Assembly (NCBI GenBank): GCA_020850415.1
Contig: JADZER010000037.1
Coordinates: 248,001-312,000, forward strand
Direction: 5' to 3'
Length of the DNA stretch: 64,000 nt
Origin: Phycisphaerales bacterium
GTDB lineage: Bacteria; Planctomycetota; Phycisphaerae; Phycisphaerales; UBA1924
Both the position numbers and the translations under genes were made by a program. The notes below the pieces were generated by a model. That model searched no databases, had not been told where the DNA came from, and saw nothing but the letters and a program-made list of their open reading frames with translations. Shown one piece after another: positions 1 to 64,000 of the stretch (its first letter is position 1; the number at the start of each line of letters is the position of its first letter).

Positions 1-189
1 CGGGCGGTCGACGGGCTGGAGGCGGTCTGGGCGTATCAGGAGGCGCGGGGGTCCGACGGCGCCGACGCCGCGGGCATGGTCGCCGAGCTGCGCCGGATCC
101 AGACCGACCTGCGTCGCCTGGACGGCAAGCACTCGGTCGGGCGGTTGATCGATCGGACGCTCTCGCCCGCGGAGCGGCCAGGCCGCTGA
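1..189 (+). CDS. C-terminal fragment of an unidentified protein
   Basis: An open frame enters from the left edge and ends at TGA 187-189, leaving 62 residues. The segment is hydrophilic and predicted helical, with Leu/Arg-rich stretches such as AELRRIQTDLRRLDG. It ends 54 bases before the next start codon, on the same strand. Nothing in the fragment identifies a family, and the N-terminus lies outside the window. It could equally be the tail of an enzyme or of a helical-repeat protein. Confidence 0.55.
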   Translation, partial: RAVDGLEAVWAYQEARGSDGADAAGMVAELRRIQTDLRRLDGKHSVGRLIDRTLSPAERPGR

Positions 190-231
190 CTGACCATCCA
201 GGCCGCCGGCGAGCGGGCGGGGGCTGTGTTG

Positions 232-237
232 TACGAT
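232..237 (+). promoter_or_regulatory. -10 box (TACGAT), leaderless type
   Basis: TACGAT fits TANNNT and is followed by six bases and then ATG 244. There is no Shine-Dalgarno sequence, so transcription would begin at or next to the start codon. Confidence 0.5.
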
Positions 238-243
238 GGGTGC

Positions 244-1167
244 ATGACACACCCAGGCCGCAGGCTCGTCATCGCGGGGGGGAGCGGGTTTCTGGGCCGC
301 TCGCTGGCGGCCTGGATGGCCGGTCGCGGCTGGGAGGTCACGGTGCTGTCGCGGCACCCTCCCCGCGAGCCCGGGCCGTGGTCGCACGAGGTGTGGAGCG
401 CGGGCGTGGCGGGGGCGTGGGTGGAGCGGCTGGACGGCGCCGCCGCCGTGGTCAACCTCGCGGGCCGGACGGTCGATTGCGTCAAGACGCCCGACCATCA
501 GGACGAGATCGTGCGTTCGCGGGTGGAGTCGACGCTGGCGCTCGGGCGGGCGATGAGGGCGATCAAGAGCCCGCCGCGGGTCTGGGTGCAGATGTCCACG
601 GCCCACATCTACGGCGACCCGCCGGAGGCGCGGATCACGGAGGGTTCGGCGTTCGGCGTCGGGCTGGCGCCGACGGTCGGTCGGGCGTGGGAGGAGGCCT
701 TCGCGCAGTCGGTGCTCCCGGCCCAGCGCGCGGTGGTTCTCCGCACGAGCTTCGTGCTGGGGCGCGGGGGAGGGGCGCTGCGGCGTCTGGCCTTGCTCGC
801 CCGCCTGGGGCTCGGCGGGCGTGTGGGGCACGGGCGTCAGGGGATGAGCTGGATCCACGGGCGCGACATGGACCGCATCTTTGAGCGCGCGATCACGGAC
901 GACGGCATGCGCGGCGCCTACATCGCGAGCGCCCCCAACCCCGTGAGCCAGGCCGAGTTCATGCGCCGGCTGCGGCGTGCGCTCCGCGTGCCGATCGGCC
1001 TGCCCGCCCCCGGTCCGCTCGTCCGCCTCGGGGCCCCGCTGGTGATGCGGACCGACCCCGATCTGGCGCTGTACGGGCGGTACTGCCTGCCCGAGCGCCT
1101 GCTGGGCGAGGGGTTCGGGTTCGAGTTCGCGGAGCTGGGGCCGGCGCTGGCCGATGTGTGCGCGTGA
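244..1167 (+). CDS. TIGR01777/YfcH-family NAD(P)-dependent epimerase
   Basis: A 307-residue SDR-fold protein. The N-terminus has the Rossmann glycine motif GGSGFLG. The family landmarks VNLAGRTVD, an STAHIYGD stretch and the C-terminal domain ending near [10 protein letters not shown] match the TIGR01777 epimerase group (YfcH, SulA/SDR39U1). Family members are cytoplasmic nucleotide-sugar-like epimerases with poorly known substrates. ATG 244 is preferred to an in-frame GTG at 226 because a TACGAT -10 box lies between 226 and 244, so the GTG would precede the expected transcription start. It stands alone upstream of a Nudix gene that has its own -10 box. Confidence 0.85.
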
Positions 1168-1260
1168 CCGGCGGGGCGGTTTTCGGGCTTTGGGGGCGGC
1201 GTTTCTGGGCACGCGCCAGGCCGCCGATCGAACCCCGAGGCCCGCCGCGCCGGCCGCCCC

Positions 1261-1266
1261 TATGCT
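1261..1266 (+). promoter_or_regulatory. -10 box (TATGCT), leaderless type
   Basis: TATGCT is separated by seven bases (CCCGGCC) from ATG 1274. No ribosome-binding site is visible. The same CCCGGCC-ATG junction follows the TATACT box at 35678. Confidence 0.5.
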
Positions 1267-1273
1267 CCCGGCC

Positions 1274-1801
1274 ATGTCGCTCCTGCCCTATCGGATCGCC
1301 TGCCTCTGCGACCTGCGCGACGAGCGGGGGCGGGTGCTGCTGCTGCACAGGCTGAAGGCCCCGAACAAGGACCTGTACTCGCCGATCGGCGGCAAGCTGG
1401 ATATGGAATCGGGGGAGTCGCCGGCGCAGTGCGCGCAGCGGGAGATCCGGGAGGAGGCGGGGATCGAGGTGCCGATCGATCGGCTGCACCTGGTCGGCAT
1501 GATCTCCGAGGCGGGGTACGAGGGGTCGGGGCACTGGCTGCTGTTCTATTACCGCGTGCTGGGTCCGGTGGAGGTGGAGGCGGGGCAGATGAACGAGGGG
1601 CGTTTGGAGTGGCACGAGCCGGGGGCGATCGACGGGCTGAACCTGCCCGAGTCGGACCGGAAGGTGATCTGGCCGCTGGTGCGCCGTGCCGAGGCGCGGC
1701 GGGAGGGGGCGCTGCCCGGGTTCTTCGCGGTGCATATCGACTGCACGGGGCCCGAGATGGCGTGGACGGTCGAGCAGGAAGAACCGGCGCGGGGCGGGTG
1801 A
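1274..1801 (+). CDS. Nudix hydrolase
   Basis: A 175-residue cytoplasmic Nudix-fold protein. The hydrolase box is recognisable as GGKLDMESGESP followed by REIREEAGI, carrying the metal-binding glutamates. The spacing between the leading glycines and the first conserved Glu is two residues longer than in the usual GX5E...REUXEEXGU box, an apparent insertion of Glu-Ser. The family cleaves nucleoside diphosphates linked to another moiety; an 8-oxo-dGTP or ADP-ribose type substrate is possible but not determined. ATG 1274 is chosen because it directly follows a TATGCT -10 box. Longer in-frame extensions to 1154 are Arg/Pro-rich and look non-coding. Confidence 0.85.
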   Translation: MSLLPYRIACLCDLRDERGRVLLLHRLKAPNKDLYSPIGGKLDMESGESPAQCAQREIREEAGIEVPIDRLHLVGMISEAGYEGSGHWLLFYYRVLGPVEVEAGQMNEGRLEWHEPGAIDGLNLPESDRKVIWPLVRRAEARREGALPGFFAVHIDCTGPEMAWTVEQEEPARGG

Positions 1802-1854
1802 GGGGCGGGCCGGTGAGGCGAATCGCGGGGTGAATCGCCTTGGGGGCGCTTCCG

Positions 1855-1860
1855 TATACT
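1855..1860 (+). promoter_or_regulatory. -10 box (TATACT), leaderless type
   Basis: TATACT, then six bases (TGGGGT), then ATG 1867. No Shine-Dalgarno sequence precedes the start. Confidence 0.55.
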
Positions 1861-1866
1861 TGGGGT

Positions 1867-3744
1867 ATGGGTTCACATGCCGGGTTCAGGGCGGTGGGGG
1901 GGCGTTCCGGGCCGGGTGTCTGGAGGGTGTTGGCGCGTTTGGTGGTGGCGGTGGTCGCGCTGGGCGGGGGCGTGTTCGCGCCCGCGCAGACCGGGGGGGC
2001 TGGGCAGCCGGGCGGGGAGCCGGCCGGTCAGGTGGGGGGGCAGGCGGGCGGTCAGGCGGGCGCGCCGACCGGGGCTGTCCCCAGCCACCGTCAGGCGGAC
2101 AATGTGGCGATCATCACGATCGAGGGGGAGATCAACAAGATCACCTCGTACAGCTTCCAGCGTCGCCTGGCGATGGCGGAGGCTGGCGGGGCGGACGCGA
2201 TCGTGGTCGACCTCGACACGCCCGGCGGCGAGGTGGGGGCGGTGCTGGAGATCTGCGACGCGATCCGCAACAGCCCCATCAGCAACAGCGTCGCGTGGGT
2301 GAACCCGCAGGCGTACTCGGGCGGGGCGATCATCGCGCTGGCGTGCAAGGAGATCGTCACCACCCGGTCGGTCCATATGGGCGACGCGCTGCCGATCCGG
2401 CCGGACCTCATCGCCCGGTTCATGTCGATGGAGCAGGCCGAGCGGCAGAAGGTGACGGCGCCGCTGATCGCGGAGGTCGTCGGCTCGGCGCGGCTGCGGG
2501 GGTGGGACGAGTTCGTCGTCCAGGGCTTCGTCGCGCTGGGGGTCGAGCTCTGGTGGGTGACGGACACGCAGACGGGCAGGGGGATGGCGGTCAACGAGGC
2601 CGAGTACCGGATGCTGTTTGACGGGGAGCCGGCGCGGACGGGGGCGATGCTCGCGGCCACGCCGCTGTCGGGGGGCGGGGCCGCGGGTGCGGGGGACGCG
2701 GTGGACGCGGCGCCGGACCCGGCGGCGGGGCCCGACGACGCGGGCGGCTACCGCCCGGCCGGGCCGGCGCTCGACGCCCTGGAGGTCGATTCCACGCAGA
2801 TCGGGCGGCTGTCGCAGCGCCCGGTCCTCACCGGCGCCGACAGGGGCCGGTACAGGCTTGTTGGGTACCTGACCTCCGGCGAGGGGCCGATCACCCTGAA
2901 CGCCGACGAGTTGGCGCTGCTGGGGTTCGCGGCGAATGTGGACGCGGTCGGGGCCATCGCGCCGATCCTCAGCGACGCGGACCTGCAGGCGTTCATGGGG
3001 GCCAAGAACCTGCGGCGCATCGCGCCGAGCTGGTCGGAGACCTTTGTCGCGCTCTCCACCTCGATGGTCGTCCGCGGGCTGCTCATCACGGTCTTTCTGG
3101 TGATGCTGTTCCTCGAGATGTCCCACCCGGGCGTGGGCGTGCCCGGGGCGATCGCGCTGGTCGCGCTGGTCGGGCTGCTGGCGCCGCCGGCCCTGATCGG
3201 GATGGCGAGCTGGTGGGAGATCGGGGCGATCGTGCTGGGCATCGTGCTCCTGCTGACGGAGGTGTTCATCCTCCCGGGCTTCGGCATCCCCGGGGTCGTG
3301 GGGCTGCTGCTGCTCTTCGGCGGCTTGCTTGGGACCTTTGTCGGGGAGACGGGGGGGTTGTTCCCCGACAGCCCGACCGAGCAGGACAACCTGCTGTTCG
3401 GCCTCCTGACGATGGTGCTGAGCCTGGTTACGACGGTCGTCGTGATGTACTACCTCGGCAAGCACTTCGGCTCGCTGCCGATCCTCGGGCGGCTTATCCT
3501 GAGTGACGACAACGACGGGGCGGACGGGCTGCTCGCCTCGATCCCCGTGGGGGACAGCCACCTCCCGGCGGTGGGGGAGGTCGGCCGGGCGATCACCCCG
3601 CTGCGTCCCTCGGGGCGCGGGCAGTTCGGGGACCGCGTGGTCGATATCGTCTGCGACCTCGGGTATGTTGATGCGGGCTCCACGGTCCGCGTCGTCGCGG
3701 CCGACAGGTTCCGCGTGGTGGTCGAGGCGGTCGGCTCGGCCTGA
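1867..3744 (+). CDS. NfeD-family membrane-bound ClpP-class serine protease, long form
   Basis: A 625-residue protein with the long NfeD layout. An N-terminal signal or anchor segment is followed by a linker rich in Gly and Gln. Then comes a ClpP/SppA-like domain (VDLDTPGGEV, and AYSGGAIIALA with the presumed nucleophile Ser), a Gly/Ala-rich insert around residues 265-300, four or five hydrophobic membrane segments (about 400-530), and a C-terminal OB-fold NfeD domain (GRAITPLRPSG). The family works with flotillins at membrane microdomains. It is followed 22 bases later by a short NfeD protein and then by FloA, the same partnership as in Bacillus yqeZ-floA. The start follows a TATACT box, so the message is probably leaderless. 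Confidence 0.88.
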   Translation: MGSHAGFRAVGGRSGPGVWRVLARLVVAVVALGGGVFAPAQTGGAGQPGGEPAGQVGGQAGGQAGAPTGAVPSHRQADNVAIITIEGEINKITSYSFQRRLAMAEAGGADAIVVDLDTPGGEVGAVLEICDAIRNSPISNSVAWVNPQAYSGGAIIALACKEIVTTRSVHMGDALPIRPDLIARFMSMEQAERQKVTAPLIAEVVGSARLRGWDEFVVQGFVALGVELWWVTDTQTGRGMAVNEAEYRMLFDGEPARTGAMLAATPLSGGGAAGAGDAVDAAPDPAAGPDDAGGYRPAGPALDALEVDSTQIGRLSQRPVLTGADRGRYRLVGYLTSGEGPITLNADELALLGFAANVDAVGAIAPILSDADLQAFMGAKNLRRIAPSWSETFVALSTSMVVRGLLITVFLVMLFLEMSHPGVGVPGAIALVALVGLLAPPALIGMASWWEIGAIVLGIVLLLTEVFILPGFGIPGVVGLLLLFGGLLGTFVGETGGLFPDSPTEQDNLLFGLLTMVLSLVTTVVVMYYLGKHFGSLPILGRLILSDDNDGADGLLASIPVGDSHLPAVGEVGRAITPLRPSGRGQFGDRVVDIVCDLGYVDAGSTVRVVAADRFRVVVEAVGSA

Positions 3745-3766
3745 GCGATCGGGAAGGGAAGGGTCT

Positions 3767-4279
3767 TTGGACGGGAACACGGTGCTGCTTGTCGGGCTTG
3801 GTCTCTTGGCGGCGTCGCTGCTGCTGGTGATCGCGGAGGTGTTCCTGCCGTCGGCGGGCCTGCTCTCGATCGGGGCGGGGGCCGCGGCGATCGCGGGGAT
3901 CATCGTGCTTTTCCGGCACCCCGACGGCCCGACCTGGGGCTTCATCGGCGTCGGGCTGGTGCTTGTCGGTGCGCCGGCGACGATCAGCATGGCGCTGAAG
4001 GTGTGGCCGAGCACGCCGATCGGCCGGAAGATGCTGCTTGGCGAGATGACCGAGGAGCAGCTCGAGGCGAAGCGTCAGGCGGAGATCGACGCGCGCGAGC
4101 GGCGCCGGGCGCTGGTGGGGGCCGAGGGCGAGGTGGTGACGCCGCTGCGCCCGGTGGGGGTCGTGCGGATCGCCGACCAGCGGTACGACGCGCTGGCGGA
4201 GACGGGGATCATCGAGACCGGGCAGCGGGTGCGGGTGACGGCGGTGCAGGACCATCAGATCAAGGTGCGGGCGGTGTGA
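3767..4279 (+). CDS. Short NfeD-domain membrane protein
   Basis: A 170-residue protein. Two or three transmembrane helices (about residues 5-75) are followed by a charged linker (EEQLEAKRQAEIDARERRR) and a C-terminal NfeD OB-fold domain with GEVVTPLRPVG. That motif is shared with the end of the preceding long NfeD protein, so the two are paralogues of the C-terminal half. The start is taken as TTG 3767, after a purine-rich GGGAAGGGAAGGG stretch; no ATG occurs before the first membrane helix. It lies between the long NfeD gene and floA and probably acts as a flotillin partner. Confidence 0.8.
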   Translation: MDGNTVLLVGLGLLAASLLLVIAEVFLPSAGLLSIGAGAAAIAGIIVLFRHPDGPTWGFIGVGLVLVGAPATISMALKVWPSTPIGRKMLLGEMTEEQLEAKRQAEIDARERRRALVGAEGEVVTPLRPVGVVRIADQRYDALAETGIIETGQRVRVTAVQDHQIKVRAV

Positions 4280-4353
4280 TGCCGGCGGGGATTGACCGGC
4301 GGCGGCGCGGGGCGTGGGGTGCGGCGTTTGGGGCGGGTGAGCAGGCCCGGGCG

Positions 4354-4359
4354 TATACT
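4354..4359 (+). promoter_or_regulatory. -10 box (TATACT) for floA
   Basis: TATACT lies about 55 bases before ATG 4414. It would give a leader of about 48 bases containing an AAGGAG ribosome-binding site at 4403-4408. This is a normal leadered arrangement, unlike many other genes in the window. Confidence 0.45.
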
Positions 4360-4413
4360 GGGCGGGTGGGTTGATGTGGGTGGGTTGAATACCGGGTGCA
4401 CCAAGGAGCGGAC

Positions 4414-5544
4414 ATGGAACGCCGATCGCTACAACTCGCCGGACGCCTCGCGGCGTTGGCGATTCTCGTCTCCCCGGCCGTTGCTCTCGCCCAGCGCGGC
4501 GGCACCGGCGCCGGCGGCACCGGCGGCGGCGGGCTGCCGAAGGAGGCCGTCATCGCGATCCTGGTGGTCGTCGGGCTGGCGGTCGTCATCGGGCTGTTTC
4601 TCATCGGCCAGTTCATCAACCTGTACATCCAGGCGCTGCTGTCCAAGGCCCCGGTGGGGATCTTCGAGCTGATCGGGATGCGGCTGCGGAAGGTCGATAT
4701 CCGGACGATCGTGTACAGCCGCATCCGGGCGGTGAAGTCGGGGATGCAGATCTCGACCAACCAGCTGGAGACGCACTACCTCGCGGGCGGTCGGGTTCCC
4801 AATGTGGTCTCGGCGCTGATCGCGGCGCAGAAGGCGCGGATCGACCTGGACTTTGATACCTCCTGCGCCATCGACCTGGCCGGGCGCGACATCCTCGACG
4901 CGGTGAACACGAGCGTGAACCCGAAGGTGATCGACTGCCCGAACCCGGCGGGCGGGCGCCCGACGATCGACGCGGTGGCGAAGGACGGCATCCAGCTCAA
5001 GGCCCGGACGCGGGTGACGGTGCGGACCAACCTCGCGAGGCTGGTCGGCGGGGCGACCGAGGAGACGGTCGTCGCGCGTGTGGGCGAGGGCATCGTGTCG
5101 GCGATCGGCTCGGCGGACAGCCACAAGCAGGTGCTGGAGAATCCGGACCGGATCTCCAAGGCGGTGATGGCCCGCGGGCTGGACGCGGGGACGGCGTTCG
5201 AGATCCTGTCGATCGACATCGCGGATATCGATGTGGGGGAGAACATCGGGGCCAAGCTGCAGGCCGACCAGGCGGAGGCCGACAAGCGGCGGTTCCAGGC
5301 GGAGGCCGAGAAGCGCCGCGCGATGGCGGTCGCGCAGGAGCAGGAGTTCAAGGCGGAGATCCAGAAGAACCAGGCGCTGGTGGTGCTGGCCCAGGCCGAT
5401 GTGCCCCGGGCGATCGCCGACGCGTTCCGCGCGGGCCGCCTGGGCGTGATGGACTACTACCGGCTGCAGAACATCCAGGCGGACACGGGGATGCGCAGCG
5501 CCATCGCCGGCGACGGGTCGGACAAGGGCCGGCCCCCGGCCTAG
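4414..5544 (+). CDS. floA: Flotillin-like protein FloA
   Basis: A 376-residue FloA (UPF0365/YqfA) protein. An N-terminal signal-like segment ending near LAQRGG is followed by a low-complexity Gly/Thr stretch and a hydrophobic hairpin (about residues 45-75). Next comes the highly conserved PHB-like core ([34 protein letters not shown] and [10 protein letters not shown] stretches) and a C-terminal Ala/Glu-rich coiled coil (about 285-330). FloA oligomerises on the inner leaflet and organises lipid microdomains. The two upstream NfeD genes are its usual partners. The start has an AAGGAG site five bases upstream. The Gly-rich insert before the membrane hairpin is longer than in Bacillus FloA. Confidence 0.92.
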
Positions 5545-5633
5545 CGCGTCGCACCGGGCGTCCCGCGGGCGCCGGACGGGTCGTCGGGGCGGTCTGCGAG
5601 CGCGGGGACGGATCGCGCACACGGGAGTGGATC

Positions 5634-6083
5634 ATGGCCGAGCTCGAATCTAGCACCCGCATCGACGCCCCGCCCGCGAGGGTCTGGGAGTTGATGACCG
5701 ATCTGGCCGGGGCGGCCGGGCGCATCGGGGCGATCAAGTCGATCGAGGTGCTCACGGACCAGCCGTTCGGCGTGGGCACGCGCTGGCGCGAGACGCGGGT
5801 CATGTTCGGCAAGGAGGCGACCGAGGAGATGACGGTCACCGCGCTCACGCCGGGCGAGAGCTACACGACCGAGGCGGAGAGCTGCGGGTGCCACTACACC
5901 TGCGTGGTGCGGGTCGCGCCCGAGGGCGACGGCTCGGTGCTCTCGATGTCGATGCACGCCCGTGGCGTCACGCTGTTCGGGCGGGTGATGGGCGCGATCA
6001 TGACGCCGCTGATGAAGGGGATGGCGTGCAAGGCGTTCGCCAAGGACCTGCAGGACATCAAGGCGGCGGCCGAGCGGGGCTGA
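5634..6083 (+). CDS. SRPBCC-superfamily protein (polyketide cyclase/START-like)
   Basis: A 149-residue soluble protein with the SRPBCC signature. It starts with ESSTRIDAPPARVWELMTDL, has a central GVGTRWRETR strand, and ends in an amphipathic C-terminal helix (about residues 120-148). This fold binds small hydrophobic ligands in a deep cavity; no ligand can be inferred. ATG 5634 sits 89 bases after floA, with a GGGAGTGG stretch upstream. It may be cotranscribed with floA, but the gap allows an independent promoter. Confidence 0.8.
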   Translation: MAELESSTRIDAPPARVWELMTDLAGAAGRIGAIKSIEVLTDQPFGVGTRWRETRVMFGKEATEEMTVTALTPGESYTTEAESCGCHYTCVVRVAPEGDGSVLSMSMHARGVTLFGRVMGAIMTPLMKGMACKAFAKDLQDIKAAAERG

Positions 6084-6108
6084 TCGCGGGTGGGGCTGAT
6101 CGCTGGTG

Positions 6109-6702
6109 CTATTTGTCGCCGGGGTCTTGGACGGGCGGCGGCCCGGCGGCCTCGCCGAGGACGCGGGCGATGGTCTGGCCGGCCTCGTCGTAGCGGGCGA
6201 GGGCGTAGTCGCGGGCGGCTCGCCGGGCCTTGTCGCGAGTGTTCAGGTCGGCCCCGGCGTTGAGCAGGGCGAAGACGGCCTCGACATGGCCGGCGCCGGC
6301 GGCGGCCATGAGGGCGGTTCGTCCGTTGTCGTCGGTGCCGTTGGGGTCGGCGCCGGCCCCGAGCATGGCGGAGAGGGCCGCGAGGTCGCCGCGGTCGGCG
6401 GCCTCGACCAGGGTGGCGGGTGGGGTGGCGGGCGGGGCGTTCGGCTCCGTGGTCGGGCCGGGGTCCTGCGTGGCGTCGGTGGCCGGGGCGTGCGTCGTGT
6501 CGGTGGTCTGGTCGATGACGGTCACGGCGTCGTCGGGGTCCGGGGTGGCGGGGGCGGGGCGGCTGGTGTCGCCGGTCGGCGGGGGTTCGGCCGGGCCGGT
6601 CGGTTGGGCGGGGGGTTTGCGGCTGAAGACGGCGTAACCGATCACGGCCGCGGCGACGAGGATCGCGGCGGCGACCAGCACTGAGTTTGAGCGTTGCGCC
6701 AT
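6109..6702 (-). CDS. Membrane-anchored ankyrin-repeat protein
   Basis: A 197-residue protein. A single N-terminal hydrophobic helix (about residues 8-26) is followed by a Pro/Thr/Asp-rich linker (about 28-100), then two to three ankyrin repeats (EAADRGDLAALSAMLGAGADPNG and NGRTALMAAAGAGHVEAVFALLNAGAD). Ankyrin arrays mediate protein-protein contacts, here probably outside the cytoplasmic membrane. The start at 6702 is preferred to an in-frame ATG at 6735 because GGAGG precedes it at good spacing and a TACCAT -10 box overlaps the upstream ATG. It converges with the SRPBCC gene. Confidence 0.78.
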   Translation of the reverse strand: MAQRSNSVLVAAAILVAAAVIGYAVFSRKPPAQPTGPAEPPPTGDTSRPAPATPDPDDAVTVIDQTTDTTHAPATDATQDPGPTTEPNAPPATPPATLVEAADRGDLAALSAMLGAGADPNGTDDNGRTALMAAAGAGHVEAVFALLNAGADLNTRDKARRAARDYALARYDEAGQTIARVLGEAAGPPPVQDPGDK

Positions 6703-6792
6703 GGGTTTGCCCTCCGTGCTTGAGGTTGTGGGCATGGTACCGCGCGGGTGGGGGCGCTGGGTTCAGGGCTCGGAGGGCCGGGCTGCCCAATG

Positions 6793-6935
6793 CCGTGAAC
6801 TCTCAGCGTGCTCGGAGAGATTGCGGCGCCGGGATGGTCGAGCGTTGAAGAAGGAGGAGGGGAAGAGCCCTCTCGCCAGCCCTCTCCCGCGGGGCCCTTC
6901 TCAGGGGTAGGCGGAGAGGGGGCCGGATGGCGACG
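6793..6935. repeat. Dispersed intergenic repeat, copy 1
   Basis: This stretch aligns with 11024-11144 over about 110-140 bases. Shared blocks include GGCGCCGGGATGGTCG, GCGTTGAAGAAG and GAGGGGAAGAGCCCTCTC, and both end in GAGAGGGGGCCGGA. No coding capacity is apparent. A partial third copy of its opening motif (GTGAACTTCCGGCGTGCTCGG) occurs near 11213. Confidence 0.7.
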
Positions 6936-6991
6936 CTTGATGAGCACGGGGTTGATGTCTGAAGTTCAGGGCGTTGCGTGCCACCGGGATT

Positions 6992-7010
6992 CACGGCTCG
7001 GAGAGCCGTG
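6992..7010. terminator. Perfect hairpin downstream of the dehydrogenase gene
   Basis: CACGGCTC-GGA-GAGCCGTG forms an 8-bp perfect stem with a three-base loop, 16 bases beyond the minus-strand stop at 7027. There is no T-tract, so it may instead be an mRNA-stabilising structure or a dispersed palindromic repeat. Confidence 0.45.
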
Positions 7011-7026
7011 CCACCTGGGGCGCGGG

Positions 7027-8181
7027 TCAGAGCTTTGCGGCGACGGCCTGGGCCATCTGGGTGGTGGTGGCGGCGCCGGGGGCGCCGGCCTTGACGCCGG
7101 CCATGTCGTAGGTTCGGACCTTGCCCTCGGCGATGACGGCGACGACGGCGGCCTCGAGTCGTTCGGCCTTGTCGGCCTCGCCCATCCAGTCGAGCATCAT
7201 CTTGGCGGTGAGGATCATGGCGATGGGGTTGACGACATCCTTGCCGGCGTACTTGGGGGCGGAGCCGTGGGTGGGCTCGAAGACGGCGTACTTGTCGCCG
7301 ATGTTGGCCGCAGGGGCGAAGCCGAGCCCGCCGACGAGGCCGGCGCAGAGGTCGCTGACGATATCGCCGAACATGTTCTCGGCGACGAGGACATCGTAAT
7401 CGTGGGGGTTCTTGAGCATCCACATGCATATGGCGTCGATGTTGGCCTCGCCGGCCTGAATGGCGGGGTAGTGCTTGGCGACCTCGCGGAAGGTGCGGGT
7501 CATGAGGCCGCCGGTCTCGCGGAGGACATTGGGCTTCTCGACGAGGGTGACGCTCTTCCGGCCGAACTTTCTGGCGAACTCGAAGGCCTGTCGGCAGATG
7601 CTCTCGCAGCCCTGTCGGCTCATGATGCGTGTGGAGAGGGCGACATTCTCGAGGCCCTTCTTGAACCACTTCTTCATGCGGTCGGGGTGTCCGACCTGGG
7701 GGTCGGCCATGGCGGTGGCGACCTTGTCGGGGAGCGGGAACCACTCGATGCCGCCGTACATGCCCTCGGTGTTCTCGCGGAAGACGACGAGGTCGATGTC
7801 GTCGCCGAGCCGGTTGAGCGGGTTGCCCTTGTAGGCCTTGCAGGGGCGGAGGTTGGTGTGCAGGTCGAAGAGCTGGCGGAGCTTGACGATGGGGGAGAAG
7901 TAGCTGAGTCCCTTGTTGCGGAGGGAGGGGTCGAGCTCCTTGGCGGCCTCTCCGGTGGGCTTGCTGGTGATCGCCCCGAAGAGGGCGCAGTCGGTGCTGT
8001 TGAGGATGTTGATGGTTCGGTCGGGGAGCGGGTTTCCCTCGCGGCACCAGAAGTCCCAGCCGATGTCGGCGGGGGTGTACTGTGCGTCGAGGCCGAGGCG
8101 GTCGAGCACGATCCTGGTCGCGTCCATCACATCGTTGCCGACGCCGTCGCCGGGCATCCAGGCGATCTTGTACTTGGCCAT
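7027..8181 (-). CDS. Isocitrate/homoisocitrate/isopropylmalate dehydrogenase-family enzyme
   Basis: A 384-residue beta-decarboxylating dehydrogenase. Landmarks are the N-terminal IAWMPGDGVGNDV, the substrate-loop region SPIVKLRQLFDLHTNLRP, VVFRENTEGMYGG, and the cofactor region EPTHGSAPKYAGKDVVNPIA. The family performs NAD(P)-dependent oxidative decarboxylation of (R)-malate derivatives with Mg2+ or Mn2+. The SPIV-x-LR pattern recalls homoisocitrate dehydrogenases (yeast Lys12), but most of the sequence is isocitrate-dehydrogenase-like, so the substrate is unresolved. A Lys4-like homoaconitase lies 3 kb upstream on the same strand, which makes a homocitrate-to-2-oxoadipate role worth testing. 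The start has AAGGAG upstream. Confidence 0.82.
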   Translation of the reverse strand: MAKYKIAWMPGDGVGNDVMDATRIVLDRLGLDAQYTPADIGWDFWCREGNPLPDRTINILNSTDCALFGAITSKPTGEAAKELDPSLRNKGLSYFSPIVKLRQLFDLHTNLRPCKAYKGNPLNRLGDDIDLVVFRENTEGMYGGIEWFPLPDKVATAMADPQVGHPDRMKKWFKKGLENVALSTRIMSRQGCESICRQAFEFARKFGRKSVTLVEKPNVLRETGGLMTRTFREVAKHYPAIQAGEANIDAICMWMLKNPHDYDVLVAENMFGDIVSDLCAGLVGGLGFAPAANIGDKYAVFEPTHGSAPKYAGKDVVNPIAMILTAKMMLDWMGEADKAERLEAAVVAVIAEGKVRTYDMAGVKAGAPGAATTTQMAQAVAAKL

Positions 8182-8370
8182 GGCTGGAGAACTCCTTGGT
8201 GCCGTCGCGGGGTCCCCGACCCGGGGTCTCTGCGCGGGCGAGACTGCCCGGCCGGGCACTGCCCCGGCGGGGGCGATCAGGATGGTAGCCCGTCGCCCGG
8301 GCGCCGGGGACGCGCGGGGGTGTGGCGCGGGGGTCGCTCCGGGCCCCTCGCGGCGGGGCGGCTGTGCCGC

Positions 8371-8376
8371 TAGACT
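8371..8376 (+). promoter_or_regulatory. -10 box (TAGACT), leaderless type
   Basis: TAGACT, eight bases (GCCGTCCC), then ATG 8385. No Shine-Dalgarno sequence is present in the spacer. Confidence 0.5.
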
Positions 8377-8384
8377 GCCGTCCC

Positions 8385-10370
8385 ATGGCACTCGAACAGC
8401 TGACCGATGAACAGATCCGGACATTGACGCGCGAGGAGAAGGACCGCTGGTGGCTGGAGCGGGTGTACCGCGGGGCCATGGCGCAGCTGACGATCCGCTC
8501 GGCGATCATGGGGTTCCTGCTGGGCGGGGTGCTGTCGGCGACGAACCTGTACATCGGGGCGAAGACGGGGTGGTCGCTGGGCGTGGGGATCACATCGGTG
8601 ATCCTGGCGTTCGCGTTCTTCCGGGTGGTGCAACGGATCGGCCTTGCGCGGGAGTTCACGATCCTTGAGAACAACTGCGTGCAGTCGGTCGCGACGAGCG
8701 CTGGGTACATGACTTCTCCGCTGATCTCGTCGCTGGTTGCGTACATGCTGGTGACGGGCGTGCTGCTGCCGTGGTGGCAGATGATGGCGTGGAACATCGC
8801 GGTCTCCATCTTGGGGGTGCTCTTCGCGTTCCCGATGAAGCGTCGGTTCATCAACGACGAGCAGCACCCCTTCCCGGAGGGGAAGGCGTGCGGGGTAGTG
8901 CTTGATGCGCTCCACACCGCGGACGCGGCGGTTGGGGTGATCAAGGCGCGGGTCCTGCTGTTCACGGCGCTTGGTGCGGCGTTCATCAAGTTTCTGCAGG
9001 CGCACGCGATCCAGGAGTGGATCCAGCACAGGCTGCTCAAGCTCGAGAGCGAGTTGCTCCTGATCCCGGAGAAGCTGGGCGACTTGATCGCGTGGGGCTT
9101 CGTCAAGCTCGGGCTGAAGGCGCCGGCGCTCGGGGGGGTCGACATCCGGCAGCTGACAATCAACCCGACGCTCGAGTTGGCGTTGATCGGGGCCGGCGGG
9201 CTGATGGGGATCCGGGCGGGGGTGTCGCTGCTGATCGGGGGCCTGCTGAACTACGCGGTCCTCGCGCCGATCATGATCAATCAGGGCATCATCCTCCCGG
9301 CGGCGGGGAGCCTGGCGGACGGCGACGCGGTGTTCGGATTCCGTCCGATCACGACATGGGCCCTGTGGCCCGGCGTGGCGTGCATGGTGCTGGCGTCGTT
9401 CACAGCGCTCTTCGCCAAGCCGCAGGCGTTCGTGAAGGCGTTCTCGGCGCTGACCGGGAAGAAGCAGGCGGGGACGGATGTGCTGCGGGGTATCGAGCTG
9501 CCGCTGTGGGTTTCTTTCCTCGGCGTGCCGATCATGGGTGTGGTCGCGGCGTTCATGGCCAAGGAGTTCTTCGGGGTGGACCCGTGGCTGTGCCTGCTCG
9601 GGCTGCCGCTGGCGTTCGTGCTGGCGCTCGTGGCCGCGAGCTCGACGGCGCTGACGGGGACGACCCCGGTGGGGGCGACGAGCAAGGTGACGCAGCTGTT
9701 CTACGGTGTGGTGGCGCCGGGGAACACGACGACGAACCTGGCGACGGCGAGCCTGACGGCGGAGGTCGTGTCGAACGCGTCGAACCTGCTGATGGACATC
9801 AAGCCCGGGTACATGCTGGGGGCCAAGCCGCGTCAGCAGGCGATCGCGCATGTGATCGGGATCCTGGCGGGCTCGCTCGCGAGCGTGCCCTTGTTCTTCC
9901 TGCTGTTCACGCAGGGGGTGGACAGGACGAGCGCCGAGACGGTGCGCGACACGATCCCGGCGCTCCAGACGACGGAGTTCCCGATGCCGTCGGCGACGGT
10001 GTGGAAGGCGGTGGCCGAGGCGCTGACGCAGGGGCTGGGCGGGCTGCACCCGACGGTCGTGTACGCGGTGGTCGTCGGCTCGCTCGTTGGCCTCGCGTTG
10101 GAGCTTGGACGGATCGTGACCAAGGGGAGGTTCCCGCTCTCGCCGATCGCGCTGGGGCTGGCCTTCGTGATCAACTTCGAGTCGATCTTTGCGATGAGCC
10201 TGGGGGCGATTATCTTCTGGTTCCTGGGCGTGGGGCGGTCGTCGAAGAAGGGCCCGGAGATGCCCAAGACGCTTTGGGTGGACAACCACGAGCCGATCTG
10301 CGCGGGTGTGATCGCGGGGGCGGCGCTCATGGGCATCGCGGACGCGGTGGTGCAGACATTCGTGCTGTGA
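8385..10370 (+). CDS. OPT-family oligopeptide/metal-chelate transporter
   Basis: A 661-residue polytopic protein with about 15-16 hydrophobic segments. OPT-family landmarks include SAIMGFLLGGVLSATNLYIG, the motif following FTILENNCVQSVATSAGYM, and NEQ-type loop equivalents (NDEQHPFPEGKACG). Family members (YSL and EspB types) carry oligopeptides or metal chelates into the cell by proton coupling. The start is set by the TAGACT box. The gene diverges from the dehydrogenase at 7027-8181. No substrate-specific partner is adjacent. Confidence 0.9.
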   Translation: MALEQLTDEQIRTLTREEKDRWWLERVYRGAMAQLTIRSAIMGFLLGGVLSATNLYIGAKTGWSLGVGITSVILAFAFFRVVQRIGLAREFTILENNCVQSVATSAGYMTSPLISSLVAYMLVTGVLLPWWQMMAWNIAVSILGVLFAFPMKRRFINDEQHPFPEGKACGVVLDALHTADAAVGVIKARVLLFTALGAAFIKFLQAHAIQEWIQHRLLKLESELLLIPEKLGDLIAWGFVKLGLKAPALGGVDIRQLTINPTLELALIGAGGLMGIRAGVSLLIGGLLNYAVLAPIMINQGIILPAAGSLADGDAVFGFRPITTWALWPGVACMVLASFTALFAKPQAFVKAFSALTGKKQAGTDVLRGIELPLWVSFLGVPIMGVVAAFMAKEFFGVDPWLCLLGLPLAFVLALVAASSTALTGTTPVGATSKVTQLFYGVVAPGNTTTNLATASLTAEVVSNASNLLMDIKPGYMLGAKPRQQAIAHVIGILAGSLASVPLFFLLFTQGVDRTSAETVRDTIPALQTTEFPMPSATVWKAVAEALTQGLGGLHPTVVYAVVVGSLVGLALELGRIVTKGRFPLSPIALGLAFVINFESIFAMSLGAIIFWFLGVGRSSKKGPEMPKTLWVDNHEPICAGVIAGAALMGIADAVVQTFVL

Positions 10371-10512
10371 GCCCGTGTTTCACCACGGAGGCACTGAGCA
10401 TCACGGGGTCGAGGCGTGAGAATCGGTGCGGGAAGCGGGGTGTGGTCGTGCTCACGACCACGATGTCCTCCTCCGTTCACTTCCATGTCCACCGCGGTGA
10501 TACTGCTTAGAC

Positions 10513-10929
10513 TCAGGGCAACTCGGCGGCTCCGGTGCTCGATGCCGGAGCGGGTCCGGCGCCCGCGAGCGGCGCCGGCCTGCCCGCCATGGCGACCACG
10601 ACGCCCGCGAAGATCAGGATCATCGCGGCATAGTCGTTGATCCTGGGCTTCTCCTTGAGCACGAGCATGGTGAAGCCCAGGAACACGGCGAGGGTGATCG
10701 CCTCCTGGATGATCTTGAGCTGCGGGGCCGAGAGCGGGCCGCCGTGGGAGATGTGGCCGATACGGTTGGCGGGCACCTGGAGGGCGTACTCGGGGAGGGC
10801 GATGCACCAGGAGAGGAGGATGGCGACGGGGAGCGTCCAGGCGGCCTTCTTGAGGTGGCCGTACCAGGCGTAGGTCATGAAGATGTTGGAGCAGATGAGC
10901 AGGCCGACGGTGGCGAGGATGCGGAGCAT
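10513..10929 (-). CDS. DUF486 (DMT superfamily) membrane protein
   Basis: A 138-residue protein with four membrane helices and the DUF486 pattern: an N-terminal NIFMTYAWYGHLK, central SWCIALPEYALQVPANRIG, then LKIIQEAITLAVF and a last helix near MILIFAGVVVAM. The family belongs to the drug/metabolite transporter superfamily and is functionally uncharacterised. The C-terminus has an Ala/Pro/Gly tail not seen in short members. The start is preceded by AGGAAT. It sits alone between repeat-rich gaps. Confidence 0.85.
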   Translation of the reverse strand: MLRILATVGLLICSNIFMTYAWYGHLKKAAWTLPVAILLSWCIALPEYALQVPANRIGHISHGGPLSAPQLKIIQEAITLAVFLGFTMLVLKEKPRINDYAAMILIFAGVVVAMAGRPAPLAGAGPAPASSTGAAELP

Positions 10930-10952
10930 GTGGGATTCCTGAAGGGCGATTT

Positions 10953-11284
10953 ACCGCTGAGGACGCTGAGTTCCGCTGAGCCAAACCGTATTCACCACGG
11001 AGGATGCGGGGTGGGACGCAACGCCGTGAACTCCTTGCGTGCTTGGCGTGTTTGTGGCGCCGGGATGGTCGGGCGTTGAAGAAGACGGAGGGGAAGAGCC
11101 CTCTCCCCAACCCTCTCCCGCCGGGGGCGGGAGAGGGGGCCGGAAGGGGCGCCGGGTGCGCCGGCACCGGTCAGCTCCGCAAAGCCTCCGCTGACCGGTG
11201 GCACGCAACGCGGTGAACTTCCGGCGTGCTCGGTGGCGAGATCTCTTCCGTTCATGCTCAGCGGGACTCAGCGTCCTCAGCGGT
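10953..11284. mobile_element. MITE-like element with 29-bp inverted ends
   Basis: Bases 10953-10981 and 11256-11284 are inverted repeats of 29 bp with one mismatch (unit ACCGCTGAGGACGCTGAG...). They enclose about 274 bp with no gene. Inside are a TTCACCACGGAGG motif, copy 2 of the dispersed repeat and a 12-bp perfect palindrome. No target-site duplication is evident, so a true transposition unit is not proven. Confidence 0.45.
11024..11144. repeat. Dispersed intergenic repeat, copy 2
   Basis: Homologous to 6793-6935. It contains the perfect palindrome 11111-11137, with 12-bp arms (CCCTCTCCCGCC) and a GGG loop. The first copy has the same left arm but a degraded right side. Confidence 0.7.
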
Positions 11285-11292
11285 GAGCTGGC

Positions 11293-13320
11293 TCAGCGGA
11301 GGGATGCTTGGGCGATGGCCTCCGCGCCGCCGGCGATGACGAGTTCCTGGGCGACGGTGGACAGCGGGTCGAAGGGGAAGGTGCGGTCGTCGCAGGCGAT
11401 GGTCGAGGTCGCGAAGTCGATGGTGATTCCGGGGCCGGGGATGGTGGGGGAGTTCTTGCCGAGCGAGGCGGCGAGGTGGTCGACCAGGGCCGGGCAGTCC
11501 AGGCACAGGAAGCCGTTGTTGAACGCGTTGCGTTTGTAGGTCTCGCTGAAGCTCGCGGCGAGGACGCAGGGGATGCCGCGGAACTTGAGGGCGGTGGCGG
11601 CCTGCTCGCGGCTGGAGCCGGTGCCGAAGTTGCGGCCGCCGATGACGATGTCGCCGGGCTGGAAGACGCGGTCGAAGTCGGGGTCGTAGTTCTCGAAGAT
11701 GACCTTGGCCATCTGGTCTGGGGTCATGTCGTCCTTGTAGGTCCACTTGCCGGCGTAGATGCCGTCGGTGTTCATGTTGTCGGCGGGCAGGTAAAGGGCG
11801 CGCCCGACGAGGCGGGCGGGGAAGCCGGCGAGGATATCGGCGGGCTGGCCCGCGGCGCTCGCGCCGGCGGGCGCGACCCGGGCGGCGCCGACGGGCCTGG
11901 CGTCCTTGACCTCGAAGGGGGCGGCGATGCGTCCGGCGACGGCGCTGGCGGCGACGACGGCGGGCGAGCCGAGGTAGACCTCCGCGTCGCGCGAGCCCAT
12001 GCGTCCCTTGAAGTTTCGGTTGGTGGCGCTGATGGCGACCTCGCCGTCCTGCACGAGGCCGGCGCCCATGCCGATACACGGGCCGCAGCCGGGGGGCAGG
12101 GGCCGGGCGCCCGCGTCGAGCAGGGCCCGCCAGTGGCCGGCGTGCTCGGCCTGTGCCTGGATGTCGGCGCTGGCGGCGGCGACATAGAACTCGACGCCGG
12201 CGGCGACCTTCTTGCCCTTGACGACGGCCGCGGCCTCGGCGATGTCGGCGAGGCGGGCGTTGACGCAGCTCACGAGGTAGGCCTTGTGGATCGCCACGGC
12301 GCGGCGCTGCATCTCGGCGACGGAGGTCATCGTCTTGACATGGTTGGGTCCGGAGACATGGGGGGTGATGGTGGAGAGGTCGAGGGTGAGCTCGATGGCG
12401 TAGGGGGCGTCGGGGTCGGCCTGGAGTCGCCCGGCGTACCAGCGGCTGACCTCGTCGCGGGTGAAGGCGCCCTTGGAGCCGGGGTGGCGTGTGCCGGGCC
12501 GGGCGGCGGAGGTGAGGTAGTCGGCGCGGGCGAGGAGGGAGTCGCGGAGGACCTCATCGAAGGGGAAGACGCCGGCGAGGGCGCCCCACTCGGTGGTCAT
12601 GTTGGCGATGGAGAGGCGGTGGTCCATGGAGAGGCCGGCGACGCCCCCGCCGGCGAACTCGACGGCGTGGTTGAGGACCTCGTCCTTGTTGAACAGGCCG
12701 CAGAGGGCGATGATGACATCCTTGCCGACGACGCCGGGCTTGAGGCTGCCGGTGAGTGTGCAGCGGGCGACGGGCGGCACCTGCCACCAGGTCTGTCCGG
12801 TGGCCCAGAGGCAGGCGGCGTCGGTGCGGACGACTGGTGTGCCGAGGGCGGAGACGGCGCCGTACATGTTGGAGTGTGAGTCGGAGCCGACGATCATGGC
12901 TCCGGGGACGGCGTAGCCCTGCTCGACCATGATCTGGTGGGAGATGCCGGTGCCGGCGGGGTAGAAGTCGATCGTGTGCTCGAGGGCGAACTTCTCGATC
13001 TTGGCGTACTTGGCGAGGTTCTCGGGGGAGTGGTTCTGGATGTCGTGGTCGATGGCGAAGACGGGCTGGGAGGGGTCGTGGATGCGGGGCTTGAGGCCTG
13101 AGGCTTGAGGCTTGAGGTTGGAGGGGCCGGGGGCCCCTTGCGCGGAGGGTGCGGGGAAGATGGAGTGGAACTTGGGGATGACGGCGCCGGTGTTGTCGTG
13201 GGTCATCACATGCTTGGGTCGGATGCGGATGATCTGGCCCTGGCGTGCGGGTTGTCCGGGCTTGAGTCCGACGGCGTAGCGGGTGGCGATCTTCTCGACG
13301 AGTGTGAGTGGTGTGGCCAT
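11293..13320 (-). CDS. Single-chain homoaconitase-like hydro-lyase (Lys4 type)
   Basis: A 675-residue aconitase-superfamily enzyme with large and small (swivel) domains fused. Iron-sulfur ligands are Cys352 (YLVSCVNARL), Cys412 and Cys415 (PPGCGPCIGMGAG). Stretches such as FYPAGTGISHQIMVEQGY, DSHSNMYG, GTPVVRTDAACLWATGQTWW, IANMTTEWGAL and SATNRNFKGRMGS closely recall fungal homoaconitase Lys4. The small domain follows around NTDGIYAGKWTY and GGRNFGTGSSREQAATAL. The family isomerises homocitrate or related acids by dehydration and rehydration. Residues about 68-78 (LKPQASGLKP region) form an apparent in-frame insertion relative to Lys4, encoded by a simple repeat. Aconitate or isopropylmalate could be the real substrate. 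Confidence 0.82.
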   Translation of the reverse strand: MATPLTLVEKIATRYAVGLKPGQPARQGQIIRIRPKHVMTHDNTGAVIPKFHSIFPAPSAQGAPGPSNLKPQASGLKPRIHDPSQPVFAIDHDIQNHSPENLAKYAKIEKFALEHTIDFYPAGTGISHQIMVEQGYAVPGAMIVGSDSHSNMYGAVSALGTPVVRTDAACLWATGQTWWQVPPVARCTLTGSLKPGVVGKDVIIALCGLFNKDEVLNHAVEFAGGGVAGLSMDHRLSIANMTTEWGALAGVFPFDEVLRDSLLARADYLTSAARPGTRHPGSKGAFTRDEVSRWYAGRLQADPDAPYAIELTLDLSTITPHVSGPNHVKTMTSVAEMQRRAVAIHKAYLVSCVNARLADIAEAAAVVKGKKVAAGVEFYVAAASADIQAQAEHAGHWRALLDAGARPLPPGCGPCIGMGAGLVQDGEVAISATNRNFKGRMGSRDAEVYLGSPAVVAASAVAGRIAAPFEVKDARPVGAARVAPAGASAAGQPADILAGFPARLVGRALYLPADNMNTDGIYAGKWTYKDDMTPDQMAKVIFENYDPDFDRVFQPGDIVIGGRNFGTGSSREQAATALKFRGIPCVLAASFSETYKRNAFNNGFLCLDCPALVDHLAASLGKNSPTIPGPGITIDFATSTIACDDRTFPFDPLSTVAQELVIAGGAEAIAQASLR
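13088..13116 (-). repeat. 29-base CTCAAGCC-type tract inside the homoaconitase gene
   Basis: Read on the minus strand this is a run of CTCAAGCCTCA units encoding LKPQASGLKP. It matches 34059-34087 in thiC at 27 of 29 positions and is read in the same frame there. Confidence 0.75.
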
Positions 13321-13325
13321 GCGGG

Positions 13326-13331
13326 AGGGTA
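13326..13331 (-). promoter_or_regulatory. -10 box (TACCCT), leaderless type
   Basis: On the minus strand TACCCT is followed by five bases and ATG at 13320. It separates the homoaconitase gene from the operon upstream. Confidence 0.4.
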
Positions 13332-13353
13332 TCGGGGCCGATCGGGCCGGTCG

Positions 13354-14568
13354 CTACCGCCAGGTGACCAGGGGTCGCTCGAGGATGACGCGGTCCTGCA
13401 CGGCGCCGGCGCGTCCCTGCTCGATCTCGATCGAGAGCGCGGTCTGGCCGCCGAGGGGGACGCGGAGCGCGGCCTCGGGTCGGTCGGCGCTGAGCCGCTC
13501 GCGTTGGACCTCGCGTCCGTCGCCGGTGCGGACGACTACCTCGCAGTCGCCCCAGGCCCACATGGCGGGCGGGAGGGCCGCGGTGGCGGCGAAGCGGGCG
13601 GCGGGCCGGGGGAGGACCCAGTCGACGCGGACGGGGCCCTGGAGCACGAGGCTGTGGACGCCGAGTGTGGGGTCGGTGAGGGTGTGCGGGGGGGTGGGGG
13701 TCGCACCGCCGGGGGCGGTGACCGAGTCGGGGGGGAGGGAGGCGAGGCCGATGTAGTCGCCCGGGGCGAGGTCGACGGCGCGGAGTTCGGAGGTGCGGAT
13801 GCCCAGGCCGCCGACGAGCGACTCGCCGTTGACCTCGGCGCTGCAGTGCCCGGTGGCGGTGATGGCGAGGCTGGTGACGGCGATGATGGAACCGCGCTGG
13901 GTGCGGACGATGGCGCCGGCGGGGTCGGTGGCGGGGTTGGCGAGGAGGAGTCCGGCGACGCGTTCGATGGGTGATTCGGGGTCGCCGTCGGGCGTCTCGA
14001 TGCGCACGGTGGGGCCGATGGAGGCGACGAAGCCGTCGAGGATGTCGCCGTTGGTGAGGATGAGCCGGTCTTCGACGGCGCTCCAGGAGGCGCGGGCGTC
14101 GCCGATGGGGGCGTTGATCGCGGCGGCCCGGAGGGCGTCGAGCGAGGCGTCGAGGACGAGGGAGTCTTCGACGAGCCAGGTGAGGGACTCGCCTCGGGGG
14201 CTGACGAGGGTGCCGACCCAGCGCTGCCCGTCGGCGAGTTCGAGTTCGCCGACGAAGGGGGCGGCGTCGGGGGCGGTGAGGGCCCGGGGCTCGCCGAAGA
14301 CTTCGAGCTGGCGGGTGATCCAGGGCAGCTCGCGCGCGGGTCGTTCGGCGGGCGGGCGGGCGTTGACCAGGGCGAGCAGGTCGGCGACGGCGGCCCTGCC
14401 TGAGCGTCCGGCCTCGTCGACGAAGAGCAGGGCGCCGCCTTCGAGCTGGGTGATCTCGACGCGTCGCTCGGTGAGGTCGCGGCCGATGAGGAGCCACTCG
14501 CCCTGCGCGAGCGCGGGGGCGCCGGCGGCGAGGGCGAGGAGGGCGGGGATGCGGCGGGCGGCGGTCAC
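13354..14568 (-). CDS. Secreted protein of unknown function
   Basis: A 404-residue protein starting with GTG. It has a signal peptide (cleavage near APALAQG) and a predicted mainly beta structure with repeated strand patterns: GELELADGQRWVGTLV, WSAVEDRLILTNGDILDGFV and IVRTQRGSIIAVTSLAI. The last third may be a carbohydrate-binding-like (NPCBM-type) beta domain, inferred only from pattern. No catalytic motif is recognised. It is the last gene of a minus-strand operon, 10 bases after the prenyltransferase-fold gene, so it probably acts in the same extracytoplasmic process. Confidence 0.75.
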   Translation of the reverse strand: MTAARRIPALLALAAGAPALAQGEWLLIGRDLTERRVEITQLEGGALLFVDEAGRSGRAAVADLLALVNARPPAERPARELPWITRQLEVFGEPRALTAPDAAPFVGELELADGQRWVGTLVSPRGESLTWLVEDSLVLDASLDALRAAAINAPIGDARASWSAVEDRLILTNGDILDGFVASIGPTVRIETPDGDPESPIERVAGLLLANPATDPAGAIVRTQRGSIIAVTSLAITATGHCSAEVNGESLVGGLGIRTSELRAVDLAPGDYIGLASLPPDSVTAPGGATPTPPHTLTDPTLGVHSLVLQGPVRVDWVLPRPAARFAATAALPPAMWAWGDCEVVVRTGDGREVQRERLSADRPEAALRVPLGGQTALSIEIEQGRAGAVQDRVILERPLVTWR

Positions 14569-14578
14569 GGCGGGGGGT

Positions 14579-15670
14579 TCATTTCTGGAAGATGGGCAGG
14601 TAGCGTTTGGGCATCTGGAGGATGATGAGGCTCATGGCGGTGCCGTAGGCGTCGCCGACGGAGGGGTCGGACCAGGAGCCGTCGGCGGCCTGGGATTTGA
14701 GGAGTTCGGCGCGGATGGCGGGCCACCACTGTGCCCAGTAATCGCCTCCGGCGAGGTACATGGTCTGGACGGCGTAGTAGTGGCCGTAGTAGTAGTGGGC
14801 GCCGTTGGCTTCCTCGCCGGGCTTGGCGGCGGCGAGGAGGTATCCGAGTCCGTCGTCGATGGCGTCGTCCTCGTAGATGCCGGCGTAGTAGAGGCTGGCG
14901 ACGCCGGCGGCGGAGCGGGGCCAGGCGGAGGCGCCGCTCTCGAGCTGGTACTTGAAGCCGCCGTCTGGGTTCTGGCACTGTCGGACATAGGTGACGGCGC
15001 GGTCGATGACGGTCTTGTCGATCTCGAGCCCGGCGTTCCGGGCGGCGCGGAGGCCCATGATCTGGCAGATGGTGACGGAGACATCGGCGTCGTAGGGGAC
15101 GGGGTTGTACCGCCACCCGCCCTGGTCGTTCTGGGTGCGCTCGATGAGTCGGCAGGCGCGGGAGAGGGCCTCGTAGACGCGGTCGGCCTGCTCGGTGTCC
15201 CCGCCGCCGGGGGTCATGCCGTAGACCTCGCCGAGGAACAGCGTGGCGAACCCGTGGCCGTACATGGGGCCGTTGGCGGCGTCGGAGGCGATGAGCCCGT
15301 TCTCGGCGGCGTTGTTGAGGATGTACTCGAGGGCGCGCTCGACATTGGGGGCGTACTCGCCCCGTCCGGGGACATTGCCGTCGGCCATGAAGGCGATGCC
15401 GGCGAGGGCGGTGATGGCGACATTCTTGGCGTACCGCCCGCCGCCGAAGGAGCCGTCCTCGTTCTGCGCGCCGGCGAGGTACGCCAGGCCTCGTTTGACG
15501 GCGTCGTCGAGCTCGGGGGTGATCTCGTCGGCGAGGGCGTTGTTCTGGGCGGACTGGGCGCCGTCGGGGCGGGCGTCCTGGGCGAGGGCGGGGGTCGCCA
15601 AGCCGAAGAGCACGGCCGACACGGCCGTGGCACACAGAGGCAGACCAGCAGGCACGGCGGGGTTTCTCAT
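14579..15670 (-). CDS. Secreted prenyltransferase/squalene-cyclase-fold protein
   Basis: A 363-residue protein with a signal peptide (cleavage near TPALAQDA). An alpha/alpha-toroid of repeated QxxDGSFG-type motifs follows: AGAQNEDGSFGGGRY, ERTQNDQGGWRYNP, QCQNPDGGFKYQL and KSQAADGSWSDP. This fold occurs in terpene cyclases, protein prenyltransferases and alpha-2-macroglobulin thioester domains. The DXDD motif of hopene cyclases is not seen, so it is more likely a structural or binding toroid. Many planctomycetes carry such proteins beside large membrane proteins, as here. It overlaps the upstream gene by ATGA. Confidence 0.82.
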   Translation of the reverse strand: MRNPAVPAGLPLCATAVSAVLFGLATPALAQDARPDGAQSAQNNALADEITPELDDAVKRGLAYLAGAQNEDGSFGGGRYAKNVAITALAGIAFMADGNVPGRGEYAPNVERALEYILNNAAENGLIASDAANGPMYGHGFATLFLGEVYGMTPGGGDTEQADRVYEALSRACRLIERTQNDQGGWRYNPVPYDADVSVTICQIMGLRAARNAGLEIDKTVIDRAVTYVRQCQNPDGGFKYQLESGASAWPRSAAGVASLYYAGIYEDDAIDDGLGYLLAAAKPGEEANGAHYYYGHYYAVQTMYLAGGDYWAQWWPAIRAELLKSQAADGSWSDPSVGDAYGTAMSLIILQMPKRYLPIFQK

Positions 15671-16362
15671 TCCTTGGGCTCCTCGGCGAGCTTGCGGTAG
15701 TAGGCCTCGGTGAGCTTGCGGTAGGTGGCGCTGAAGCGGTCGCTTGAGCCCTGCAGGAGCGCGTCGCGGAGGCGCGCGGGCAGGGCGCCCCAGGCGGCGA
15801 GGTCGGCGGCCTGCTCGGGGCCGAGCGGGCCGGTCTGGAGGCCGGGGGCCATGGTCTCGCCCTGGTTGTCCTGGCTGCCGGTCTGCTGCGAGCTGTCCTG
15901 GCGGGGTTGTTGTTGCTGCTGCTGTTGCTGGCTGCTCGAGCTGGAGGAGCTGCTGTTCTGCTGGCTGCGCTGCTGGGCGTCGGCGATGAGCTTGTCGAGC
16001 CGGCGGAGGGCATCCTCCTGCATGCGCTGGGTGTCGATCCCGGTGTCACGGGCGGCGCCGAGGCGCTGGGCGGAGCGGTCCATCAGGTCCGCCGCGGCGC
16101 GGAACTCGTCGACGATTTCCTGGCCGGAGAGCAGGCGGTCGAGCTCCTCCTGGCGGTGGTCGGGCAGCTCGGCGGCGTCGTTGGGGTCGGAGGCTTCGCC
16201 CTCGGTGCCGAGCAGTTCGTCGAGGGTGGGGAGCGCGTCCTCTTTGGTGGGCTGGGCGTCCTGTGCCCATGCGGCGGGGGCCGGGGTGAGCAAGAACGCG
16301 CACGCTACCAGCCGTGCGGCGGCCCATGCCCGGGCGGCGGCCCTTGGGCGCACGCGGTTCAT
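15667..16362 (-). CDS. Secreted Ser/Gln-rich protein of unknown function
   Basis: A 231-residue protein. It has a signal peptide ending near APAAWAQDA, an acidic helical section (DELLGTEGE, RQEELDRLLSGQEI), and then a homopolymeric tract at about residues 130-155 with eight or nine Ser followed by eight Gln. A conserved-looking C-terminal segment (ADLAAWGALPARLRDALLQG) ends in a Lys/Glu tail. Such polyGln is uncommon in bacteria. The gene overlaps both neighbours by four bases, so translational coupling within the operon is likely. The C-terminal motif resembles the tails of proteins in planctomycete DUF4175 clusters; the function is unknown. Confidence 0.75.
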   Translation of the reverse strand: MNRVRPRAAARAWAAARLVACAFLLTPAPAAWAQDAQPTKEDALPTLDELLGTEGEASDPNDAAELPDHRQEELDRLLSGQEIVDEFRAAADLMDRSAQRLGAARDTGIDTQRMQEDALRRLDKLIADAQQRSQQNSSSSSSSSQQQQQQQQPRQDSSQQTGSQDNQGETMAPGLQTGPLGPEQAADLAAWGALPARLRDALLQGSSDRFSATYRKLTEAYYRKLAEEPKE

Positions 16363-19300
16363 TGCCCACCTCCCGCGCCGTCGGGCGCCTGCTGGGTGAG
16401 CTTGTCGATGAGGGCGTCGGCGCGCAGGGCGAGTTCGTCTTGCAGGTCGGCGAGATCGGCGACCTCGGCCTCGGCGGGGCGCTGGGCGGACTCGTCGAGG
16501 TTTCGGGTCCACTCCATGGCCTCGGCCTGCATGGCGCGGAGGAGCTTGAGCTCGGCGAGGTCGGGGATCATGGGTTGGTCGCCGCCGCCCGAGCCGCCCC
16601 CGCCCCCGGCGCCGGACTGGCCCTCGCCGAAGCGCTGGTCCTGGTTCTGCTCTCCCATGGACTCGACGAGCGAGCGGAGGAGGCGGACGATGGTGGCCTG
16701 GTGGCGGGCGGTGTCGGCGTCGGCGCGGCCGTCGAGGAGCACGGCGGCGGCGGCCTGGGAGGCGCGGTCGAGGCGTCGGTGTGCGAGGTCGAAGACAGCG
16801 GCGTCGGCGAGTTCGGCGGTGGACCGTCGGAGCTCGGCGAGGGACTCGGTGAACCCCTGCTGGCGCTGGCCCAGGGCGCGGACCTGGGCGCGGGTGCGCC
16901 GGTCGGCCTCGGCGTCGACCCAGGGCAGCGTCTCGTCGGCGATGGCGGCCTGCTGCTCGAGCAGCTCGCGGTAGGCCCCGCGAAGCTCGGCGCGCTTGCG
17001 GGCGCTCTCGCGCCCGCCGGCCTCCTCGTCGAGGCGTTCGGCCTCGTCGCGGGCCTCGCGCAGCAGGCCGAGGCTCTCGTCCTCGGCCTCGGCGGCGCTG
17101 TCGGCGCTGGCGTCGCGGAGCGAGCCGACGGCTCGCTCCTGGGCGTCGGCGGCCTGGCCCACCGGCGCGGCGACGGACGCGAGGTCGCGCTGGGCGCCGA
17201 TCTCGTCGAGCAGGCCGAGCGTGTTGGTGGCGAGCGCGACCATCGGTTCGGCGAGCGGGACCAGCTCCTCCTCCACGCGGGCGCGGGCCAGCGAATCGAT
17301 CTGGCGCTCCTGGTCCTCGATCAGGGCTTCCAGCGAGTCGAGCACGCTGGCCAGCACGCGGCGCAGGGCCTGGTCGCGGGTGGCCTCGGCCGAGTCGATG
17401 TCCTCAAGCATCTGCTCGAGGGCGTCGACGGCGGCCTGCTGGCCCTGGGCGGCGGCGCGGGTCTGGTTCTGGCGGACCTGTGCCGCGGCCTGCTGCATCT
17501 GCTCGTCGAGGCGCTCCTGGCGTCCGCGCCGGGCGGCCTGGCTCATGGCCTGGGCCTGGGCCGAGTCGACGCGCTCGAGCGACTCGGCGCGGTCGGTGAG
17601 GCTGTCCAGGGCCTGCTGGGCGCGCTCGGCGGCCTCGCGTTGGCGGGCGGCGATGCGCTCCAGCTCGGTCCGGTCCTCGGGCGCGAGCTGCTCGGGGGAC
17701 TGGCCCATGGTGCGTTCGCCTAGCGCGGCGGTCTCGGCGGCGAGAGCCTTCTGGTCCTGGAGCAGGCTCTCGATCGTGCGCCGGGCGACCCAGTTGTCCT
17801 GGCCCTGGTCGAGCATGGAGATGAGGCTCTCGAGCTCCTCGCGGACGCGCTGCTGATCCTCGGCGATGCGGGGGTCGGGCTCGCGCCCGGGTTCGGCGGC
17901 GTCGGCGGCGTCGCCGGCGGCGGACGCGCTGGCCTTGGTGGCCTCGCGGAGCGAGGTCTCGGCGTCGGCGAGCATGCCGGTCAGGGTCTCGTCGTCGAGG
18001 GCGTTGCGGTCGGCGCGGCGGCCGAGGCGTTCGAGCGCGCCGCGCTGCGCGTCGAGCCGCTCGGTGACGGCCCCCTGACGGTCGGCGATGGCGCTGAGCT
18101 CGTCGTCGGTGAGGCTGAGCGCGGGGTCGGTCAGCCGGCCCTGGAGGTCGGCCTGCTCGCGGTCGATCTCGATGGCGGCCCTGCGCACGCCGGCGAGCTC
18201 GCCCCGGATCTGGTTGATGAAGGCGGTCTCGTCGATGATGCGGAGCCGGCGGACCTGGGAGCGGGCGGCGCGGTCGTCGCCGTGGCCGGCGGCCTCGGCG
18301 AAGACATCGCGCCCGAGGGCGGAGATCCAGACCTCGTCGCCCGGGCGGACGCCCATGGTGGCCAGGTCGATGGCGCCGGCGAGGGTCAGCTCCGGGGGCA
18401 TGGCGCCGGCGGGGGCGTCGACGCGTCCGATCTCGACGGGGTCGGCGGGCTCGGGCGCGCCGCCCTCGGAGCCGGCGGGGGGGCGGGCGGTCTGGTGCTC
18501 GAGGGCGAGCCAGCGCATCCCGAAGTCGTCGCGCCCCTCGGCCCGGAGGTCCACCACGGCGGTGGCGAGCACCGACTCGTCGTGGGCGGGCTCGACGACG
18601 GACACGCCGGCGGGGCTGTCGAGGACGACATCGAGCACGACGGCGACGGGGGCGACGCCTTCGAGGCCGTCGTCGTCGACGAGGGTGATGTCGATGCGCG
18701 TCCGCTCGGTGGCGGTGGTCTCGAAAATGAGGGTGCGGGGCCCGTCGTCGGACCAGCCGGCGTCGTCGCCGAGGCGGTGGGCCGGCTTGCTGAGGGCGAC
18801 GGCGATGCGGACGGCGGAGCCGGCGAGGATCGGCTGGACCGGGGCGACGCCGGAGGGGTCGGGGGTGACGGGCATGGCGGCGGCGTGGAGGAACGAGCCG
18901 CGGAGCTCGCGGGCGTAGGCGGGCGGCTCGACGGTGACGGCGATCTCGGTGACGGCGGGCCGGGCGGCGAGGGCGATCCGGCGCGGCTCGGTGCGGTTGT
19001 CCTCGGTCTCGAACCAGTACTCGATCTCGGCGGTCTGGCCCTCGCGGATCTCGGCGGTCGGCTCGATCAGGCGTTCGAAGAGCTCGCCGGTGCTGACTGT
19101 GTCGCCCGCGCCCGCTTGGGCCGGGCGGCGCTGCGAGGTGAGCATGACCCGCTCGGTCGGGCCGGCCTCGTCGGCGACGATCACGCGGTAGGCGGCGGCG
19201 ACATCGGTCCTGCCCATGGGCAGGTGGGTGCGGGTGAGGACGGCGCGCAGGGGCATGGCCTCGCCGACGGGCTGGACGGCGACCTCGGTCGCGTCGAGGA

Positions 19301-19907
19301 CGGCGGTTCGGGTGGGCCAGCGGGCATCGCCGAGGGGCCAGAGCGCGCGGGCGACGCCGGTGAGGGCCAGATCGGGGCGGGCCCCGGCCGAACCGGCCGC
19401 GAGCAGCGCGACGATCGCGAGCAGGCCGGCGGCGCGGGCCACCCCCCGGCGCTGGACGAAGCGGCGGGCGGCGAGCTCGACCGCGGCCTGATCGGCCTCG
19501 GCCGCGGTCGCGCGGGCCAGGGCGGCGGCGAGGGGGTTGTCGTCGGCGGATCGGACACCCGCGAACTGGACGCCGGACGCCAGGCGGTCGCCGGTCCCCG
19601 CGGCCCGCTCGATTCGCATCGCGACCTCGGCCGGGCCGGGCCGGAAGCGCACCGCCGGCAGCAGCATTCGGCGCCAGAGTTCGGCGAGGCCCCAGAGGCA
19701 GAGGGCCAGGTTCACGGCCCGCGCGGCGCGGGGGAGGCGGAAGACATAGTCGAGGGCCACGACCAGCAGGAGGACCGCGAGCACCAGGGCGGCGGCCCGG
19801 AGCCAGGCGGCGCCGAGGACGGCCGACCGTGCCCGGCGCCGGACGCTCTCGACCAGGGCGACGGCGGGTCCGGGTGTGGGGCTGGGGTTGGCCTGGCGGT
19901 CGGGCAC
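16359..19907 (-). CDS. Large DUF4175-like membrane/coiled-coil protein
   Basis: A 1182-residue protein. Two closely spaced membrane helices lie near residues 25-75 and another near 170-190, followed by beta-rich domains (about 200-560). A very long Ala/Glu/Arg-rich coiled-coil region (about 570-1150) follows, containing repeats such as ERAQQALDSLTDRAESLERV. The layout matches DUF4175-type planctomycete and alphaproteobacterial membrane proteins, whose role is not known. The start is set at GTG 19907, with AGGGAGG upstream. It is the first gene of a four-gene operon, overlapping the next by four bases, and diverges from a TlpA-like lipoprotein gene. Confidence 0.72.
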   Translation of the reverse strand: MPDRQANPSPTPGPAVALVESVRRRARSAVLGAAWLRAAALVLAVLLLVVALDYVFRLPRAARAVNLALCLWGLAELWRRMLLPAVRFRPGPAEVAMRIERAAGTGDRLASGVQFAGVRSADDNPLAAALARATAAEADQAAVELAARRFVQRRGVARAAGLLAIVALLAAGSAGARPDLALTGVARALWPLGDARWPTRTAVLDATEVAVQPVGEAMPLRAVLTRTHLPMGRTDVAAAYRVIVADEAGPTERVMLTSQRRPAQAGAGDTVSTGELFERLIEPTAEIREGQTAEIEYWFETEDNRTEPRRIALAARPAVTEIAVTVEPPAYARELRGSFLHAAAMPVTPDPSGVAPVQPILAGSAVRIAVALSKPAHRLGDDAGWSDDGPRTLIFETTATERTRIDITLVDDDGLEGVAPVAVVLDVVLDSPAGVSVVEPAHDESVLATAVVDLRAEGRDDFGMRWLALEHQTARPPAGSEGGAPEPADPVEIGRVDAPAGAMPPELTLAGAIDLATMGVRPGDEVWISALGRDVFAEAAGHGDDRAARSQVRRLRIIDETAFINQIRGELAGVRRAAIEIDREQADLQGRLTDPALSLTDDELSAIADRQGAVTERLDAQRGALERLGRRADRNALDDETLTGMLADAETSLREATKASASAAGDAADAAEPGREPDPRIAEDQQRVREELESLISMLDQGQDNWVARRTIESLLQDQKALAAETAALGERTMGQSPEQLAPEDRTELERIAARQREAAERAQQALDSLTDRAESLERVDSAQAQAMSQAARRGRQERLDEQMQQAAAQVRQNQTRAAAQGQQAAVDALEQMLEDIDSAEATRDQALRRVLASVLDSLEALIEDQERQIDSLARARVEEELVPLAEPMVALATNTLGLLDEIGAQRDLASVAAPVGQAADAQERAVGSLRDASADSAAEAEDESLGLLREARDEAERLDEEAGGRESARKRAELRGAYRELLEQQAAIADETLPWVDAEADRRTRAQVRALGQRQQGFTESLAELRRSTAELADAAVFDLAHRRLDRASQAAAAVLLDGRADADTARHQATIVRLLRSLVESMGEQNQDQRFGEGQSGAGGGGGSGGGDQPMIPDLAELKLLRAMQAEAMEWTRNLDESAQRPAEAEVADLADLQDELALRADALIDKLTQQAPDGAGGGQ

Positions 19908-20103
19908 CGGCTGCGTACCTCCCTGTGCGCGGACGGGCGCGCAATGATGTCCCCGTCTGTACAAGCTATACCGAGATTTCGAGCGGATGCTTCGCGCGGG
20001 TTCGGACTTTGTGCCCGATCCGAGCAGAATCCGAGCGCCGGGGGCCCGGGGGCCCCGCACAACCCCCCGGAATTCTCAGCCGGCGTGGGCCGTTGAGGGA
20101 GGC

Positions 20104-20610
20104 ATGATGACACGAACGCTCCGACCGATCGCGATTGTTCTCCTGGCCGGCGGGGCCCTGCTGGCGGGGTGCTCGGGCCCCGACGGGGGGGTGCAGGGCG
20201 CGTCGCCGGGGGGCGGCGCGCCGGTGGCGCTGCCCGCGAGCGTGGCCGACGCCTGGTCGGGGAGGGTGGTGGTGGTGGACTTCTGGGCGACCTGGTGCGG
20301 GCCGTGCCGGGCGAGCTCGCCCAATGTGCAGATCCTCCACGACACCTTCGCGGGCGACGAGGGGGTGCTCGTGGTCGCGGTGCACGCCGACGACAATGTG
20401 GAGGACCCGGCGGCGTACCTCGCGGAGCACGGCTACACCTACGCGCTGGTGGCGCGGGGCGAGGAGGTCGCCGACGCATTCGGCGTGCACGCGCTGCCGA
20501 CCTTCGTCGTGCTGGACGCGGAGGGGCGGGAGGCGTACCGCTCGGTGGGGATGATGAACGAGCGGACGCGCCGGGCGATCGAGGCGCGGGTGCGCGAGCT
20601 GCGGGGCTAG
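20104..20610 (+). CDS. TlpA/ResA-like thioredoxin-fold lipoprotein
   Basis: A 168-residue protein. The lipoprotein signal (LLAGGALLAGC, lipid-modified Cys23) is followed by a thioredoxin domain with active site WCGPC (Cys65 and Cys68) and the cis-Pro loop ALPTFVV. It is probably a membrane-tethered reductase or oxidase of periplasmic disulfides; TlpA and ResA relatives serve cytochrome c maturation. That would suit a genome with many c-type hemes, but no maturation gene is adjacent. GGGAGG precedes a double ATG. The stop overlaps the stop of the convergent gene in the shared bases CTAG. Confidence 0.87.
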   Translation: MMTRTLRPIAIVLLAGGALLAGCSGPDGGVQGASPGGGAPVALPASVADAWSGRVVVVDFWATWCGPCRASSPNVQILHDTFAGDEGVLVVAVHADDNVEDPAAYLAEHGYTYALVARGEEVADAFGVHALPTFVVLDAEGREAYRSVGMMNERTRRAIEARVRELRG

Positions 20611-21854
20611 TGCTTGGGCGCCGCGGGGATGGTGTTGACGAAGTTCAGGGCCAGCATCGAGAGCGCGCATCCCAGAACATAGAGCGAGGGGTCGACGATG
20701 CCCAGGAGCACCAGGGGGACGAGCCCGAGCAGCCCGGCCGCGACGAGGGCCATGATGAGGCGCGGCGTGCCGGGCCTGGCGAGCCCGACGGCGGCGACCG
20801 GCGCGGCGTAGCAGAGGGCCAGCAGCCCGACGGTGAACCCCAGCGGGCTGGCGGTGGTCCAGTAGAGCGCCCAGCCCGCGCCCGAGACGGCCAGGACCGC
20901 GCCGAAGCCCAGCGCGGCGTAGCGGTCGTCGCGGTCGAGGGCGTGGCGCCCGAGCGGGTGGACCAGCAGCATGAGGTTGAAGACCGGGCGCGCGAACCAG
21001 GTGAGCAGCACGAACGCGAGGTAGGCGACGACCAGCGGCATGAGCACGGGCTTGAGCGACGGGTTGTTGGCCATGGCGGTGCGGACAAACCGGAAGCCAA
21101 ACCACGCGCCGATGATGACTGCCCACTGCAGGGCGGCGCCCTTGGTGGCCATCCAGAGCATGTAGTGGAGATAAACGCGGTAGATCGGGTTGGTCGCCTT
21201 GATCGCCTCGAGGATGCCCTGCTTGGCCCAGTCCATCTGGGGGTCCAGGCGCAGGGCCTCGCGGAAGTGGGTCTTGGCCTGCTTGATCTGGCTCCGGTGC
21301 AGGCAGGTCCAGCCCGCGTTGGCGTGGGCGACGGCGCTGTCGGGCTCGCGCCCAAGCAGGCCGCGGTTGGCGTCGGCGGCCTCGGCGCCGCGTCCGAGGC
21401 CGCGCAGCGCGATCACCCGCATGTGCGAGCAGCCGGCGTGCTCGGCGTCGAGGCTCAGGCCGCGTTCGGCGGCGTCGAGCGATTCTCGCCAGCGCTTGGT
21501 GCTCCCGTGGACGCTCGAGAGCAGGCGCCAGTGGTCGGCGTCGGCGGGGTCGAGTCGGAGCGCCTCCTCGGCGTGGCGCATCGCGTCCTTGGGCATGTCG
21601 CGGTCGAGGAAGACATTGCCCAGGACGAAATGGAAGAATGGCTCGCCGGGGTCGAGCGCGATGGCGCGCTGGGCCAGTTCGGTGGCGGGGGCGTACTCAT
21701 CGGCCTGGAGGTGGCACCAGGCGAGGAGCGCGCAGGCCTCGGCGTCGTCTGGGTCCTGCCCGAGCGCTTCGCGGAGCGGGCCGCGCGCCAGATCGTGCCG
21801 GCCCTGGCCGAGGAGCATCCTTGCGTGCTTGATGTGGTGGTCGTCCCCGTTCAT
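20607..21854 (-). CDS. TPR-repeat membrane protein
   Basis: A 415-residue protein. The N-terminal half consists of about six TPR units (for example RHDLARGPLREALGQDPDDA and AMRHAEEALRLDPADADHWR). After a linker (ATNPIYRVYLHYML) come about six transmembrane helices at roughly residues 235-405. TPRs act as docking surfaces. Its ATG overlaps the stop of the upstream TPR-AAA+ ATPase gene (ATGA), so the two are coupled and probably form one complex. An energy-dependent membrane chaperone or secretion role is possible but not shown. Confidence 0.8.
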   Translation of the reverse strand: MNGDDHHIKHARMLLGQGRHDLARGPLREALGQDPDDAEACALLAWCHLQADEYAPATELAQRAIALDPGEPFFHFVLGNVFLDRDMPKDAMRHAEEALRLDPADADHWRLLSSVHGSTKRWRESLDAAERGLSLDAEHAGCSHMRVIALRGLGRGAEAADANRGLLGREPDSAVAHANAGWTCLHRSQIKQAKTHFREALRLDPQMDWAKQGILEAIKATNPIYRVYLHYMLWMATKGAALQWAVIIGAWFGFRFVRTAMANNPSLKPVLMPLVVAYLAFVLLTWFARPVFNLMLLVHPLGRHALDRDDRYAALGFGAVLAVSGAGWALYWTTASPLGFTVGLLALCYAAPVAAVGLARPGTPRLIMALVAAGLLGLVPLVLLGIVDPSLYVLGCALSMLALNFVNTIPAAPKH

Positions 21855-23206
21855 CGCTGCTTGAGAAACTCCAGGACATCGTCGTAGAGCCCCGCCTGGT
21901 TGGCGTAGAGGGCGTGGTTCTTGGCGGTGGCGAACCACTCCCGCGTGGAGGGCTTGACCCCCTTGACGGCCCGGAGCAGGTCCTTGGTGGTGATCGGCTC
22001 GGCCGTGCCGCGTTTGATGGCCTCGCGGAGTTTGTCCTCGATTGTGAGGTCGACGAGGTTCTTGAGGTCGGCGCCGCTGAAGCCGTCGGCTTTCTTGGCG
22101 ATGGCGTCGGCGTCGACCCCGTCGGTCGGCTTGCCCTTGAGCATGATGCGGACGATCGCGGCGCGGGCCGGCTCGTCGGGCGGCGGGACGAAGATGATCC
22201 GGTCGAAGCGCCCCGGCCTGCGGAAGGCCGAGTCCACATGCCACGGGGCGTTCGTGGCGGCGAGGACGAGCACGCCGTCGTTGCGGGAGTCGATGCCGTC
22301 CAGCTCGTTCAAGAACTGGTTGACCAGGTGGCGGGCGCTGCTGTGTCGCAGGTCGCCCCGGCTGGCGCCCAGGGCGTCGACCTCATCGAAGAAGAGGACG
22401 CATGGCTTGTGGGCGCGGGCCTGCTCGAAGAGCTCGTGGAGGTTCCGTTCGCTCTCGCCCATCCACATGTTGAGCACATCGGAGATACCGACGGAGAGGA
22501 AGCGGGCCTTGACCTGCCCGGCGGTGGCGCGGGCGAGGTGCGTCTTGCCGCAGCCGGGCGGGCCGTAGAGCAGGATCCCGCCGCCGATCGCCTTGCCGTA
22601 GGCCTGGTAGAGCTCGGGGTGCTCGAGCGGGTGGATGATCTTCATCCGGATCTCGTCTTTGACCCGCTCCATGCCGCCGACATCGGCGAAGTCGGTGGTC
22701 GGTCGCTCGATGGGCGTGTGGGCCGATCCCCGGGCCTCGTCGGGCTCGCCCCGCCAGGGCTCGTGCTCTTCCTCTTTGGCGGCGGGGCGGGAGGGTGCGG
22801 GCGTGACGCCCAGTTCCTCGGCGAGCGTGCTGTCGGCGGCGCTCGGGTCGTCCTCGACGCCCCGGCGGTACTGGGCGCCGGCGCGCTCGGGGTCGCCGTC
22901 GCGGAGCAGGGCCCTGGCATAGAGCACGCGGGCGCGCCCGGTCGGGGCGTGCTTGACCATCTCCTCGAGCACCACGATCGCGTGCGAGGCGCGGTCCTGG
23001 GCGAGGTACGCCCGCGCCAGGCCGAGCTTGGCGTCGGTGTCGCCGGGGGATTGGGCGATCACACGGCGGAACTCGGCCTCGGCCTCGCCGGCGTGGCCGA
23101 AGGCCAGCAGCGTCTCGGCGAGGTGACGGCGCAGGCGCGCGTTGTCGGGCGTGAGCTTGAGCGCCTCACGCAGTGCCTTGATCGTGTCGTCCCCGCCGAT
23201 GGTCAT
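21851..23206 (-). CDS. TPR-AAA+ ATPase
   Basis: A 451-residue cytoplasmic protein. Three or four TPRs occupy residues 5-125, then an acidic linker, then a classical AAA domain of the FtsH/Cdc48/katanin type. It has Walker A GPPGCGKT (215-222), Walker B LFFDEVDA (271-278) and a second region of homology with the arginine finger pattern RRPGRFDR. No protease motif follows, so it is an unfoldase, disassembly or chaperone-type ATPase. TPR-plus-AAA recalls EccA of type VII secretion, though the AAA subtype differs. It is coupled by ATGA to the downstream membrane TPR gene. Confidence 0.87.
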   Translation of the reverse strand: MTIGGDDTIKALREALKLTPDNARLRRHLAETLLAFGHAGEAEAEFRRVIAQSPGDTDAKLGLARAYLAQDRASHAIVVLEEMVKHAPTGRARVLYARALLRDGDPERAGAQYRRGVEDDPSAADSTLAEELGVTPAPSRPAAKEEEHEPWRGEPDEARGSAHTPIERPTTDFADVGGMERVKDEIRMKIIHPLEHPELYQAYGKAIGGGILLYGPPGCGKTHLARATAGQVKARFLSVGISDVLNMWMGESERNLHELFEQARAHKPCVLFFDEVDALGASRGDLRHSSARHLVNQFLNELDGIDSRNDGVLVLAATNAPWHVDSAFRRPGRFDRIIFVPPPDEPARAAIVRIMLKGKPTDGVDADAIAKKADGFSGADLKNLVDLTIEDKLREAIKRGTAEPITTKDLLRAVKGVKPSTREWFATAKNHALYANQAGLYDDVLEFLKQR

Positions 23207-23309
23207 GCGTGCCGATCTCCGTCCCAGAGGGGTCGGGCCATGATAGCGGCCCGGGTCCGGCGCGCGTCGGCGGCGCCCGCCCGCGGAGCCCCGCCGGGTC
23301 GCGCCCGGC

Positions 23310-24704
23310 CTAGGGGAGGGCGGGGGGCATCCCGACCGGGATCGTCGGGTCGCCGAAGACCATGAACTTCATGCCCTGGAAGAAGATGCTCGCGGGGTAC
23401 CAGCTCTCGGTCGGCTCGATCTTCTCCAGGTTCTCGCGCTCGTGGTAGTACGAGACCGCGTGCGTCCAGCAGTCGCCGAGGCGCGGGTTGGGGATGGTCG
23501 CGGCGCCCTCGACAAAGCCCGCCATGAGGGTCAGGGCGCAGGGCTGGCTGCCGGTGTTGCAGCCGATGTACGCGACGGCGCCGCCCGCGCCCCCGACGAC
23601 CATCTGCTCGCCCAGGCCGGTCAGGTTGAACTCCCCGCGCGCGTAGCAGGCCGGGGCCGGCGGCGGGGCGTCGAACACCTCGCCGTTGTTGGTGCCGGTG
23701 TGGCGCACGCCGGCGCCGTCCTCGTAGGGCTCGTAGGGCGGCAGGGTCGCGAACCGGGCCGTTGAGCAGCCGGCCGACATGACGACCGCGAGCTGCTCGC
23801 CGTTGGTCATCTCGGGCAGGTTGCCCGTGCCGATGCACTCGTGCCAGGTGGTGTCGCTGCCGTGGCCGGCGTGGAGCAGCAGGCCCACGCCGCCGTTCAG
23901 CAGGCCGACGACCTGCTCGGCGCTGGGCTCGAGCGCCTGGTAGGCCTCGCCGTCGTAGTAGCGTTTCTCGATGTCGAAGCGCGTGCCGAGCAGGGTGTAC
24001 AGCTCCTCGAACTGCGGCCGGGCGTCGACCCAGCCGCCGACCATGACGAGGCCCGCCCGCGCCGGCCAGGGGCGCCCGGAGAAGCAGAGGTAGGGGGCGA
24101 TCCTGCTGGCTTTCTCCGCCTCGAGCTGGTAGCGCATGGTCTTGGCGGCGACGAGGGCGGCCTGCTCGGGCGCGCTCACGGGCCAGCGGCCGACGGCCAG
24201 CTCGGGCCGGTAGTCGACCTGGTCGTAGTTGATCGGGTCGGCCTTGTTGTGCTCGCCGCGGACCTCGCCGAAGTAGGCGGCGTGGAAGCCCTCGGTCTGG
24301 GCGTTCCAGGTCTCGAACGAGCCGTCGGGCTTGGCGACATCGGCGTAGTAGAGGTCGCTGGGGTAGAAGGCGTAGTGGAACGCGGGCTCGGTGTCGCGGT
24401 CGAGGGCCATGTACCGCACGGGTAACACATCGGCGTCGCCGACCAGCAGCACATAGCGCACGCCGTCGCTCTTACGCCGGTCGTACAGGTACCGCTTCAG
24501 GCGCTCGGCGTCGTCGACACCTTCGGTGTGGGCGAGGGCGTCTTCGAGGGTGACGAGCGAGGTGGGCAGACGCTCGGCCTTGAACGCGACGAAGTCGCCG
24601 AGTGAGTCGGCCAGCGCGGCCGGGGCGACGATCAGCAGCCCGTCCTCGGCCGCCGACGCCCCCGCCGCGAACGCAGACACCAGAAACGAGAGCACCCATC
24701 GCAT
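23310..24704 (-). CDS. Secreted C25-family (gingipain-like) cysteine peptidase
   Basis: A 464-residue protein with a signal peptide (SFLVSAFAAGASAAEDG). The peptidase C25 fold is suggested by YVLLVGDADVLPVRY, VDYRPELAVGRWP, the His motif LLLHAGHGSD and the nucleophile region VVMSAGCSTARF. A late conserved stretch is FMVFGDPTIPVG. Such enzymes are extracellular Arg- or Lys-type endopeptidases or sortase-like enzymes of type IX export. No C-terminal sorting domain is visible here. The start carries GGGAGGTG, and a TACTCT -10 box lies about 30 bases upstream. Confidence 0.8.
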   Translation of the reverse strand: MRWVLSFLVSAFAAGASAAEDGLLIVAPAALADSLGDFVAFKAERLPTSLVTLEDALAHTEGVDDAERLKRYLYDRRKSDGVRYVLLVGDADVLPVRYMALDRDTEPAFHYAFYPSDLYYADVAKPDGSFETWNAQTEGFHAAYFGEVRGEHNKADPINYDQVDYRPELAVGRWPVSAPEQAALVAAKTMRYQLEAEKASRIAPYLCFSGRPWPARAGLVMVGGWVDARPQFEELYTLLGTRFDIEKRYYDGEAYQALEPSAEQVVGLLNGGVGLLLHAGHGSDTTWHECIGTGNLPEMTNGEQLAVVMSAGCSTARFATLPPYEPYEDGAGVRHTGTNNGEVFDAPPPAPACYARGEFNLTGLGEQMVVGGAGGAVAYIGCNTGSQPCALTLMAGFVEGAATIPNPRLGDCWTHAVSYYHERENLEKIEPTESWYPASIFFQGMKFMVFGDPTIPVGMPPALP

Positions 24705-24766
24705 CACCGCACCTCCCGGCCAAGCCCGCGGCCCCTCGGCAGAGTACCGCAAACCACCCCGGCGGA

Positions 24767-24861
24767 GGGGTGTGGGGTGTGGGGTGTGGGGTGTGGGGTT
24801 TCGGATTTGGGATCTCAGATCTGAGATTTCAGATTGCAGACTTGTGGTTTGAGATCTGAGC
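24767..24861. repeat. Composite simple-sequence tract
   Basis: Four to five tandem GTGGGGT units are followed by degenerate GATTTCAGAT/AGATCTGAGAT units and a GTTTGAGAT end. Read on the minus strand, the order of motifs (CTCAAA-type, CAGATT-type, CCCCACA-type) is the same as at 43656-43893. Confidence 0.75.
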
Positions 24862-24906
24862 TGCCCGTGCCCAGCAACGCACGCCGCCGCTCCTCCGCCC
24901 TCCCAG

Positions 24907-24912
24907 TACACT
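24907..24912 (+). promoter_or_regulatory. -10 box (TACACT), leaderless type
   Basis: TACACT, six bases (CTCCCC), then ATG 24919. No Shine-Dalgarno sequence. Confidence 0.5.
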
Positions 24913-24918
24913 CTCCCC

Positions 24919-25860
24919 ATGACGGACCGCCCCCTCCACATCGTGACCGGCGCCCTCGGCTACACCGGTCGGTCGGTGACCGAGCAGCTCCTCGCCCGCG
25001 CCGTCCGCGTCCGCACCCTCACCAACTCCCCCAACCGCCCCAACCCCTTCGGGGACAAGCTCGAGATCCTGCCCCTGGCGTTCGGCGACCCCGACGCCCT
25101 CGCCCGCTCGCTCGAGGGGGCCGAGGTCCTCTACAACACCTACTGGGTCCGGTTCAACCACGCCCTGTTCACCTTCGACCGGGCGGTCGCAAGCACCAAG
25201 ATCCTCTTCGACGCCGCCGCCCGGGCGGGCGTCGGACGGATCGTCCATGTCTCCATCCTCCACGCCCGGAGCGCCGACGACCTGGGCTACTACAAGGGCA
25301 AGCACGAGCTGGAAGTTGCGCTCGAGACCTGCGGCGTGGGGCACGCGATCGTCCGGCCGGGCGTGCTCTTCGGGCGGGGCGACATTCTGGTCAACAACAT
25401 CGCGTGGGTGCTCCGCCACCTGCCGCTCTTCGGCACCTTCGGCGACGGGGGCTACAGGCTCCGCCCGCTGCATGTGGACGACATGGCCGCCCTCATGATC
25501 GACCACGCCCACCGCACGGGCAACACGCATGCGGACGCGGTCGGGCCGGAGGGGTTCGAGTACCGCGAGCTCGTGCGCACGATCGCGGGCATCCTCGGGG
25601 TGCGCCGGGCTGTCGTGCCGGTGCCGGCCGGGCTGGGCTACTGGGTCGGCAAGCTCGTCAACCCCATCGTCAAGGATGTGGTCATCACCCGCGAGGAGAT
25701 CGAGGGCCTGATGCGGGGCCTGCTGGACTCCGACGCGCCGGGCGCGGGGAACACCAAGCTCACCGACTGGGCGGCCGAGCACCGGGAGCAGCTCGGGCGC
25801 CGGTACGCGAGCGAGGTGGGGCGGCGGGTGAAGCGGGACGAGGGGTATGACGCTATCTGA
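24919..25860 (+). CDS. NAD(P)-binding atypical SDR/NmrA-like protein
   Basis: A 313-residue Rossmann-fold protein. The start of the domain is HIVTGALGYTGRSV (TGxxGxxG type), followed by FGDPDALARSLEGAEVLYNTYWVRF, VHVSILHARSADDLGYYKGKHELE with the YxxxK pair, and IVRPGVLFGRGD. This is the complex-I-subunit-like/NAD-dependent epimerase group (atypical SDR). The substrate is unknown. The C-terminal 27 residues are nearly repeated in a fragment at 27639-27758, showing that a second copy once existed. The start follows a TACACT box. Confidence 0.85.
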   Translation: MTDRPLHIVTGALGYTGRSVTEQLLARAVRVRTLTNSPNRPNPFGDKLEILPLAFGDPDALARSLEGAEVLYNTYWVRFNHALFTFDRAVASTKILFDAAARAGVGRIVHVSILHARSADDLGYYKGKHELEVALETCGVGHAIVRPGVLFGRGDILVNNIAWVLRHLPLFGTFGDGGYRLRPLHVDDMAALMIDHAHRTGNTHADAVGPEGFEYRELVRTIAGILGVRRAVVPVPAGLGYWVGKLVNPIVKDVVITREEIEGLMRGLLDSDAPGAGNTKLTDWAAEHREQLGRRYASEVGRRVKRDEGYDAI

Positions 25861-26036
25861 GCGCCGTCGATATTAGCGGAGTCGAGCATCGGTAAATCCT
25901 GAGCAGGAATTGCGCTGTGTGCTAACCGCCGGCGTGCGGGGTCGGTGACCCTGCGCGCATGGGGGGTTGTGGCCGACGCGAATCTAGCTTACTGTGAGCC
26001 CGGGTGGCGACAGCAATGACCAGAGGGGAGGTTCTT

Positions 26037-27506
26037 GTGACTCTATGGACTCGCGTTCTTACCAGCGTCGGCCTCGTCGCGTGTTTGAGCGGTTGCGGGG
26101 CGGTGCTCACCCGCGTCGATGCGGGCAACACGGACTACCGGATTGCTCCGATCAGCCGAGCCGGCGGCTACGCGGGGGGGTTGCCGCAGACCGAGTTGTG
26201 CGCGATGTCGATTGCTGATCAGTCGCTGCGTCCGCCCGCGTTCACGGATCCGGGGGCGAGGATTCTCATCACGCCACCACCCGAGGGGCCCCCGCAGCCG
26301 CAGATCGGACGGCCGAGCGTGGACCGGTGGCGAGAGGAGTCGGATGTGTATGAGCTGCTCGGCTCGCTCAATAGCGGTGGCGTGCTTCGGACGCCGCAGG
26401 GGCGTGCGGTCATGGAGCTTGCGGCCCTGCGGCCTCCGTACGCTTCGCGGGACGAACTGAGGTGGGCGGGCTCTATCATCTCCCCGCCGAGTGACTCGAC
26501 GCCGGGTGACTCGACGCCGGGTGATGAGGGGGGGATAGTTGCGTCGACCCTCCGTGTTTCTCTCAAGCAGGCGTATGTCAACAATTTCTCGGAGGGGTAC
26601 TTCGACAAGCGGGGTGAGGTGGCGGTTCTGGCGACGGTGCGTGAGGGCGGGGGCGGCTGGGTCGGCTCCGCGCCGAAGACCGGCCGGATCGTGTACTTCG
26701 GCGAGGGGGTTCGCGAGCAGACCTTCCTGAACTTCCGGGATCAGCCGGTCTACGGGCCGATCACCTACCGGGGCGGTGATGTCCACGCGAGGATAAGCCT
26801 CATCGAGGTGGACTTCGGCGACAACGAGCGGAATCGCCAGATGCTCCGCACCGCCGCCCAGCTGGGGCAGGCCGTGTACCCGCCCGCGTCACCGGTGCTT
26901 GCTGCGCTCGAGAAGCTCGGGGGCTCGCTTCTCGAGGCCAACGGCGACGACATCGATCTCGACTATGTGCTGCGTCTCTCGTCCACGGCGTGGGCGGCGC
27001 CGGCCGACAGTGCTGGCTCTGAGTATCGTGTGCCGCGCGAGCATATCGACGCATGGCTCGCGGAGGGCTATTACATCTTCGTCCGCACCGATACCCATGA
27101 GCGCCGCCTGACGGAGGCCGATTGGGCCTCGCTGCGGCTCGACCCGAGCACCGGCGTGCTCTATCGCATGACGGGGCAGTTCGAATCGATCCGGCTGGGC
27201 GAGCCCGGCGGACTGATTGACGCCGGTGAGCCGGCAGTCAACGACCCGACGCGCCCCATCGATGCGGATGACCCGGCCGAGCATGAGCCCCGCTACTACA
27301 GAATGCCGCTCGTGACCGAGTTCACAGACGCCTCCTATCTGGTGCTCGCGGTCCAGGCGGGCTTCGACGCGACGGAGCAGGATCTCAAGCAGCAGGTCGC
27401 ACAACTCGACCAACTCGTCGAGTCAGGGCTGGGCGGCGGCGGCGGGGCGGCGACTGAGCAGATCGAGAACAGCATCAACTCCATCCGGCAAATGCTGTCC
27501 GAGTAG
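26037..27506 (+). CDS. Lipoprotein of unknown function
   Basis: A 489-residue protein. GTG 26037 is preferred because AGGGGAGG lies just upstream; ATG 26016 is an alternative. The signal sequence has a lipobox (ACLSGC). The mature part is mixed alpha/beta with no motif I recognise, and ends in a coiled-coil-like segment (EQDLKQQVAQLDQLVESG), a poly-Gly stretch and QIENSINSIRQML. A 15-base tandem duplication (26495-26524) encodes DSTPG twice. It lies between the SDR gene and a fragment of an SDR copy. Codon use looks less extreme in G+C than its neighbours, hinting at acquisition. Confidence 0.72.
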   Translation: MTLWTRVLTSVGLVACLSGCGAVLTRVDAGNTDYRIAPISRAGGYAGGLPQTELCAMSIADQSLRPPAFTDPGARILITPPPEGPPQPQIGRPSVDRWREESDVYELLGSLNSGGVLRTPQGRAVMELAALRPPYASRDELRWAGSIISPPSDSTPGDSTPGDEGGIVASTLRVSLKQAYVNNFSEGYFDKRGEVAVLATVREGGGGWVGSAPKTGRIVYFGEGVREQTFLNFRDQPVYGPITYRGGDVHARISLIEVDFGDNERNRQMLRTAAQLGQAVYPPASPVLAALEKLGGSLLEANGDDIDLDYVLRLSSTAWAAPADSAGSEYRVPREHIDAWLAEGYYIFVRTDTHERRLTEADWASLRLDPSTGVLYRMTGQFESIRLGEPGGLIDAGEPAVNDPTRPIDADDPAEHEPRYYRMPLVTEFTDASYLVLAVQAGFDATEQDLKQQVAQLDQLVESGLGGGGGAATEQIENSINSIRQMLSE

Positions 27507-27638
27507 CCGCCGCGGGCCTGCTTTGCGTGCTGCGCGGCGGGGACCGGCGTGATCGGCGCCCGCACAGTCCGGCGGCGAGTCGTGCGCCCTATCGCTCTGC
27601 ATCCGGCGAGCAGCGGGCGGTTCGACGCCCACGAGCTC

Positions 27639-27758
27639 CTCGGGGCCCCGTCAACGAAGCTCGCCGGGCGGGCCGTCGCGCACCGCGAACGGCTCGGCCG
27701 ACGCTACGCCAGCGAGGTCGGGCGGTGGGTGAAGCGGGACGAGGCGTACGAGGCGATC
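27639..27758 (+). pseudogene. Remnant of a second SDR gene copy (C-terminal fragment)
   Basis: One frame reads STKLAGRAVAHRERLGRRYA followed by SEVGRWVKRDEAYEAI. It aligns with the end of the intact SDR protein at 24919-25860 over about 38 residues with few changes. No upstream domain or start is present and the stop is not conserved. It is a decayed piece of a duplicated gene; the lipoprotein gene lies between the two copies. Confidence 0.7.
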
Positions 27759-27817
27759 GGAGTAGGTCCTATAAGTCCAACACGCCCTCTGCCCACGGCC
27801 GCGCCCGGCCTCCGGGC

Positions 27818-27856
27818 TTGACATCACCGGGTCATCTGGTAACCTATGCGTTACCA
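27818..27856 (+). promoter_or_regulatory. Promoter with overlapping ArsR-type operator
   Basis: TTGACA (27818-27823), a 16-base spacer and TAACCT (27840-27845) form a good sigma-70 promoter. The palindrome TGGTAAC-N6-GTTACCA (27837-27856) covers the -10 box and ends at the ATG of the ArsR gene, as expected for autorepression. Confidence 0.65.
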
Positions 27857-28228
27857 ATGGCCACGAGCCCTGCCATCCCCCCCGACCCCCACACCGACGC
27901 CGTGTTCGCGGCGTTGGCCAGCTTCACGCGGCGGCGGATCCTCGATCTCCTCACCGCCCATCCCGGCCTCACCGTCAAGGCCCTGGCCAGCCACTTTCCC
28001 GTCAGCCGCATCGCTGTGATGAAGCACCTCGCGGCCCTCGAGGCGGCGGGCCTGGTGCTGAGCCAGAAGCGTGGGCGCGAGCGTCACCTTTACTTCAACC
28101 CCGTGCCGATCCAGCAGATCTACGACCGCTGGACGGACCAGTACAGCTCGTTCTGGGCCTCGCGGATGACGGACATCCGGGCCCGTGTCGAAGCCGCACA
28201 GGCAACCCAGGAGATCAGGCGTGCCTAA
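27857..28228 (+). CDS. ArsR-family transcriptional regulator
   Basis: A 123-residue winged-helix regulator. The N-terminal helix DAVFAALASFTRRRILDLL and recognition region FPVSRIAVMKHLAALEAAGLV fit the ArsR/SmtB fold. No metal-binding Cys pair (ELCVCDL type) is present, so it belongs to the metal-independent group that pairs with SRPBCC/AHSA1 proteins. It overlaps the next gene by eight bases. The 7-bp-arm palindrome immediately before its ATG is the probable operator for both genes. Confidence 0.88.
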   Translation: MATSPAIPPDPHTDAVFAALASFTRRRILDLLTAHPGLTVKALASHFPVSRIAVMKHLAALEAAGLVLSQKRGRERHLYFNPVPIQQIYDRWTDQYSSFWASRMTDIRARVEAAQATQEIRRA

Positions 28229-28760
28229 CCCCGTCACCGTCACCAAGCAGGGCGAGACCCGCGCGATGTTCCGCGTACACATCAACGGGACGATCGACGC
28301 GGTGTGGCGCGAGATCACCCGCACGGACGCGCCCATCCCCGCGTTCTTCAACAGCCGCATGCATGTTGGGACGCTCGCCGCGGGCTCCAAGCTCGCCATG
28401 CGCACGCCCGACGGCAGGTACACCGGCGTGGTCGGGAGGATCCTCGAGTTCGACCCGCCGCGCCGGTTCGCCCACACCTTCAGGTTCACGAACCTCGACG
28501 ACCCCGAGTGCAAGGTCATCTACGACCTGGAGGAGTCCGACGGGGGCGTGCGGTTCACCCTGACTATCGAGGACCTCCCCGCGGGCACGAAGACCGCCAA
28601 GCAGATGGTCCAGGGCGGGACGATGATCTGCGCCACGCTCAAGAGCGTGATCGAGACCGGGGGGCCGACATTCGGCACGCGCATGCTGTTTGTTCTGTTC
28701 AAGCTCATGGGCCCCATGACGCCCAAGAAGTGCCGGTCGGAGCACTGGCCCGTGAACTGA
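28221..28760 (+). CDS. SRPBCC (AHSA1/activator-like) protein
   Basis: A 179-residue soluble protein. The AHSA1-type pattern includes FRVHINGTIDAVWREITRTD, TGVVGRILEFDPPRRFAHTF and a C-terminal helix near GPTFGTRMLFVLFKL. The family binds hydrophobic ligands or stimulates Hsp90-like ATPases; in bacteria, ArsR-SRPBCC pairs are common with unknown ligands. GTG 28221 overlaps the ArsR stop and has GGAG at good spacing, so the two are cotranscribed and translationally coupled. Confidence 0.83.
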   Translation: MPNPVTVTKQGETRAMFRVHINGTIDAVWREITRTDAPIPAFFNSRMHVGTLAAGSKLAMRTPDGRYTGVVGRILEFDPPRRFAHTFRFTNLDDPECKVIYDLEESDGGVRFTLTIEDLPAGTKTAKQMVQGGTMICATLKSVIETGGPTFGTRMLFVLFKLMGPMTPKKCRSEHWPVN

Positions 28761-28764
28761 GATC

Positions 28765-28800
28765 ACGCCCACACCCCACACGCCACACACCTCACGCCCG
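28765..28800. repeat. Short CCACACC-type simple tract
   Basis: CACGCCCACACCCCACACGCC-like sequence directly after the SRPBCC stop. It is the same motif family as 43808-43893 and, on the other strand, 24767-24800. The rest of the 28761-28978 gap shows only a possible TACCAT box at 28932-28937. Confidence 0.6.
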
Positions 28801-28978
28801 CGACCCGGCCCCCGGCGCGCCCCGTCGGGCGCGGGGCAACGGACGACGATGCCCGCAATGAGGCATCCAGGTTTCGGCCCGGTTCCGGCCCGGTCGCGGC
28901 CCCGGCGCGTGCCCGCGGACACGCGCCGACTACCATGCGTCCCGCGGGGCGGTCCCCCCGCGCCCGGTGCCCACCCGC

Positions 28979-30484
28979 ATGTCCCGCGAACAGCCGATCC
29001 CCGCCGAGTTCCTGGCCCAGTACGACGCCGAGCGTGCCGCGATACTGCGCCGTCGCGCGGTCTGGTACAGCATCACCATCCTCGCGCTGGTCGCCTTCAG
29101 CGTGAGCGTGACCGTCTACGAGATCGCGGCCGGGATCGCCTTCACCGGGGGCGACTCGGCGAGCAGCGCCGACATCCTGACGGACTCGCTGTACACGCTC
29201 ATTTTCGGGGGGGCGTTGGTCTACTTCGCCCGGCGCGTCCGCCCGCGCGCCGAGGTCGTCCGGGCGTTCCAGTGGGTTGTCGCCGTCGCGGGCATCACGG
29301 CCATCGCCGTCACGCCGCTGGTGATGAACACCAGCTGGGTCCCCGGCGCGACGCTCGACCACACGCCCGAGACCGACTTTGCGCAGGCGCTGGCCTCGCT
29401 GATGACGGTCTTCCTGCTCCACTTCCTCGCGTCGGTGTTCGTCGCCCTCTCGGCGCGGGAGGGGCTGGCGCCGCTGGTCCCGGTCCTCGCGGCGTTCGCG
29501 GGCTGGGTGGTGTTCGTCTCGGTGGGCTCGGCCGCCCAGCGGGTGGGGCTCATCCTCATCTCGCCGCTCGCGGGCCTGCCGGGCCTGGCGTTGAGCTGGT
29601 GGCGCTACCGCAGCTTCGCCGAGCGGTTCAACGCCCGGGCAATCCAGCGGCGGTACACCGAGGTCACGCGGGAGCTGACCGACGCCCGGCGCGTGCACGA
29701 GGCGCTCTTCCCCCCGCCGCTGAGCAGGGGGCCGGTCCGCGTCCGCTACCACTACGAGCCCATGCGCGAGATCGGGGGCGACTTTCTCTTCGTCCGCCCG
29801 CTCAGCTTCCCGCCGTCGGCCCCCGCGGGGCCGGTGCTGGCGGTGCTGATCGATGTCACGGGGCACGGCATCGCCGCGGCCCTGGCGGTGAACCGGTTGC
29901 ACGACGAGCTGGGGCGTCTGTGCGTCGGGCGGATCGCCGGGCCGCGGGAGGTGATCCTGGCGCTCAACTCGTTCATCGCCGGCTCGCTGGCGCCGACGGG
30001 CATGTTCGCCACCGCGATCGCGATCATGGTCGAGCCCGGGTCGCGGGCGTGCGTGCGCTGGGCCGGCGCCGGCCATCCGCCCGCGTTCCTCCGCACCCCC
30101 GACGGACGCGTCCAGCACCTCGCCTCCACCGCCCCCATGCTCGGAGTCCTCGACGCCGACCTCTTCGAGTGCGACGAGGGCCGCGCCGACATGCCCCCCG
30201 GCGCCACGGTCATCGCCTACACCGACGGCGTCAACGAGGCCAAGGGCTCGGGCGGCGCGATGCTCGGGCTGGCGGCCATCGAGGCCCTCATCGCCCGCGG
30301 CCCCGGCGCGGGCGCCACTCCCGCCGCGGGCGCCGCCCCCGCCGAACCCGCGACCCTCGCCGACGCCCTCGCGGCGGCCGTCAGGTCGCACCGGGCCGAC
30401 CAGCCCACCGACGACACGCTGATTGTGGAGCTGACGCCGCGGGCGGAAGCAACAGAGCCCGAAGCGCAAGCGAGGGGCCTGTGA
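28979..30484 (+). CDS. Membrane SpoIIE-type serine phosphatase
   Basis: A 501-residue protein. Six or so membrane helices lie at about residues 25-210, followed by a short helical linker (RRYTEVTRELTDARRVHEAL). The cytoplasmic PP2C/SpoIIE domain has EIGGDFLFV, VLIDVTGHGIAAAL, MFATAIAIMV, GAGHPPAFL, YTDGVNEAKG and DDTLIV, so the metal-binding Asp residues are present. Family members dephosphorylate anti-anti-sigma factors (RsbU-like partner switching). No STAS or RsbW partner is encoded next to it. ATG 28979 is chosen; an in-frame GTG four codons earlier is possible. Confidence 0.87.
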   Translation: MSREQPIPAEFLAQYDAERAAILRRRAVWYSITILALVAFSVSVTVYEIAAGIAFTGGDSASSADILTDSLYTLIFGGALVYFARRVRPRAEVVRAFQWVVAVAGITAIAVTPLVMNTSWVPGATLDHTPETDFAQALASLMTVFLLHFLASVFVALSAREGLAPLVPVLAAFAGWVVFVSVGSAAQRVGLILISPLAGLPGLALSWWRYRSFAERFNARAIQRRYTEVTRELTDARRVHEALFPPPLSRGPVRVRYHYEPMREIGGDFLFVRPLSFPPSAPAGPVLAVLIDVTGHGIAAALAVNRLHDELGRLCVGRIAGPREVILALNSFIAGSLAPTGMFATAIAIMVEPGSRACVRWAGAGHPPAFLRTPDGRVQHLASTAPMLGVLDADLFECDEGRADMPPGATVIAYTDGVNEAKGSGGAMLGLAAIEALIARGPGAGATPAAGAAPAEPATLADALAAAVRSHRADQPTDDTLIVELTPRAEATEPEAQARGL

Positions 30485-30500
30485 CCGGGCCCCGGTCGTG
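30485..30500. terminator. GC-rich hairpin after the SpoIIE gene
   Basis: ACCGG-GCC-CCGGT follows the stop codon almost immediately. There is no T-tract, so termination is only a possibility. Confidence 0.3.
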
Positions 30501-30506
30501 TGCCGT

Positions 30507-30534
30507 GATTTGGGAACTGGAATCTGAGATTGGG
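30507..30534. repeat. Degenerate GATTTGGGA/AATCTGAGAT tract
   Basis: It resembles the middle block of the composite tracts at 24801-24850 and 43751-43796. The remainder of the 30485-30811 gap shows no convincing gene or signal. Confidence 0.5.
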
Positions 30535-30811
30535 CTGGGCAATCGGCTCATTGATGGCGAGGCCGAGTCCGACCCCGTGGTCGCCGTCGACTCTCGGGAA
30601 CGGCTCGGCGGCATGCCCCGCTCGTACCACCGCGCCGCCTGACCCCGGCGAGGTCCAGACAACCCAGCATGCCTCAACACCGGCGAAGCCTGCTGCGCAT
30701 GTCGGCCGGGGAAACCGTGCCCGCTCTCGACCCATGCCCTTCGCGGAGCACATCCTGCGCGACTCAGGCCTCGGCCGAGCGGTGGAACACTACGCGACGC
30801 AACTCTACGGC

Positions 30812-31294
30812 TCATCCGACACACGGGATTACCTGGTCGACATTGTTTGCAATAAACCTGTTTCCAAACACGCGCTCAACATACTCACAACACGAGCCGT
30901 ACTCAGTTTGCGCACATATATCGACAACCAAGTCCGCCGTCAAATGCACCTGTGCTAACCAGCCATCCCCGAGTGACACGCCACGGGGCGATACCACACT
31001 AATCGGGCACAATGTCACCAACACATCTGGATACGGAATAGACATGTCTACCCGCTTTCCCCGCAGGACGCCACGACACACGATCACGCCCGCGGTATCA
31101 TCCATCTCAAGTATGCAGTTTGTTGTTACCTGACGCCTTAGATACACGAACAAAGGCAACAACGGAAGCCCAGCACACATTCCTCCGATTAGTAAGACGA
31201 CAATCTTGGCCCCCGGCTGGTATGTCAACAGGTAAGTCCCCGATGCCCCAGTCACCAGCAGCATTGCCACGACGCCAGTGAGTATGATGGTCAT
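30812..31294 (-). CDS. Small two-helix membrane protein, unknown
   Basis: A 160-residue protein. Two adjacent transmembrane helices (residues 1-20 and about 25-48) are followed by a soluble beta-rich domain of about 105 residues (TNCILEMDDTAGVIVCRGVLRG, VVSPRGVSLGDGWLAQVHL) with a Cys-containing tail. No family is recognised. The start is uncertain: ATG 31294 removes an Arg-rich extension reaching GTG 31420, and neither has a clear ribosome-binding site. Local G+C is visibly lower than in the flanking genes, which suggests horizontal origin. A dead transposase lies beside it. Confidence 0.55.
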   Translation of the reverse strand: MTIILTGVVAMLLVTGASGTYLLTYQPGAKIVVLLIGGMCAGLPLLPLFVYLRRQVTTNCILEMDDTAGVIVCRGVLRGKRVDMSIPYPDVLVTLCPISVVSPRGVSLGDGWLAQVHLTADLVVDICAQTEYGSCCEYVERVFGNRFIANNVDQVIPCVG

Positions 31295-31484
31295 TTGCCG
31301 CCGTCGCCAGACATGACGGACCGACACATCTTCGTTCTGAGCCTTGGCCGAACAAAACGGGACTCGAGAGTCCAGCCGGTGTGGTTTCACTCCGCTCCTC
31401 CAGTTCCGGCGGGGTGGCACCGAACTCGTGCCACCGACCTCTGCTTTGAGAGGTCGGTGCTGCTCTTCCTGATCTGCCGCACGC

Positions 31485-31945
31485 TCACTTGAACCCCTCC
31501 CATCCCGGCCACATGGCGGGGTCTCCCGGCGGCGGATCGCACGGGAGCTCCCCGTCCCGACGCCCCATCCGCCAGCGCACGCTCGACCACCGCCAGTCCT
31601 CCGGCCTCTCGACCAGCCCCCGCTCCACCGGGTTCCGATGAATATATCGCACCCTGACTGCTTTGGGGGCGCCGAAAGTCATGCTCGTCGCGCACATTGC
31701 GGTCGAACCCGCCGCCCGTCTGCCAGAACCGGAGGCGGCCGTCGGGCGTGCGGATCCGTTCGAGGATCGGCGCCTCGAGCGCTTGCCACCGGGCGATGAT
31801 CCTCTTGGCCACGGAGGTCTTGAGCGACCGGAGCGCTTCGTCCAGGCGGGCGTCGGGCGCGGCCTCACCAGAACATGGACATACTCGGCCATCAGCACCC
31901 GGGCCACGCGGTTGCGCAGGCGCGTGGCCTTCGCTCGAAGCTCGC
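31485..31945 (-). pseudogene. Frameshifted REP-associated (Y1/IS200-like) transposase
   Basis: Transposase motifs are split between two frames. VLMAEYVHVLVRP and RYIHRNPVERGLVERPEDWR are in one; LDEALRSLKTSVAKRI and WQTGGGFDRNVRDEHDF are in the other. At least two frameshifts (near 31855 and between 31640 and 31690) separate them. The HUH motif normally reads HVH after the Met-Pro-Asn region, and its first His is Tyr here. The gene is therefore dead. Intact relatives are single-copy Rayt-type transposases associated with palindromic repeats. Confidence 0.78.
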
Positions 31946-32037
31946 TCAGACCACGGCACCCGGGGGACCACTCCGGCGTGCTCGGGCCCGTTGCTCGCCG
32001 AGCGCTCCCGACGGCCGACCCGCGGCTGCCCATCGGT

Positions 32038-32043
32038 TAGACT
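32038..32043 (+). promoter_or_regulatory. -10 box (TAGACT) of the DinB gene
   Basis: TAGACT lies 24 bases before ATG 32068, giving a short leader with a weak GCGGAGA site. Confidence 0.4.
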
Positions 32044-32067
32044 GCCCGCGCAGGCGCGGAGACCCCC

Positions 32068-32559
32068 ATGGCCACCACCGACATCCCGTCCATCCTCCTG
32101 GCCCACAACCGCTGGGCGAACCGGCAGATGCTCGACGCGTGCGCGGGGCTCACCGGCGAGCAGCTCCACAGGCCCTTCGAGATGGGGCCCGGCTCGCTCC
32201 ACAACACGCTGGCCCACATCGCCGGCTCCATCCGCGGCTGGGCCACCATGCTCGCCGGGGCCGCGCCCAGGCCCCGCATCGAGAAGGGCGGCCCGTACAC
32301 GCTCGACCAGCTCCGCACGCTCTTCGACGAGGCGACGCGGGAGCTCGAGGACGCCCTCGGCGCGCACCCGCTCGAGGGCATCGCCACCACCGAGCGCGAC
32401 GGCAAGCACTACGCCTTCGCCCGCGCGGGCGTGCTCACCCATGTCACCACCCACGCGATGCACCACCGCGCCCAGTGCCTGAACATGCTCCGCCATCTCG
32501 GCGTAGACCCGCTGCCGCACAGCAGCGTGGTCGAGTGGATGCGGATGGTCGATGTCTGA
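32068..32559 (+). CDS. DinB-family metal-binding protein
   Basis: A 163-residue four-helix-bundle protein of the DinB/YfiT group. It has the N-terminal LLAHNRWANRQMLDAC, His50 in LAHIAGS, and the late pair His129/His133 in THVTTHAMHHRAQ, the usual metal triad. Such proteins are thiol-dependent S-transferases or of unknown function. It overlaps the next gene by eight bases and is probably cotranscribed with it. Confidence 0.87.
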   Translation: MATTDIPSILLAHNRWANRQMLDACAGLTGEQLHRPFEMGPGSLHNTLAHIAGSIRGWATMLAGAAPRPRIEKGGPYTLDQLRTLFDEATRELEDALGAHPLEGIATTERDGKHYAFARAGVLTHVTTHAMHHRAQCLNMLRHLGVDPLPHSSVVEWMRMVDV

Positions 32560-33469
32560 ACACCCCAGCCCCAACCCGGAGCCTGATCCCGCCTCGTCGG
32601 TTCGTGGCTCCGCCGCCCCGCCGCTGCGATTCGCGTACCGCCTCGCCCGCATCTTCCTCATTGTCGCGTTGATCCTGATGGTGGTCCGGCTCAGCGGCTG
32701 CGCCGAGTCGCTGGCCTACTTCCCCAGCCGCGAGGCGTTCGAGAACCCGCCGGGCGTGGAGGATGTCTCCTTCGAGAGCGCGGACGGCACGCGTCTGCAC
32801 GGCTGGTTCATGGCGGGCGCGGGCGCCGACGCGGAGCACCCCGGGCCGGCCATCCTGCATGTCCACGGCAACGCGGGCAATGTCTCCAGCCACGAGTCGT
32901 TCAGCAGCTTCTTCCCGGGGCGCGGGTTCAGCGTGTTCCTGTTCGACTACCGCGGGTACGGGCGCTCCGACGACGAGGGCCCGCTGCGGCGCGCCGACCT
33001 GCTGCGCGACACCCAGGCGGCGCTCGCGGTGCTCGAGGCCCGGCCCGAGGTGGATCCCGACCGCATCGGCGTCTACGGCGTCAGCTTGGGCGGGGCCTTC
33101 GCGCTGCACGCCGCGGCGGGCGACCCATCCGTGCGGGCGGTCGCCACCGTCTCGGCCTTCTCCACCTGGCCCGGGGCGGCGAACGACCTGGCCCCGGTGC
33201 TCGGGGCGATCCTGATGCGCCCCGGCCTGGACCCCGAGGACGGTGCCGCGGCACTGGGCGGGCGCCCCTACCTCATCCTCCACGGCCTGGCCGACGAGAT
33301 CGTGAACTCCCGCCACGCGGAACGGCTCGCCAAGGCCGCCCGTGGCGCCGGGGTCGATGTCACGGTCTGGACCGACCCCACGGGCGACCACAACACCATG
33401 GTCCAGACCAACGCGGCGGCCCGCGAGCAGCTCATCGGGTTCTTCACCGAGCATCTGGCCCCGAATTGA
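32552..33469 (+). CDS. Membrane-anchored alpha/beta hydrolase (Bem46/YhfR-like)
   Basis: A 305-residue protein. A single membrane segment (about residues 32-50) contains an LSGC that could serve as a lipobox. The hydrolase domain has oxyanion region HVHGNAGN, nucleophile elbow GVSLGG (Ser178), Asp248 (HGLADEIV) and His280 (GDHNTM), a complete catalytic triad. It is a probable esterase or peptidase facing the periplasm. ATG 32552 lies inside the end of the DinB gene. The following 33470-33599 holds no recognised signal. Confidence 0.87.
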   Translation: MSEHPSPNPEPDPASSVRGSAAPPLRFAYRLARIFLIVALILMVVRLSGCAESLAYFPSREAFENPPGVEDVSFESADGTRLHGWFMAGAGADAEHPGPAILHVHGNAGNVSSHESFSSFFPGRGFSVFLFDYRGYGRSDDEGPLRRADLLRDTQAALAVLEARPEVDPDRIGVYGVSLGGAFALHAAAGDPSVRAVATVSAFSTWPGAANDLAPVLGAILMRPGLDPEDGAAALGGRPYLILHGLADEIVNSRHAERLAKAARGAGVDVTVWTDPTGDHNTMVQTNAAAREQLIGFFTEHLAPN

Positions 33470-33599
33470 GACGCGCTGCCCGGGTGTGCCACGGCCGTGC
33501 CGGCCGTGCGGGAGCACCCAGCTCGCTCGCACGGCCGACATGCCCAGGGCACACGGGCGACCCCAACCACGCGTTCGCTCCCCCCACATCCCCGCCGCG

Positions 33600-33605
33600 T
33601 ATAGT
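33600..33605 (+). promoter_or_regulatory. -10 box (TATAGT) of thiC
   Basis: TATAGT is placed so that transcription begins at about 33611-33612, exactly at the first stem of the riboswitch. No -35 match to TTGACA is seen. Confidence 0.5.
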
Positions 33606-33611
33606 CCCCTT

Positions 33612-33719
33612 TCGCTCGGGGCGCGGCCGCGAGTGCCTAGTGCCGGATGCCTAGTGCCTGGCGACCGCTGAGAAGCACCCGCAACACCTGATCCGGGTCA
33701 TACCGGCGGAGGGATCGCG
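33612..33719 (+). ncRNA. TPP riboswitch (THI box) upstream of thiC
   Basis: The conserved segments are in order: CGGGG, CTGAGA (33668-33673), CACCCG, ACCTGATCC (33686 on), and CCGGCGGAGGGA (33704-33715). P1 can form between TCGC 33612-33615 and GCGA 33717-33720, the latter touching the start codon. P3 is closed by GCGG 33623-33626 with CCGC 33665-33668 and carries a GTGCCTA simple repeat in its arm. The conserved GGAGGG (33708-33713), six bases before ATG, is also the only ribosome-binding site, so TPP binding should block translation directly. Confidence 0.88.
33633..33664. repeat. GTGCCTA simple repeat in riboswitch arm P3
   Basis: GTGCCTAGTGCC-GGAT-GCCTAGTGCC occupies the variable P3 arm of the TPP aptamer. 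It is another member of the short-tract class found around the window. Confidence 0.65.
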
Positions 33720-35666
33720 ATGTCCACCCACAACCCGTACAAGGTCTACGAACTCGCCGCCAACCCCGACGCGACGCGCCCCACCGAGCGCTTCGCCGTC
33801 CCGACCCGCGGCGGCGGCAACCCCGGGTCCGCGGGGGTCACCACCCCCGGCTGCTTTGCCAACGCCCCCGACATCGGCGGTCCGCTCGCCTACAGCTCAC
33901 CGGACACCCCAGGCATGCCCGGCCCCAGCCCCTACACGGCGTGGGATTTCCTCCCCGACGGCTGGACGCTTGAAGCGGCCCCCGACCACACCACCGGCTG
34001 CGCCGGCCACAACCACCCCGAGATCGGCCGGTACATTCGCGCGGTCCCGCCTTCTCCCCTCAAGCCTCACGCCTCAAGCCTCAAGCCGGTTACGCAGCTT
34101 GAGCACGCCCGCCTGGGCATCATCACGCCCCAGATGCGCCGAGTGGCCGAGCGCGAGGGCCACCTGACGCCCGAGCAGGTCCGCGACGAGTTGGCCGCCG
34201 GACGCCTCGTCATCCCGGCGAATAAGAACCACCTCGCCGGCGCCCTCGACCCCATGGCGATCGGGCGCGCGACCCGCACCAAGATCAACGCCAACATGGG
34301 CGCCTCCCCAGTGTCGTCGGGCACCGACGAAGAGCTCGAGAAGCTCCAGTGGGCGGTGCGCTGGGGCGCCGACACCGTGATGGACCTGTCGACGGGGGGG
34401 GATATTGACGGGTGCCGGGGGGCGTTCTGTCTGCACGCCACGGTGCCGATCGGGGTGGTGCCGATCTACTCGATGATCATCGGGAAGAAGATCGAGGATC
34501 TGACGGAGGAGATGATCCTGGAGTCGGTGCGGCACCAGGCCGAGCAGGGGGTGGACTACATGACGATCCACGCCGGGGTGCGGCGGGCGCACCTGGCGTA
34601 TGTGAAGGACCGGCTGATCGGGATGGTGTCGCGGGGCGGGTCGCTGCTGGCCAAGTGGATGCTGGTGCACGACGCGGAGAACCCGATGTACACGCTGTGG
34701 GAGGACCTGTGCGACATCCTTCGGGAGCATGATGTCACCTTTTCGATCGGGGACGGTCTGCGGCCGGGGGGCTTGGCCGACGCGACGGATGATGCGCAGT
34801 TGGCGGAGCTGGAGACTCTGGGGGAGCTGACCGAGCGGGCGTGGCGGAAGGGTGTGCAGGTGATGATCGAGGGGCCGGGGCATGTGCCGCTGGACCAGAT
34901 CGAGTACAACGCCAAGCTGGAGCGTCGGCTGTGCCACGGGGCGCCGTTCTATGTGCTGGGGCCGCTGGTGACGGATGTGTTCCCGGGGTACGACCACATC
35001 ACGAGCTGCATCGGGGCGACGCTGATCGCGTACCACGGGGCGAGCATGCTGTGCTATGTGACGCCCAAGGAGCACCTGGGCTTGCCCAAGCGTGGGGATG
35101 TGAAGGAGGGGTGCATCGCGTACAAGATCGCGGCGCATGCCGCGGATGTGGCGCTGGGGATCCCGCACAGCCGGGACTGGGACGATGACCTCACCCGTGC
35201 GCGCGCAGCGCTCAACTGGGAGAAGCACTTCGAGCTGGCCTTCGACACCGACACCGCCCGCGCCTACCACGACGAGGACCTGGATGTTGATACCGACTTC
35301 TGCGCGATGTGCGGGCACGACTGGTGCAGCGTGCGGATCAGCAAGGAGATCCAGGAGTTCGCCAGCGGCAAGGCGGACGGCTTCGAGCGCATCGGCAAGG
35401 ACGGCAAGCTCGGCGGCGTGCTCAAGAGCGCGGCGTTGACGGTCGAGCAGAAGGAGATCCTCGAGAAGCGGGGGTATCTGACGCCGGAGGAGATCCACAG
35501 CCTGGCGAGCAAGACCAAGAAGGTGATGCTGAAGGTTGACGGGGAAGAAGGCACCGAGGCATCGGGGCATCAAGGCACCGAGGCTGGGGCCAAGCCCTCG
35601 TGCCACTCGGACTTCGTGGATGACGACACCGCCAGGCACCTGCAGGAAGAGGCGCTGTCGACCTGA
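33720..35666 (+). CDS. thiC: Phosphomethylpyrimidine synthase ThiC
   Basis: A 648-residue radical-SAM enzyme that turns aminoimidazole ribotide into HMP phosphate for thiamine synthesis. Landmarks are [52 protein letters not shown], and the C-terminal cluster motif [11 protein letters not shown] (Cys528, 531 and 536), a variant of the usual CX2CX4C stretch. Two oddities interrupt conserved spacing. [11 protein letters not shown] segment lies just before TQLEHARLG and is encoded by a simple repeat also found in the homoaconitase gene. A C-terminal [13 protein letters not shown] tail is encoded by a GGCACCGAGGC repeat. Expression is controlled by the TPP riboswitch immediately upstream. Confidence 0.95.
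34059..34087 (+). repeat. 29-base CTCAAGCC-type tract inside thiC
   Basis: It encodes [10 protein letters not shown] and matches the minus-strand tract at 13088-13116 at 27 of 29 positions, in the same reading frame. Confidence 0.75.
35550..35584 (+). repeat. GGCACCGAGGC/GGCATC repeat at the thiC 3' end
   Basis: The unit GGCACCGAGGC occurs at both ends of a 35-base stretch, with GGCATC variants between. It encodes part of the non-conserved C-terminal tail of ThiC. Confidence 0.65.
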
Positions 35667-35677
35667 GGGGTCGCCGG

Positions 35678-35683
35678 TATACT
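35678..35683 (+). promoter_or_regulatory. -10 box (TATACT), leaderless type
   Basis: TATACT, seven bases (CCCGGCC), then ATG 35691. No Shine-Dalgarno sequence. Confidence 0.55.
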
Positions 35684-35690
35684 CCCGGCC

Positions 35691-36020
35691 ATGGGCCACG
35701 AGTACCAGGACAGGGTGAGTCTCGAGATCGCCCGCAGGGTTGCGGCGGGGCTGCCCGACCACCCCGAGTGGTTGGAGTTGGCCCGGACTAATCTCGATAA
35801 CTGGACCGCCCGCAACCACGACGCCCCGCGCTTGCTCCGCAACTACGAGGAGTGGCGGCAGGTGCTGGCGCTGCCGGGCCCGCGGATCTGTGAACTCCTC
35901 ACCGCGCAGACCGATCACAGCCGCCGGCTGCGTCACAACTCGCCTTTCGTGGGCGTCCTTTCGCCGGCCGAAGTCCTGGCGATCAAGCAGCAGGTGCGCG
36001 ATGAATCGTCAGCAGCTTGA
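35691..36020 (+). CDS. Small conserved-looking hypothetical protein
   Basis: A 109-residue soluble, helical protein (GHEYQDRVSLEIARRVAAGLP, then LARTNLDNWTARN and LLRNYEEWRQVL). Its clear start, strong -10 box and normal codon use support a real gene. The Trp/Arg-rich helices suggest a nucleic-acid or protein-binding role, but no family is recognised. It is separated from thiC by 24 bases and has its own promoter. Confidence 0.72.
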   Translation: MGHEYQDRVSLEIARRVAAGLPDHPEWLELARTNLDNWTARNHDAPRLLRNYEEWRQVLALPGPRICELLTAQTDHSRRLRHNSPFVGVLSPAEVLAIKQQVRDESSAA

Positions 36021-36071
36021 GAATGTCGGTGCTGCCGCGACGATCGCCATTCACCCATTCACGGATACACC

Positions 36072-36542
36072 ATGCACGATACCCCAGCTCCCCTCCACCC
36101 CGAAGCCCGCGCCTTCGTCGCGCTCGGGTTTGATGCCGCCTGGACCGAGGGCCTCTGGGCCGCGGCCTGGTCCAAGAGCCTCGACGGCCTCACGGCCGAG
36201 CAGGCGGCGTGGTCGCCCGGGACCGGGCGGCACTCGATCTGGCAGCAGGTGCTGCACATGGTGTACTGGCGGGAGCGGGTGCTGCGGCGGATCGAGACGG
36301 GGCAGACCGGTGCAGACCCGGACCTCGCACGGCTGAACTGGCCGGAGATCGCCGATATCTCGGAGTCGGCGTGGGCCACCGCCCGCGGCCGGTTCGAGTC
36401 GACCCAGCGCCGGGTCGCGGAGGGTCTCAAGAATCCCGACCCCAGGTTCGATGTGCTGACAAACTTCCTGCCGCACGACTGCTACCACTTCGGGATGATC
36501 AACGCGATCCGGGCGACGCTGGGGTTGGCGGCGATTGAGTAA
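36072..36542 (+). CDS. DinB-like protein
   Basis: A 156-residue DinB/YfiT-fold protein. The expected metal-binding His residues are His62 (QQVLHMVYWRERV), His135 and His139 (LPHDCYHFGMINAIRA). A second DinB-type gene lies at 32068, but the two are only distantly similar. It is followed four bases later by a hypothetical gene, probably in the same transcript. Upstream there is only a short CATTCAC direct repeat (36048-36062) and no clear ribosome-binding site. Confidence 0.82.
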   Translation: MHDTPAPLHPEARAFVALGFDAAWTEGLWAAAWSKSLDGLTAEQAAWSPGTGRHSIWQQVLHMVYWRERVLRRIETGQTGADPDLARLNWPEIADISESAWATARGRFESTQRRVAEGLKNPDPRFDVLTNFLPHDCYHFGMINAIRATLGLAAIE

Positions 36543-36546
36543 CGCG

Positions 36547-36966
36547 ATGGGGCCGATCACGATCGAGGCGTTCGAGCGGTGCGAGATCGCCCGGGAGGCG
36601 TGGACGCATCGCGCGCACCTGACGGTGGCGTACCTGTACCTGCGCGAGCACGGGCTGGAGGGCGCAACCGACCGCATGCGCCGCGGCATCCGGGCCCTCA
36701 ACGCCGCGCTCAAAGTCCCCGAGGCGATCGACAGCGGCTACCACGAGACCCTCACCGTCGCGTGGCTCCGGATCCTCGACGCGATGATGCAGACCCACGG
36801 GCCGGGCGCCGGGCCGGACGAGTTTCTCGACGCCCAGCCGTACCTGCTGAACCGGTTGCTGCTGCGCCTGTACTACTCGCGGGGGCGGATCATGAGCGAG
36901 CGGGCGAAGCGGGAGTTTGTGGAGCCGGATCTTGGGGTGCTGCCCCGGGTGCCTGGGGGAGGGTGA
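36547..36966 (+). CDS. Small conserved-looking hypothetical protein
   Basis: A 139-residue soluble, mostly helical protein. Noticeable stretches are FERCEIAREAWTHRAHLTVA, YHETLTVAWLRILDAMM and LLNRLLLRLYYSRGRIMS. The WTHRAHL and YHETLT pattern is shared with a group of uncharacterised proteobacterial and planctomycete proteins, as far as I can recall. ATG 36547 starts four bases after the DinB-like stop; a TTG at 36535 would overlap it. No function can be assigned. Confidence 0.68.
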   Translation: MGPITIEAFERCEIAREAWTHRAHLTVAYLYLREHGLEGATDRMRRGIRALNAALKVPEAIDSGYHETLTVAWLRILDAMMQTHGPGAGPDEFLDAQPYLLNRLLLRLYYSRGRIMSERAKREFVEPDLGVLPRVPGGG

Positions 36967-37270
36967 TGGGGGGACCACCCAGCATGTGCGGCGGTCGGGG
37001 CGGGGACGACGGACTACATGCCAAGCTCGCGCGCGGCTGGGCTGGCTTGCGGTCGGCATCGGGGTAGTCTGCGACACGGGCAAGGCGACGCGGACGGTTC
37101 GTGCCGGTCGGAGGGCGCGGGGTGGTGTCGCCTTGCCCATGCCACCCTGTCTTGGGGCTTTCAGAGCTCGTCGCGCGTCGCACCCGTCGGTTCCGCAGGG
37201 CCTTCACTGCGCGGCGGTGTCCGCGAGGTTGCGCGCGCCGGTGGACATCGGTGCGAGATAATCGTTGTGG
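36967..37270. other. Intergenic region without recognised feature
   Basis: About 300 bases between two convergent genes. Several short open frames occur on both strands, but their Arg/Pro-rich translations look like GC-driven shadows. No palindrome, RNA gene or promoter pattern stands out. Confidence 0.5.
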
Positions 37271-38698
37271 TCAGTGGGTGCGGGGGGCGCGGAACCGCAC
37301 GAGGTACAGGGCCGTGGCGACCGCGATCCAGGCGGCGCCGATGAGGGCGGCCTTGCGGGTGGTGGGGTCCATGAACGATCCGGCGACGACGCCCAGCTCG
37401 CCGACCACGAAGAGCAGGGGCGCGAGGGGGTAGCCGAGGGAGCGGAGGGGGTTGTCGCGTTTGCCGGCCTTGGCGCCGAGCACGAGGAGGGCTGCGCCGG
37501 TGAGGCCGAAGAAGACGCTGTCGACGGCGACCACGCCGGTGACGAGGAAGTCGACGGCGTCGAAGCTGAAGGCGGCGACGGCGAGGAGGGCCAGGGCGAA
37601 AGCGCCGAGCAGGAAGATCGCGGCGGTGGGGGTGCCGAAGCGGGCGTGGAGGCGGGCGAAGGGGCGGAAGAAGCGGCCGTCGGACGCCATGCCGAAGACC
37701 AAGCGGGGGCCGGAGAGGAACTGGGCGTTGAGGACGCCGAAGGCGCTGATGGCGACGGCGCCGGCGATGATGCGGGCGCCGGCGTCGTGGAGCGCGACGC
37801 TGGCGGCGTCGGCGGCGAGGGTTTTGGTCTCGGCCATGCCGATGGGGCCGAGGAGCTTGAGGTAGGCCCAATTGGCGAGGAGGTAGACGGCGACGACGAG
37901 GGCCACGCCGCCGAGGATGGCGCGGGGGAGGTTGCGGCGCGGGTCGCGGACCTCGCCGGAGATCCAGAGGGCGTGCTGCCAGCCGCCGTAGGCGAAGAAG
38001 CAGGGGACGAGGGCGGCGAAAAGCCCGGGCAAGGCCCGGAGTGTCTCGCTGGAGGGGGCCTCGGGGGGTGGTGTGCCCATGGGGACGGGAGTATCGGGGG
38101 CGTTGCCCATGAGGACGCCGATGGCGGTGATGGCGAGGAGTGTGGCGAGCTTGGAGAGGACGGTGAGGTTCTGGATGCGGGAGCCCCAGCGGACGCCGAC
38201 GGTGTTGGCAGCGGCGAGGGAGAGGATGAGCAGGGCGCTGAGGGCGGTGAGCGCCCAGCCCTGCAGCGCTTCGCCGGAGACGGCGCGGGTGAGGTTCTGG
38301 GCGCAGATGGTGGCGATGATGGCGATCGAGCCGGGCTGGATGATGGTGGAGTTGCAGAAGACGAAGACGAAGGCGGGGAGGGGGCTGTAGGCGTCGCGGA
38401 GGATCTGGTACTGGGCGCCGGAGTCGTGGTAGCGTCGGCCAAGTGCGGCGAAGGCGAGGGCGCCGCAGAGGGCGATGAGGCCGGCGACGGCCCAGGCGAG
38501 GAGGATGAACTCGCTGGTGTGTGCGAGGCGGGCGACCTGGGAGGGGTTGAAGAAGATGCCCACCCCGATGATGGCGCCGACGACGATGCAGGTGGCATCG
38601 AAGAGGCCGAGGACTCGGGCGGGTTGGCCGGGGGTGGGGCCGGGGGTGGGGTCTGGGGTGAGGCCGGGGGGTGGGGGGGCTTGCTCGATGGTTGCCAT
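37271..38698 (-). CDS. APC-superfamily amino-acid permease
   Basis: A 475-residue protein with 12 hydrophobic segments. The first helix has the APC signature LFDATCIVVGAIIGVGIF. Later come FAYGGWQHALWISGEVRDPRRNLPRAI, typical of LAT/APA-type exchangers, and a YxLGANWAYLKLLG-like region. The N-terminus is Pro-rich (about residues 5-28). It imports or exchanges amino acids; specificity is unknown. The start follows a TAGTCT -10 box by eight bases. Confidence 0.9.
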   Translation of the reverse strand: MATIEQAPPPPGLTPDPTPGPTPGQPARVLGLFDATCIVVGAIIGVGIFFNPSQVARLAHTSEFILLAWAVAGLIALCGALAFAALGRRYHDSGAQYQILRDAYSPLPAFVFVFCNSTIIQPGSIAIIATICAQNLTRAVSGEALQGWALTALSALLILSLAAANTVGVRWGSRIQNLTVLSKLATLLAITAIGVLMGNAPDTPVPMGTPPPEAPSSETLRALPGLFAALVPCFFAYGGWQHALWISGEVRDPRRNLPRAILGGVALVVAVYLLANWAYLKLLGPIGMAETKTLAADAASVALHDAGARIIAGAVAISAFGVLNAQFLSGPRLVFGMASDGRFFRPFARLHARFGTPTAAIFLLGAFALALLAVAAFSFDAVDFLVTGVVAVDSVFFGLTGAALLVLGAKAGKRDNPLRSLGYPLAPLLFVVGELGVVAGSFMDPTTRKAALIGAAWIAVATALYLVRFRAPRTH

Positions 38699-38706
38699 CG
38701 GGGCAG

Positions 38707-38712
38707 AGACTA
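38707..38712 (-). promoter_or_regulatory. -10 box (TAGTCT), leaderless type
   Basis: On the minus strand TAGTCT is followed by eight bases and the permease ATG at 38698. Confidence 0.4.
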
Positions 38713-38756
38713 GCAGCAGCGGGGCGGGGGGCGTGGCGTTTGGGTCCGGGTTGGTG

Positions 38757-38790
38757 GTGGGGGGTGTGTGGGGTGTGGGGGGGCGGGCCG
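38757..38790. repeat. GTGTGGGG-type simple tract
   Basis: GGTGTGTGGGGTGTGGGGG, the same motif class as 24767-24800. It sits between the divergent permease and VCBS genes. Confidence 0.55.
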
Positions 38791-38849
38791 GTAGATGGCC
38801 TGCCGCGGGGGGCGCCGGGAAGTTGTGAGAGGATTCGGGGGCGTGCTGG

Positions 38850-38855
38850 TATTAT
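38850..38855 (+). promoter_or_regulatory. -10 box (TATTAT) of the VCBS-dockerin gene
   Basis: TATTAT lies 65 bases before ATG 38920, giving a leader with a GGAGGG site just before the start. Confidence 0.45.
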
Positions 38856-38919
38856 GGATACGGCAGTCCAGAACCTCGCCCGGCGGGGTGGGTCAACGCA
38901 CCAGAGTTGGAGGGAGATC

Positions 38920-40464
38920 ATGTCGAGTCGGACACTGAGCGGCGTCGTTGTGGCGGTGGCGTGCGCGGCGGGCTACGGGCAGATCTACCCGACGACGCCG
39001 GACTGGGTCTCGACCGAGTCGCGCTACGGGACGGGGGCGGCGCTGGTGGATCTGGACCTCGACGGGTGGGTCGATCTCGTGGTCGCCAATGGCAACGACA
39101 TGCGACAGGAGCGGCTGGAGGTTTATTACAACAACGGCGACGGGACCTTCCCGACGGTCCACGACTGGCAGTCGAACGACATCGCGTACAACGGGCATCT
39201 GGATGTGGCGGATGTGAACGGCGATGGGTACCCGGATGTCGCGGTGGCGGTGCTGGGCAACGGGTCGCAGCACGGGCCGGCGGCGAAGCTGTACCTGAAC
39301 AACGCCGGGACGCTGTCGGCGAGCCCGAGCTGGATCTCCAGCGAGGTGATGCCGGCGTTCGGGTGCTCGTTCGGGGACATGAACGGCGACGGGAAGCCGG
39401 ACCTGGCGGTGGCGACGGGCTGGGCGTACGGCACGCCGCACCTGTACAAGAACCTGGTGTATGTGAACACCGGGTCGGGGCTGCCGGCGAGCGCGACCTG
39501 GCAGTCGGCGGACTCGTGGGACACGCAGGGGGCGATCTGGGTGGACGCGGACGACGACGGGTGGCTGGATCTGGCGCTGGCGGCGTCGGCGACCTACTCG
39601 CGGGTGTACCGCAACCTCGGGGGCGTGCTGGAGACGACGGCGAGCTGGACCAACGAGAGCACGGCGCAGGACGCGATCATGCTCGCGGCGGGCGATGTGA
39701 CCGGCGACGGGCGGACCGACCTGTTCATCACGGACAACACGCAGCTGGGCGGGTCGGGCCGGTTCCGGCAGTACAACGGGCTGCCGGGCGGCGGGTTCGG
39801 CCCGACCTACAGCTGGAGCTTCAACGAGGGGTACGGGTCGGCGGTCGCGCTGGCGGATGTGGACGCCGACGGGGATCTGGACCTGGCGACCGGCGGGTGG
39901 TGGGACTCCACGCGGCTGTTCCTGAACACCGGCACGGGCTTCGGGGCGTCCGACAGCTGGCGCGCCACGGCCACGAGCGTGGTGGAGAAGATCGTGTTCG
40001 CCGATGTGAACAACGACGGGCTGCGGACGGTGACGGAGACCTTCGCCGACCCGACGCGGAGCATGTACTCCCTCGGGCATCAGCCGGTGCAGCGGGTGGT
40101 GCGCGTGGAGCGGGACGGCGTGGTGCTGGGCCCGGGCGAGTACGCGTTCAGCTATCAGGACGGGTGGATCTCGGTGGGGGCGGCGCCGGTGTCGGCTCTG
40201 GTGGTGTCGTACGCGTACACGCAGCGCCCGGACATGGCGGTGTCGAACTGGGACGCCAACATCGGCGACAAGCTGTACCTGAACCGGCTGGGGCCGATCT
40301 GTCTGGCGGATTTCAACGACGACGGGGCGGTGAACACGCTGGATGTGCTCGCGTTCCTGAACGCGTGGAACGCGGGTGATGCGGGCGCGGATTGCAACGG
40401 CGACGGGGCCATCAACACGATCGATGTCCTGTGCTTCCTGAACCTGTGGAACGCGGGGTGTTGA
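38920..40464 (+). CDS. Secreted FG-GAP/VCBS-repeat protein with GC-type dockerin-like C-terminus
   Basis: A 514-residue protein. After a signal peptide (VAVACAAGYG) come at least seven FG-GAP/VCBS blades with calcium loops: DLDLDGWVDLVVANG, DVNGDGYPDVAVAVLG, DMNGDGKPDLAVATG, DADDDGWLDLALAAS, DVTGDGRTDLFI, DVDADGDLDLATGG and DVNNDGL. Together they form a beta-propeller. The C-terminus carries two EF-hand-like repeats (ADFNDDGAVNTLDVLAFLNAWN and CNGDGAINTIDVLCFLNLWN), the dockerin-like domain common in Phycisphaerales secreted proteins. That domain probably anchors the protein at the cell surface or in a complex. The propeller may bind ligands or matrix. The beta-helix gene follows 34 bases later. 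Confidence 0.88.
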   Translation: MSSRTLSGVVVAVACAAGYGQIYPTTPDWVSTESRYGTGAALVDLDLDGWVDLVVANGNDMRQERLEVYYNNGDGTFPTVHDWQSNDIAYNGHLDVADVNGDGYPDVAVAVLGNGSQHGPAAKLYLNNAGTLSASPSWISSEVMPAFGCSFGDMNGDGKPDLAVATGWAYGTPHLYKNLVYVNTGSGLPASATWQSADSWDTQGAIWVDADDDGWLDLALAASATYSRVYRNLGGVLETTASWTNESTAQDAIMLAAGDVTGDGRTDLFITDNTQLGGSGRFRQYNGLPGGGFGPTYSWSFNEGYGSAVALADVDADGDLDLATGGWWDSTRLFLNTGTGFGASDSWRATATSVVEKIVFADVNNDGLRTVTETFADPTRSMYSLGHQPVQRVVRVERDGVVLGPGEYAFSYQDGWISVGAAPVSALVVSYAYTQRPDMAVSNWDANIGDKLYLNRLGPICLADFNDDGAVNTLDVLAFLNAWNAGDAGADCNGDGAINTIDVLCFLNLWNAGC

Positions 40465-40498
40465 GCGGGCCCGCGGGTCCGTCTTGAGGAGAAACGCC

Positions 40499-41587
40499 AT
40501 GTCACGCCGGTGGTTCACCGCGCTCGCGGTCTCGGCCGCGGGGATGGTTGTCGGTACGGTCCTGCTGGCCGGCCCGCCGGACCCGCCCGACGGCCCGGTG
40601 GGGCCGACCTACAAGACGCTCGCGGAGGTCGAGCCGCGGACGGCGATCAACGAGACGAACACGCCGGGCGACGAGGCTTGCCTGTTCCGGATCACGCGGC
40701 CTGGGTCGTACTACCTGACGGGTGATGTGACGGGGGTGGCGGGCAGGCACGGGATCGTGATCGAGTCGGGGGTCGTGACGGTCGATCTGATGGGCTTTGC
40801 GCTGATGGGGCTGGAGGAGTCGGGGGCGGGGATCATCGCGACCGACCCCCACGGGGAGATCTGTGTGCGCAACGGGGAGGTGACGATGTGGGGGGGCGGG
40901 GGGATCCAGCTCGGCGCGGGGGGTCGGGGGTTTGTCGTCGAGGGGGTCCGCGCGTCGTCCAACGGGGCGGAGGGGATCCGTGTGGGGGCGGGGGCGGTGG
41001 TGCGCGGGTGCAGCGCGATCTACAACCTCGGCACGGGGATCGGCGTGGCGGAGATCGGCGTGATCGAGTCGTGCGCGGCGAAGAACAACGGGGGCGGCGG
41101 GGTGGAGACATCGACGGGGTGCACGATCCGGGGCTGCGCGAGCGCCGAGAATGCCGGGGCCGGGTTCATCGTCGAATCGGGCGGCACGATCTCGGACTGC
41201 TCGGCGACGCAGAACGAGTTCGTGGGCATCATGGCGGGCGCGGGCGCGACGGTCACCCGCTGCTCGGCGGCGTTCAACGACGGCGACGGGGTGTGGGTCG
41301 GCGGCAACAGCATGATCCTGGAGAACACCTGCACCGGCAACGGCAGGGGCGGGGACGGCGCCGGCATCCACGCGCTCGGCGCCTGCGGGAGGATCGAAGG
41401 GAACATCGTCAGCAACAACCCGCGGGGGATCGATGTGGACGCGGGGCGGAACATGGTGGTGCGCAACTACGCGACGCAGAACGGGGTGAACTACGACATC
41501 GTCGGCGGGAACATCGTCGGGACGATCGTGACGAGCGAGTCGGCGATGAACTCGGCGACGAACGCGAATATGAATGTCTCGTTCTGA
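40499..41587 (+). CDS. Secreted right-handed beta-helix protein
   Basis: A 362-residue protein with a signal peptide (SAAGMVVGTVLLAG). A series of about 22-residue coils typical of parallel beta-helices (PbH1 repeats) follows: GIQLGAGGRGFVVEGVRASSN, GIRVGAGAVVRGCSAIYN, GFIVESGGTISDCSATQN and GIDVDAGRNMVVRNYATQN. This fold occurs in polysaccharide lyases and tail-spike proteins, but no catalytic pattern is obvious. The N-terminal EVEPRTAINETNTPGDEACL region is characteristic of planctomycete homologues. GAGGAG precedes the ATG. It is probably cotranscribed with the dockerin protein. Confidence 0.83.
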   Translation: MSRRWFTALAVSAAGMVVGTVLLAGPPDPPDGPVGPTYKTLAEVEPRTAINETNTPGDEACLFRITRPGSYYLTGDVTGVAGRHGIVIESGVVTVDLMGFALMGLEESGAGIIATDPHGEICVRNGEVTMWGGGGIQLGAGGRGFVVEGVRASSNGAEGIRVGAGAVVRGCSAIYNLGTGIGVAEIGVIESCAAKNNGGGGVETSTGCTIRGCASAENAGAGFIVESGGTISDCSATQNEFVGIMAGAGATVTRCSAAFNDGDGVWVGGNSMILENTCTGNGRGGDGAGIHALGACGRIEGNIVSNNPRGIDVDAGRNMVVRNYATQNGVNYDIVGGNIVGTIVTSESAMNSATNANMNVSF

Positions 41588-41636
41588 GCCTCTGCGCGAC
41601 GCGGGGCCCGGCGGGTTCGGGGGCGCGGGGGCCTGG

Positions 41637-41996
41637 TCATGCGGGGCGGGTGACGGGCTCCGACGGGCGTTCGGGGTGGCGGCCGGTGGCGAGCTGCCAG
41701 AGGGCGATGGGGGCGGCGAGGAACAGGAGGGGGTAGGTGATGCCGATGAGCACGCAGCAGAAGAGGCGGTAGGCGACAGAGAAGTGGCGCCCGAACCAGA
41801 ACCGGCGCCAGAGTGCGCCGATGCACTCGGCGAAGAAGGGGATCTGCTCGAAGGGCATGTAGGTGGTGAACTGGCCGGAGGAGTGGGCGCAGGTGGGGCA
41901 GATGTGGGCGAGGGGGGAGACGGGGTTCAGGCAGTGCAGGCAGAGCGGGACCGCGTCCTCGTGGTCGGGCGCGGGGTGTCCGGGGGCGTCGGCCAT
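41637..41996 (-). CDS. Zinc-ribbon membrane protein, unknown
   Basis: A 119-residue protein. A short zinc ribbon (CLHC at about 19-22 and CPTC at about 33-36) is followed by one or two membrane helices (about residues 73-103). Such short zinc-ribbon membrane proteins are frequent in planctomycetes and uncharacterised. The start follows a TACCAT box. It converges with the beta-helix gene. Confidence 0.75.
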   Translation of the reverse strand: MADAPGHPAPDHEDAVPLCLHCLNPVSPLAHICPTCAHSSGQFTTYMPFEQIPFFAECIGALWRRFWFGRHFSVAYRLFCCVLIGITYPLLFLAAPIALWQLATGRHPERPSEPVTRPA

Positions 41997-42002
41997 GGGG
42001 GC

Positions 42003-42008
42003 ATGGTA
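42003..42008 (-). promoter_or_regulatory. -10 box (TACCAT), leaderless type
   Basis: On the minus strand TACCAT is followed by six bases (GCCCCC) and ATG at 41996. Confidence 0.45.
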
Positions 42009-42100
42009 CCGGAGGTGGGCGGCTGCTCCAAGGGGAGATGGTGGTGCTGGGTAGCCGCGTATTGGAGGGGGTGGAGCGAGGCGGCTTGGAGTTGGGGAGG

Positions 42101-42156
42101 GGGCCCAAAGTGCCCCGCCCCGTAGAGGGGGGAAGGGGCCCAGAGCGCCCCGCCCC
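42101..42156. terminator. Two tandem hairpins from a 21-base direct repeat
   Basis: 42101-42121 and 42136-42156 are direct repeats with two mismatches (GGGCCCAAAGTGCCCCGCCCC type). Each can fold into a GGGGC/GCCCC stem. They lie just beyond the stop of the minus-strand sulfotransferase gene and may act as a terminator, although no T-tract is present. Confidence 0.4.
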
Positions 42157-42161
42157 GGAGA

Positions 42162-43637
42162 TCAGCCGAGCAGCTCGCACCGGGCGGATTCGAACGGCTC
42201 GAGCTGGGCCTCGTAGTGCTTCCAGCGCTCGACGGCGCGGGTGTGCATGGGCTCGCGGACCTGCTCCATGCTGAGGGTGCGGGCGGCGCGGTCGGTCTGG
42301 AAGAAGCGGGTGCAGGCGTCGTGCCAGGGGAGGTTGCAGGAGGCGAGCAGGGCGCGGCTCGAGGCCTCGGCGCCGGCGACGAAGTCCTCGTAGCGGATCT
42401 CGTCGAGGCGGAGCGCGAGGGTGTCGGCGAGGGCGAGCCAGTGGTCCATGAGGCGGCGGCACTGGGCCCAGGCGTGGGCGAGGTCGGGGAGCGTGCGCGT
42501 GTAGGGGTGGCTGAGGGGGGAGAGGTTCTGCATGAGGCAGGAGAGGGCGACGGCGCGGGGGTCGCGGTCGCAGTGGATGACGCGGGCGCCGGGGAAGAGC
42601 AGCGCGATCAGCCCGATGTGGCGGTGGTTGGCGAGGTTCTTGTCGACGAGGAGCGTGGCCTTGCGGTCGATGCGGGAGAGCGTGTTGAGGGCGGCGCGGG
42701 CGACGCGGGTGAGGGCGTCGGCGCCGACGCCCTCGAGGCAGTCCGGGCAGGGGGCGGGGCTGGCGAGGGTCGCGGGGAGGGCATCGGCGAGGTCGGGCAG
42801 CCAGGTCGATTCGCCGAGGCCGACGGCGTCGGGGTGGGCGTCGAGGATGCGCTCGAGGAGCGTCGAGCCGGTGCGGGGCATGCCGACGATGAAGCAGAGC
42901 CGCTCGCCCTGGGCGCGGTCGGCGCGGGCGGCGGTGGCAAGGCGCTCGCGGCTGAAGAAGCGGATGATCGACTCGGTGCGGGCCTCGGCGCCGGCCCGGT
43001 CGTAGGGGGCGGGGATGCAGGCCTTGGCGGCGAGCCAGGCGTCGAAGGCTTCGGCGTGGCGCCCGAGGGCGTGGTGGGCGGCGCCGAGGGCGTAGAGCAG
43101 GTGGAGGCGGTCGCCGGGGGAGAGGCCGGCGCGGGCGAGGGCGGCGGTGAGGCGGTCGGCGAGCGCGGGGGCGGTATCGGCGTTGCAGGTGAGGCCGGCG
43201 TGGAGGGCGAGGAGTGTGGCGGGGGCGTCGGGCGTGGCGGCGTGCCGCTCGAGGAGGGCGAGGGCGTCGTCCTTGCGCTTGGCCTGGAGGAGAGCCTTGG
43301 CCTTGGTGTGGAGCGCGACGCGGTCGGCGGGGCGGAGGGCGAGGGCCCTGTCGCAGAGGGTGATCGCGTCGCCGGGGCGGTCCTGGGCGAGGCGGGCTTT
43401 GGCGAGCATGGTGTGGGCGTCGGGGTCGCGGGGGCGCTGGGTGAGCTCGCGGGCGAGGAAGGCGGCCGCGTCGTCGGGGTTGTTGCGCCGGAGGGCGGCC
43501 AGGCCGAGGAGGCGGAGGGCGTCGGGGTGGTCTCGGCGGAGCGTGAGGGCGGCGCGGCAGGCCTGCTCGCACTCGTCGAGGGCGTTGCGCGCGAAGGCGG
43601 CCTGGGCTTGGTGGATGAGTGCCTCGGGGGTGGGCAT
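42162..43637 (-). CDS. TPR-sulfotransferase family protein
   Basis: A 491-residue protein. Six or so TPR units (residues 5-220; for example LDECEQACRAALTLRRDHPD and RPGDAITLCDRALALRPAD) precede a sulfotransferase domain. That domain has PAPS-binding loop FIVGMPRTGSTLLERIL (about 249-265) and 3'-phosphate motif region ARVIHCDRDPRAVALSC. It transfers sulfate from PAPS to an unknown acceptor. TPR-sulfotransferase fusions are common in planctomycetes. The start at 43637 is chosen because a TACACT box precedes it by six bases; an in-frame start at 43661 lies upstream of that box. Confidence 0.88.
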   Translation of the reverse strand: MPTPEALIHQAQAAFARNALDECEQACRAALTLRRDHPDALRLLGLAALRRNNPDDAAAFLARELTQRPRDPDAHTMLAKARLAQDRPGDAITLCDRALALRPADRVALHTKAKALLQAKRKDDALALLERHAATPDAPATLLALHAGLTCNADTAPALADRLTAALARAGLSPGDRLHLLYALGAAHHALGRHAEAFDAWLAAKACIPAPYDRAGAEARTESIIRFFSRERLATAARADRAQGERLCFIVGMPRTGSTLLERILDAHPDAVGLGESTWLPDLADALPATLASPAPCPDCLEGVGADALTRVARAALNTLSRIDRKATLLVDKNLANHRHIGLIALLFPGARVIHCDRDPRAVALSCLMQNLSPLSHPYTRTLPDLAHAWAQCRRLMDHWLALADTLALRLDEIRYEDFVAGAEASSRALLASCNLPWHDACTRFFQTDRAARTLSMEQVREPMHTRAVERWKHYEAQLEPFESARCELLG

Positions 43638-43643
43638 GGGGGG

Positions 43644-43649
43644 AGTGTA
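43644..43649 (-). promoter_or_regulatory. -10 box (TACACT), leaderless type
   Basis: On the minus strand TACACT is followed by six C residues and ATG at 43637. Confidence 0.5.
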
Positions 43650-43655
43650 GGAAAA

Positions 43656-43893
43656 GCTCAAAGCTCAAAGCTCAAAGCTCAAAGCGCAGAGCTCAAAGCG
43701 CAGAGCTCAAAGCGCAGAGCGCAGAGCTCGAAGCGCGAAGCTCAGGGCCCGGATTCCTGGTTTCAGATTCCAGATTTCAGATTTCAGATTCCAGATCTCG
43801 ACCCTCGCACCCCACGCCCCACGCCCCACACCCCACACCCCACACCCCACACCTCACACCCCACACCTCACACCCCACATCCCACATCCCACA
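43656..43893. repeat. Composite simple-sequence mosaic (three motif blocks)
   Basis: Three blocks follow one another: GCTCAAA/GCGCAGA units (43656-43744), TTTCAGATTCCAGA units (43751-43796) and CCCCACA/CCTCACA units (43808-43893). It fills the gap between the divergent sulfotransferase and GNAT genes. The same block order, reverse-complemented and shorter, occurs at 24767-24861. Confidence 0.85.
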
Positions 43894-43931
43894 CCATCCG
43901 TCGCCCGGGCGCACGCGGCCGGAGCGGGGGG

Positions 43932-43937
43932 TATTCT
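43932..43937 (+). promoter_or_regulatory. -10 box (TATTCT), leaderless type
   Basis: TATTCT, seven bases (CTCGGGC), then ATG 43945. Confidence 0.5.
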
Positions 43938-43944
43938 CTCGGGC

Positions 43945-44532
43945 ATGACACAGGCATGGGTTCAGGCGAGGTCGTTTATGCATGGGGCGGTGGAGTTGGT
44001 GCCGCTGACGGTGGGGCACAGCGCGAGCCTTGCGCGGGCGGCGGGGGGTCGGGAGACTTTCCGGTACTTCTCGCGCGGGCCGGAGACGATCGACGAGGCG
44101 GGGATGCGGGCGTTCATCGCGCGCCTGCTGGAGCCGGCGGACATCGTGCCCTTCTGCGTGATGGAGCCGGGGACGGGCGAGCCGATCGGGATCACGACCT
44201 ATCTGGACATCCGGCCGGCGCACAAGGGGCTGGAGATCGGGTGGACCTGGTACGGCCCGGCGGCGCGGGGGACCAAGGTGAACCCGGCGTGCAAATACCT
44301 CCTGCTGCGCCACGCGTTCGAGGAGCTGGGGGCGATCCGCGTGTGCCTGAAGACCGACGAGCGGAACGCGCGGAGCCGGGCGGCGATCCTGAAGCTGGGG
44401 GCGAGTTTCGAGGGGATCCTCCGCGAGAACATCATCATGCAGGACGGGTTCCGGCGGAGCACGGCGATGTACTCGATCCTCGCGGCCGAGTGGCCGGGGG
44501 TGAAGGGGGGGCTCGAGGCCCGGTTACGATGA
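43945..44532 (+). CDS. GNAT-family acetyltransferase (RimJ/RimL-like)
   Basis: A 195-residue protein. The GNAT fold is shown by VELVPLTVGHSASLARAAG, EPIGITTYLDIRPAHKGLEIGWTWYGPAARGT and the motif-A/B region RVCLKTDERNARSRAAILKLGASFEG, typical of RimJ/RimL-type N-acetyltransferases. It acetylates an unknown amine or protein N-terminus using acetyl-CoA. The gene is preceded by a TATTCT box. The -10 box of the next gene (TACGAT 44525-44530) lies inside its last codons. Confidence 0.88.
   Translation: MTQAWVQARSFMHGAVELVPLTVGHSASLARAAGGRETFRYFSRGPETIDEAGMRAFIARLLEPADIVPFCVMEPGTGEPIGITTYLDIRPAHKGLEIGWTWYGPAARGTKVNPACKYLLLRHAFEELGAIRVCLKTDERNARSRAAILKLGASFEGILRENIIMQDGFRRSTAMYSILAAEWPGVKGGLEARLR
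44525..44530 (+). promoter_or_regulatory. -10 box (TACGAT) inside the end of the GNAT gene
   Basis: TACGAT overlaps the last codon and the first base of the GNAT stop codon (TGA 44530-44532). It is followed by six bases and ATG 44537. Confidence 0.45.
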
Positions 44533-44536
44533 CGGC

Positions 44537-45439
44537 ATGAGCGCAGGGGATCCACGCACAAAGTTGGCGCCCATCTGCCCGCGCTGCGGGTACGACCAGT
44601 CGGGGATCGTGGCGACCTGGGAGGACCGGTGCCCGGTGCGGGGCCGGTGCAGCGAGTGCGGGCTGGAGTTCTGGTGGTGGCAGGCGATGGCCGAGCGGGT
44701 GCTGGGCCCGGCGTGGTCGGTCGAGCACGGGGAGCGGCTGAGCCCGCGCCGGTGGGCCAGAGCGTACTGGGCGGGGTTGTGGCAATGGGGGTTGTGGGAG
44801 AGGTTCGATCTGGTCGCACGGACCCGCGCGCGGCGGCTGGCGGCATTCGCGGTTGCGACGCTGCTTCTCAACCATCTCCTGCTGGTGGTGTTGGTCGGGG
44901 CGGCGCGGACGGCGGCGATGTCGTACATGCTGGCCAGATTCACGCCGCAGATCGGGGTTGGCGGCTGGCTGGCCCCGTACGCGCAGTGGATCGAGATCCC
45001 GCTGACGCGGACAGCCTCGCTGTCGGCGGAGCTCTGGCCGGTCTCGTTCCTGGTGGCGATGTCGTGGCTCGCGCCCACGCTGCTGATGTTCGTGTTCACG
45101 CAGACCATGTCACGGGTCGGGGTCCGGCGGGTACACATATGGCGCGGGGCGGCGTACATGCTCCCGGCGACGGGGCCGGGGATCGTGCTGTGCGGGGCGG
45201 CGACGGCGGGCGTGATGCTCGGGCAGGAGGTGCTCCCGGCGGTGGCCGAGATCGTCTGGGGGGTGCTGATGATCGGAACGCTGCTCGGCTGGATTGTCGG
45301 GCAGGCGCTGCGCTGGCGTTCGTTCGTGAAGCACCACCTGGGCCTGCCGCACGCGGGGTGGATCGCGCTCTCGATGGTGATCGTGACGGGCCTGGCGTTC
45401 GTGTCGCTGGGTCTGACGATCAGCCTGATGGGCTACTGA
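44537..45439 (+). CDS. Zinc-ribbon polytopic membrane protein, unknown
   Basis: A 300-residue protein. The N-terminal zinc ribbon (CPRCGYDQSG and CSECGLEF) is followed by about five transmembrane helices (residues 105-300). The CPxCGYDxxG pattern with later helices defines a large uncharacterised planctomycete group. No enzymatic motif is visible. Promoter and start are discussed under the overlapping -10 box. It converges with the multiheme cytochrome operon. Confidence 0.75.
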   Translation: MSAGDPRTKLAPICPRCGYDQSGIVATWEDRCPVRGRCSECGLEFWWWQAMAERVLGPAWSVEHGERLSPRRWARAYWAGLWQWGLWERFDLVARTRARRLAAFAVATLLLNHLLLVVLVGAARTAAMSYMLARFTPQIGVGGWLAPYAQWIEIPLTRTASLSAELWPVSFLVAMSWLAPTLLMFVFTQTMSRVGVRRVHIWRGAAYMLPATGPGIVLCGAATAGVMLGQEVLPAVAEIVWGVLMIGTLLGWIVGQALRWRSFVKHHLGLPHAGWIALSMVIVTGLAFVSLGLTISLMGY

Positions 45440-45454
45440 CCCGGTTGCGCGGGG

Positions 45455-46951
45455 CTACTGCCCGTCGGCGCCGGGGGCGGGCGGGGCGTCTTCGGCCGGG
45501 GGCGGCGGGAGGCCCTCGGGCCCGTCGGCGCGGGTGTAGGTGGCGACCTTGTGGCAGCCCGGGGCGCACGAGCCGCCGGTGTCGGTGGGCTTGAAGTTGA
45601 TGGGGAGCATCCACTGGCCGTAGGGGGAGGTCTCGCGCACCATCGCCTTGTGGTTGCTGGCGTGGGTGTTGTGGCAGGCGCGGCAGGTGCGTCCCTGCTC
45701 GCCCTTGACATGGAGGGCGTGGAGGTTCCGCTCGCCGTCGCGGAAGCGCGTGGCCTCCCAGGTGTGGTCTTCGAGGAGGAGGTCCTGGTCGTGGCAGGAG
45801 AGGCAGAGCGCGTAGGCGTTCTCGCTGAATGCCTCGTAGAAGGCGCTGGTGTAGTTGGCGATGAGCAGGCGCGAGTGGTCGCTGCCGTGGACCTCGTGAC
45901 AGGCGGCGCACTGGCCGTCGATGACCGGGCCGTGCGCGATGGGCAGGTGCTGGGCGAGGTCGCTGGCGACCGGGACGGGGTGCGGCGAGGCGGGGGCCGC
46001 CGGTGTCGCGCCGGGGTTGCTGGCCAGCGGGGGCGGCGGGCTGGTCGGGTCGCGCAAGGGCTGGGCGGGATCGGCCGGGGTGGGATCCGCCTGGGCCGGA
46101 CCGCTATGGCAGGCCATGCACGCGGCGACGGGGTCATCGTACTGGAGGGCTTCTGAGGAGGAGGCGTGAGGGGTGTGGCAGTTGAGGCACGCGCGGTCGT
46201 CGAGCACGGCCGAGTGGGGGAAGGCGGCGTGCTGGGCGCGGGCGAGCTGCTCCTCGTGGCAGCCCGTGCAGAGGGCGACGGTGTCGTTCTTGATGAGGCC
46301 GGCGTGGTCCGAGCCGTGGGAGTCGTGGCACTCGAGGCAGTCGGCGCGGGCCGGCTCGTGGACGGTGAGTGCCGCGGCCATGTGCTCGCCGAGCTGCTCG
46401 TGGCACGAGAGGCAGAGGGAGCGACGCTCCTGGACGAGCAGGCCGGGGTGGTCGGCGGTGTGGGGGGCGTGGCAGGCGGTGCAGTCGCCGACCTTGGCGG
46501 GCTCGTGGAGCCACTGGCCGTGCATGGCCTCGGTGTGGCAGGAGAGGCAGAGCTCGCCGGTGGTGTCGAACTTGATCATCTGGCGCGAGGCCGAGCCGTG
46601 GGGGTCGTGGCAGGCGAGGCAGTCGCCGTCGGCGAGCGGCTGGTGGACGACCGGGCCCTCGGTGCCGGTCTTGTCGATGTGGCAGAAGTCGCACAGGTCG
46701 CGGCCCTGGCGCCGGAGCACGAAGGAGTGCTGGGCGACATCGACATCGTCGTGGCAGGTGCGGCAATCGGCGACGGCCGTGGGGCCGTGGAGGAAATCGT
46801 GCTGCATCGTGGCGGCGTGGCAGCCGTTGATGGTGCAGTTGGGCGTGCGGATATTGGGGCGGATGGTGGGGTCGAGGTCCTGGGCGAGGGCGCCCGTCGC
46901 GGCGCAGGAGACGGCGAGGGCCAGGAAGGGGGTGGCCCTGCGGCGGCTCAC
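45455..46951 (-). CDS. Multiheme c-type cytochrome with 13 CXXCH motifs
   Basis: A 498-residue secreted protein with a signal peptide (AVSCAATGALAQD). It has thirteen CXXCH heme sites, mostly in doubled CXXCH arrangements (CLSCHT...CTACHAPH, CLSCHEQ...CLECHDSHGSDH), plus two near-motifs: CTINGCH (CX4CH) at the start and CAPGCH (CX3CH) near the end. A Pro/Ala-rich linker separates two heme-rich halves. The family (doubled CXXCH, NapC/NrfB-like repeats) moves electrons in the periplasm or at the cell surface. GTG 46951 overlaps the upstream cytochrome stop, so the two are coupled. Confidence 0.88.
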   Translation of the reverse strand: MSRRRATPFLALAVSCAATGALAQDLDPTIRPNIRTPNCTINGCHAATMQHDFLHGPTAVADCRTCHDDVDVAQHSFVLRRQGRDLCDFCHIDKTGTEGPVVHQPLADGDCLACHDPHGSASRQMIKFDTTGELCLSCHTEAMHGQWLHEPAKVGDCTACHAPHTADHPGLLVQERRSLCLSCHEQLGEHMAAALTVHEPARADCLECHDSHGSDHAGLIKNDTVALCTGCHEEQLARAQHAAFPHSAVLDDRACLNCHTPHASSSEALQYDDPVAACMACHSGPAQADPTPADPAQPLRDPTSPPPPLASNPGATPAAPASPHPVPVASDLAQHLPIAHGPVIDGQCAACHEVHGSDHSRLLIANYTSAFYEAFSENAYALCLSCHDQDLLLEDHTWEATRFRDGERNLHALHVKGEQGRTCRACHNTHASNHKAMVRETSPYGQWMLPINFKPTDTGGSCAPGCHKVATYTRADGPEGLPPPPAEDAPPAPGADGQ

Positions 46952-48462
46952 GACCCACCCCCGAGGGCGGCCTTGGCGGCGGCGATCTTCTCGCGGGCCT
47001 GGCCGAGGAGCTGCTGCGTGTAGTCGGGGTTGTGCACGCCCCAGCTGCCGTCGAGCTCGACGAGCTGGATGAGCCCGCCGGCCTCGTCGAGGGCCTCGCG
47101 CCCCGGGCCGGGGGGGACCTGGCTGTCGAGGGCGTCGAACTCGGCCTTGGCCTTGTCGTAGAGCCCGCGGGTGGCGGTCTGCCACAGGGGGATCATGCGG
47201 TCGCCGAGGCCCGGGGCGTGGCAGGCGTCGCAGCCGCTGGCCGCGGCCCGTCGGACCATCGCGCCGCTGTGCGGGTTGCTGTCGACCGGGGTCTGGGAGA
47301 CATGGCACCCCGCGCAGTCGACATGGGCCATGAACATGGGGCTGACGGCGGTGGTGGCCTGCTCGGCGCCTGCGGCGAGGTATGACCGCTGCTGGATGTT
47401 GTGCTGGTCGATGTGGCAGCCCGTGCAGTCGAGGGCCTGGAGCCGCTCCTCCATGGCCTCGGGCCCGTGCCGGGGCTCGCCGTGGCAGCTGAAGCACTCG
47501 ATCTTGTGCTTGCCCTCCTGGTGGATGCGGTGGAGCTCCTCGGCGGGCTTGGCGTGGTCGACGCCGAAGGTGTGGCACGAGAGGCAGGCGGTGTCGTCGA
47601 TGGGGTTTGGGTTGGTGGTGACGCCGCGGTGGCAGGACTCGCAGCTGGCGCCCCAGTCGAGGAAGTCGGCGTGGTTGACCATGAGCCCGCGGTACTCGAA
47701 CTCCTCGGCGGGGGGCTCGTGGCAGGCCTGGCAGTTGGCGGGGGGGACGCCCTCGGCGGTGGTGGGGTGTCCCTCGGGGAACAGCTCGGGGTCGGCGTCG
47801 GCGCCGGGGGCCGCCTCATCGGGCTGGCGGACGGTCATGCGGATGAGCCGGATGCCGGGGCCGGCGTCCGCGGGCGGCTCGGTGTGCTGGGCCTGGAGGA
47901 CGGTGTCGTCGGCGCTCTCGATGAGGTGGCAGGTGATGCAGATGCCGGTGTTGACCTCGAAGTGGGTGCTGCCGCGGATGTGCGAGTGGCAGGTCGTGCA
48001 CTGCATCTTGATGCCGAAGTACTCGTGGTCGAGGTGCAGCTCGTGGCTGAACTTGAAGGAGTCGGTATCGGTATTGGTCTCGATGATGTGCTCTTTGGTG
48101 TGGCAGCCGGCGCGGGTGCAGGCCATCTCGCTGACCGAGGCGGAGGGCTTGGGGCTGGTGCGGTTGAGGATGTCGTCGACGACCTGTCCGGCGCCGTTGA
48201 GCTTGGCGGCGATGAAGTTGTCGACGCCGGGGTCGATGTGGCACTCGACGCAGTGGACCTCGGTGTGGGTGTCGTTCTTCCAGCTCGTGTAGAAGGGCTC
48301 CATGATGTGGCAGCTGTTGCAGAACCAGCTCTGGGAGCTGATCTCCACGGACACGACCATGAAGACGACGAACAGGACCGAGCCGATCGCCAGCCGCTTG
48401 ACGGTGAAGAGCTTCTTGCGGGGCTTGGGGGTGGCGGCGTCGGCTTGAGACTTCCGGCCCAT
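46948..48462 (-). CDS. NapC/NirT-like membrane-anchored multiheme cytochrome
   Basis: A 504-residue protein. The N-terminal anchor helix (about residues 22-42) is followed by a NapC/NirT/NrfH-type tetraheme section (CNSCH at 48, CVECH at 71, CTRAGCH at 115, CTTCH at 155). Further CXXCH motifs extend through residue 430, for eleven CXXCH plus one CX4CH in total. NapC-type proteins oxidise quinol and pass electrons to periplasmic reductases; the extra C-terminal hemes would extend the wire. It lies divergent from the regulator operon and is followed, with overlap, by a second multiheme cytochrome. A sigma-54-like promoter faces it at 48712-48727. Confidence 0.87.
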   Translation of the reverse strand: MGRKSQADAATPKPRKKLFTVKRLAIGSVLFVVFMVVSVEISSQSWFCNSCHIMEPFYTSWKNDTHTEVHCVECHIDPGVDNFIAAKLNGAGQVVDDILNRTSPKPSASVSEMACTRAGCHTKEHIIETNTDTDSFKFSHELHLDHEYFGIKMQCTTCHSHIRGSTHFEVNTGICITCHLIESADDTVLQAQHTEPPADAGPGIRLIRMTVRQPDEAAPGADADPELFPEGHPTTAEGVPPANCQACHEPPAEEFEYRGLMVNHADFLDWGASCESCHRGVTTNPNPIDDTACLSCHTFGVDHAKPAEELHRIHQEGKHKIECFSCHGEPRHGPEAMEERLQALDCTGCHIDQHNIQQRSYLAAGAEQATTAVSPMFMAHVDCAGCHVSQTPVDSNPHSGAMVRRAAASGCDACHAPGLGDRMIPLWQTATRGLYDKAKAEFDALDSQVPPGPGREALDEAGGLIQLVELDGSWGVHNPDYTQQLLGQAREKIAAAKAALGGGS

Positions 48463-48695
48463 GGGTCGGCCCTTCCTTCCCGGCGTGTCGCCGGCCGATG
48501 GGGGATCGCGGGGTCGGGTGATTATCCACCCAAGAGGTCAGGAATACCAGCGGCGGGTCTGCCACGCATGAGAGAGACCCATCCAGCTTCGCGCCGGGCT
48601 CCTGATTTCGAGAAAATCTCGCAGGCTTGATTTCCATTCTTGAGAAACAAGTGCTACAAGTCCTATTATAGTGCTTGCCTGGATTGCCGGCCCCG

Positions 48696-48712
48696 CGGCA
48701 CAGGCGTTGCAT
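48696..48712 (+). promoter_or_regulatory. Sigma-54 (RpoN) promoter candidate, plus strand
   Basis: CGGCACAGGCGTTGCAT has the invariant GG (48697-48698) and GC (48709-48710) separated by exactly ten bases, and a full TTGCA element at -12. It would start transcription near 48722, toward the gene at 48825. Confidence 0.6.
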
Positions 48713-48727
48713 CAAGTTGCGTGCCAG
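48711..48727 (-). promoter_or_regulatory. Sigma-54 promoter candidate, minus strand
   Basis: On the minus strand TGGCACGCAACTTGAT has a perfect TGGCACG -24 element and a -12 element TTGAT, where the usual GC is GA. It overlaps the plus-strand candidate and points to the cytochrome genes. Confidence 0.45.
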
Positions 48728-48824
48728 CAAGTGATTGAGACCGGCCCGATGACGGATTGGGCTCGAGCAAATCCACCCGGTGCCACCCCTGGGGTCCCGG
48801 CCAGACCGAACGAAGGAGTGATCC

Positions 48825-49436
48825 ATGTCCGCGACTCTGCTTTCCGCCCTGGCCGCCGCGAGTCTGAGCCTGGGCATGCACGCCGGCCTGAGCCCCGAGG
48901 TCTCGTCGTGGGACGCGTCCCAGCCGGCGGTGGAGCAGCCGGAGGGCCCGCAGCCGGCGGCGTCGTATGACCCCGCGGAGGATGTGAAGACGATCGACGG
49001 GGTGATGAAGGCGTTGTACGCGTGCACGGCGGGCCCCCCCGGGCAGGCGCGGGACTGGGACCGGCTGCGGAACCTCTGCCACCAGGACATGCGCTTCCTG
49101 GCGGTGCGCAGCGACGGCGCGGACGGGGCCGTGGTGTTCACGCTCACGGTCGAGGACTACATCATGCACAACAAGACCTACTTCGAGAAGGGCGGGTTCT
49201 TCGAGTCGGAGCTCGCGCGGCGGACGGAGAGCTTCGGGAACATCACGCATGTGTGGAGCACCTTCGAGTCGCGTCTGGGCTCGGCGGGGGCGGACCCGTA
49301 CACGCGCGGCATCTACAGCGTGCAGCTGCTCAAGGACGGCGGGCGGTGGTGGGTGCTCAGCTGCAGCTGGGACATGGAGCGCCCGGACAACCCGCTCCCC
49401 GAGAAGTATCTGGAAACCCCCGTCGGGGGCGAGTGA
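48825..49436 (+). CDS. Secreted NTF2/SnoaL-like protein
   Basis: A 203-residue protein with a signal peptide (residues 1-22) and a Pro/Gln-rich spacer. The domain pattern fits the NTF2-like/SnoaL cone: TIDGVMKALYACTAGPPGQARD, an FLAVRSDG strand, TYFEKGGFFESELARRTESFG, VWSTFESR and GGRWWVLSCSWD. Such domains bind small ligands or act as stress-related lumazine-like proteins. As first gene of the sigma-54-regulated series it might sense or bind a periplasmic compound, which is inference. GAAGGAG lies upstream. The NtrC gene follows after 15 bases. Confidence 0.78.
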   Translation: MSATLLSALAAASLSLGMHAGLSPEVSSWDASQPAVEQPEGPQPAASYDPAEDVKTIDGVMKALYACTAGPPGQARDWDRLRNLCHQDMRFLAVRSDGADGAVVFTLTVEDYIMHNKTYFEKGGFFESELARRTESFGNITHVWSTFESRLGSAGADPYTRGIYSVQLLKDGGRWWVLSCSWDMERPDNPLPEKYLETPVGGE

Positions 49437-49451
49437 TCGCCGGAGCATCGC

Positions 49452-50852
49452 GTGAGCAGCGAGGAGGCCAGGACGCACGCCGGGAAGTCGATCCTCATCG
49501 CGGAGGACGAGGCGCTGCTGCGCGAATCGCTCGCCGAGCTGCTGGGCGCGGAGGGCTACCGGGTCTCGCAGGCGGCGAACGGGCGTGAGGCGTTCGGGCT
49601 GGCGCTCGAGACGCCGTTCGATCTGGTGATCACCGACATCCGGATGCCCGAGATGGACGGGATGACGCTCCTGGGCAAGCTCCAGGAGCTCGCGCACCAG
49701 ACGCCGGTGATCGTGATCACGGCGTACGGGACGGTGGAGAGCGCCGTGCTGGCGATGCGTTCGGGCGCGGCCGATTACCTGCTCAAGCCGATGCAGTTCG
49801 ACGAGGTGCTGATGCGGGTGCGTCGGGCGATGGACTTCGGCGAGATCCGGCGCGACCGGCGCCGGATGACCGAGCAGCTCGCGGCGGGCAGCGCGTTCCA
49901 GAACCTGATCGGCGAGTCGCCGGCGATGCTGCGTCTGTTCGAGCTGGCCCGCAAGCTCTCGGCGGTGCGGTCGAGCGTGCTGATCGTCGGGGAGAGCGGG
50001 ACGGGCAAGGAGCTGTTCGCGCGGGCGATCCACTTCAACGGGCCGGGCCGGGACAAGCCGTTCGTCGCGGTCAACTGCGGGGCGATCCCCGACTCGCTGA
50101 TCGAGAGCGAGCTGTTCGGCCACAAGCGGGGGGCGTTCACGGGCGCGGTGGCGGACCGGATCGGCTATTTCGAGGCCGCGCACGGGGGAACGCTGTTCCT
50201 CGACGAGATGTCGACCCTGCCGCTGGCGGTGCAGAGCTCGCTGCTGCGCGTGCTGGAGGAGCGGGTGGTGACGCCGGTGGGGGACACGCGGGCCAAGCCG
50301 GTGGATGTGCGGATCGTGGCGGCGTCGAACCAGAACCTGGCCGATCTGGTCGGGCGAGGCGGGTTCCGCGAGGACCTGCTGTACCGGCTGGATGTCGTGC
50401 GCCTGGAGCTGCCCCCGCTGCGCGAGCGCCCGGAGGATATCCCGCGCCTCGCCTACCACTTCCTGGCGAAGTACACGCGGGAGATGAGCAAGCGCGTGAC
50501 GGGCATCAGCAACACGGCCATGCGGGCGCTGCTCGGGCACGAGTGGCGGGGCAATGTCCGCGAGCTGGAGAATGTGATCGAGCGGGCGGTGATCTTCGCC
50601 GAGGGGCGTGAGATCGAGCCCGAGGACCTGCCCTTCGTGCCCCGGGCCGGGCCGGTGGCCGAGGGCGAGGACCTCAAGGACGCCGTCCGCTCGTTCGAGC
50701 GCCAGCACATCCTCGCGAGCCTGAAGCGCCACGACTGGGACAAGAACGAGACGGCCCGGCAGCTCGGTATCGGGCTCTCGAGCCTGTACCGGAAGCTCGA
50801 CGAGCTCAAGATCCCGAAGGAAACACCCGAGCCGGAGACCACCGGGAGGTAA
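49452..50852 (+). CDS. NtrC-family sigma-54-dependent response regulator
   Basis: A 466-residue protein with three domains. The receiver has phosphoacceptor Asp62 in [13 protein letters not shown]. The AAA+ activator has Walker A GESGTGKE (180-187), the sigma-54 contact loop GAFTGA (227-232), FLDE (249-252) and an intact arginine-finger region. A C-terminal Fis-type helix-turn-helix spans about 420-452 ([21 protein letters not shown]). It activates RpoN promoters by ATP hydrolysis once phosphorylated. The two kinase-like genes follow directly, and sigma-54-like promoters lie on both sides of the divergent gap. Confidence 0.94.
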
Positions 50853-50941
50853 CGACGAACCAACAGCGCATCCGGGGTGGGGCGCCGCCGGCCCCAGGCG
50901 AAGACGGAACCGCCTGAGGCACCGGCCGCGGAGTCCCGAGC

Positions 50942-51985
50942 ATGCTGCGACGAAAGCTCCTTGCCAGGATCGGTCTCTTGATCAGCGCCTTTGTGTGCGG
51001 CGCGGTCGTTGCCGTGGTGCTGCTCCAGCGGGTGGTGCATGAGATCGACCGGGTGAACGAGGACACGGCCCGGCTGACCGACGGCGTCAACGAGCTGGCG
51101 GCGTCGATCACGGCGCTGGAGGCCCAGCGCCTCACCGGAAGCGCCGCGGTCGAGCCGACGGCCGAGCTGTTCGCGGCGTCGGCGGTGGACGGGGCGATGG
51201 ACAAGCTGGCGTCGCACCCGGTGACCCAGGGCCCGAACGGCGAGGCAGCGGAGGTGTTTATCCGCATTTCGTCCGTGCTGCCGGCGTTCACCCGGGGCCA
51301 GCACGCGGCGAGCGACGCGGAGGCGCTCGCCTCCTCGATCGCGCTGCGGGGGGAGGTGCGGACGCTCGGGCAGATCACCTCCCGCTACGCGGCGGCGGAG
51401 CGGGAGGCGCTGGGCCGGCACTTCCGCATGCTGGTGCTCGGCCTTACACTGGCGGCCATCGTGATGGTGAACGCCTCGGTCATCGTGCTGCTGCACACCG
51501 CGTACATGATCCTGCGTCCGGTGGACCAGCTGGTGGCGGCCAGCCGCGAGCTGGCCCTCGAGCGGTTCGATCACCGGGTGCAGATCGACCAGGAGGACGA
51601 GTTCGGTGAACTGGCGCACGCGTACAACCAGCTGGCCGAGCAGCTCGAGGCCAACGAGCAGCGGAAGATGGAGACGCTGCGCCAGGTCGCGGTCGCGTTG
51701 AACCACGACCTGAACAACACGCTGGCGGCGATCGAGCTGGAACTGCGGCTCGCGGACCTGCAGACGGGCGGCGACCCCAAGCTGGCCGAGCGGTTCACCC
51801 GGATGCACAAGAGCGTGGCCCGCGTCGCCAAGGCGGTGAGGTCGCTCGCGGAGGTGCGCCGGATCGTGCTGACCGAGTACATGCCGGGGCAGCTGATGCT
51901 CGATCTGGAGCGTTCGGTGAGCGACGGGGACGCGCCGGCGGCGACCGATGTCCCGTCGGCGGCGCAGGAGGCCCCGCACCCGTGA
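50942..51985 (+). CDS. Membrane HAMP-HisKA protein without ATPase domain
   Basis: A 347-residue protein. Helix 1 is at about residues 8-28, followed by a periplasmic helical domain of some 135 residues, helix 2 at about 163-188 and a HAMP domain (190-240). A dimerisation/phosphoacceptor-like helix follows, with His255 in VALNHDLNNTLAAIELELR. The sequence then ends without the N, G1, F or G2 boxes of a catalytic ATPase domain. It overlaps the next gene, a complete kinase, by four bases (GTGA). It may be phosphorylated in trans by that kinase or modulate it. Confidence 0.8.
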   Translation: MLRRKLLARIGLLISAFVCGAVVAVVLLQRVVHEIDRVNEDTARLTDGVNELAASITALEAQRLTGSAAVEPTAELFAASAVDGAMDKLASHPVTQGPNGEAAEVFIRISSVLPAFTRGQHAASDAEALASSIALRGEVRTLGQITSRYAAAEREALGRHFRMLVLGLTLAAIVMVNASVIVLLHTAYMILRPVDQLVAASRELALERFDHRVQIDQEDEFGELAHAYNQLAEQLEANEQRKMETLRQVAVALNHDLNNTLAAIELELRLADLQTGGDPKLAERFTRMHKSVARVAKAVRSLAEVRRIVLTEYMPGQLMLDLERSVSDGDAPAATDVPSAAQEAPHP

Positions 51986-53379
51986 GCGCCGGCCTCTCTC
52001 CACCGCCGGGCGCGTCATGCCCCCCCACGCGACGGCGGCCCGGGGAGGTCGCGCGGCTGTCGGTGCTCCGGACCGAGCTGCGCTGGCTCATGCGCCTGCG
52101 CTGGGGCGCGGGGGCGCTCTTTGTGCTGGGCTCGCCCCTGGGCCTGCTGCTTGCCGACGCGCCCGCGCCGCCGGTGTGGATCGGCGTCATCGGGCTGGTC
52201 ATCCTCGCCCACAACGGGCTGGCCACGATCATCGAGCGGTGGACGCCCGAGCTCCGCCAGCGGCTGGTGGCGCTGGAGCGGTTCGCGGGCCTGCAGGTGG
52301 CGGCGGACCTGGTGTGCCTGGCGGGGCTCATCGCGGTCACCGGCGGGCTGCTCAGCCCGGTCCTGGGGTTCGTCGTCTTTCACATGGTCTTCGCGGCGCT
52401 GCTGCTGGCGAGGGCGTGGGCGTACGGCGCGGCGGCGGCGGCGGTGGGGCTCCTCGCCTGCGGGCTGCTCGTGACGGGGCGGTGGCCCGCCGATCCGCCC
52501 GGGGCGATGCTGTTCGTGGGGTGGGCGGCGACGCTGGTGGGCACGGTCTTCGTGAGCGAGCGGATCGCCTCGACGCTGCACCGGCGGGAGCGGGCCCGGA
52601 TCCGCAAGAACCGGCGACTCCGCGAGCTGGCGACGATGCTGCGCACGCAGCAGGGGGCGATGGTCCAGCACGAGAAGATGGCCGCGATGGGGCGTCTGGC
52701 CGCGGGCGTGGCCCACGAGATCAACAACCCGCTGGCGAGCATGGACGGGGCGCTGCAGCTGATGGAGCGCAACCCCGAGGCGCCACCCCGCCCGTCGACG
52801 GTCCGCGCGCTGCGGGACCAGGTCCGCCGGATCCAGGAGACGGTGCGCGAGCTGACGGCGTTCGCGCACCCGGACCGGAGCCTGGGCGAGCCCGTGCCGC
52901 TGAACTCGGTGGTGAGCGGGGCGCTGCGGATGCTGGAGTTCGACCACCGGGTGCGCCGCTGCCGCGTCGAGACCGACCTTGGCGCGTCGTCGGGGCTTGG
53001 GTGTGTGGCGCCGCGGTCCTTGCAGCAGGTCATCATGAACCTGGTCCTCAACGCGCTGGACGCGGTCGCCGACCGGCTCGAGCCCGTGGTCGCCGTCCGG
53101 TCGAGCCGGCACGAAGGGCGGTGCATGATCGAGGTCGCCGACAACGGCGTGGGGATCCCCGCCGAGAAGCTCGCGGAGATCTTCGAGCCGTTCTACACCA
53201 CCAAGCCGGTGGGCTCGGGGACCGGGCTGGGGCTGTCGATCAGCCAGAGCCTGATCCGGGAGCTTGGGGGGGAGATCCGGGTGTCCAGCCAGCCGGGTGT
53301 CGGGACGACCTTCACGGTCGTGGTCCCGGCGCACGCGGGCCCCGAATCAGGTGCGGGGGCGGATAGCTGCGGGACCTGA
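51982..53379 (+). CDS. NtrB-like membrane histidine kinase
   Basis: A 465-residue protein. Five or six membrane helices (about 40-195) precede a short coiled coil and the HisKA domain with His245 in AAGVAHEINNPLASM. The complete HATPase domain follows: N box MNLVLNALDAV, G1 VADNGVGIP, F box FEPFYTTKPVGSG and G2 GTGLGLSIS. The HEINNP type is typical of NtrB-class kinases that pair with NtrC regulators, matching the gene two positions upstream. The signal is unknown; the multi-helix sensor could detect quinone state or a membrane signal. Confidence 0.92.
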   Translation: MSAGLSPPPGASCPPTRRRPGEVARLSVLRTELRWLMRLRWGAGALFVLGSPLGLLLADAPAPPVWIGVIGLVILAHNGLATIIERWTPELRQRLVALERFAGLQVAADLVCLAGLIAVTGGLLSPVLGFVVFHMVFAALLLARAWAYGAAAAAVGLLACGLLVTGRWPADPPGAMLFVGWAATLVGTVFVSERIASTLHRRERARIRKNRRLRELATMLRTQQGAMVQHEKMAAMGRLAAGVAHEINNPLASMDGALQLMERNPEAPPRPSTVRALRDQVRRIQETVRELTAFAHPDRSLGEPVPLNSVVSGALRMLEFDHRVRRCRVETDLGASSGLGCVAPRSLQQVIMNLVLNALDAVADRLEPVVAVRSSRHEGRCMIEVADNGVGIPAEKLAEIFEPFYTTKPVGSGTGLGLSISQSLIRELGGEIRVSSQPGVGTTFTVVVPAHAGPESGAGADSCGT

Positions 53380-53398
53380 CAAACCAGGGGTATGCACT

Positions 53399-53414
53399 TG
53401 GATGGATGCTCGCG
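53399..53414 (+). promoter_or_regulatory. Weak sigma-54-like element before the tetraheme gene
   Basis: TTGGATGGATGCTCGC has GG and GC ten bases apart but poor flanking consensus. A TATTCT -10 box at about 53450-53455 is an alternative promoter, with a leader of about 25 bases. Confidence 0.25.
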
Positions 53415-53484
53415 GGGCCCCGGCAGAGGAAAAGACAGCTAGATAGCGATATTCTCATCCGAATACCCTCAGGTGCGCCATTCC

Positions 53485-54192
53485 ATGACCAGGCACCACG
53501 AGCACCCCGATCCGGAACGCCCGGCCAGCCGGCCTGCCTGGCTTGTCGGGCCCGCGTTCGGCCTGCTGGCGGTCTGGTTCGTCTGGTTCGCGCCGGCGCC
53601 GCAGATCCCGGCGTCGGGCAGCGTGCAGATCGGTAAGGCGGCCCTTGGGCCGACAGCGCGGGCGACCGTCAAGGCTGACCCGCCGATCACGCGGGTCGGG
53701 GCGTACGAGTACCGGTGCAGCGACTGTCACCGGCTGTTCCAGAACGAGGCGGAGAAGACGGTCGGGCGTGTGCAGCACACCGAGATCGTGCTGGACCACG
53801 GGCTGAACGACCGGTGCCTGTACTGCCACAGCCAGGCGGACCGGGACCGGCTCGTCGCGCGGGACGGGGCCGGGCTCTCGTACGCGCAGATCCCCGAGCT
53901 CTGCGCGCGGTGCCACGGCACGACCTACCGCGACTGGCAGCGTGGGACGCACGGCAAGACGCTCGGCTCGTGGCGGAGCGCGAGCCCGGAGCGGCGGCGC
54001 CTGACCTGCTCGGAGTGTCACGACCCGCACGCGCCGGCGTTCGCGCCCGAGGCGCCGCTCCCGGGACCGCACACGGCGCGCATGGGTGAACCGCCCGCCG
54101 GCCATCGGCCCGAGGGTGGGGGCCCGCCGTCGGCGCCGTTCGTGGGCGCCGGGGGAGCGCGGGGATCGGGAGAGGGGGGGGCGGGCCGATGA
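53485..54192 (+). CDS. Tetraheme c-type cytochrome (NrfB-like position)
   Basis: A 235-residue protein with an N-terminal membrane or signal segment (about 20-40). Four CXXCH motifs follow (CSDCH, CLYCH, CARCH, CSECH), then a Pro/Gly-rich tail. It probably hands electrons from the NrfD-FeS module to the octaheme protein. GTG 53473 is an alternative start; ATG 53485 is preferred for its distance from the TATTCT box. It overlaps the Fe-S gene by four bases. Classical NrfB has five hemes, so this is an analogue in position rather than a proven orthologue. Confidence 0.82.
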   Translation: MTRHHEHPDPERPASRPAWLVGPAFGLLAVWFVWFAPAPQIPASGSVQIGKAALGPTARATVKADPPITRVGAYEYRCSDCHRLFQNEAEKTVGRVQHTEIVLDHGLNDRCLYCHSQADRDRLVARDGAGLSYAQIPELCARCHGTTYRDWQRGTHGKTLGSWRSASPERRRLTCSECHDPHAPAFAPEAPLPGPHTARMGEPPAGHRPEGGGPPSAPFVGAGGARGSGEGGAGR

Positions 54193-55217
54193 CGATCCGC
54201 ATCTGGGAGGGCAAGTCCGCCGGGGCGCCCGGCCCCTGTGGGGCGGAGCCGGGGTTCACGCGCCGGGGCTTCCTCCGCGGGGCGACCGGCGCGGTCGGGG
54301 GGATGGCGGCGCTGGCGGCGGCGCTGAGCCCGCTGCGGGACCTGCCCGACGACGCGTTCCCCTCGCTCGAGGAGTTCCTCCAGAAGCACTACAAGGAGAT
54401 GACCCCCGCCGAGCTCGCGGACGCGATGGAGCGCGTCCGGGCCGAGGTCGAGGGGCGGTACGGCGTGGTCCCGACGGTCAGGGACTACCCGCCGATCGAG
54501 GGCGTGCGGTTCGCGTTCGCGCTGAACCTCTCGCGGTGCATCGGCTGCCGCAAGTGCGTGCACGCGTGCGTGGAGGAGAACAACCTGAGCCGTTCGCCCG
54601 AGGTGCAGTACATCCGTGTGCTGGAGATGCCGCGGGGCACGATGGACCTCGCGCGGGGCGATCACCACTACGATCGGGCGGAGGTGCCGGACGGGGGCCA
54701 CTACTACCTGCCGGTGCAGTGCCACCAGTGCGCCAACCCGCCGTGCGTGAAGGTGTGCCCCGTCGGGGCGACCTGGCAGGAGTCCGACGGGATCGTGGTG
54801 ATCGACTACGACTGGTGCATCGGGTGCCGGTACTGCGAGGCGGCGTGCCCGTACTGGGCGCGTCGGTTCAACTTCGCGGAGCCGACGATCCCGGATGGCG
54901 GGCTGAACCCGGACATGGGGTATCTCTCGAACCGTCCGCGCCGGCGGGGCGTGGTGGAGAAGTGCCACTTCTGCCTGCACCGGACGCGCCGGGGGGAGAT
55001 GCCCGCGTGCCTGGAGGTCTGCCCGGTGGGGGCGCGGAAGTTCGGGGATGTCCTGGACCCCCAGAGCGAGGTCTCGCAGATCCTCAGGACCAAGCGGGTG
55101 CTCGTCCTCAAGGAGGAGGTCGGCACCCTCCCGCGGTTCTTCTACTACTTCGACGAGCGGTACCCGCGTGACGCGGGGTCGCCGGGCCCCGGCGAGGGCG
55201 GGGAGGCCGGCCCGTGA
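54189..55217 (+). CDS. Tat-exported four-cluster 4Fe-4S protein (NrfC/HmcB-like)
   Basis: A 342-residue protein. The twin-arginine signal FTRRGFLRGA (Arg25-Arg26) precedes a ferredoxin-like domain with four cysteine sets: CIGCRKCVHAC, CHQCANPPCVKVCP, CIGCRYCEAACP and CHFCLHRTRRGEMPACLEVCP. This matches the periplasmic electron-transfer subunits NrfC, HmcB, DsrO and PsrB that work with NrfD-type membrane proteins. It is coupled by four-base overlaps to the tetraheme gene before it and the NrfD gene after it. Confidence 0.92.
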   Translation: MTIRIWEGKSAGAPGPCGAEPGFTRRGFLRGATGAVGGMAALAAALSPLRDLPDDAFPSLEEFLQKHYKEMTPAELADAMERVRAEVEGRYGVVPTVRDYPPIEGVRFAFALNLSRCIGCRKCVHACVEENNLSRSPEVQYIRVLEMPRGTMDLARGDHHYDRAEVPDGGHYYLPVQCHQCANPPCVKVCPVGATWQESDGIVVIDYDWCIGCRYCEAACPYWARRFNFAEPTIPDGGLNPDMGYLSNRPRRRGVVEKCHFCLHRTRRGEMPACLEVCPVGARKFGDVLDPQSEVSQILRTKRVLVLKEEVGTLPRFFYYFDERYPRDAGSPGPGEGGEAGP

Positions 55218-56500
55218 GGGACTACCTGACCTTCCTGTCACGGTGCGTGGCCCTGAGCTTCGTGGGCGGGCGCGTCTACTACGCGTGGATGTTCCTGCTG
55301 ACCGTGCTCGCGCTGGTCGGGCTCAACGCCTACGCCAGGCAGCTCGCGCACGGGCTGGCGGTCACCGGCATGACCGACCAGGTCTCCTGGGGGCTCTACA
55401 TCGGCAACTTCATCTACCTCGACGGGCTGGCGGCGGCCGTGGTGCTGCTGGTCATCCCCGCGTACATCTACCGGAACCGGGCGCTGCGCGATGTCGTGAT
55501 CTTCGGCCAGCTGTTCGCGGTCGCCGCGGTGATCATGTGCATGCTGTTCGTCGCGGTGGATCTGGGCCGGCCCGACCGGTTCCTGCACCTGTTCGCCCGG
55601 CCCAACTTCCCGGACTCGATGCTGACCTGGGATGTGATCGCGCTGGGCGGCTACCTGCTGCTGAATATCCACCTGACCGGGTACCTGGTCTTCTGCCAGT
55701 ACCGGAAGCGCGAGCCCGACCTCCGCCGCTTCGTGATCCCGTTCGTCCTTGTCGTGATCGTGTGGGCGATCACGATCCAGGCGGTCGCGGCGTTCCTGCT
55801 GTCGGGCCTGGGCGGGCGCCCGTTCTGGAACTCGGCGGTGGTGGCGCCGCGGTTCCTGGCCTCGGCGTTCGCGGCGGGGCCGGCGTTCATGATCCTGACG
55901 CTCGAGTGCATCGCCAGGGGCACGGGCTATAGGGTGCCGCGCGAGGGGCTGATGACGCTCCGGGGCATCATGACCGTGGCGCTGGCGCTGCACATGTTCC
56001 TGCTGGGCAGCGAGCTGTTCACGGCGTTCTACACCGGCTCGGCGCACGCGGGCTCGGCGCGGTACCTGTTCCTGGGGCTGGACGGGCACACCGGGCTTGT
56101 CCCGTGGATCTGGACGGCGATCGCGCTGAATCTCTGCGCGCTGGGCGTCCTCTTCACGCCGGCGAGCCAGAACCTCGCGATGCTCTCCGGCGCGTGCGTG
56201 ATGCTGATCGTCGGGGTGTGGATCGAGAAGGGGATGGGTCTGATCGTGCCGGCGTTCGTCCCCACGCCGCTGGGGGAGATCGTGGAGTACGCCCCGACGC
56301 TCGACGAGGTGCTGGTGACCCTGGGCGTGTGGGGCCTGGGGCTGCTGCTCTACACGATTCTCGTCCGCGTCACGGTCCCGGTGCTGACCGGCCGGCTCAC
56401 GATCGACACGCCCGGGCGCGGCGCTCGCCGTGCCGCGGGGGCGCCCGCCCCGCGCCGGCCCGGGGCAAGCCAGTCCGCAGAAGAGGAGATCCGCCCATGA
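55214..56500 (+). CDS. NrfD/PsrC-family quinone-reactive membrane subunit
   Basis: A 428-residue protein with about ten membrane helices. The NrfD/DsrP/HmcC pattern includes SWGLYIGNFIYLDGLAAAVVLL, LFVAVDLGRPDRFLHLFARPNF and WIEKGMGLIVPAFVP. It exchanges electrons between the quinone pool and the Fe-S partner encoded just upstream. GTG start with a four-base overlap. The Arg/Pro/Ala-rich C-terminal tail (about 395-428) is unusual, and the octaheme gene starts inside its last codons. Confidence 0.92.
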   Translation: MRDYLTFLSRCVALSFVGGRVYYAWMFLLTVLALVGLNAYARQLAHGLAVTGMTDQVSWGLYIGNFIYLDGLAAAVVLLVIPAYIYRNRALRDVVIFGQLFAVAAVIMCMLFVAVDLGRPDRFLHLFARPNFPDSMLTWDVIALGGYLLLNIHLTGYLVFCQYRKREPDLRRFVIPFVLVVIVWAITIQAVAAFLLSGLGGRPFWNSAVVAPRFLASAFAAGPAFMILTLECIARGTGYRVPREGLMTLRGIMTVALALHMFLLGSELFTAFYTGSAHAGSARYLFLGLDGHTGLVPWIWTAIALNLCALGVLFTPASQNLAMLSGACVMLIVGVWIEKGMGLIVPAFVPTPLGEIVEYAPTLDEVLVTLGVWGLGLLLYTILVRVTVPVLTGRLTIDTPGRGARRAAGAPAPRRPGASQSAEEEIRP

Positions 56501-57924
56501 GTGCGACCGTGTTCGCGATAGCCGCCGCCGTGGCGCTGGGCCAGGTGTTCGGGCCCAAGCAGCTGAGCGTGGAGTCGGCCAAGTGCGCCGCCTGCCACCA
56601 GCAGGACAACGCGGGGCTGGTGCAGCAGTGGGGGGCTAGCCGGCACTTCGGCGCGAATATCGGGTGCTACGAGTGCCACGGGGCGGACCCTGCCGACGCC
56701 GACGCGTTCGAGCACTACGACCAGTCGATCTCCGTGCTGGTGACGCCGAAGGACTGCGGGCGGTGCCACGCGCAGGAGGCCGAGGAGTTCGCCGGGAGCC
56801 ATCACGCCGCGGGGGGCCGGATCCTGGGCTCGCTGGACAATGTCCTGGCGGATGTGGTGGAGGGGAACAGGGCGATGGAGACCCCCGGGCACCCCGAGGG
56901 CGTGGCCGCCAGCGCGGTCAACGGGTGCTGGCAGTGCCACGGCGTGGAGGTGCGGGTGATCGGCGATGGCGAACTCGACCCGGCGACCTACCCGAACTCG
57001 GGCATCGGGCGGATCAACCCCGACGGCTCGGAGGGGGCGTGCAACGCCTGCCACCTGCGCCACGAGTTCAGCGTCGCGCAGGCGCGCCACCCCGACACCT
57101 GCGGCAAGTGCCACCTGGGGCCCGACCACCCGCAGAAGGAGATCTACGAGGAGTCCAAGCACGGCATCGCGTTCTTCGGCCACCTTGACGAGATGAACCT
57201 CGGCAGCCCCAAGTGGGTCGTGGGCGAGGACTACTGGGCGGCGCCGACCTGCGCGACCTGCCATGTGTCGGCGACGCGGACCCAGCCCATCACGCACGAT
57301 ATCGGGATGCGGATCAGCTGGAACAACCGCCCCGAGGTGTCCACGCGCCCCGAGCTGGCGGACGCGAAGATGGGGCTGCCCGGGAAGAATGTCCCCTGGC
57401 AGGTGCGGCGCGGCAACATGCAGGATGTCTGCACCAACTGCCACGCCGAGCAGTGGGTCGAGAACTTCTACGAGCAGTACGACGCGCTGATCGAGCTGTA
57501 CAACGAGAAGTTCGCCAAGCCCTCGCAGGCGCTCTACGCCCTCAGCCTCCCGCTCAAGGAGGTCGCGGCCCCGTTCACCACGGAGGCCGACTGGTCGTAC
57601 TGGGAGCTGTGGCACCACGAGGGCCGGCGCGCCCGCCACGGCGCGGCGATGATGGCGCCGGACTACACGCACTGGCACGGCACCTACGATGTCGCCAAGA
57701 ACTTCTACATGCAATTCGTCCCGGCCCTCCGCGGGATGATCCGCGACGGTGAGAGCTCTGGAGACCCCGCACGGGTCGAGGCGGCCGCGGCCCTGCGGGC
57801 CAAGCTCGACGGGGTGCTCAGCTCCGACGACCACAAGTGGTTCCTCGGCAAGACCGACCCGGCGGAGTTGGAGCGCCGGCGCAAAGCCCAGGAGGAGTTC
57901 AAGGCCCGGTACGACGGCGACTGA
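56497..57924 (+). CDS. HAO-family octaheme c-type cytochrome
   Basis: A 475-residue secreted protein with a short signal (residues 1-16) and eight CXXCH motifs starting at residues 30, 57, 87, 144, 182, 202, 252 and 312. The stretches GACNACHLRHEFSVAQARHP, CGKCHLGPDHPQKEIYEESK and HHEGRRARHGAAMMAPDYTH (about 373-392) are typical of the hydroxylamine-oxidoreductase-like octaheme family. Members oxidise hydroxylamine or hydrazine, or reduce nitrite and hydroxylamine (epsilonproteobacterial type). The gene is fused in operon (ATGA overlap) to NrfD, which favours a reductase or a quinone-coupled role. Whether the Tyr cross-link of true HAO exists here cannot be decided from sequence alone. Confidence 0.88.
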   Translation: MSATVFAIAAAVALGQVFGPKQLSVESAKCAACHQQDNAGLVQQWGASRHFGANIGCYECHGADPADADAFEHYDQSISVLVTPKDCGRCHAQEAEEFAGSHHAAGGRILGSLDNVLADVVEGNRAMETPGHPEGVAASAVNGCWQCHGVEVRVIGDGELDPATYPNSGIGRINPDGSEGACNACHLRHEFSVAQARHPDTCGKCHLGPDHPQKEIYEESKHGIAFFGHLDEMNLGSPKWVVGEDYWAAPTCATCHVSATRTQPITHDIGMRISWNNRPEVSTRPELADAKMGLPGKNVPWQVRRGNMQDVCTNCHAEQWVENFYEQYDALIELYNEKFAKPSQALYALSLPLKEVAAPFTTEADWSYWELWHHEGRRARHGAAMMAPDYTHWHGTYDVAKNFYMQFVPALRGMIRDGESSGDPARVEAAAALRAKLDGVLSSDDHKWFLGKTDPAELERRRKAQEEFKARYDGD

Positions 57925-57991
57925 CGGGGCCCCGCGCCGCACCGTGTCATACCCTGTCATGCCGTGCCCGCGGCACCTTCTGCGCGCCCGT

Positions 57992-59065
57992 TCAGCCGGC
58001 CTCGATCAGCACGCCCTCGCCGGTCAGGCCCGGCCCGAAGCTCAGGGCGCCGATGAGGCCCGTCGTGCCGCGCCGGAGCAGCGCGTCGAGCACCCACAGC
58101 ACGGTGCCCGAGGACATGTTCCCGTGCCGGTCGAGGACGCCGCGCGAGGCGTCCAGCGACTGGTCGGGCAGCCCCAGCCCGCGCTCGACCGCGGTCAGGA
58201 TGTCCCGCCCGCCGGGGTGGACGGCCCAGGCGGCGACATCGGCGCGGGAGAGGCCGAGGGCGCCGAGCCACTGGTCGGTCCAGGGGCCGACCGCCCGACG
58301 CAGCACGCCGGGCACCCGGGGGGAGAGGCGCATCTCGAAGCCGTGCTCGCCGATCGTCCAGGACATCAGGTCGCGCGTGCCGGGGAACACGCGGCTGCCG
58401 AACGCCCGGAGGCGCGGGGCGTCCGGGCGGCCGCCGGCGCCGCCGACGACCGCGCACGCGGCACCGTCGGCGAAGATGGCGTTGGCGACCTGCTGGTCCC
58501 ACGGCGCCTGGGCCTGAAAGTGCAGGCTGCAGACCTCGACGCAGACGACCATGGCCAGGGCGCCGGCGTGCGCCCGCACAAAGGCGTCGGCGAGCGCGAG
58601 CCCGTTGATGGCCCCGTGACAGCCCATGAAGCCGACATGGGTGCGCGAGATCTCCGGGCGAAGGCCGAGCAGGTCGATCAGCGCGTGGTCCAGGCCGGGA
58701 GATTCGGCGCCGGTGCAGGAAACGGTGATCAGGTGCGTGACCGCCTCGGCCGGGCGCGCCGCCGTCGCCAGCGCCGCCCTGCTCGCGTCCCCGGCCAGCG
58801 CCCCGGCGTGCCGGCGGTACCGGGCCAGACGGGCGGCGGTGGTCGGACCCCGCGGGGGGTCGGTGTGGAGCAGGTCGGCGCTCTCGCCCCCTTCGCCGAG
58901 GATGCTGCCCCGCTCGGAGACGCCGGCGTTCGCGTAGAGCTCGGCGAGGCGTTCCTGATCGGCGTGGGGGGAGATCTGTGCCGCGAGGCGCAGGCCGGCG
59001 GCGCGCGACAGGCGCGTCGCCGGCGAGGCGACCCCGATCGCGAGCAGGCGCGGGTCGGGGCTCAC
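57992..59065 (-). CDS. Type III polyketide synthase (chalcone-synthase-like)
   Basis: A 357-residue enzyme with the full catalytic triad: Cys149 (HVGFMGCHGAING), His283 (AWAVHPGGRDIL) and Asn316 (DRHGNMSSGTVLWVL). It extends an acyl starter with malonyl-CoA to give alkylresorcinols or pyrones. GTG 59065 overlaps the stop of the flavin hydroxylase gene. The set PKS, hydroxylase and methyltransferase equals the planctomycetal alkylresorcinol cluster and the Streptomyces srsABC operon. The starter is probably a long-chain acyl group, inferred from context. Confidence 0.9.
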   Translation of the reverse strand: MSPDPRLLAIGVASPATRLSRAAGLRLAAQISPHADQERLAELYANAGVSERGSILGEGGESADLLHTDPPRGPTTAARLARYRRHAGALAGDASRAALATAARPAEAVTHLITVSCTGAESPGLDHALIDLLGLRPEISRTHVGFMGCHGAINGLALADAFVRAHAGALAMVVCVEVCSLHFQAQAPWDQQVANAIFADGAACAVVGGAGGRPDAPRLRAFGSRVFPGTRDLMSWTIGEHGFEMRLSPRVPGVLRRAVGPWTDQWLGALGLSRADVAAWAVHPGGRDILTAVERGLGLPDQSLDASRGVLDRHGNMSSGTVLWVLDALLRRGTTGLIGALSFGPGLTGEGVLIEAG

Positions 59066-60180
59066 GCGCGGCCCCAGCACAGCCCCCGGCTGGCCCAGCC
59101 GGGCACCGCGCCCAGCGCGCCCAGCCGGAGCACGGCGTCCAGCACGCGGGGTCGTGCGGCGGCGGCGCAGACGGCGCGGCAGACGACCCGGCGCACGCCC
59201 AGCGTCCGCGAGCACTCACGCCCCCACGCCCCCGCCGCGTCGGCGCCCCGGACGATCGCCTCGGCGTAGGGCCCGATGCGGGCGGCGCACGCGATCGCCC
59301 AGCTCATCCCCTCGCCGGTCAGCGGCTGCACATACCCCGAGGCGTCGCCGACGAGAAGCACCCGCCCGCGCGACGCGGCGCGGCGCCGGGTCAGGTTGCC
59401 CACGCCGCGAAATCGCACGGCGCCCGCCGCGACCGGGCCCAGCCCGGACTCCGCCAGCAGGCTGTCGATCGCGCCGGCAGGCCCGTCCCGGCGCACGAGC
59501 CACGGCGTAACGGCGGCGGCGAGGGCCCAGCGTCCGCCGGGCAGCGGCGCAGCGCCGACATACCCGCCGCGCCCGCAGACCATGGTGATCGCGTCGGGCC
59601 CGGCGTGCGCCGGGGGGGCGTCGAGCGTCGCGCCAAGGCCGACTGGGCTGTCCTCCTTCACCGTCCATCGGAACTCGGGGCGCCCGGAGAGGGCGGCGCC
59701 CCCGAGACCGTCGGCGACGACGATGGCGCCGGGGCGCAGCGAGATCCGCTCGTCGCCGGCCCGCAGCTCGACCGTCTCAAGGTCGAGGAGCTTGGCCCCG
59801 ACGCCGTCGAGGAACCGCACGCCGCGCTCGACGCAGGATTGCGCGAGGGCCGCGTCGAACCTGGCCCTCTCAACGGTGACATAGGGCCTGATGGGCAGCG
59901 AGAGGGACGAGCCCCGGGCGATCAGGCGGAGCGTGGCGACCGGGGCCGCGCCGGCGAGCCGGAGCGCGCCGCCGAGCCCCGCGTCGTCGAGGGCGGCGAC
60001 GCCGGCGGGCGCGAGGCACCCGCCGCACACCTTCGGACGCGGGAAGGCCGCGCGATCGACCAACAGCGTCCGCAGGCCCCGCGCGGCGATCGACGCGGCG
60101 GCGACGCAACCGGCAGGCCCCGCGCCCACGACCAGCGCGTCCCAACCGCCCGGCTCGATGCTGCTCAGGGCCGATGCCAC
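59062..60180 (-). CDS. FAD-dependent oxidoreductase (geranylgeranyl-reductase/hydroxylase group)
   Basis: A 372-residue flavoprotein. The N-terminal dinucleotide motif VVGAGPAGCVAA is followed by a CGGCLAP stretch, a middle DxxxxxxGxx-type region and the flavin-contact segment LLVGDASGYVQPLTGEGMSWA. This subgroup includes geranylgeranyl reductases and SrsC-like phenolic-lipid hydroxylases. Sitting between a type III PKS and a methyltransferase, it probably hydroxylates the resorcinol ring. GTG 60180 lies inside the end of the methyltransferase gene. Confidence 0.87.
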   Translation of the reverse strand: MASALSSIEPGGWDALVVGAGPAGCVAAASIAARGLRTLLVDRAAFPRPKVCGGCLAPAGVAALDDAGLGGALRLAGAAPVATLRLIARGSSLSLPIRPYVTVERARFDAALAQSCVERGVRFLDGVGAKLLDLETVELRAGDERISLRPGAIVVADGLGGAALSGRPEFRWTVKEDSPVGLGATLDAPPAHAGPDAITMVCGRGGYVGAAPLPGGRWALAAAVTPWLVRRDGPAGAIDSLLAESGLGPVAAGAVRFRGVGNLTRRRAASRGRVLLVGDASGYVQPLTGEGMSWAIACAARIGPYAEAIVRGADAAGAWGRECSRTLGVRRVVCRAVCAAAARPRVLDAVLRLGALGAVPGWASRGLCWGRA

Positions 60181-60854
60181 GCGAGGAGCATACGCCACGG
60201 CCAGCGCCGCCGGACCGTCGCGCCGTGCAGGCCGGCCCGCTCGGCCAGGGCGAGGGCCTCGCGCGGGGTGTACGCGCCGCGCACGGACTTCACCGCGTCG
60301 GCGTGCACCACGCCCGAGCCGGTGATCAGCCGCGACACCGACCACGCCGCCGCGAGGCCGGCGCCGCAGCGCCGCAGATCGTTTACGAGCAGCAGGCGGT
60401 CCGCGCCGGCTGCGGCGTTGCGCAGAAAGAGCACCGCGTCGTCCTCATTGAGGTGATGCAGGAACAGGCTGCACACGACGATGTCGAACCTGCGCGGGAA
60501 GGGGTCGCGCAGCGCGTCCTGACGCCAGATCTCGAGCTCGACCCCCGCGCGGGCGGCGTGGGCGCGCGCGTGCCCCACGGCCGTGTCGCTCGCGTCGCAC
60601 GCGTGGAGGGCCAGCCTCACGCCGGCCCGCTCGGCACGCCGGGCGATCGCCAGCGGGACATCGCCGGCGCCGGTGGCGATATCCAGCACACTCAAGGGGC
60701 CGGCCCGAGCGGCCTCGGCGCGGATCGGGCCCCAGAGGATGCGGGGGCTGTCCGAGAGCCGGTTGATCCGGGAAAGCGCGCGGAGTGCCCGCGCGTGCTC
60801 GACGGGGTCGATCGCCGGGTCGTCCATCAGCTCGGGCGTGAGGGTGCGGCGCAT
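60165..60854 (-). CDS. Class I SAM-dependent methyltransferase
   Basis: A 229-residue protein with SAM motif I LSVLDIATGAGDVPLAIA, motif II near HACDASDTAVGHARAHA and motif IV FDIVVCSLFLHHL. It resembles the UbiE/SrsB-like enzymes of phenolic-lipid clusters and would methylate the polyketide product. ATG 60854 is used; a GTG three codons earlier is possible. A TAGCCT -10 box (60875-60870) lies just upstream. It is the first gene of the three-gene cluster, overlapping the next by 16 bases. Confidence 0.85.
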   Translation of the reverse strand: MRRTLTPELMDDPAIDPVEHARALRALSRINRLSDSPRILWGPIRAEAARAGPLSVLDIATGAGDVPLAIARRAERAGVRLALHACDASDTAVGHARAHAARAGVELEIWRQDALRDPFPRRFDIVVCSLFLHHLNEDDAVLFLRNAAAGADRLLLVNDLRRCGAGLAAAWSVSRLITGSGVVHADAVKSVRGAYTPREALALAERAGLHGATVRRRWPWRMLLAWHRP

Positions 60855-60869
60855 CGGGCCCACGCGAGG

Positions 60870-61046
60870 CTACTTGAGCACCACCCACAGCGCGTGGAGC
60901 AGGCCGGGCAGCCAGAAGACCAAGCACAGCACGAGGTTCAGCAGCGTGCTCCCCAGCGAGTTGGACTTGAGCCACACCGCCAGAGGGGGCAGCAGGATGG
61001 CGATGATCACCAGGAGGAGCTTGTTGGTAGTGAGGTCGTCGGCCAT
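60870..61046 (-). CDS. YqaE/Pmp3-family small membrane protein
   Basis: A 58-residue protein with two hydrophobic helices: LLLVIIAILLPPLAVWLKS and TLLNLVLCLVFWLPGLLHAL. The PPLAV in helix 1 and the WLPGxxHAL end are the UPF0057 (Pmp3/YqaE) hallmark. These peptides affect membrane potential and stress tolerance in other organisms. A GGAG site precedes the ATG, and a TATGCT box lies about 50 bases upstream. It ends 16 bases before the methyltransferase start. Confidence 0.9.
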   Translation of the reverse strand: MADDLTTNKLLLVIIAILLPPLAVWLKSNSLGSTLLNLVLCLVFWLPGLLHALWVVLK

Positions 61047-61142
61047 GGCTTGGGCTCCGTGCGGCCCCGTGTCGGGCCGCGCCGGGGGAGCATACCGGGA
61101 CGGGGGCCGGCGCGGCGGGGCGTCTCGCGGGCCCGGGCGGCC

Positions 61143-61862
61143 TCAGGGGTCGTGATCGACCCAGTCGTGGTCGTTCCAGTTGTCGACATCGAGGACCCAC
61201 GCACCGTCATTGAACGCGGCGTGGCCGTCGAGGAAGAGCACATTCGCCCCGCCGAGGTGCCGGCGCGGGTCGACCCGTCGGCGGTTGTCGTTGCCGGTGA
61301 TGTGGTTGAGCTGCCACACATCGTAGAATAGCGCGATCTGGAAGTCGGTCGCATTCGGGCGGTAGACCTGACGGTAGTACGAGTTGTTGGGGTCCTCGGT
61401 GTACTCCGTCAGATAGAGCGTCTTCCCCGGGAACGGCAGCGCGCTCACGCGGCACCAGCTCCGCGTGCCGCGGAAGCGCCCGTCCTTGCGGAACATCAGC
61501 CCGTTGTTGACATAGTGGATCTGGTGGAGGTCGTCCCTCGCGCGCGAGGGGTCGTGGAAGTACTCGGCGCCTCGGAACCAGTCTCCGACGGGCGTCTCGA
61601 GGGTCGCACTGGGGTCGAGCCAGGGGCGGGTCGCGCGGGGCCAGGTCATGACATTCCCCGAGCCCGCCTCCCGCACGATCCACCCGTCGTGGGCGTCGGC
61701 GTACATGGTCATGGCCGCGCCGATCTGGCGCTGGTTGCTCAGGCAGATCGTCTGGCGAGCGGCCTCCCTGGCCCGGCCCAGCGCCGGGAGCAGCAGGCCG
61801 ATGAGCAGGGCAATGATCGCGATGACCACGAGCAGTTCGATGAGGGTGAAGGCCCGGCGCAT
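61143..61862 (-). CDS. Type IV pilin-like (DUF1559-like) prepilin protein
   Basis: A 239-residue protein. The leader [21 protein letters not shown] is a classical prepilin cleavage and hydrophobic spine with Glu at +5 of the mature protein. Next comes [26 protein letters not shown], typical of the planctomycetal DUF1559 and H-X9-DG families. The C-terminus has [18 protein letters not shown], the H-X9-DG motif. These are very abundant pseudopilins of unknown role, probably surface-located. The start follows a TATGGT box. Confidence 0.9.
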
Positions 61863-61868
61863 GGGCAC

Positions 61869-61874
61869 ACCATA
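61869..61874 (-). promoter_or_regulatory. -10 box (TATGGT), leaderless type
   Basis: On the minus strand TATGGT is followed by six bases (GTGCCC) and ATG at 61862. Confidence 0.45.
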
Positions 61875-61943
61875 CCGGCGGGCGGCCTCCGTGCCAAGGC
61901 TGGTGCGAAGTTGGGCGCGTCGGCCGGCGGGCCGGTCGCGTGG

Positions 61944-64000
61944 CTAGTCGGTCTCCAGCAGCACGAACTTGGTCTCGAACGCGCCCAGGCTGATCGGCCC
62001 ATCGAGCGGGCCGACCGGCTCATTGAGGACATTCACTTCCCGAATCCGCGCGGGGCGCCCGCCGGGGCGCCACCCGTCGGTCGGGATGGTCGCCCCCTGT
62101 CCCTCGACCTCGCGCAGGTGGAGCACGACGCCACCCTCCACCGGGCGTGACGCGACCAGGATCACGCCGCAGGCCTCGAACGGCAGGACGCTCCGCGCCG
62201 CGGGTCGTTGCGCCCCGCCGACGGGCGCCAACATCCGCGCCAGCAGCGGCACGCGGGCGCCCCAGCCGAAGCGGGTCATCGCGCCGCGCGACCCGTCGCC
62301 GCCGGTGGTCAGGGTGTAGCGCCAGCGGAACTCGCCCTCCTGGCTGGCTTTGAAGTTCGTGGTCCAGTAGTTGTTCATCACCCAGCCGTAGATGTGGGGG
62401 CGCTCGATGCGGGTCTCGCGCATGAACTTGCCGAGGTTGATTTCGCCGAGCTGGACGAGCGGGATCTCGTCGCTGGAGAGCATGGCGGCGTGGCCCGGCC
62501 AGCGGACAGCCGCGAAGCTCTGCACGGTCTGCCAGTCGCTGGCGCCGCCCCGGACGATGTCGTGGTTGGGCCGGACGATGCCGCCGAGGGTCTCGTAGAG
62601 GATCTCGCCGTCGGGCGGGCCGAACGGGAAGGCGACATAGAGCCCCTCGGGCTCGAAGTTGGTGCGTTTCTGGATGGTGTAGGCGAGGTCGACGCGGGGC
62701 TCGGCGTGGAAGAGACGGACCTCCATGCGCACGCCGCCCGGGCCCTGGCAGAAGGGCAGCTCGCCGCGCACGCCGATCGTGTCCCAGACCGGGCCGGGGG
62801 TGATGTTCTCGATCAGGACCGAGCCGAGGGAGCGGCGGGTGAAGTCGTCGAGGGTGTACCCCTCGAGCTGCTCGCGGTTGCCCAGAGTCTCGTAGACGAC
62901 CTGGCCGAAGCCCCACGGGGCGCCGGCGTCCACCAGTTCGCGCCCGGTCGGCTTCTCGATCAGGCTCGCGACGGCGCCGGAGTTGCTGTCGAGCTCGATG
63001 CGGTAGTGCTGGTTCTCGAGCACGCGCCCCGGCGTCGCGCCCGCCGGCGCGGCGATCCCGGGCTCCGGCCCGACCTCGACGCGGAAGGTGCGCCAGCCGT
63101 AGGCGGGGATGGTCGGGACCGAGATCGCCCAGTAGCTGCCCTCGGGGCGCGAGCGGAGGAGCTGCGTGGGGACCGCGCCGCCGTGCTCGTCCACGACGCG
63201 GAACACCCGGTCGATCGGGAAAAGCTCGTGGTCGACATAGATCTCGAGCAGGCCCGACCGCCCGAAGTTGAGCGTGTTGACGACCAGGAGCGTCGGTGTG
63301 TCGGAGGCGGGCACGAGCGCCGTCAGGCGGGCCATCGCGCCCTCGGCCAGCGTCGCGGACCGCTTGACCGCGTCCCAGGCGTAGGCGGACTTCTCGGCCC
63401 ACTGGACCATCGAGTTCTCGTTGAGGGGCTCGCGGATGCTCTCGGCCGAGCCGAAGGTGTGCTCGGCGTAGAAGAGCAGGTCGTCGCGGATGTCCTCGAT
63501 CTCGGCGCCGAGCGGGTCGGGGGTGGCGAGGCCGAGCAGCTTCTCCATCGCCAGGAGGCCCTCGACGGCGACGAGCTGGGACTGGGTCTCCCGGGCGGCC
63601 GCGGACTCGCGGGCGGCCGAGCCGAAGCCGTCGGTCCACCAGTCGGTCCAGGCCTGGCGGACGACGGGCAGCTCGTCGGCGTGCTCGGCCCTGACCCACT
63701 CGAGGTAGTCGCGGGCGATCGCGTTCCGCACGCGGGGCCACTCGTACTTCTCGTTCCATGCCTCCACGAACCGGCTGGCGCCGAGGGAGGGGGGCGAGTT
63801 GTCGGTGGGGTAGCCCGAGTGCTGGGCGGCGACGCGGTCGAAGGGGTAGCCGGCCTGCTCCATGTGCGCGAGGTAGCGGAGCAGCCCGTCCTCGCACGCC
63901 TCGACCGAGCCGGTGTGGATGCCCCAGAAGTTGCCGATCATGTAGTGGTCCGCGCGGAAGGCCAGCACGCGGTTGCCGGCGGGGGACTCCCACCAGAAGG
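61944..64000 (-). CDS. GH38 alpha-mannosidase, C-terminal part (cut by window edge)
   Basis: At least 685 residues are present and the frame stays open to base 64000. The upstream edge reads FWWESPAGNRVLAFRADHYM, typical of the GH38 catalytic barrel end. The middle domain (AARETQSQLVAVEGLLAMEKL, LNENSMVQWAEKSAYAWDAVKR) and the beta-sandwich C-terminal domain (NQHYRIELDSNSGAVASLIEK, VRLFHAEPRVDLAYTIQKRT) follow the family layout. It hydrolyses alpha-mannosides. The catalytic Asp and zinc ligands of the N-terminal half lie outside the window. Confidence 0.88.
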   Translation of the reverse strand, partial: FWWESPAGNRVLAFRADHYMIGNFWGIHTGSVEACEDGLLRYLAHMEQAGYPFDRVAAQHSGYPTDNSPPSLGASRFVEAWNEKYEWPRVRNAIARDYLEWVRAEHADELPVVRQAWTDWWTDGFGSAARESAAARETQSQLVAVEGLLAMEKLLGLATPDPLGAEIEDIRDDLLFYAEHTFGSAESIREPLNENSMVQWAEKSAYAWDAVKRSATLAEGAMARLTALVPASDTPTLLVVNTLNFGRSGLLEIYVDHELFPIDRVFRVVDEHGGAVPTQLLRSRPEGSYWAISVPTIPAYGWRTFRVEVGPEPGIAAPAGATPGRVLENQHYRIELDSNSGAVASLIEKPTGRELVDAGAPWGFGQVVYETLGNREQLEGYTLDDFTRRSLGSVLIENITPGPVWDTIGVRGELPFCQGPGGVRMEVRLFHAEPRVDLAYTIQKRTNFEPEGLYVAFPFGPPDGEILYETLGGIVRPNHDIVRGGASDWQTVQSFAAVRWPGHAAMLSSDEIPLVQLGEINLGKFMRETRIERPHIYGWVMNNYWTTNFKASQEGEFRWRYTLTTGGDGSRGAMTRFGWGARVPLLARMLAPVGGAQRPAARSVLPFEACGVILVASRPVEGGVVLHLREVEGQGATIPTDGWRPGGRPARIREVNVLNEPVGPLDGPISLGAFETKFVLLETD

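Follow-up and report, generated by a model that had tools for sequence, protein, structure and literature searches.

The question raised by this locus is what reaction is served where a gene cluster resembling the nrfBCD operon ends in an octaheme cytochrome with the fold of hydroxylamine oxidoreductase (HAO), and in which direction electrons would pass through it. The cluster lies in a window of 64,000 nucleotides, which is the whole stretch of Phycisphaerales DNA that was analysed (contig JADZER010000037.1), and is preceded by regulatory genes and by a divergent cytochrome operon; the features are the following.

45455..46951, minus strand: cytochrome of 498 aa with 13 CXXCH motifs, including doubled CXXCH repeats (motif count).
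46948..48462, minus strand: NapC/NrfH-type multiheme cytochrome of 504 aa with 11 CXXCH and one CX4CH, in the divergent operon (profile match and motifs).
48696..48711, plus strand: sigma-54-like -24/-12 site with one mismatch (consensus match only), which would serve the plus-strand operon.
48711..48726, minus strand: sigma-54-like -24/-12 site with one mismatch (consensus match only), which would serve the divergent cytochrome operon.
48825..49436, plus strand: conserved hypothetical protein of 203 aa, with a homologue in neighbourhood L191.
49452..50852, plus strand: NtrC-type sigma-54-dependent response regulator (profile matches), kept in neighbourhoods L102 and L191.
50942..51985, plus strand: HAMP-domain protein (profile match).
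51982..53379, plus strand: sensor histidine kinase (weak match to the PilS membrane region, below cut-off).
53485..54192, plus strand: tetraheme cytochrome c with an N-terminal hydrophobic stretch (four CXXCH).
54189..55217, plus strand: Tat-type ferredoxin-like protein with four [4Fe-4S] motifs, DsrO-like (profiles and motifs).
55214..56500, plus strand: NrfD-family integral membrane subunit of DsrP type (profiles), with a quinol site predicted from the family.
56497..57924, plus strand: octaheme cytochrome c of HAO fold, the predicted catalytic subunit (profile, structure model, tree).
56926..56940, plus strand: its fourth heme motif, CWQCH (residues 144-148), the active-site heme as predicted by position.
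57124..57129, plus strand: its Asp210-His211, aligned with HAO Asp267-His268.
57649..57675, plus strand: its Met385 to Trp393, aligned with the HAO cross-link tyrosine region.

ORF calling places the last four genes on one strand with three successive overlaps of 4 nt and, together with the cofactor motifs, bears out the overlapping four-gene module described in an earlier note on this DNA. The tetraheme ORF starts at the ATG at 53485, an in-frame GTG lying further out at 53473. Homologues of the 13-heme cytochrome are found immediately upstream of the tetraheme gene in neighbourhoods L115 and L123 and in a divergent operon in L191, which also holds a homologue of the N-terminal part of the NapC/NrfH-type cytochrome. 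The 203-aa protein had no match in Pfam or NCBIfam at E 0.001.

The three electron-transfer subunits have well-defined cofactor signatures. In the tetraheme protein, which has a single N-terminal hydrophobic stretch (residues 18-36), four His besides those of the CXXCH motifs are invariant among 35 aligned sequences; the Fe-S protein carries a twin-arginine stretch, TRRGFLRG, and four groups of four Cys (16 in all), with a further Cys near the N terminus. Several Fer4 families score above their Pfam cut-offs in module proteins, and Pfam NrfD matches the membrane subunit above cut-off (130 bits). The same subunit exceeds the DsrP cut-off (376.3 bits against 350), as do all six relatives, that is, seven of seven tested. 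DsrO is the best profile of the Fe-S protein in five of five tested; the window protein scores 179 against a cut-off of 200, and four of four relatives are likewise below. By sequence score, the pair is thus of DsrO/DsrP rather than NrfC/NrfD type; of the nrfBCD likeness proposed earlier, the gene order and the NrfD-family subunit stand, while the NrfC/NrfD identity is lost.

E. coli-type NrfABCD shares with the module the order cytochrome, Fe-S protein, membrane subunit, and leads from quinol to a periplasmic multiheme nitrite reductase; however, the Fe-S protein fails the NrfC cut-off (117.8 bits against 377.6), the carrier is tetraheme instead of the pentaheme NrfB, and an HAO-fold octaheme protein is found in the operon where NrfABCD has the pentaheme NrfA. 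DsrMKJOP is similar in the membrane subunit and in the best profile of the Fe-S protein, but the latter is below the DsrO cut-off in all five cases, the module ends in an octaheme protein, and DsrJ has three hemes compared with four in the module cytochrome; no DsrM, DsrK or DsrJ was found among the 13 window proteins scanned (45458-60863). The nearest described analogue is the octaheme sulfite reductase MccACD. MccA has one heme motif with a long spacer, whereas all eight motifs of the window protein are CXXCH, and a motif scan found neither CXXCK nor C-X11-17-CH. According to the available extract, MccACD likewise combines an octaheme catalytic cytochrome, a four-cluster Fe-S protein and an NrfD-like quinol subunit (PMC8076601; this and the other papers cited are represented by extracts of their text). 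This shared plan, the membrane pair of a type known from sulfate reducers, and the sulfur reduction proposed for one HAO-family clade (PMC9213671) all speak for a complex reducing a sulfur oxyanion such as sulfite or tetrathionate, as MccACD does and as proposed for Tharpellota HAO-family proteins; we consider this unlikely, and favour a reductive role in nitrogen-oxide metabolism.

For the favoured role, the distribution of the module is informative. The octaheme protein has a great many relatives, 7,999 of 8,000 scored candidates passing E 0.001, and the neighbourhoods of 120 loci, 117 of them distinct, were compared. All four genes are present in 51 of the 120 (49 of the 117 distinct), on a single strand and with gaps below 1 kb in 50 of these 51, so that their association is more than chance; about half of the neighbourhoods examined have no module, among them those of Aliagarivorans taiwanensis (L178) and Photobacterium chitinilyticum (L172), where a relative of the octaheme gene stands alone. 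By their titles, the module-bearing records belong to six phyla or more, and anammox bacteria are among them. Since the order, with an NrfD-family gene beside an HAO-fold octaheme gene, is present in related genomes, the proposal of a conserved arrangement holds. The closest relative has the same upstream sigma-54 regulator genes and the divergent NapC-type/13-heme cytochrome pair, and a napA-type nitrate-reductase gene is nearby in 30 of the 120 neighbourhoods. Among the 120 listed relatives, 31 are named by their source, and 19 of these are labelled hydroxylamine dehydrogenase or oxidoreductase.

The window's own genome has no match to NarG and only a marginal one to the NapA family, while NrfH and an NrfA with five CXXCH are encoded on another contig. 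Because of this separate NrfHA, the octaheme protein cannot be said to replace NrfA here, as had been suggested. The earlier claim that quinone is reached without a NapC-type donor is also too strong, because a NapC-type multiheme gene is divergently placed in the locus and a homologue shares one contig with the module in the nearest relative. The missing NarG match, the marginal NapA match, the separate NrfHA and the neighbourhoods without the module weaken a reading as nitrite reductase. With NrfHA already available for ammonification, no NarG or convincing NapA, and a dedicated sigma-54 regulator set at the locus, the octaheme protein might instead act in a nitrosative-stress defence that, controlled by the sensor kinase and the sigma-54 regulator, removes nitrite, hydroxylamine or NO but does not support growth; however, a multi-subunit quinol-linked module is, in our judgement, costly for detoxification, and the napA-type gene beside it in many relatives points to respiration, which makes a purely protective function improbable.

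The predicted catalytic subunit itself points to a reductive enzyme. Its eight CXXCH motifs come with a match to Multi-haem_cyto (PF13447) above cut-off (84.5 bits); Pfam Cytochrom_C552 gave no match at E 0.001, and the HDH profile reaches 58.7 bits against a cut-off of 900. Structure comparison gives the model an HAO-like fold, and in a quick tree 35 HAO/HDH/HAOr-type rows are split from 77 family rows with 100% SH-aLRT, so that the protein falls outside the group that holds HAO, HDH and the reductive HAO of anammox bacteria. Thus, the assignment to the HAO family is upheld for the fold and fails for the grouping with these enzymes. The cross-link tyrosine of HAO, which we take to be Tyr467 in N. 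europaea (residue counted by hand), is missing: its equivalent is His392 or Trp393, the alignment being ambiguous by one residue, and the nearby Tyr390 is replaced by Trp or Phe in part of the relatives. Met385 and Trp393, eight apart, are both invariant in a 28-row alignment. Asp210-His211 retains the Asp-His pair of HAO, whose role is presumably catalytic.

The PDB entry 4qo5, presumably a protein of Ignicoccus hospitalis (labelled a hypothetical multiheme protein in the structure search), shares 32% identity over the fold match and has Trp and Phe in place of Tyr390 and Trp393. The epsilon-Hao of Campylobacterota and the anammox HAOr (6h5l, Kustc0457/Kustc0458) are also reductive HAO-family proteins lacking the tyrosine cross-link; however, HAOr-like rows are on the opposite side of the tree, and epsilon-Hao is partnered by the NapC-type HaoC, whereas in the window the NapC-type gene is divergent and not adjacent to the octaheme gene. 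Met385 and Trp393 fit the published epsilon-Hao signature, Trp at the tyrosine position and Met eight residues earlier (PMC8940962), a likeness drawn from that signature. Heme 4 is reported as the active site of octaheme enzymes, and the CXXCK active-site heme that characterizes ONR (PMC12285233) is absent here. The HAO fold, the Asp-His pair and a native orange Beggiatoaceae octaheme cytochrome, a putative family member that oxidised hydroxylamine and hydrazine and also reduced nitrite (PMC6449678), could suggest that the protein oxidises hydroxylamine (or NO or hydrazine) and hands electrons back to quinone, but this is quite unlikely, because the cross-link tyrosine, whose absence is tied to reductive catalysis (PMC8940962, PMC12758564), is missing, and the protein stands apart from the oxidative HAO/HDH rows. 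Of the two directions left open earlier, reduction is therefore preferred to an oxidase feeding quinone.

Among described clusters, those of Oslofjord Planctomycetota also place multiheme cytochrome, 4Fe-4S and NrfD-type genes beside nar/nap genes, and their authors guess a nitrite reductase; they differ in that the cytochrome mostly has five hemes and that a molybdopterin-type partner, ActD and cco-like genes are present, and the extract describes no octaheme subunit of HAO type (PMC10732223). An NrfH-NrfD-NrfC-triheme cluster without NrfA is also reported, with catalysis guessed for another multiheme protein (PMC4911364). In the part of the open-access full-text literature searched, no account was found in which an NrfD/DsrP module is joined to an octaheme protein of HAO type, or in which epsilon-Hao or anammox HAOr goes with an NrfD module.

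Taken directly from the gene order and overlaps, the cofactor motifs, the HAO-like model fold, the absent tyrosine, the conservation of the module and the napA-type genes near relatives, the evidence on balance favours a quinol-oxidising membrane complex feeding a reductive HAO-fold octaheme cytochrome, likely nitrite-reducing; substrate, direction and energy conservation are what we infer. By family analogy, the DsrP-type subunit would oxidise quinol and, as in NrfCD/PsrBC, the Fe-S protein would accept its electrons; the tetraheme cytochrome, from its place in the operon, would relay them to the octaheme protein, which would reduce nitrite, or alternatively hydroxylamine or NO, at heme 4 beside Asp210-His211. 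The candidate product from nitrite is ammonium, or hydroxylamine or NO. The NtrC-type regulator may control the locus, including the divergent NapC-type/13-heme pair, through the back-to-back sigma-54-like sites. More tentatively, the module may represent a widespread class of energy-conserving nitrite-respiration complexes, joining a DsrOP-type quinol module to an HAO-fold octaheme nitrite reductase in Planctomycetota, with the anammox bacteria, in Verrucomicrobiota and in further phyla, in many with a periplasmic nitrate reductase as partner, and possibly ion-translocating; NrfHA is not known to translocate ions.

The four-gene complex thus offers a possible route of nitrite respiration, for which no published description was found in the portion of the literature searched. 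The hydroxylamine dehydrogenase or oxidoreductase labels of its relatives suggest nitrification; if these proteins instead reduce nitrite with electrons from quinol, current counts of nitrite ammonification or NO formation would be too low for Planctomycetota, Verrucomicrobiota and further uncultured lineages. Phycisphaerae, reported in the available extract to lack nirK and nirS (PMC11266412), would gain a candidate enzyme together with its electron donor, anammox bacteria would gain a quinol-linked reductase, and the range of catalytic partners of the NrfD family would widen by one.

The octaheme gene is the last of four plus-strand genes which, by ORF reading of the window, overlap by 4 nt at each of their three junctions, as the earlier note had described. 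The locus comprises:

45455-48462, minus strand: NapC-type multiheme gene and 13-heme gene, overlapping by 4 nt, divergent from the module operon
48825-53379, plus strand: conserved hypothetical, NtrC-type sigma-54 regulator, HAMP protein and histidine kinase, upstream of the module
53485-57924, plus strand, first gene: tetraheme cytochrome, 235 aa, single hydrophobic stretch at the N-terminus
53485-57924, plus strand, second gene: Fe-S protein, 342 aa, twin-arginine stretch, sixteen cluster cysteines
53485-57924, plus strand, third gene: NrfD-family protein, 428 aa
53485-57924, plus strand, fourth gene: octaheme cytochrome, 475 aa, eight CXXCH
57995-60863, minus strand: adjoining the operon, a run of genes for a type III polyketide synthase (chalcone/stilbene synthase family), an FAD-binding oxidoreductase and a methyltransferase

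The first three operon genes form the module. In NCBIfam its membrane subunit is DsrP (376.3 bits vs a cut-off of 350), while the top score of the Fe-S protein is DsrO (179, under the cut-off of 200), NrfC reaching 117.8 against 377.6. DsrP was above its cut-off in 6/6 further modules, and DsrO was the top score, yet under its cut-off, in 4/4 drawn from these six. Thus, judged by these scores, the membrane module is DsrOP-like rather than NrfCD-like, and the nrfBCD-like label of the earlier note changes accordingly. The tetraheme protein matches general cytochrome families only; in an alignment of 35 sequences its four CXXCH motifs and four further histidines are invariant, which is what bis-His ligation would need.

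The octaheme protein retains the HAO fold attributed to it, but does not group with HAO/HDH. It formed a family separate from the HAO-type rows in two quick trees, one of 130 rows, including 17 anammox HAO/HDH/HAOr-type rows, and one of 112 rows with 35 HAO-type rows (15 anammox, 10 aerobic-oxidiser and 10 other gammaproteobacterial HAO-like), the aerobic-oxidiser rows being assigned from PF13447 scores near 500 bits and the cross-link tyrosine. The split from the 35 rows had 100% support in the second tree, support being SH-aLRT alone and the rows holding no verified epsilon-Hao. The sister of the window protein is L102, the octaheme row of its nearest relative (99%), and both lie within a Phycisphaerales clade of 8 rows (98-99%).

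The association between the DsrOP-type quinol module and the HAO-fold octaheme protein, a predicted reductase, is conserved. An octaheme relative (E 0.001 or better) occurs in 140 of a sample of 392 planctomycete genomes, and 120 neighbourhoods were read, 40 from these genomes and the best 80 of at least 559 loci from a genome-collection scan. All three module genes accompany the octaheme gene in 51/120, with the order tetraheme, Fe-S, NrfD, octaheme in 44 of the 51; the octaheme gene comes first in L135, L146, L148 and L156, L149 is divergent, and two are ambiguous owing to long overlapping ORFs. The genes lie on the same strand with gaps below 1 kb in 50/51. Once three duplicate pairs are collapsed, the full module is present in 49 of 117 distinct loci. 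The module was partial in 9/120 and absent in 42, and in a further 18 where the neighbourhood was under 3.6 kb on one side; that half of the neighbourhoods are without it counts against the nitrite-reductase reading. By record title, and MAG titles may err, carriers belong to Planctomycetota (among them Candidatus Scalindua, L129), Verrucomicrobiota, Desulfobacteraceae, Bdellovibrionales, Acidobacteria, Cloacimonadota and 'Deltaproteobacteria'. One genome, G374, has both the module (L071) and a hydrazine-dehydrogenase-type gene (L095), so that an anammox bacterium carries it. In the window's own family, among the genomes listed, the octaheme gene is patchy, its own genome and G384 having it and eight others lacking it.

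The anammox-lineage genomes of L071, L129 and L032 hold the whole module separately from their HAO/HDH paralogues. In two anammox-type genomes (L083, L096) a multicopper-oxidase-like domain appears, by eye, fused ahead of an HAO-family octaheme (~850 aa).

The closest relative's contig matches the window locus in gene content, running from the NapC-type gene (truncated where the contig ends) and the 13-heme gene across a gap to the hypothetical, regulator, HAMP, kinase, tetraheme, Fe-S, NrfD and octaheme genes. The 13-heme gene immediately precedes the tetraheme gene in L115 and L123; this position and the relative's matching content link the divergent cytochromes to the module. The divergent gap (48463-48824) holds two back-to-back sigma-54-like sites (48696-48726), whereas 0/2000 Markov shuffles of the gap yielded two; they stand beside the NtrC-type regulator gene, between the two divergent cytochrome operons. 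The NapC-type protein has 11 CXXCH and one CX4CH motifs; the CXXCH repeats of the 13-heme protein are doubled, and it weakly matches MtrC-like proteins. A protoglobin-PAS sensor kinase, a candidate gas sensor, adjoins one module (L065:13608-15332); none was present in the other loci, and an apparent link to globin-type sensors was rejected.

We infer the substrate, direction, electron path and any ion movement of the complex, and nitrite is the most likely substrate of the octaheme reductase. A napA-type gene is nearby in 30/120 loci and in 15/51 with the full module; of four tested, two (L063, L042) exceed a NapA cut-off and two (L052, L053) have NapA as top score under it. NapA-family matches lie within 5.3 kb of the octaheme match in at least 23 genomes, against 2.2 by chance (a crude upper bound), and NapB- and NapH-like genes turn up repeatedly in a small number of loci. 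A protein of ~157 aa (e.g., L108:8468-8938), one member of which had no Pfam or NCBIfam match, is found in 27/59 module or partial-module loci, directly downstream of the octaheme gene in 21. We know of no activity for any octaheme-family member verified here. According to one report, epsilon-Hao converts nitrite to ammonium in vitro (PMC9213671). Another guesses that Phycisphaerae octaheme proteins are Onr and suggests a test of this (PMC11266412).

The claimed replacement of NrfA does not hold, as the window's own genome encodes NrfH and NrfA on a separate contig (L187:6436-8570), this NrfA having five heme motifs, all CXXCH, and no CXXCK. The complex is therefore an addition to this NrfHA and not a substitute for it. 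The same genome has no NarG match and a marginal NapA-family match only, which also counts against the nitrite-reductase reading. No description of the pairing was found in the open-access literature searched, and the available text of an NrfD-family review mentions, MccACD aside, neither octaheme proteins nor hydroxylamine (PMC8076601). The nearest described plan is MccACD, the octaheme sulfite reductase complex, and the pairing is a variant of the NrfD-linked multiheme reductases.
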